NCBI GenBank assembly: GCA_021784375.1
Contig: JAJXSV010000036.1
Location: forward strand, 1 to 14,171
From: Actinomycetes bacterium
GTDB taxonomy: Bacteria; Actinomycetota; Actinomycetes; S36-B12; UBA5976
DNA length: 14,171 nt
Direction of reading: 5' to 3'
Positions 1 through 14,171 of this stretch are shown here, in pieces (within the stretch, counting starts at the first letter, position 1; the number at the start of each line of letters is the position of its first letter). The translations under genes were made by a program, and so were the position numbers. Under the pieces are notes generated by a model. That model did not search any database and was not told the origin of the DNA. It was given only the letters and a program-made list of their open reading frames with translations.

Positions 1-222
1 CGGGAGACCGGGGCCATCGTCACGGCGGAGGAAGCCGTGAGCAAGGGTGGGCTGGGCGCCGCCGTCGCAGCAGTGGTGGTCACGAACGCACCGGTGCCCA
101 TGCGCATCATCGGCACCGACCACTTCGCACCGACCGGTTCGGTCGAGTGGCTGTTCGAGCACTACGGGCTGACGCCGGCGGGCATCGCCGATGCCGCTCG
201 CGAGGTCCTCGGAGCGAAGTGA
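1..222 (+). CDS. Transketolase C-terminal domain (5'-truncated at window edge)
   Basis: The open frame runs from base 1 to a TGA at 220-222 and gives the last 73 residues of a transketolase. The visible part is the C-terminal (transketolase_C) domain: a TGAIVTAEEAVSKGGLGAAV stretch, then RIIGTDHF, GSVEWLFEHYGL and a final helix, all typical of this domain. Transketolase moves two-carbon ketol units between sugar phosphates using thiamine diphosphate. The catalytic and cofactor domains lie outside the window, so it cannot be seen whether this is a full-length enzyme or the small subunit of a split pair; the pattern of this short, family-like tail fits either. The next gene starts one base after the stop, so they are surely co-transcribed. 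In context it would process the product of the downstream kinase, possibly as subunit B of an apulose-4-phosphate transketolase (inference). Confidence 0.9.
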   Translation, partial: RETGAIVTAEEAVSKGGLGAAVAAVVVTNAPVPMRIIGTDHFAPTGSVEWLFEHYGLTPAGIADAAREVLGAK

Positions 223-223
223 G

Positions 224-1660
224 ATGACACCGTCGGCAGTGCTGGCGATCGACCAGGGCAGTGGCAGTACCAAGGCCCTCCTGGTGGACGCGCACGGCAG
301 GGTGGTCGCGCGCGGCGCTGCTGATGTCACCACCACCCATCCCCGACCGGGCTGGGTGCAGCAGGATGCGAACCACCTCTGGGACACCGTGCAGGCGGCA
401 GTGGCCGCCGCGCTCGCCCAGGCGCCGGGTGTCGTCGTGTCCGCCATCGGCCTGAGCACGCAACGGGAATCGCTCGTGGTGTGGGATCGCCGGACGGGCG
501 ATCCCCTGGCACCCGTGCTCACCTGGCAGGACCGGCGCAGCAGCGCCCTCATCGAGCGCTTCGTGCCGGTGGCGGACGACGTGCGCCGCCTCAGCGGCCT
601 GCCGCTCGACCCCATGTTCTCGGCCCTCAAGGCCGCGGTGGTGCTGCCCGGACTGCCCGACGGTGCCGACGCCTGCATCGGCACCGTCGACTCCTGGCTG
701 CTCTGGAAGCTCGGCGCCGGTCACGTGATCGAAGTCGGCAATGCCAGTCGCACACAGTTGCTCGACGTCGCGACCGGGACCTGGAGCGACGACCTGCTCG
801 ACCTCTTCGGCCTGTCGCGAGGCGTGCTCCCGGAGGTCGTCCCCTCCAGCGCAGTGCATCGACTGCGCACGGAGGCACTGCCGGGCGTGCCTGCCGGCAC
901 GCCGATCTCCGGTGTCCTCGGCGACTCCCACGCTGCGCTGTTCGCGCATGCGGGTTGGATCCCGGGTCGCGTGAAGGCCACCTACGGCACGGGCTCGTCC
1001 GTGATGGCGATCAGCCCTGCCAACGGGCTCGCCCAGGGCCTGTGCGAGACCATTGCCTGGAGCGACGAGCGCGGCATCGCGCGTGCGCTCGAGGGCAACA
1101 TCCTCTCCAGCGGTTCGACGCTCGTCTGGCTGGCCGGGCTCTTCGGTACGACCGTCGAGGCGCTGGCCGCCGCGGCGACGCCCAGCACCGGTGCCGTGCA
1201 CCTCGTGCCCGCCTTCAACGGACTGGGTGCTCCCTGGTGGGACGAGCAGGCGACGGGAGTCCTCTCCGGCCTCACCATGAGCACCGGCTTCGCGGACATC
1301 GCCTCCGCCGGCCTCGACTCCGTCGCCATGCAGGTGGCGGACATCGTCGACGCCATGCGCGCCTCCGGCGTGCACGTCGACAACCTGCGTGCGGACGGCG
1401 GCGCCACCCGCAATGCTGATCTCATGCAGCGCCAAGCCGACTTCGCCCATGCCCGCATCGCCGTATCCACCGTGGCCGAGCTCTCGGCGGTGGGCGCCGC
1501 GAACTTCGCGGGGCGCACGGTCGGCATCTGGGACGACGTGCAACTCGCGGAGCGGGCCCGCACCGAGGCGGAGTACGCGCCCGCCCTCGATGACGTCGGC
1601 CGGCGCCAGCGTCGGCAGGACTGGCACGACGCGGTCGCCCGCGCCCGGTTGGCGGTCTGA
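224..1660 (+). CDS. FGGY-family carbohydrate kinase, glycerol-kinase-like subgroup (candidate apulose/pentulose kinase)
   Basis: This 478-residue protein has the usual FGGY length. The N-terminal ATPase lobe opens with AIDQGSGSTKALL (8-20), followed by PGWVQQD (42-48), STQRES (78-83) and TWQDRR (100-105). The second lobe has GTVDSWLLWKLG, NASRTQLL, GDSHAALF (233-240), YGTGSSVM, and the family signature region around 327-352 and 388-405 (RADGGATRNADLMQRQADF). R81, E82 and D234 match the substrate-binding Arg, Glu and Asp of glycerol kinase. The Tyr of the glycerol kinase DPYFS motif is Met131 here (DPMFS), so glycerol is an unlikely substrate. With the neighbouring isomerase and transketolase, a ketopentose or apulose is more likely. 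The ATG at 224 is preferred to the upstream frame because a GGAG at 211-214 precedes it by 9 bases. Kinase family is sure; substrate is inference. Confidence 0.92.
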   Translation: MTPSAVLAIDQGSGSTKALLVDAHGRVVARGAADVTTTHPRPGWVQQDANHLWDTVQAAVAAALAQAPGVVVSAIGLSTQRESLVVWDRRTGDPLAPVLTWQDRRSSALIERFVPVADDVRRLSGLPLDPMFSALKAAVVLPGLPDGADACIGTVDSWLLWKLGAGHVIEVGNASRTQLLDVATGTWSDDLLDLFGLSRGVLPEVVPSSAVHRLRTEALPGVPAGTPISGVLGDSHAALFAHAGWIPGRVKATYGTGSSVMAISPANGLAQGLCETIAWSDERGIARALEGNILSSGSTLVWLAGLFGTTVEALAAAATPSTGAVHLVPAFNGLGAPWWDEQATGVLSGLTMSTGFADIASAGLDSVAMQVADIVDAMRASGVHVDNLRADGGATRNADLMQRQADFAHARIAVSTVAELSAVGAANFAGRTVGIWDDVQLAERARTEAEYAPALDDVGRRQRRQDWHDAVARARLAV

Positions 1661-1662
1661 CC

Positions 1663-2628
1663 ATGGCGACGCCCGGCACGGAACAATTGCGCTTCATCAC
1701 CAAGGTCGCCCTCATGTACCACGAGGAGGGCCTGAACCAGCCGCAGATCTGCGCCCAACTCGGCATCCCCCAGGCGCGCGTCAGCCGCCTGCTGAAGCAG
1801 GCCGTGGAACTCGGCATCGTGCGTACGACGGTGGTGCCGCCCGCGGAGCTGCATGTGGACTGGGAGCGGGAACTGGTGCGCGCCTTCGGCATCCAGGACG
1901 TCGTCATCGCCGACGCCGTGGACGGGCACGGTCATGCCGTGCTCGGGGCGGCAGCGGCGACCTACCTGGAGTCCACCCTCTACGGCAACGAGCGTCTCGG
2001 CATCTCCTCGTGGAGCGCCTCGCTGCTGGCGACCGCTGAGGCCATGCGTCCGCGCCCCCATCGCGTGGCCACCGAGGTCGTGCAACTCCTCGGCGGAGTG
2101 GGCAACCCGCTGGCGCAGGTGTCCGCCACCCGACTGACCGCGCGCTTCGCGGAACTCACCGGTGGCGAACCGAGGTTCCTGGCCGCTCCCGGCGTGGTCG
2201 GCTCCGCCGCGGCACGGGACGCACTGCTCGCGGACCCCTACGTGCACCAGGTGGTGGAGGCGTGGCAGGGGCTCACCACCGCCCTGGTCGGCATCGGCGC
2301 CCTCGAACCCTCACCGCTGCTCGCAGAGTCGGGCAACTCCATCAGCGACGGGGACCAGGCGGAGCTGCGATCCCTGGGTGGGGTCGGCGACGTCTGTCTG
2401 CACTACTTCGACGCTGCCGGCGACCCGGTGCGCTCTTCGCTGGACGAACGCGTGCTCGGCATCCCCGCAACCCTCCTGCGCAATGTCCCGCGCCGCATCG
2501 GCGTCGCCGGTGGCATGCGCAAGCTCGAAGCCATTCGCGCCGCACTCCGCGGCGGCTGGATCAACATCCTGATCACGGACTCGCAGGTCGCGGCCGCGCT
2601 CATATCGGAATTCAAGGAAAGGAACTAG
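1663..2628 (+). CDS. SorC/DeoR-family sugar-binding transcriptional regulator
   Basis: The 321-residue protein has a short N-terminal helix-turn-helix (about residues 10-52, with NQPQICAQLGIPQARVSRLL) and a large effector-binding domain of the sugar-bind (SorC/DeoR-like) family over about 60-318. Family landmarks in order are LGISSWSASLLATAEAM, VQLLGGVGN, APGVV, LVGIGALEPSPLL, GGVGDVCLHYFD, ERVLGIP, and a final VAGGMRKLEAIRAALRGGW with NILITD. Such regulators bind a phosphorylated sugar and release or activate the promoter of their own catabolic operon. The gene starts two bases after the kinase stop with no strong Shine-Dalgarno, suggesting translational coupling. Its place inside the operon suggests that it senses a pathway intermediate, for example the kinase product. 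The operator is probably upstream of the window. Confidence 0.93.
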   Translation: MATPGTEQLRFITKVALMYHEEGLNQPQICAQLGIPQARVSRLLKQAVELGIVRTTVVPPAELHVDWERELVRAFGIQDVVIADAVDGHGHAVLGAAAATYLESTLYGNERLGISSWSASLLATAEAMRPRPHRVATEVVQLLGGVGNPLAQVSATRLTARFAELTGGEPRFLAAPGVVGSAAARDALLADPYVHQVVEAWQGLTTALVGIGALEPSPLLAESGNSISDGDQAELRSLGGVGDVCLHYFDAAGDPVRSSLDERVLGIPATLLRNVPRRIGVAGGMRKLEAIRAALRGGWINILITDSQVAAALISEFKERN

Positions 2629-2632
2629 CACC

Positions 2633-3610
2633 ATGTCATCGTTGACCTTCGGCTCCGGCATCTGGGCGTTCGGCCAATTCGTGGATCGCTACGCCTCTGA
2701 CGGCTACGGCGATCCCAAGTCGAGCTACGACATGATCATGGCGGCCTCCAAGGTGCCGGACCTCACCTACCTGGACATCAATGTGCCCTTCGCCACCGAT
2801 GGCCTGTCCGCGACCGAGATGAAGAAGATGCTCGACGACAACGGGCTCAAGTGCCGCGCCACCACGCCGCACATCTACATGCGCGAGTACGCCAAGGGCT
2901 CCTTCACCAATCCCGACCCCAAGCTGCGCGCCAAGACCCTCGACCGCGTGCGCGAGGCCATCGACGCAGCCGCCGTCCTCGAGGCCGGGTATGTGAAGTT
3001 CTGGCCCGGGCAGGATGGCTTCGACATGCCCGGCCAGGTCAACTACATGCAGATGTGGGACTACACGATCGACGGCATCCGGACGCTCGCCCAGGAGAAC
3101 CCCGGTGTCCAGTTCGCGATCGAGTACAAGGCGAAGGAACCGCGCGTGCGCATGCTGCTCGCCACCGCGACCAAGACCCTGCTGGCCATCCAGGAGATGG
3201 GCGTCCCGAACGTCGGCATCGTCATGGACTTCGGCCACTCGCTGCTCGCCAACGAGACGCCGGCGGAGGCCGTGCAACTCATCCACCGCCACGGCAAGCT
3301 GGTGAGCGCGGAACTCAACGACAACTGGCGTGGATGGGACGATGACCTCCCCGTCGGCTCGGTCCACCTGTTCGAGACCCTCGAGTACATGCTCGCCCTG
3401 CGTGAGATCGGCTGGACCGATCCGGTGCTGCTCGACCAGTTCCCGTTCCGTGAGGACCCGGTCGCCGCTGTGTCCCGCAGCATCGAGACCATCAAGCGCC
3501 TGGACGCGGTGTGCGACCGCATCGACATGGCGGCGCTGCGCCAGGCCCAGGACGCGCAGGACGCCCTCGCAGCACAGGCCGTGCTGTGGGACGCCGTACT
3601 CGGAAAGTGA
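2633..3610 (+). CDS. Xylose-isomerase-like TIM-barrel sugar isomerase (AP_endonuc_2 fold); candidate D-apiose isomerase
   Basis: The 325-residue protein has the motif order of xylose-isomerase-like TIM barrels. Visible are WPGQDG (124-129, like WGGREG of xylose isomerase), IEYK (163-166, like EPK), MDFGHS (198-203, Asp and His three apart), AELNDN (226-231), GWDDDLP (234-240) and LDQFP (267-271). These supply Glu164, Asp199, Glu227 and Asp268 for one divalent metal and Asp199, His202, Asp236 and Asp238 for a second, by comparison with XylA and RhaI from memory. The expected reaction is aldose-ketose isomerisation. RBS AGGAA at 2620-2624 sits 8 bases before the ATG. It lies 4 bases after the regulator gene. 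Followed by kinase and transketolase steps, it would start the pathway; apiose to apulose is the leading guess, with another pentose as the alternative. Confidence 0.85.
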   Translation: MSSLTFGSGIWAFGQFVDRYASDGYGDPKSSYDMIMAASKVPDLTYLDINVPFATDGLSATEMKKMLDDNGLKCRATTPHIYMREYAKGSFTNPDPKLRAKTLDRVREAIDAAAVLEAGYVKFWPGQDGFDMPGQVNYMQMWDYTIDGIRTLAQENPGVQFAIEYKAKEPRVRMLLATATKTLLAIQEMGVPNVGIVMDFGHSLLANETPAEAVQLIHRHGKLVSAELNDNWRGWDDDLPVGSVHLFETLEYMLALREIGWTDPVLLDQFPFREDPVAAVSRSIETIKRLDAVCDRIDMAALRQAQDAQDALAAQAVLWDAVLGK

Positions 3611-3621
3611 TGGGCGCCACC

Positions 3622-4593
3622 ATGTCCAAGTACAGGAGCGCCTGGTCGGTCGCGGCTGACGCGAAGCGCATCCGCGTCATCTGCGACAACGACTACGCGG
3701 GCGACCCCGACGGCCTGGTGCAACTCGCGCACCACCTGCTGAGCCCGACCGTCGACATCGTCGGCATCATCGGCACGCACCTCGCGGTGGGCGATCACTG
3801 GGGGAGCCAGCACGAGGACGTGCCACTGGCAGCGGCCCAGATCGCACGCAAGGTAGCCAGGCTCTGCAAGCGCGACGAGGTCAAGATCGTCACCGGTGCA
3901 CGCGGCCACATGGTCGATCACCGCGATCCGCTGGACTCCGATGGCATCCAACTCATCATCGAGGAGGCCATGCGCGACGACGTCGACACACCGCTCTATG
4001 TGGTGTGCGGCGCCAGCCTCACCGAGATCGCCTGTGCATGGCTCATCGAGCCGCGCATCGCGGAACGCCTCACCGTCGTGTGGATCGGCGGGCACGAGCA
4101 CCCGGGAGCGCCAGTCGCGCCGGGCGCCCCCGACATGGAGTACAACCTCAACATCGATCGCATCTCCGGCCAGGTGGTGTTCAACGACTCCAACCTCAAC
4201 ATCTGGCAGTTCCCGAGGGATGCGTACCGACAGGCGCTCGCCAGCCGCGCCGAGTTGGAACTGCGCATGCACCGCCGCGGGGGCAAGCTGGGCAGGTTCC
4301 TGTTCGCCCGGTTGGGGGCCGTGGCTGCCAACGTCTCGGGCTTCGGCATGGTCGCGCGCGAGACATACGTGCTCGGCGACAGCCCGCTCGTGTTGGCGAC
4401 GGCGCTGCAGTCGATGTTCGAGTCCGAGCCCGCGTCCTGCCATTGGGACGAACGCCGCTGCCCCTTCATCAACGACGAGGGCCTGTACGTCGACAACCCC
4501 GACGGCCGTCCGCTGCGGGTGTTCACCCATATCGACAACCGCTTGTGGCTCGAGGACCTCTTCGCCAAGCTCGAGCTGCTCGCAGAGAGATGA
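3622..4593 (+). CDS. Nucleoside-hydrolase-like protein, copy 1 (diverged active site)
   Basis: The 323-residue protein has the inosine-uridine nucleoside hydrolase layout. The N-terminal metal motif is DNDYAGDPDG (22-31) instead of DTDPGxDD. MEYNLNIDRISGQVVF (172-187) matches the family EFN..xDPEAAxIVF element that binds ribose. LGDSPL (251-256) takes the place of the C-terminal HD motif, so the final metal Asp (253) is kept but the catalytic His is Gly. The fold family is well supported; hydrolysis of ordinary nucleosides is doubtful. There is no signal peptide, so it is cytoplasmic. Two starts are possible: ATG 3610, overlapping the isomerase stop as TGATG, and ATG 3622; I give 3622 because the GGAAAG at 3602-3607 is too close to 3610, but it is not decisive. 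It is followed by a paralogue about half identical by eye. Confidence 0.85.
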   Translation: MSKYRSAWSVAADAKRIRVICDNDYAGDPDGLVQLAHHLLSPTVDIVGIIGTHLAVGDHWGSQHEDVPLAAAQIARKVARLCKRDEVKIVTGARGHMVDHRDPLDSDGIQLIIEEAMRDDVDTPLYVVCGASLTEIACAWLIEPRIAERLTVVWIGGHEHPGAPVAPGAPDMEYNLNIDRISGQVVFNDSNLNIWQFPRDAYRQALASRAELELRMHRRGGKLGRFLFARLGAVAANVSGFGMVARETYVLGDSPLVLATALQSMFESEPASCHWDERRCPFINDEGLYVDNPDGRPLRVFTHIDNRLWLEDLFAKLELLAER

Positions 4594-4598
4594 CCGCC

Positions 4599-5585
4599 AT
4601 GGATCACCCCTTCTGGCCCCTCAAGTACGTGGTGCCACACGCACGTGTCATCAGCGACAACGACTACTCGGGCGACCCCGACGGTTTGGCGCAGCTGGCG
4701 CACCACCTGCTGAGCCCGTCGGTCGACGTGCGGGCCGTCATCGGCACGCGCCTGGGCATCATGCGCGACGATCGCGACCACGACTTCACGCCCGTCATCG
4801 ACACGGCCGTGCAGTACGCGCGCGAGGTGGCGGCGCTGTGCGGACGTGAGGAGGTGCCGGTGCTGCGCGGCGGTCTGCACCGACTGCCCGACGCGGAGAC
4901 CCCGGTGGACAGCGCGGGTGCGCGCTTCATCGTCCAGGAGGCCATGCGCGATGACACCGACCTCCCACTGTTCGTGTGCTGCGGGGCGGGACTCACGGAG
5001 GTCGCGAGTGCCTACCTCATGGAACCGCGCATCGCTGAGCGCATGACGCTCGTGTGGATCGGCGGCTACGAGCATGACGAGACCGCGCCCCGCGGCCCCG
5101 GCGCCGGTGACCTCGAGTACAACCTCTCGATCGACCTCCTCGCCGGTCAGGTCATCTTCAACCGGTCGGGCATCGAGGTGTGGCAGGTGCCTCGCAATGT
5201 GTACCGGCAGTGCATGACCTCGCGCGCGGAACTCATCGTGCGTCTCGGCGGAAACGGCGCGCTCGGTGACTACCTGCTGCAGAAGATCGGCCTGATCTCG
5301 GAGCGCTTCTCCGAGTTCGGTATCCCGCTCGGTGAGTCGTACGTGCTCGGCGACAGCCCGCTCGCGCTGCTCACCGTGCTGCCGACGATGATGGAGTCCG
5401 AGGTCTCGTCGAGCGACTGGACGGACCTGCCGTGCCCGCGCATCCTCGACAGCGGGCGCTATGAGCCCAACCCGCAGGGCCAGACGATCCGTGCCTTCTC
5501 GCGCATCGACAACCGCACCATGCTCGAGGACTTCTTCGCCAAGGTCACGCTGCGGGCCCGGGTCGTCCCCAACCCCTCCATCTGA
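4599..5585 (+). CDS. Nucleoside-hydrolase-like protein, copy 2 (diverged active site)
   Basis: This 328-residue protein is a tandem paralogue of the gene before it. It shares DNDYSGDPDG (20-29), HHLLSP, EAMRDD, MEPRIAER with VWIGGYEH, LEYNLSID (172-179), VPRNVYRQ, YVLGDSPLALL (248-258) and a C-terminal IDNR...LEDFFAK. The two copies differ most in the loop after the first motif (HLAVGDHWGSQ in copy 1 versus RLGIMRDDRDHD here) and at 213-245, regions likely to shape the pocket. The divergence suggests two substrates or a heteromeric enzyme, not a recent duplication. ATG 4599 is chosen because AGAGAG at 4584-4589 lies 9 bases upstream; ATG 4590, overlapping the previous stop as ATGA, is the alternative. 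No signal peptide or membrane segment is seen. The function is probably glycoside cleavage, but the substrate is unknown. Confidence 0.85.
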   Translation: MDHPFWPLKYVVPHARVISDNDYSGDPDGLAQLAHHLLSPSVDVRAVIGTRLGIMRDDRDHDFTPVIDTAVQYAREVAALCGREEVPVLRGGLHRLPDAETPVDSAGARFIVQEAMRDDTDLPLFVCCGAGLTEVASAYLMEPRIAERMTLVWIGGYEHDETAPRGPGAGDLEYNLSIDLLAGQVIFNRSGIEVWQVPRNVYRQCMTSRAELIVRLGGNGALGDYLLQKIGLISERFSEFGIPLGESYVLGDSPLALLTVLPTMMESEVSSSDWTDLPCPRILDSGRYEPNPQGQTIRAFSRIDNRTMLEDFFAKVTLRARVVPNPSI

Positions 5586-5690
5586 CAACCCAGCGAACGC
5601 ACCCGGGAGCCGTCGGCACCTGCGGCCCGGGCACGGGCCCGGCGTCAGGACTCCGCGGAGGTTGAGTGCCGTGAATCGAGAGTGAGTGTC
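5586..5690 (+). other. Short intergenic leader with palindrome and possible four-codon ORF
   Basis: These 105 bases contain no convincing terminator: a small GCCCG/CGGGC hairpin near 5623-5640 is GC-only with no T run. A perfect 10-bp palindrome CTCCGCGGAG lies at 5651-5660. A strong Shine-Dalgarno GGAGG (5657-5661) lies 9 bases before GTG 5671, which opens a frame of only four codons ending at TGA 5683-5685, six bases before the ATG of the hydrolase gene. It may be a coupling leader or chance. No clear -35/-10 pair was seen, so the hydrolase may be read from the operon upstream. Confidence 0.35.
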
Positions 5691-7691
5691 ATGCCAGCTG
5701 TGCTGTACGAGGACTTCACCGATCCCTACGTGGATGTTGACGAGTGGCGTGACGCACCAGTGCGGCATCGGTACGTGCATGGCGGATTCGCGAGCAACAG
5801 CACGCGCTTCTCGCTCTACCTGCCGCCGGCGGAGCAGTACCAGGGTCGCTTCTTCCAGCACTTCACGCCGGTGCCCGACAGTGAGTTCCTGGCGGTCTCG
5901 GCCACCGGCCAGGAGGACCGCATCGGCTTCGCGGTCTCAAGCGGTGCCTACTTCCTGGAGACGAACGGTGGCGCCGACGTGCACGTGCCCGGATCGCAGG
6001 GCGACCCCACGTTGTCGGCCTATCGGGCCAACGCTGCGTGCGCTGAGTACTCACGCAGCGTCGCCCAGGGCATGTACGGCACGCACCGCCCGTATGGCTA
6101 CGCCTATGGTGGCAGCGGTGGGGCCTTCCGCACGATCGGTGCGGCCGAGAACACCACCGGCGTCTGGGACGGCTTCGTGCCCTACGTCCCCGGCAGCCCG
6201 ATGGCCATCCCCAATGTCTTCAGCGTGCGCATGCACGCCATGCGCGTCCTACGCAACGCCTTCGATGGCATCGTCGATGCCCTCGAGCCCGGGGGGAGCG
6301 GCGACCCGCTCGTCGGCCTGACATCGGAGGAGCGGGAGGCCTTCCTCGAGGTGACGCGCATGGGCTTCCCACCGCGGTCGTGGACCGCGCATCGCACCAT
6401 GGGCATCCACGCGTTCGCCGTCCTCTACCAGGCGCTCGTCACGATGGATCCCACGTACTTCGAGGAGTTCTGGACGGCACCCGGCTACCTGGGCACCGAC
6501 CCCGCATCCTCGGTGCGGCGGGATCGGTTGCAGGTCGATGCCCGCGTGACCGGGGTGATCGGCCTGCGCGAGGCCGCCGCGAGGGCATTGCCGCTGTCGC
6601 CGCAGGCGGGTCGTGCCCGTGGTGGCGTTGACAACGCGTTCGCCGCCAGTGCCAACGACGATGCGGTGGCCGCACTGCAGCTCGACATCACCCTCCCGGA
6701 CGACCTGCAGTCGGCGGTGCTGCGCGTGACGAGCGGAGCCGCCGCAGGCGCCAGCTTCAACCTGCGGGCCGCGCGCGTCCGGGTCATCGTCTTCGACGAG
6801 CAGGCGATCGGGACACTGGTGCAGGGCATCGCCGTCGGCGATGGGGTGCGGATCGACAACAGCAACTTCCTCGCCGCGCAGACCTACCACCGACACCAGG
6901 TGCCGGGGACGGAGTACGCGGTCTGGGACCAGTTCCGCAATCAGGACGGCACTCCGCGGTACCCGCAACGGCCGATGATCGTGGGCCCCATGATGGCGAT
7001 GGGCGCGACGGGCACGCTGCAGACCGGACACATCCACGACCGCATGATCGTGGTGGCCTGCCTGCTCGACCGCGAAGCCTTCCCCTGGCAGGCCGACTGG
7101 TACCGGCAACGGGTCACCGAGCACCTGGGCGCACGCGCCGAGGACATGTTCCGGCTCTGGTTCGTCGACCATGCGCTGCACGGCGACTTCGAACGCCAGG
7201 ACGATCCGACGCACAGCGTCAGCTACGTCGGCGTCCTGCATGAGGCGCTACGCGCGCTCAGCGCGTGGGTCGAGCGCGGAGTCGAGCCGGCGGCGAGCAC
7301 CGCGTACCGGGTGGTCGAAGGCCAGGTGGAGGTGCCCGCCGCGGCCCTCGAGCGCCTCGGTGTGCAGCCGACGATCAGGTTGCTCGCCAACGGCGCCACG
7401 CGGGCCGAGGTGATGGCGGGCGAGGACGTGGTCTTCACGGTGACCGCGGAGGCGCCACCCGCTGGCGCTCCGATCGTGCGCTTGGAGTGGGACTTCGAGG
7501 GACAAGGCGAGTTCGCCGCCGCAGACGACCTCGCCGGAGAGCGGCAGGTGCGCCTCTCGCGCACACACGCATTCAACGACGTCGGCACCCACTTCGTCAC
7601 GGTGCGCGTGCGCGCCCAGCATGAGCGAGATTCGGGGACGCCGTTCGCGCGCGTGGACAACCTGGGCCGTGTGCGTGTCGTGGTCGTCTGA
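5691..7691 (+). CDS. Alpha/beta-hydrolase-like protein with inserted region and C-terminal PKD-like domain
   Basis: The 666-residue protein is not a family I can name. Residues about 40-250 and 425-530 look like an alpha/beta-hydrolase core: a nucleophile elbow YAYGGSGGAF (137-146, Ser142), a late strand RMIVVACLLD ending at Asp460, and LWFVDHALHGD (489-499) supplying His494 or His497. This resembles large tannase-like esterases, but the cysteine pair of tannases was not seen. Between them, about 265-420 forms a beta-rich insertion. Residues about 565-666 look like a PKD-type beta-sandwich (VVFTVTAE, LEWDFEGQGEF, HAFNDVGTHFVTVRV). PKD domains are usually extracellular, yet no signal peptide is visible. 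ATG 5691 is chosen; GTG 5682 in frame is an alternative. It might remove an ester-linked group from the substrate of the preceding operon (inference). Confidence 0.72.
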   Translation: MPAVLYEDFTDPYVDVDEWRDAPVRHRYVHGGFASNSTRFSLYLPPAEQYQGRFFQHFTPVPDSEFLAVSATGQEDRIGFAVSSGAYFLETNGGADVHVPGSQGDPTLSAYRANAACAEYSRSVAQGMYGTHRPYGYAYGGSGGAFRTIGAAENTTGVWDGFVPYVPGSPMAIPNVFSVRMHAMRVLRNAFDGIVDALEPGGSGDPLVGLTSEEREAFLEVTRMGFPPRSWTAHRTMGIHAFAVLYQALVTMDPTYFEEFWTAPGYLGTDPASSVRRDRLQVDARVTGVIGLREAAARALPLSPQAGRARGGVDNAFAASANDDAVAALQLDITLPDDLQSAVLRVTSGAAAGASFNLRAARVRVIVFDEQAIGTLVQGIAVGDGVRIDNSNFLAAQTYHRHQVPGTEYAVWDQFRNQDGTPRYPQRPMIVGPMMAMGATGTLQTGHIHDRMIVVACLLDREAFPWQADWYRQRVTEHLGARAEDMFRLWFVDHALHGDFERQDDPTHSVSYVGVLHEALRALSAWVERGVEPAASTAYRVVEGQVEVPAAALERLGVQPTIRLLANGATRAEVMAGEDVVFTVTAEAPPAGAPIVRLEWDFEGQGEFAAADDLAGERQVRLSRTHAFNDVGTHFVTVRVRAQHERDSGTPFARVDNLGRVRVVVV

Positions 7692-7706
7692 TGGCGTCCG
7701 CGACAG

Positions 7707-7731
7707 GCCAGGGTCACCGCCTGACCCTGGC
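7707..7731 (+). terminator. Perfect 10-bp hairpin after the hydrolase gene
   Basis: GCCAGGGTCA (7707-7716) and TGACCCTGGC (7722-7731) form a perfect 10-bp stem with a 5-base CCGCC loop, 15 bases after the TGA of the hydrolase gene. No T run follows, as is common for actinobacterial hairpin terminators. It separates this gene from ribBA, whose promoter follows. Confidence 0.7.
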
Positions 7732-7798
7732 GGGGCGTGGACGCGCCAGGGGCGGCGAGGGCGGCGGAGCGAGACCGGTCGCCTCCGCGCCGCGTCCG

Positions 7799-7811
7799 TA
7801 GACTCATCCCC
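7799..7811 (+). promoter_or_regulatory. Probable leaderless promoter of ribBA (-10 TAGACT)
   Basis: TAGACT at 7799-7804 fits the actinobacterial TANNNT -10 consensus and ends 7 bases before the ATG at 7812, so transcription would start at or next to the start codon. No Shine-Dalgarno is present. No clear -35 is visible in the GC-rich stretch upstream, and no FMN riboswitch fits in the 120 bases between the genes. Confidence 0.55.
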
Positions 7812-9032
7812 ATGTACGAAGCCGTGAGACTCGACCCGATCGAGGACGCCATCCAAGCCATCCGCGAGGGCAAGCTCGTGCTGGTCGTCGACGATGAGGA
7901 CCGCGAGAACGAGGGCGATTTCATCTTCTCCGCCGAGCTGGCGACACCGGAGCTCATGGCCTTCGCCGTCCGCTACTCGACCGGCGTCATCTGCGCACCC
8001 ATGGTGGGCGAGGACCTCGACCGCCTCAACATCCCACCGATGACGGCCGTCAACACGGACCAGAAGGGCACGGCGTACACCGTGTCCGTCGATGCCCGCG
8101 GTGTGGAGGCCACGGGCATCTCCGCGGCCGATCGCGCGATCACGGTGCGCACGCTGGCCGCGCCGGACTCCGTGCCCAACGACTTCACGCGACCCGGTCA
8201 CGTCTTCCCACTCCGTGCGGTACCCGGCGGGGTGCTGCGGCGTGCCGGGCACACCGAGGCCACGGTGGATCTCTGCCGACTGGCGGGCCTCCGCCCCGCT
8301 GGCATCTGCGTCGAGATCCAGCATGACAACGGGGAGATGATGCGTGCGCCGGAGATCCGCGCCTTCTCAGATGCGCACGGCATCGTCATGGTGTCGATCG
8401 CGGATCTCATCTCCTACATCCGGCGCACCGAGCGCCAGGTGGAGCGCGTGACGGAGACCGAACTGGCCACCGAGTACGGCACCTTCCATGCCGTCGGCTT
8501 CCGCAGCTTCATCGACGGCAGCGAGCACCTCGCCATGGTCATGGGTGAGATCGGCGACGGTGAGGACGTCCTCGTGCGCGTGCACTCCGAATGCCTCACC
8601 GGCGATGTCTTCCACTCCAACCGCTGCGACTGCGGACCGCAGCTGGATGCCGCACTCCACGCCGTGGCGGCGAAGGGTCGCGGCGTCGTGCTCTACGTCG
8701 GCGGACACGAAGGACGGGGCATCGGTCTGCTTGGCAAGCTCAAGGCCTATGCGTTGCAGGAGCAGGGGCTCGACACCGTCGACGCGAACCTCGCCCTGGG
8801 GTTCCAGGCGGATGCGCGCGACTACGGGACCGGCGCGCAGATCCTCGTCGACCTCGGCATCAGGTCCATGCGCCTGCTCACGAACAACCCGGCGAAGCGC
8901 GCTGGCCTCGAGGGCTACGGGCTGACCATCTCCGGGCGTGAGCCACTCGTCATCGCGCCCCACCCGGACAATGCCGCCTACCTGGCGACCAAGGCCGCGC
9001 GCTTCGGCCACGACTTCACGACGAGCGACTGA
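7812..9032 (+). CDS. ribBA: Bifunctional 3,4-dihydroxy-2-butanone 4-phosphate synthase / GTP cyclohydrolase II
   Basis: The 406-residue protein makes both riboflavin precursors: DHBP from ribulose 5-phosphate and the pyrimidine intermediate from GTP. The N-terminal synthase domain (about 5-205) has the acidic loop [10 protein letters not shown] (27-36), [13 protein letters not shown] and GHTEATVDL (146-154). The C-terminal cyclohydrolase domain (about 210-402) has [11 protein letters not shown] with zinc ligands Cys261, Cys272 and Cys274, the GTP-binding HEGRGIGL (299-306), ADARDYG (333-339) with the catalytic Asp and Arg, and LLTNNPAK. Both halves look intact and full length. A small oddity is YVGGHEGR where YLRGHEGR or YLRQEGR is usual. 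It stands alone, with no ribH or ribE beside it, between sugar genes and converging on the GH30 gene. The ATG at 7812 fits both domain start and promoter. Confidence 0.97.
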
Positions 9033-9039
9033 CGCGCAG

Positions 9040-9068
9040 GCGCCGGACAGCGCTTCGCAGGCCGGCGC
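9040..9068. terminator. Hairpin between converging ribBA and GH30 genes
   Basis: GCGCCGG (9040-9046) pairs with CCGGCGC (9062-9068); inside the loop GCG (9050-9052) can pair with CGC (9056-9058) around CTT. It fills the 43-base gap between two converging genes and could stop transcription from both sides. No T run is seen, so the call is moderate. Confidence 0.5.
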
Positions 9069-9075
9069 GCGGCCG

Positions 9076-10482
9076 TTATGACGTCGCGGGGATGACGAAG
9101 GTGCTGAACGAATCCGCGGGCAGCGTGGCCGTGAGCACCAGGCCGCCGAGGAGGGCGCTCCACTCCTGGGCTGCGCACGTGTCGTTGTGCACGACGAGGA
9201 CCACGCCCCCATCGGGATTGCGCCACGCCAACTGCTGCTCGAAGCCGGCATAGCTCGACGTCGGCAGCACCCTGGCTCCCGGCCGCACGAAGTGCGTCAT
9301 GTGCTTGAGCAACTGGTACTCATGTGAGAAGCGGTAGCTGCGCGTCACGGGATCAACCACGACGAGCGAGTTCTGCGCCCATCCCCAGCGGCTGATGCCG
9401 CCCTCCACGAGCGCCATGTTCCAGTACATGTACGCACTTGCACCGTGCGTCATGTAGTGCCTGATGAGCGACCAGGTGTAACGGGCGAAGCGCCAGTCGT
9501 TGAGGCCATCGCCACACTCCTGCTCCGACTGGTAGATGCGCAGTTCGGGGCGCTTGCGGTGCAGGTAGGGCACCGCGCCCTTCCCGGCCCACTGAACGCC
9601 GACACCGGAGACGAACGGGCCCGCCCCGGGGTCATCGAGCACCGCCTCCGCCTGCCACTCCTTCGGGCGCTCGAGGGTGCCGAGGAAGATCTCGACGCCA
9701 CGCCGGGCCATCTCCGGGCCCAGGTGGCGGATGAAGCGGGCGAGGCCCTGGGGCGTCCAGGTGCAGCTGGGGAACACCTGTGCGGAGTTGAACTCGTTCT
9801 GCGGCATCACCATGCCGATCGCGATGTCGCGCTCGGCGTAGGCGTCGATGAAGCGGCCGAAGTAGCGCGCATAGGCGTCGAGGTAGCGATCCTCCTGGAT
9901 GAAGGTGTCGGTGTCTTCGGCGCGAACCTGATGGGGCTGCAGGCCGTTCTCCGCACGCTGCCACAGGGCCATGGGCGCGCTGCATGCGTAGTGCCCGTTG
10001 TCCTTCATCCAGGTGGGCGGGCTCCACGGTGAGGCCCACAGGCGCAGCGCCGGCTGATGCCGCTTGGCCGCGCGGATGAACGGGATGAGCGTCTCCTCGT
10101 CGTGCGCGATGCTGAAGCCCGACAGCTCGAAGTCTCCTTCCAGCTCGTCGTAGGAGTACCAGTCGCGCGAGAAGTCATTGGCCCCCAAGGGCATCCGGCA
10201 GAGCGCCAGATCCAGGCCCGTCCCCGGCTCGAACAGCGCGCGCATGACAGCGTCACGATCGGCCTCGCTCAGCAGGGCGAGCGCATCCCAGCCGAACTCG
10301 TTGAAGGAGGCGCCGAACCCCTCCATGACCTGCTGTGGGTGCTCGAGGTCGACGAGCGTCGACGGCATGGCGGTGGGCGTCGAGAGCGCGGCCGGAGCCT
10401 GCTCGACCCAAGGGGCGTCCTCCGTGGTCACGATCCATCGGACGCCTGCAGCGCCCGGCAGCGGGTGTGTCGTCTCCGTCAT
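9076..10482 (-). CDS. Glycoside hydrolase family 30 protein (glucosylceramidase-like beta-glycosidase)
   Basis: The 468-residue protein shows the GH30 pattern: VMEGFGASFNEFGWDAL (52-68), a barrel with LALCRMPLGANDFS (92-105), LWASPWSPPTWMKDNG (148-163), the acid/base Glu230 in VMPQNEFNSAQ (225-235), and the nucleophile Glu320 in IYQSEQECGDG (316-326). The last 90 residues form the beta-sandwich that packs on the barrel. GH30 enzymes retain anomeric configuration and act on beta-glucosides, beta-xylosides or similar; the exact activity cannot be read from sequence. No signal peptide is visible, so it should be cytoplasmic and act on imported oligosaccharides or glycosides. ATG 10482 is chosen over two upstream ATGs (10500 and 10566) because AGAGGA lies 7 bases before it and the fold begins soon after. 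The upstream GH3 gene on the same strand ends 96 bases away. Confidence 0.9.
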   Translation of the reverse strand: MTETTHPLPGAAGVRWIVTTEDAPWVEQAPAALSTPTAMPSTLVDLEHPQQVMEGFGASFNEFGWDALALLSEADRDAVMRALFEPGTGLDLALCRMPLGANDFSRDWYSYDELEGDFELSGFSIAHDEETLIPFIRAAKRHQPALRLWASPWSPPTWMKDNGHYACSAPMALWQRAENGLQPHQVRAEDTDTFIQEDRYLDAYARYFGRFIDAYAERDIAIGMVMPQNEFNSAQVFPSCTWTPQGLARFIRHLGPEMARRGVEIFLGTLERPKEWQAEAVLDDPGAGPFVSGVGVQWAGKGAVPYLHRKRPELRIYQSEQECGDGLNDWRFARYTWSLIRHYMTHGASAYMYWNMALVEGGISRWGWAQNSLVVVDPVTRSYRFSHEYQLLKHMTHFVRPGARVLPTSSYAGFEQQLAWRNPDGGVVLVVHNDTCAAQEWSALLGGLVLTATLPADSFSTFVIPATS

Positions 10483-10530
10483 GCCCTCATCCTCTCGCAT
10501 GCCCTTCGCAGCCGGCCGTGGCCACGAACG

Positions 10531-10564
10531 GAGCGCCGGTCCGATGACCTCCGGACCGGCGCTC
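10531..10564 (-). terminator. Perfect 13-bp hairpin between GH3 and GH30 genes
   Basis: GAGCGCCGGTCCG (10531-10543) and CGGACCGGCGCTC (10552-10564) form a perfect 13-bp stem with an 8-base loop, 14 bases beyond the GH3 stop codon on the minus strand. There is no T run. It could end most GH3 transcripts or set a lower level of GH30 by partial read-through, or protect the 3' end of GH3 mRNA. Confidence 0.7.
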
Positions 10565-10578
10565 ACGACGTCGATGTG

Positions 10579-13014
10579 CTACTTGATCTCGATGGTGCGG
10601 ACCGTGCCGTCCGTCAGTGAGGCGTTGTCGGCGACGATGACCTCGAACTGGCCGGGCTCGGTCTGCCAGCCATCCGCCCAGTGCTGGAAGCGGCGGGCCT
10701 CGATGGTGACCTCGGCCGTGACGGACGCGCCAGCCGGCGCCGACACGCGCGCGAATCCGGCCAGCCAGTGCGCGGGACGGCGAACTCCGGACTCACGACG
10801 GCGCAGGTACACCTGCACCACGGTGCTGCCATCGCGCTTGCCGGTGTTGGTGATCCCGACGTGCACGGTCACCGGGTTGCCGGCATGCATCTGCGACACG
10901 ACATCGACGCTGTCGCGCGTCCAGGTCGTGTAGCCCAGGCCGTGGCCCATCCAGTATGCGGGCTCCCTGCCAGCGAGCGTGTACGCGCGGTAGCCGATGT
11001 TCAGGCCCTCCTCGTAGACGACCTCCAGCGTGCCCGGCGCGGGGTCCGTGTTCGACACCGGCGCGGACGCCAGATCGACGGCCCAGGACGTCGGGAGGTG
11101 ACCGCCGGGCTCGATGACGCCGTAGATGACATCCGCCAGCGCGTTGCCCATCTCCTCGCCCGGGAACCAGGTGAGGAGGATGGCCGCCACGTCCCCCCGC
11201 CACGGCATCTCCACCGGTGAGCCGGCATTCACGACCACGATGGTGCGCTTGTTCACGGCCGCGACTGCCGCCACCAGCGCATCCTGGTCACCGGGCAGGC
11301 GGAGGTCGCTGCGGTCGTAGCCCTCGCTCTCCACGATCTCCGTGGTGCCGACGACGACGATCGCGACCTCGGCCGTGGAGGCGAGGGCGACGGCGCGTTC
11401 GAGTTCGGCCGCATCCGACAGCCGCGGGGCGCGGTAGCCGATGCGCGTGGAAACCACGGAGAGTCCGGGGATGCCCATGCCGGATGCCGCGTGGAACTCC
11501 AGGTCGATGCTCTCACCGGGCTGCATGTCCTGCTCGACGAACGACTGCGGCGGGTTCATGAAGGCAGCGGCCGGATCGCCCTCGAAGGTGGCGGCACCCT
11601 CGAAGCGGGTCTCGCCGTTGACGATGATCTTGGCGCCGCCGAGGGTCGCGGTGCCGAAGCGGTGCACCCCCGCCTCGGCCGCCGTGAAGCGGGTGCGCAC
11701 GCGGGTCCAGGCCGTGGGTCCGGCGATGGTGGGGTTCATGTTGATGAAGTGGCTGCCGGCGCGGATCTCGCTCAGTACCTCGCTGCCGTCCTCGGCGAAG
11801 AAGGTGAGCTCGACGCCCTTGCTGCCATTGGGTGCGATCAGCAACTCGATCGGGAAGGGCTCGAGATCGTCGGAGAGGTGCGAGCCGACCGCGAACTGCA
11901 CGGTGGTGCCCAGTGCTGCGCCTGCGCGCAGGCCGTTGAGCGGCGAAACGGGCGCGAACGGGAGCACGGTCGCGGAGCCACCGCCCATGATGCGGCCCTC
12001 CAGCGCGTGCGCGCCGATCACCGCGATGGACTTGGTGCGCGACGCGAGCGGGAGCACGCCCTCGTTCTGCACCAGCACCATGCCCTCGGCCGCGATGGCC
12101 CGGATGCGGGCACGCGCGTCCGCCACGGTCCGCACGTCCTGCGGCTGGGACTGCAGCGCGCCCACGCGGTTGGCCAGGCGCAGCATGCGCAGCACCTTGT
12201 CGTCGATGGCCGCGACGGGGACGCGGCCGGCCTGCACCGCCTCGAGCAGGCCCTCGCTCCAGGGGCTCCGGGGGCCGGGCATGGCCCAGTCCTGGGCCGC
12301 GTTCGCAGACGCCTCGACGGAGCGCACGGCGGTCCAGTCCGAGACCACGACGCCGGAGAAGCCCCACTCGTCCTTGAGCGGGTGTCGCAGGAGGTCGTTC
12401 TCCGTCATGGTGGTGCCGTTGGTGCGGTTGTAGGCCGACATGATCGACCAGGCCTCGCCCTGGGTGACCGCGGCTTCGAAGGGCGCGAGGTAGAGCTCGC
12501 GGAGCGTCTGCTCATCGACCACGGAGTTCATGCTGAAGCGGTCGTTCTCGGAGTCGTTGGCCACGTAGTGCTTCGGGCAGGCGCCGACGCCCTGCTCCTG
12601 GACGCCCCTGATGTAGGCCACGGCCAGTTCACCGGTCAGGTACGGGTCCTCCGAGTAGGCCTCGAAGTGGCGACCGCCGCGGGGGGAGCGGTGCAGGTTG
12701 ATGGTGGGGCCGAGCACCACGTCGATGCCCTTGCGGCGCCCCTCCATGGCCGACAGCTGCCCGATGGTGCGCAGCGCCGTGCGATCCCAGGTGGAGGCCA
12801 GGCAGGTGGCCGACGGCAGGGACAGTGAGGGATCGCGTTCGTCCCATTCCGCGCCGCGCACGCCGGTCGGGCCGTCGGAGACGACGAGCTTGCGCAGTCC
12901 GATCGAGGGCAGGGCGTAGGCACTCCACGCATCCTCGCCGGTGAGCAGTCGGACCTTCTCCTCGAGCGTGAGGGAGGCCACAAGATTCGTGAGTTCATTG
13001 CTTGTCAGGGGCAT
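10579..13014 (-). CDS. Glycoside hydrolase family 3 beta-glycosidase with PA14-like insertion
   Basis: The 811-residue protein has the order GH3 barrel (about 10-300), GH3 C-terminal sandwich (about 310-385 and 530-680) interrupted by a PA14-like beta domain (about 388-528), and a fibronectin-III-like tail (about 705-800). In the barrel, VLGPTINLHRSPRGGRHFE, CPKHYVANDSE and GVVVSDWTAV (221-230) place the nucleophile at Asp226. The acid/base is probably Glu562 or Glu564 in TEIVESEGYDRSDL, the usual place in this GH3 subgroup. The PA14 insertion is typical of fungal-KglB-like and actinobacterial beta-glucosidases. No signal peptide is seen, so it acts inside the cell on imported beta-glucosides. 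ATG 13014 is chosen over the TTG at 13050, since that TTG is the likely -35 box and no Shine-Dalgarno precedes either. It runs divergently from pgmB. Confidence 0.93.
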   Translation of the reverse strand: MPLTSNELTNLVASLTLEEKVRLLTGEDAWSAYALPSIGLRKLVVSDGPTGVRGAEWDERDPSLSLPSATCLASTWDRTALRTIGQLSAMEGRRKGIDVVLGPTINLHRSPRGGRHFEAYSEDPYLTGELAVAYIRGVQEQGVGACPKHYVANDSENDRFSMNSVVDEQTLRELYLAPFEAAVTQGEAWSIMSAYNRTNGTTMTENDLLRHPLKDEWGFSGVVVSDWTAVRSVEASANAAQDWAMPGPRSPWSEGLLEAVQAGRVPVAAIDDKVLRMLRLANRVGALQSQPQDVRTVADARARIRAIAAEGMVLVQNEGVLPLASRTKSIAVIGAHALEGRIMGGGSATVLPFAPVSPLNGLRAGAALGTTVQFAVGSHLSDDLEPFPIELLIAPNGSKGVELTFFAEDGSEVLSEIRAGSHFINMNPTIAGPTAWTRVRTRFTAAEAGVHRFGTATLGGAKIIVNGETRFEGAATFEGDPAAAFMNPPQSFVEQDMQPGESIDLEFHAASGMGIPGLSVVSTRIGYRAPRLSDAAELERAVALASTAEVAIVVVGTTEIVESEGYDRSDLRLPGDQDALVAAVAAVNKRTIVVVNAGSPVEMPWRGDVAAILLTWFPGEEMGNALADVIYGVIEPGGHLPTSWAVDLASAPVSNTDPAPGTLEVVYEEGLNIGYRAYTLAGREPAYWMGHGLGYTTWTRDSVDVVSQMHAGNPVTVHVGITNTGKRDGSTVVQVYLRRRESGVRRPAHWLAGFARVSAPAGASVTAEVTIEARRFQHWADGWQTEPGQFEVIVADNASLTDGTVRTIEIK

Positions 13015-13031
13015 AACTGAAACGATAAAGT
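13002..13031 (+). promoter_or_regulatory. Probable pgmB promoter, overlapping the divergent GH3 promoter
   Basis: TTGTCA (13002-13007, one mismatch to TTGACA) and TAAAGT (13026-13031, TANNNT) are 18 bases apart on the plus strand. The -10 box overlaps the -10 box of the GH3 promoter on the other strand by two bases, so the two promoters are likely to compete or be controlled together. Its -35 lies inside the GH3 coding start. Confidence 0.45.
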
Positions 13032-13050
13032 AGAAACCTGACAGATGCAA
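13015..13050 (-). promoter_or_regulatory. Probable leaderless promoter of the GH3 gene
   Basis: On the minus strand TTGCAT (13050-13045) and TATCGT (13027-13022) are 17 bases apart, and the -10 box ends 7 bases before the ATG at 13014. That geometry would start the RNA at the start codon, which explains the missing Shine-Dalgarno. An alternative -10, TACTTT, would leave a longer leader. Confidence 0.5.
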
Positions 13051-13062
13051 GGTTCTCTTGCA
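13046..13062. promoter_or_regulatory. 17-bp palindrome, candidate operator
   Basis: TGCAAG (13046-13051) and CTTGCA (13057-13062) are perfect inverted half-sites around GTTCT. The site covers most of the GH3 -35 box and lies just downstream of the predicted pgmB start point, so a bound repressor could block both directions. The size fits a dimeric LacI- or TetR-like regulator; no regulator gene for it is in the neighbouring sequence seen here. Confidence 0.5.
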
Positions 13063-13094
13063 GGATGTCCTCCGAAGCGGAAGGTGTGCGCGGC

Positions 13095-13781
13095 ATGAGC
13101 TGGCCCAGGACCATGCAGGACGCCCGGGGCGCCCTGTTCGACCTCGACGGCGTGCTCGTCGACACGGCCGTCCTGCACCACGCGGCCTGGCAGGAACTCG
13201 CCACCGAACTGGGCTTCCTGCTCACCGACGAGGCAGCGGAGCGCACCAAGGGGGTGTCGCGACTGGCGGCCCTCGACATCGTCCTCGAGGCCGGGGGCAT
13301 CACCGCTGACGACGACGCCAGGTTGCGCTGGGCCACGCGCAAGAACGAGCGCTACAAGGAGATGCTGGGCGACCTCTCGCCCCGGGACCTGCTCCCCGGA
13401 GCCCTGGAGTTCCTGCACGCGCTCGGCGATCGCGGCATCAGGCGCGCACTGGGCTCGGCCAGCGCGAACGCCCCCGCCATCCTGCAGCACCTGGGGATCG
13501 CGGGCTGCTTCGAGGCGGTCGTCGACGGCACCGTGGTCACGGACGCCAAGCCGGCTCCCGCGGTCTTCCTCAAGGGCGCCGAACTGCTCGGCCTGCCCCA
13601 CGCGCATTGCGTCGTCTACGAGGACGCGGTGGCGGGCGTGCAGGCGGCGCACGCGGCCGGCATGTTCTGCGTCGGCATCGGCAGCCCCAGGAACCTGCCC
13701 GAGGCGGACGTCGTGGTCCCGAGCCTGGCCTTCGCCGACATCAGCATCTTCGCCACCCCCACCCGGACACCCAGCAACTAG
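13095..13781 (+). CDS. pgmB: Beta-phosphoglucomutase (HAD superfamily)
   Basis: The protein (228 residues from this start) converts beta-glucose 1-phosphate to glucose 6-phosphate. HAD motif I is LFDLDGVLVD with Asp16 as nucleophile and Asp18 as acid/base. The cap carries KGVSRLAALD (52-61), the subfamily-specific phosphate-recognition loop. Motif II is LGSASANA (Ser121), motif III is DAKPAPAVF (Lys152), and motif IV is VYEDAVAGVQAA (Glu176, Asp177). These match beta-phosphoglucomutase, not a general phosphatase. ATG 13095 has GGAAGG at 13079-13084, 10 bases upstream; ATG 13065 (238 residues) and ATG 13113 are possible. A following GH3 gene begins 11 bases after the stop. A beta-glucose 1-phosphate source, usually a GH65-type disaccharide phosphorylase, is not in the window. 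Confidence 0.9.
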   Translation: MSWPRTMQDARGALFDLDGVLVDTAVLHHAAWQELATELGFLLTDEAAERTKGVSRLAALDIVLEAGGITADDDARLRWATRKNERYKEMLGDLSPRDLLPGALEFLHALGDRGIRRALGSASANAPAILQHLGIAGCFEAVVDGTVVTDAKPAPAVFLKGAELLGLPHAHCVVYEDAVAGVQAAHAAGMFCVGIGSPRNLPEADVVVPSLAFADISIFATPTRTPSN

Positions 13782-13792
13782 GAGCACCAGCC

Positions 13793-14171
13793 ATGGTCGA
13801 CATCACCGCCAGTCCGTTCAACCTGGACCCCGAGGGCGTGCAGTGGGTGGGGTCGACGCTGGCGTCGATGGACACCCGCGCCAAGGTGGGGCAGCTCTTC
13901 CACCTCGCCGCCATGTTCCCGGACCCGGCGGCCATCGACCGTGACAACGCGGTGGCGCAGCCCAACGGGTACATGCTGCGCGGCATGCCCGCTGAGCAGG
14001 TGGTCGGTCTGCACCGCCACCTGCAGTCGACGGCGAGCATTCCCATGCTCCTCTCGGCGAACCTCGAGAAGGGTGCGGACGGCCTCATCGCGGAGGGCAC
14101 CTCGTTCGGCAGCCCCATGCAGGTGGCGGCCACCGGCAAGGTCGAGCACGCGTCGCACTTCGGCATCGCCA
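13793..14171 (+). CDS. GH3-family glycoside hydrolase, NagZ-like subgroup (3'-truncated at window edge)
   Basis: Only the first 126 codons are present; the frame is open to the window end. RBS GGAG (13781-13784) overlaps the pgmB stop codon and sits 8 bases before the ATG, so the two genes form one unit. The sequence begins with a helix and then DTRAKVGQLFHLAAMF (26-41), the usual first element of a GH3 barrel, followed by a helix 65-80, the strand IPMLLSANLEKGA (85-97) and GTSFGSPMQVAATG (104-117). These are like bacterial NagZ-type GH3 proteins, which lack the PA14 insertion of the other GH3 gene. The nucleophile and the acid/base (His-Asp dyad in NagZ types) lie beyond the edge, so the substrate and hydrolase or phosphorylase nature cannot be told. 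No signal peptide is visible. Confidence 0.8.
   Translation, partial: MVDITASPFNLDPEGVQWVGSTLASMDTRAKVGQLFHLAAMFPDPAAIDRDNAVAQPNGYMLRGMPAEQVVGLHRHLQSTASIPMLLSANLEKGADGLIAEGTSFGSPMQVAATGKVEHASHFGIA

Follow-up and report, generated by a model that had tools for sequence, protein, structure and literature searches.

Tandem nucleoside-hydrolase-fold proteins in a probable D-apiose operon of an actinomycete: candidate hydrolases of plant apiosides

Pectin contains D-apiose, as do numerous glycosides of plants. The roles of the enzymes of D-apiose catabolism reportedly go back to Carter 2018 and are in part backed by NCBIfam names. To our knowledge, few apiosidases are known and the step that frees apiose inside cells is mostly unassigned, though pathways for the free sugar have been described, and we know of no case in which apioside cleavage is a job of the nucleoside hydrolase (NH) fold. 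GH140-like apiosidases have a fold that differs from the NH fold. In classical nucleoside hydrolases the His before the last Asp serves as the leaving-group acid. The open-licence part of PubMed Central gave, among the matches listed, no apioside hydrolase of the NH fold, and in the same open-licence part there was nothing joining apiose and nucleoside hydrolase and no novel apiosidase family since 2022. The cluster of E. coli SE15 serves as the apiose reference in PMC13001218, of which the excerpt used here describes no apsI in the E. coli cluster, and growth on D-apiose of E. coli and E. fergusonii strains that carry the cluster (SE15 is not named among these in the excerpt) but not of K-12. 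The fingerprint of nucleoside hydrolases is given as DxDxxxDD in an extract of PMC8910321, and a variant Asp motif, DXXXDXDD, is described for HopQ1 in an extract of PMC3608555.

Here we describe a 14,171-nucleotide stretch of an Actinomycetes bacterium (contig JAJXSV010000036.1; the window), in which two adjacent genes, NH1 and NH2, encode proteins of the NH fold. In our judgement these are likely to be metal-dependent hydrolases that cut D-apiose off plant apiosides and so feed D-apiose catabolism, an activity that is predicted only. Apioside hydrolysis is proposed because the pair belongs to what is very probably a D-apiose operon and because its relatives often lie beside other apiose genes. 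The basis in hand consists of the predicted fold, the invariant residues, the make-up of the operon and the linkage to D-apiose genes in two groups; the metal (probably Ca2+), the substrate, the mechanism and the location, which is probably intracellular, are what we infer.

Gene content of the window

The window operon (Table 1) is very probably a D-apiose operon, since its isomerase, kinase, regulator and transketolase end all match apiose clusters, which gives a likely sugar to the pentose operon with isomerase, kinase and transketolase that an earlier, sequence-only reading had recognised. The AptB-like end is 38% identical over 69 aa to AptB of E. coli SE15 (E 3e-9), and with its counterpart in a Sphaerisporangium cluster, also AptB, the identity is 62% over 66 aa; the kinase is 39% identical to AplK of E. 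coli SE15 and 42-49% to kinases inside apt clusters; and the regulator is 35% identical to that of the E. coli apiose cluster and 50-58% to regulators beside apt clusters. The isomerase scores 328 bits against 3ktc, which we take to be Pectobacterium ApsI, and 79 against the next entry, a xylose isomerase, and it shares 44-46% identity with its homologues in Microbacteriaceae. AptA and most of AptB lie beyond the window edge and are known only from the loci of relatives: the Sphaerisporangium locus runs ISO-REG-AptA-AptB-KIN in a row, and the whole set of AptA, AptB, kinase, isomerase and regulator is present in 11/11 strong Microbacteriaceae loci of the isomerase (ISO), with a regulator that is cut in one of them. 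Glycerol kinase, the best NCBIfam match of the window kinase, was rejected as a reading, its 387 bits falling below the cut-off of 590 and such kinases occurring in apt clusters. Homology to ISO alone is no proof of apiose use, since L039-L042, L153 and L154 have no nearby apt genes: none is present in the stretch read around the homologues L039-L042 (36-41%), and none is annotated within 9 kb of the Croceibacterium ApsI-like locus (L153). Nor are apt genes annotated in 8 kb around a Pantoea homologue (49%).

Table 1. Features of the window and of one plasmid locus referred to in the text
Feature	Coordinates	Strand	Domain or remark
Transketolase subunit, C-terminal 73 residues, AptB-like	1..222	+	cut by window edge
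FGGY kinase, AplK-like (D-apulose kinase expected)	191..1660	+	Pfam FGGY_N/C
SorC/DeoR-type sugar-binding regulator	1663..2628	+	PF04198
TIM-barrel isomerase, ApsI-like (D-apiose isomerase expected)	2633..3610	+	
NH1, nucleoside-hydrolase-fold protein, proposed apioside hydrolase	3622..4593	+	323 aa; PF01156
NH2, tandem paralogue of NH1	4590 or 4599..5585	+	328 aa from 4599; PF01156
Predicted acyl esterase, tannase/feruloyl esterase fold, possible partner	5682..7691	+	669 aa
RibBA, ordinary bifunctional	7812..9032		between esterase-like and GH30 genes
GH30 glycosidase, possible partner	9079..10566	-	PF02055
GH3 glycosidase, possible partner removing inner sugar	10582..13050	-	GH3 domains
Microvirga ossetica NH	L152, 14986-15885		

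Open reading frames, strand and Pfam matches agree with a tandem nucleoside-hydrolase-like pair in the sugar operon, as first read. PF01156 (IU_nuc_hydro) is passed narrowly, with 38.6 bits for NH1 and 34.5 for NH2 at a cut-off of 34.2. The two proteins share 51.4% identity over 317 residues. The spacing fits a single transcript: 11 bp separate the stop of the isomerase from the start of NH1, and between NH1 and NH2 there is either an overlap of 4 bases or a gap of 5, depending on the NH2 start. Among the database protein matches listed, six close relatives of NH1 (84-88%) and eight of NH2 (80-89%) were found; the close relatives of NH2, at 77-89%, branch separately from the NH1 relatives in the tree. 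The pair is probably kept in another genome too, as P0003 and P0128, one relative of each kind, are both listed with a longest contig of 78,793. Matching protein clusters number 1,670 for NH1 and 4,056 for NH2, and purine nucleosidase or inosine-uridine hydrolase is the name of many of the 120 matches listed per protein.

The 669-aa protein encoded next to the pair has no Pfam match. Its AF2 model (pLDDT 82.6) finds MHETase, feruloyl esterases and tannase as best Foldseek hits, at E 7e-12 to 2e-7 and a low TM of about 0.3, and relatives of it lie near a rhamnosidase and next to a tannase/feruloyl esterase gene. Aromatic acyl groups are common on plant apiosides, and a substrate-preparing role is therefore proposed, in which this esterase-like enzyme, as modelled, may prepare the substrate of the NH proteins. 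No relation was found between the 669-aa protein and ApnL-like genes. Relatives of its family are numerous in Actinobacteria; some carry the name Tat signal or PKD domain protein, and two have PF07519. A riboflavin or ribitol link through ribBA was dismissed, as the gene scores as ordinary RibBA; relatives of RibBA also occur near ISO in L132 and L133. After the GH3 gene, positions 13065-13781 encode a beta-phosphoglucomutase-like HAD protein, which scores 188.2 bits at a bPGM cut-off of 189.4.

Active site and fold of the NH proteins

Both window proteins display the features first noticed in the sequence, namely a DNDYxGDPDG motif (in the variants DNDYAGDPDG and DNDYSGDPDG), the E-Y-N element, the final Asp and Gly in place of His. 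In NH1, the motifs are D22-N-D24-Y-A-G-D28-P-D30-G, E173-Y-N175 and L-G252-D253-S-P. Residues D24, D30, E173, N175, G252 and D253 are identical in 66/66 aligned members, a set from which repeats and pieces under 250 aa were left out, and the 72 rows of alignment A1 are likewise without exception. At position 31 the window proteins have G, whereas 35/66 members have D. Such invariance bears out the view that the changes are not random decay, and decay of duplicated nucleosidase genes was rejected on this ground.

The NH fold was judged by alignment of the predicted structure with 1mas, presumably the Crithidia enzyme, with which it does align. Because of the start of this structural alignment (model 16.. 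to 1mas 2..), the predicted strand 17-23 and helix 30-40, and the motifs, the best mapping would equate D24 with D10, D28 with D14, D30 with D15 and D253 with D242 of the classical enzyme (in the residue numbers that we assume for it), with P29 inserted; MAFFT puts the first motif and the HD motif of RihC out of register with this mapping. All three metal Asp are thus probably kept, with an insertion of one residue and loss of the His, and to judge from sequence the metal site of NH1 and NH2 is not apparently lost. What had been called a rewritten active site is accordingly a more modest change: the variant motif and the missing His stand, but the metal Asp are invariant and a similar variant has been published for HopQ1.

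It is very unlikely that NH1 and NH2 are ordinary nucleoside or riboside hydrolases supplying ribose. The DxDxxxDD fingerprint of the classical enzymes is absent in 66/66 aligned members, the first motif being one residue longer, and so is the His that would act on the leaving group, with G252 in its place in all 66. Moreover, against the best NCBIfam nucleoside hydrolase model, with its cut-off of 450, the window pair scores 42 and 26 bits, and no base-use gene or ribokinase is found among the ten window genes scanned with Pfam and NCBIfam.

Equally improbable is the explanation that the NH proteins act on a non-glycoside derivative of apiose (e.g., a lactone or phosphate), or that they serve in binding or sensing without catalysis. 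There is no variation in the residues presumed to contact metal and sugar, and NH is present together with the ApsI route of D-apiose use, which has no lactone step. In favour of it, HopQ1, a variant NH-like protein, had no detectable nucleoside hydrolase activity according to an extract of PMC3608555.

NH genes and D-apiose genes in other genomes

In 398 Microbacteriaceae genomes, searched at E 1e-15 or better for NH and 1e-60 or better for ISO, we observed NH in 40, ApsI-like ISO in 11 and both in 7 (Fisher p 1.5e-5, kinship ignored). The two genes lie on one contig in 7/7 cases, 3.4 to 17.3 kb apart, and NH is divergent from AptA in four loci (L095, L097, L102 and L109); in L126 a KNEADD-type NH is the one linked to ISO, and in L110 both types are present, one copy each. 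NH is absent from 4/11 Microbacteriaceae genomes with ApsI. In L043, L112 and L114, genes less than 1 kb from NH have the D-apionate lactonase NF049900 as their sole NCBIfam match, with 207.6 bits in L112 and 212.1 in L114 at a cut-off of 750 (L043 was found via the genome search); a short-chain dehydrogenase gene stands beside these relatives, in L112 between the lactonase relative and NH. Homologues of NF049900 occur in 27/40 NH-positive vs 13/80 NH-negative genomes (p 3.6e-8, kinship ignored), the latter being taken in list order with five of 1.5 Mb or less left out (G417, G422, G424, G425 and G427). Either marker is present in 33/40 vs 15/80 (p 1.5e-11) or, among genomes of 3.0 Mb or more, in 31/35 vs 12/47 (p 7e-9), again with kinship ignored; should only a few lineages have both, these co-occurrence p values would be too low.

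The two markers almost exclude each other in NH-positive genomes, 7 having ISO and 27 NF049900 with both in 1 (p 0.0026), and NF049900 is found in 26/33 NH-positive genomes without ISO, while 7/40 have neither marker. NF049900 lies less than 20 kb from an NH gene in 9/27 genomes and within 1 kb in 3. Since no Microbacteriaceae lactonase match reaches the curated cut-off of 750, these may be lactonase relatives with a shifted role. NH genes linked to ApsI or ApnL are not clustered in the tree, a quick one with long branches, in which each needs 5 changes vs shuffled means of 6.5 and 6.6 (86 and 81 of 500 shuffles as low), and the linkage between NH and apiose genes could reflect a shared sugar island.

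Outside this family, a clear case comes from another phylum: a Microvirga ossetica plasmid carries, in order, a ribose-type transporter, a Gfo/Idh/MocA dehydrogenase, a lactonase, OiaX-like and OiaK-like genes, a second sugar transporter and NH. The lactonase scores as ApnL with 899 bits, over the cut-off of 750, and the OiaX-like and OiaK-like proteins reach 453 and 575 bits at a cut-off of 700 each; in M. lotononidis, a lactonase homologue and NH are 8.4 kb apart. On a Croceibacterium plasmid, NH directly follows a quercetin dioxygenase gene, and 80 kb away stands an ApsI-like gene, only 33 bp downstream of which begins a PF07632 NH-like gene (L153, 9996-11450). Another PF07632 gene lies 3.8 kb from an ApsI-like gene in Sphaerisporangium (L037, 1160-3622), with a pectate lyase gene between the two. 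The position of PF07632 near ApsI-like genes suggests a secreted, apiose-releasing role.

A strong ApsI match was found in 1/17 genomes of the first locus search, three further genomes having only weak ones near 1e-35, and 396 Actinomycetota genomes contained NH in 3 and ISO in 5, never together. Plasmid records with an NH match number 21 and those with a lactonase match 236. Fourteen NH plasmid records were inspected (plus the duplicate L151), and a lactonase or ApsI-like gene was present only in the 2 from Microvirga; the other 12 (8 sphingomonads and 4 distant at 24-29%, rhizobial or Paracoccus) have no apiose marker within 12-20 kb each side. Association with such sugar operons in other genomes, which had been set as a test, was thus found in Microbacteriaceae and Microvirga but not near NH on sphingomonad plasmids. 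Because of NH genes without markers, ApsI genomes without NH, and the 236 lactonase vs 21 NH plasmid records, NH can be no more than one route among several by which apiose is obtained, and other furanosides may be the substrates of some NH proteins.

The other neighbours of NH fit the use of plant glycosides. In 38 Microbacteriaceae stretches of 10-20 kb, drawn from the 40 NH-positive genomes with G540 and G001 (= L001) outside the set, an Opp-type binding protein is encoded in 25; of the glycosidases, GH3 was counted in 15, the GH78 rhamnosidase in 13 and GH42 in 11, and PF13204-like and PF07632 genes occur in 6 and 4, respectively, counts that have no random control; L001 has no such neighbour genes. 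GH78 lies near NH in L003, L005, L010, L014 and L017, GH3 together with an old-yellow-type reductase in L006, L008 and L021 (with the reductase also found in L007). In L020 the neighbour is GH1, and GH30 lies within 3 kb in L002, L010 and L011. In bee Bifidobacterium, a nucleoside hydrolase, GH3 and GH30 are among the proteins numbered in a comparison of spent medium with glucose vs amygdalin, as far as the extract of PMC9897726 goes. Several side observations belong here: the old-yellow-enzyme reductase next to NH (L006-L008 and L021) fits use of flavonoid or phenolic glycosides; in Novosphingobium (L162, 19950-26594), NH is followed by GH43, GH3 and DUF5597, with fumarylacetoacetate hydrolase and tannase/feruloyl esterase near; a PF13204 apiosidase-like protein (DUF5060/DUF5605) is encoded beside NH in L116 (6937-9393) and L118-L121; and in L126 the PF13204-like gene is in two pieces, beyond the apt genes. 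The neighbour ORFs c7 and c12, for which Pfam gives no match, resemble ORFs antisense to transporter genes.

These neighbourhoods bear on a further explanation, which we consider unlikely, that the NH proteins are glycofuranosidases for another plant furanoside (an arabinofuranoside or ribofuranoside) and stand near apiose genes only via shared plant-glycoside islands. It would account for the NH genes that lie by GH78, GH3, GH30, GH1 or GH43 without an apiose marker in the stretch read, e.g., in Lachnospiraceae and sphingomonads, and the KNEADD subfamily may indeed have another substrate; however, different D-apiose routes (the isomerase, the lactonase relative and the Microvirga D-apionate genes) recur beside NH, and in NH-positive genomes the isomerase and the lactonase relative stand in for each other.

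Proposed reaction and comparison with known systems

Hydrolysis of apiosides, the reading that we favour, can be pictured as follows: (i) the metal would be bound by D24, D30 and D253 and, near T134, by a backbone carbonyl; (ii) the metal in turn would hold the beta-D-apiofuranosyl ring by its cis-2,3-diol, just as it holds ribose; (iii) a metal-bound water activated by D24 would attack C1; (iv) with a leaving group other than a base, the His that usually serves as its acid would have given way to Gly; and (v) the free D-apiose would be isomerised by the ApsI-like enzyme, phosphorylated by the AplK-like kinase and split by the AptAB transketolase. Candidate substrates are plant apiosides, e.g., apiosyl-glucosides of phenolics. 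The two copies may, as a matter of speculation, divide substrates between them or form a hetero-oligomer.

More tentatively, and with odds just short of even, the DPD- and KNEADD-type proteins, perhaps with secreted PF07632 members, could form a large unrecognised class of metal-dependent O-glycosidases. Together they would be the apiosidases so far missing for apiose-bearing pectins and for the apiosides of plants, and would work by the diol and calcium chemistry of the NH fold and not by the carboxylate pair of glycoside hydrolases. If NH1 and NH2 do free apiose inside cells, a nucleoside-cleaving fold would cut O-glycosides, part of a big family would be misnamed as nucleosidases, new tools for trimming apiosides such as apiin would become available, and a testable prediction for PF07632 would follow.

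Compared with known systems, the window shares the kinase, regulator, transketolase end and ApsI-like isomerase with the apiose cluster of E. coli and Pectobacterium (AplK, AptA, AptB and ApsI), and differs from the E. coli cluster, which has no annotated NH gene. GH140-like apiosidases (PF13204) carry out the same reaction as that proposed here, and neither NH1 nor NH2 matches PF13204 at E 0.001. HopQ1/XopQ is likened here by motif alone: D24, D28 and D30 of the window proteins fit DXXXDXDD, the last D of which is G in the window, and HopQ1, unlike the window pair, is an injected protein. The Sde182 NH-like family (PF07632) has its NH-like domain in common with the pair; neither window protein matches it at E 0.001, KNEADD-type proteins of L152 (60.7 and 33.9 bits) and L126 (64 and 28.6) pass both the PF01156 and PF07632 cut-offs, and the two PF07632 proteins scanned carry Sde0182_C plus PKD or Ig-like domains, unlike the window pair. 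From the inosine-uridine nucleoside hydrolases (PF01156; 1mas, 1ezr and RihA/B/C), finally, the pair differs by the extra residue in the first motif, by Gly in place of His, and by its setting among glycoside and apiose genes.
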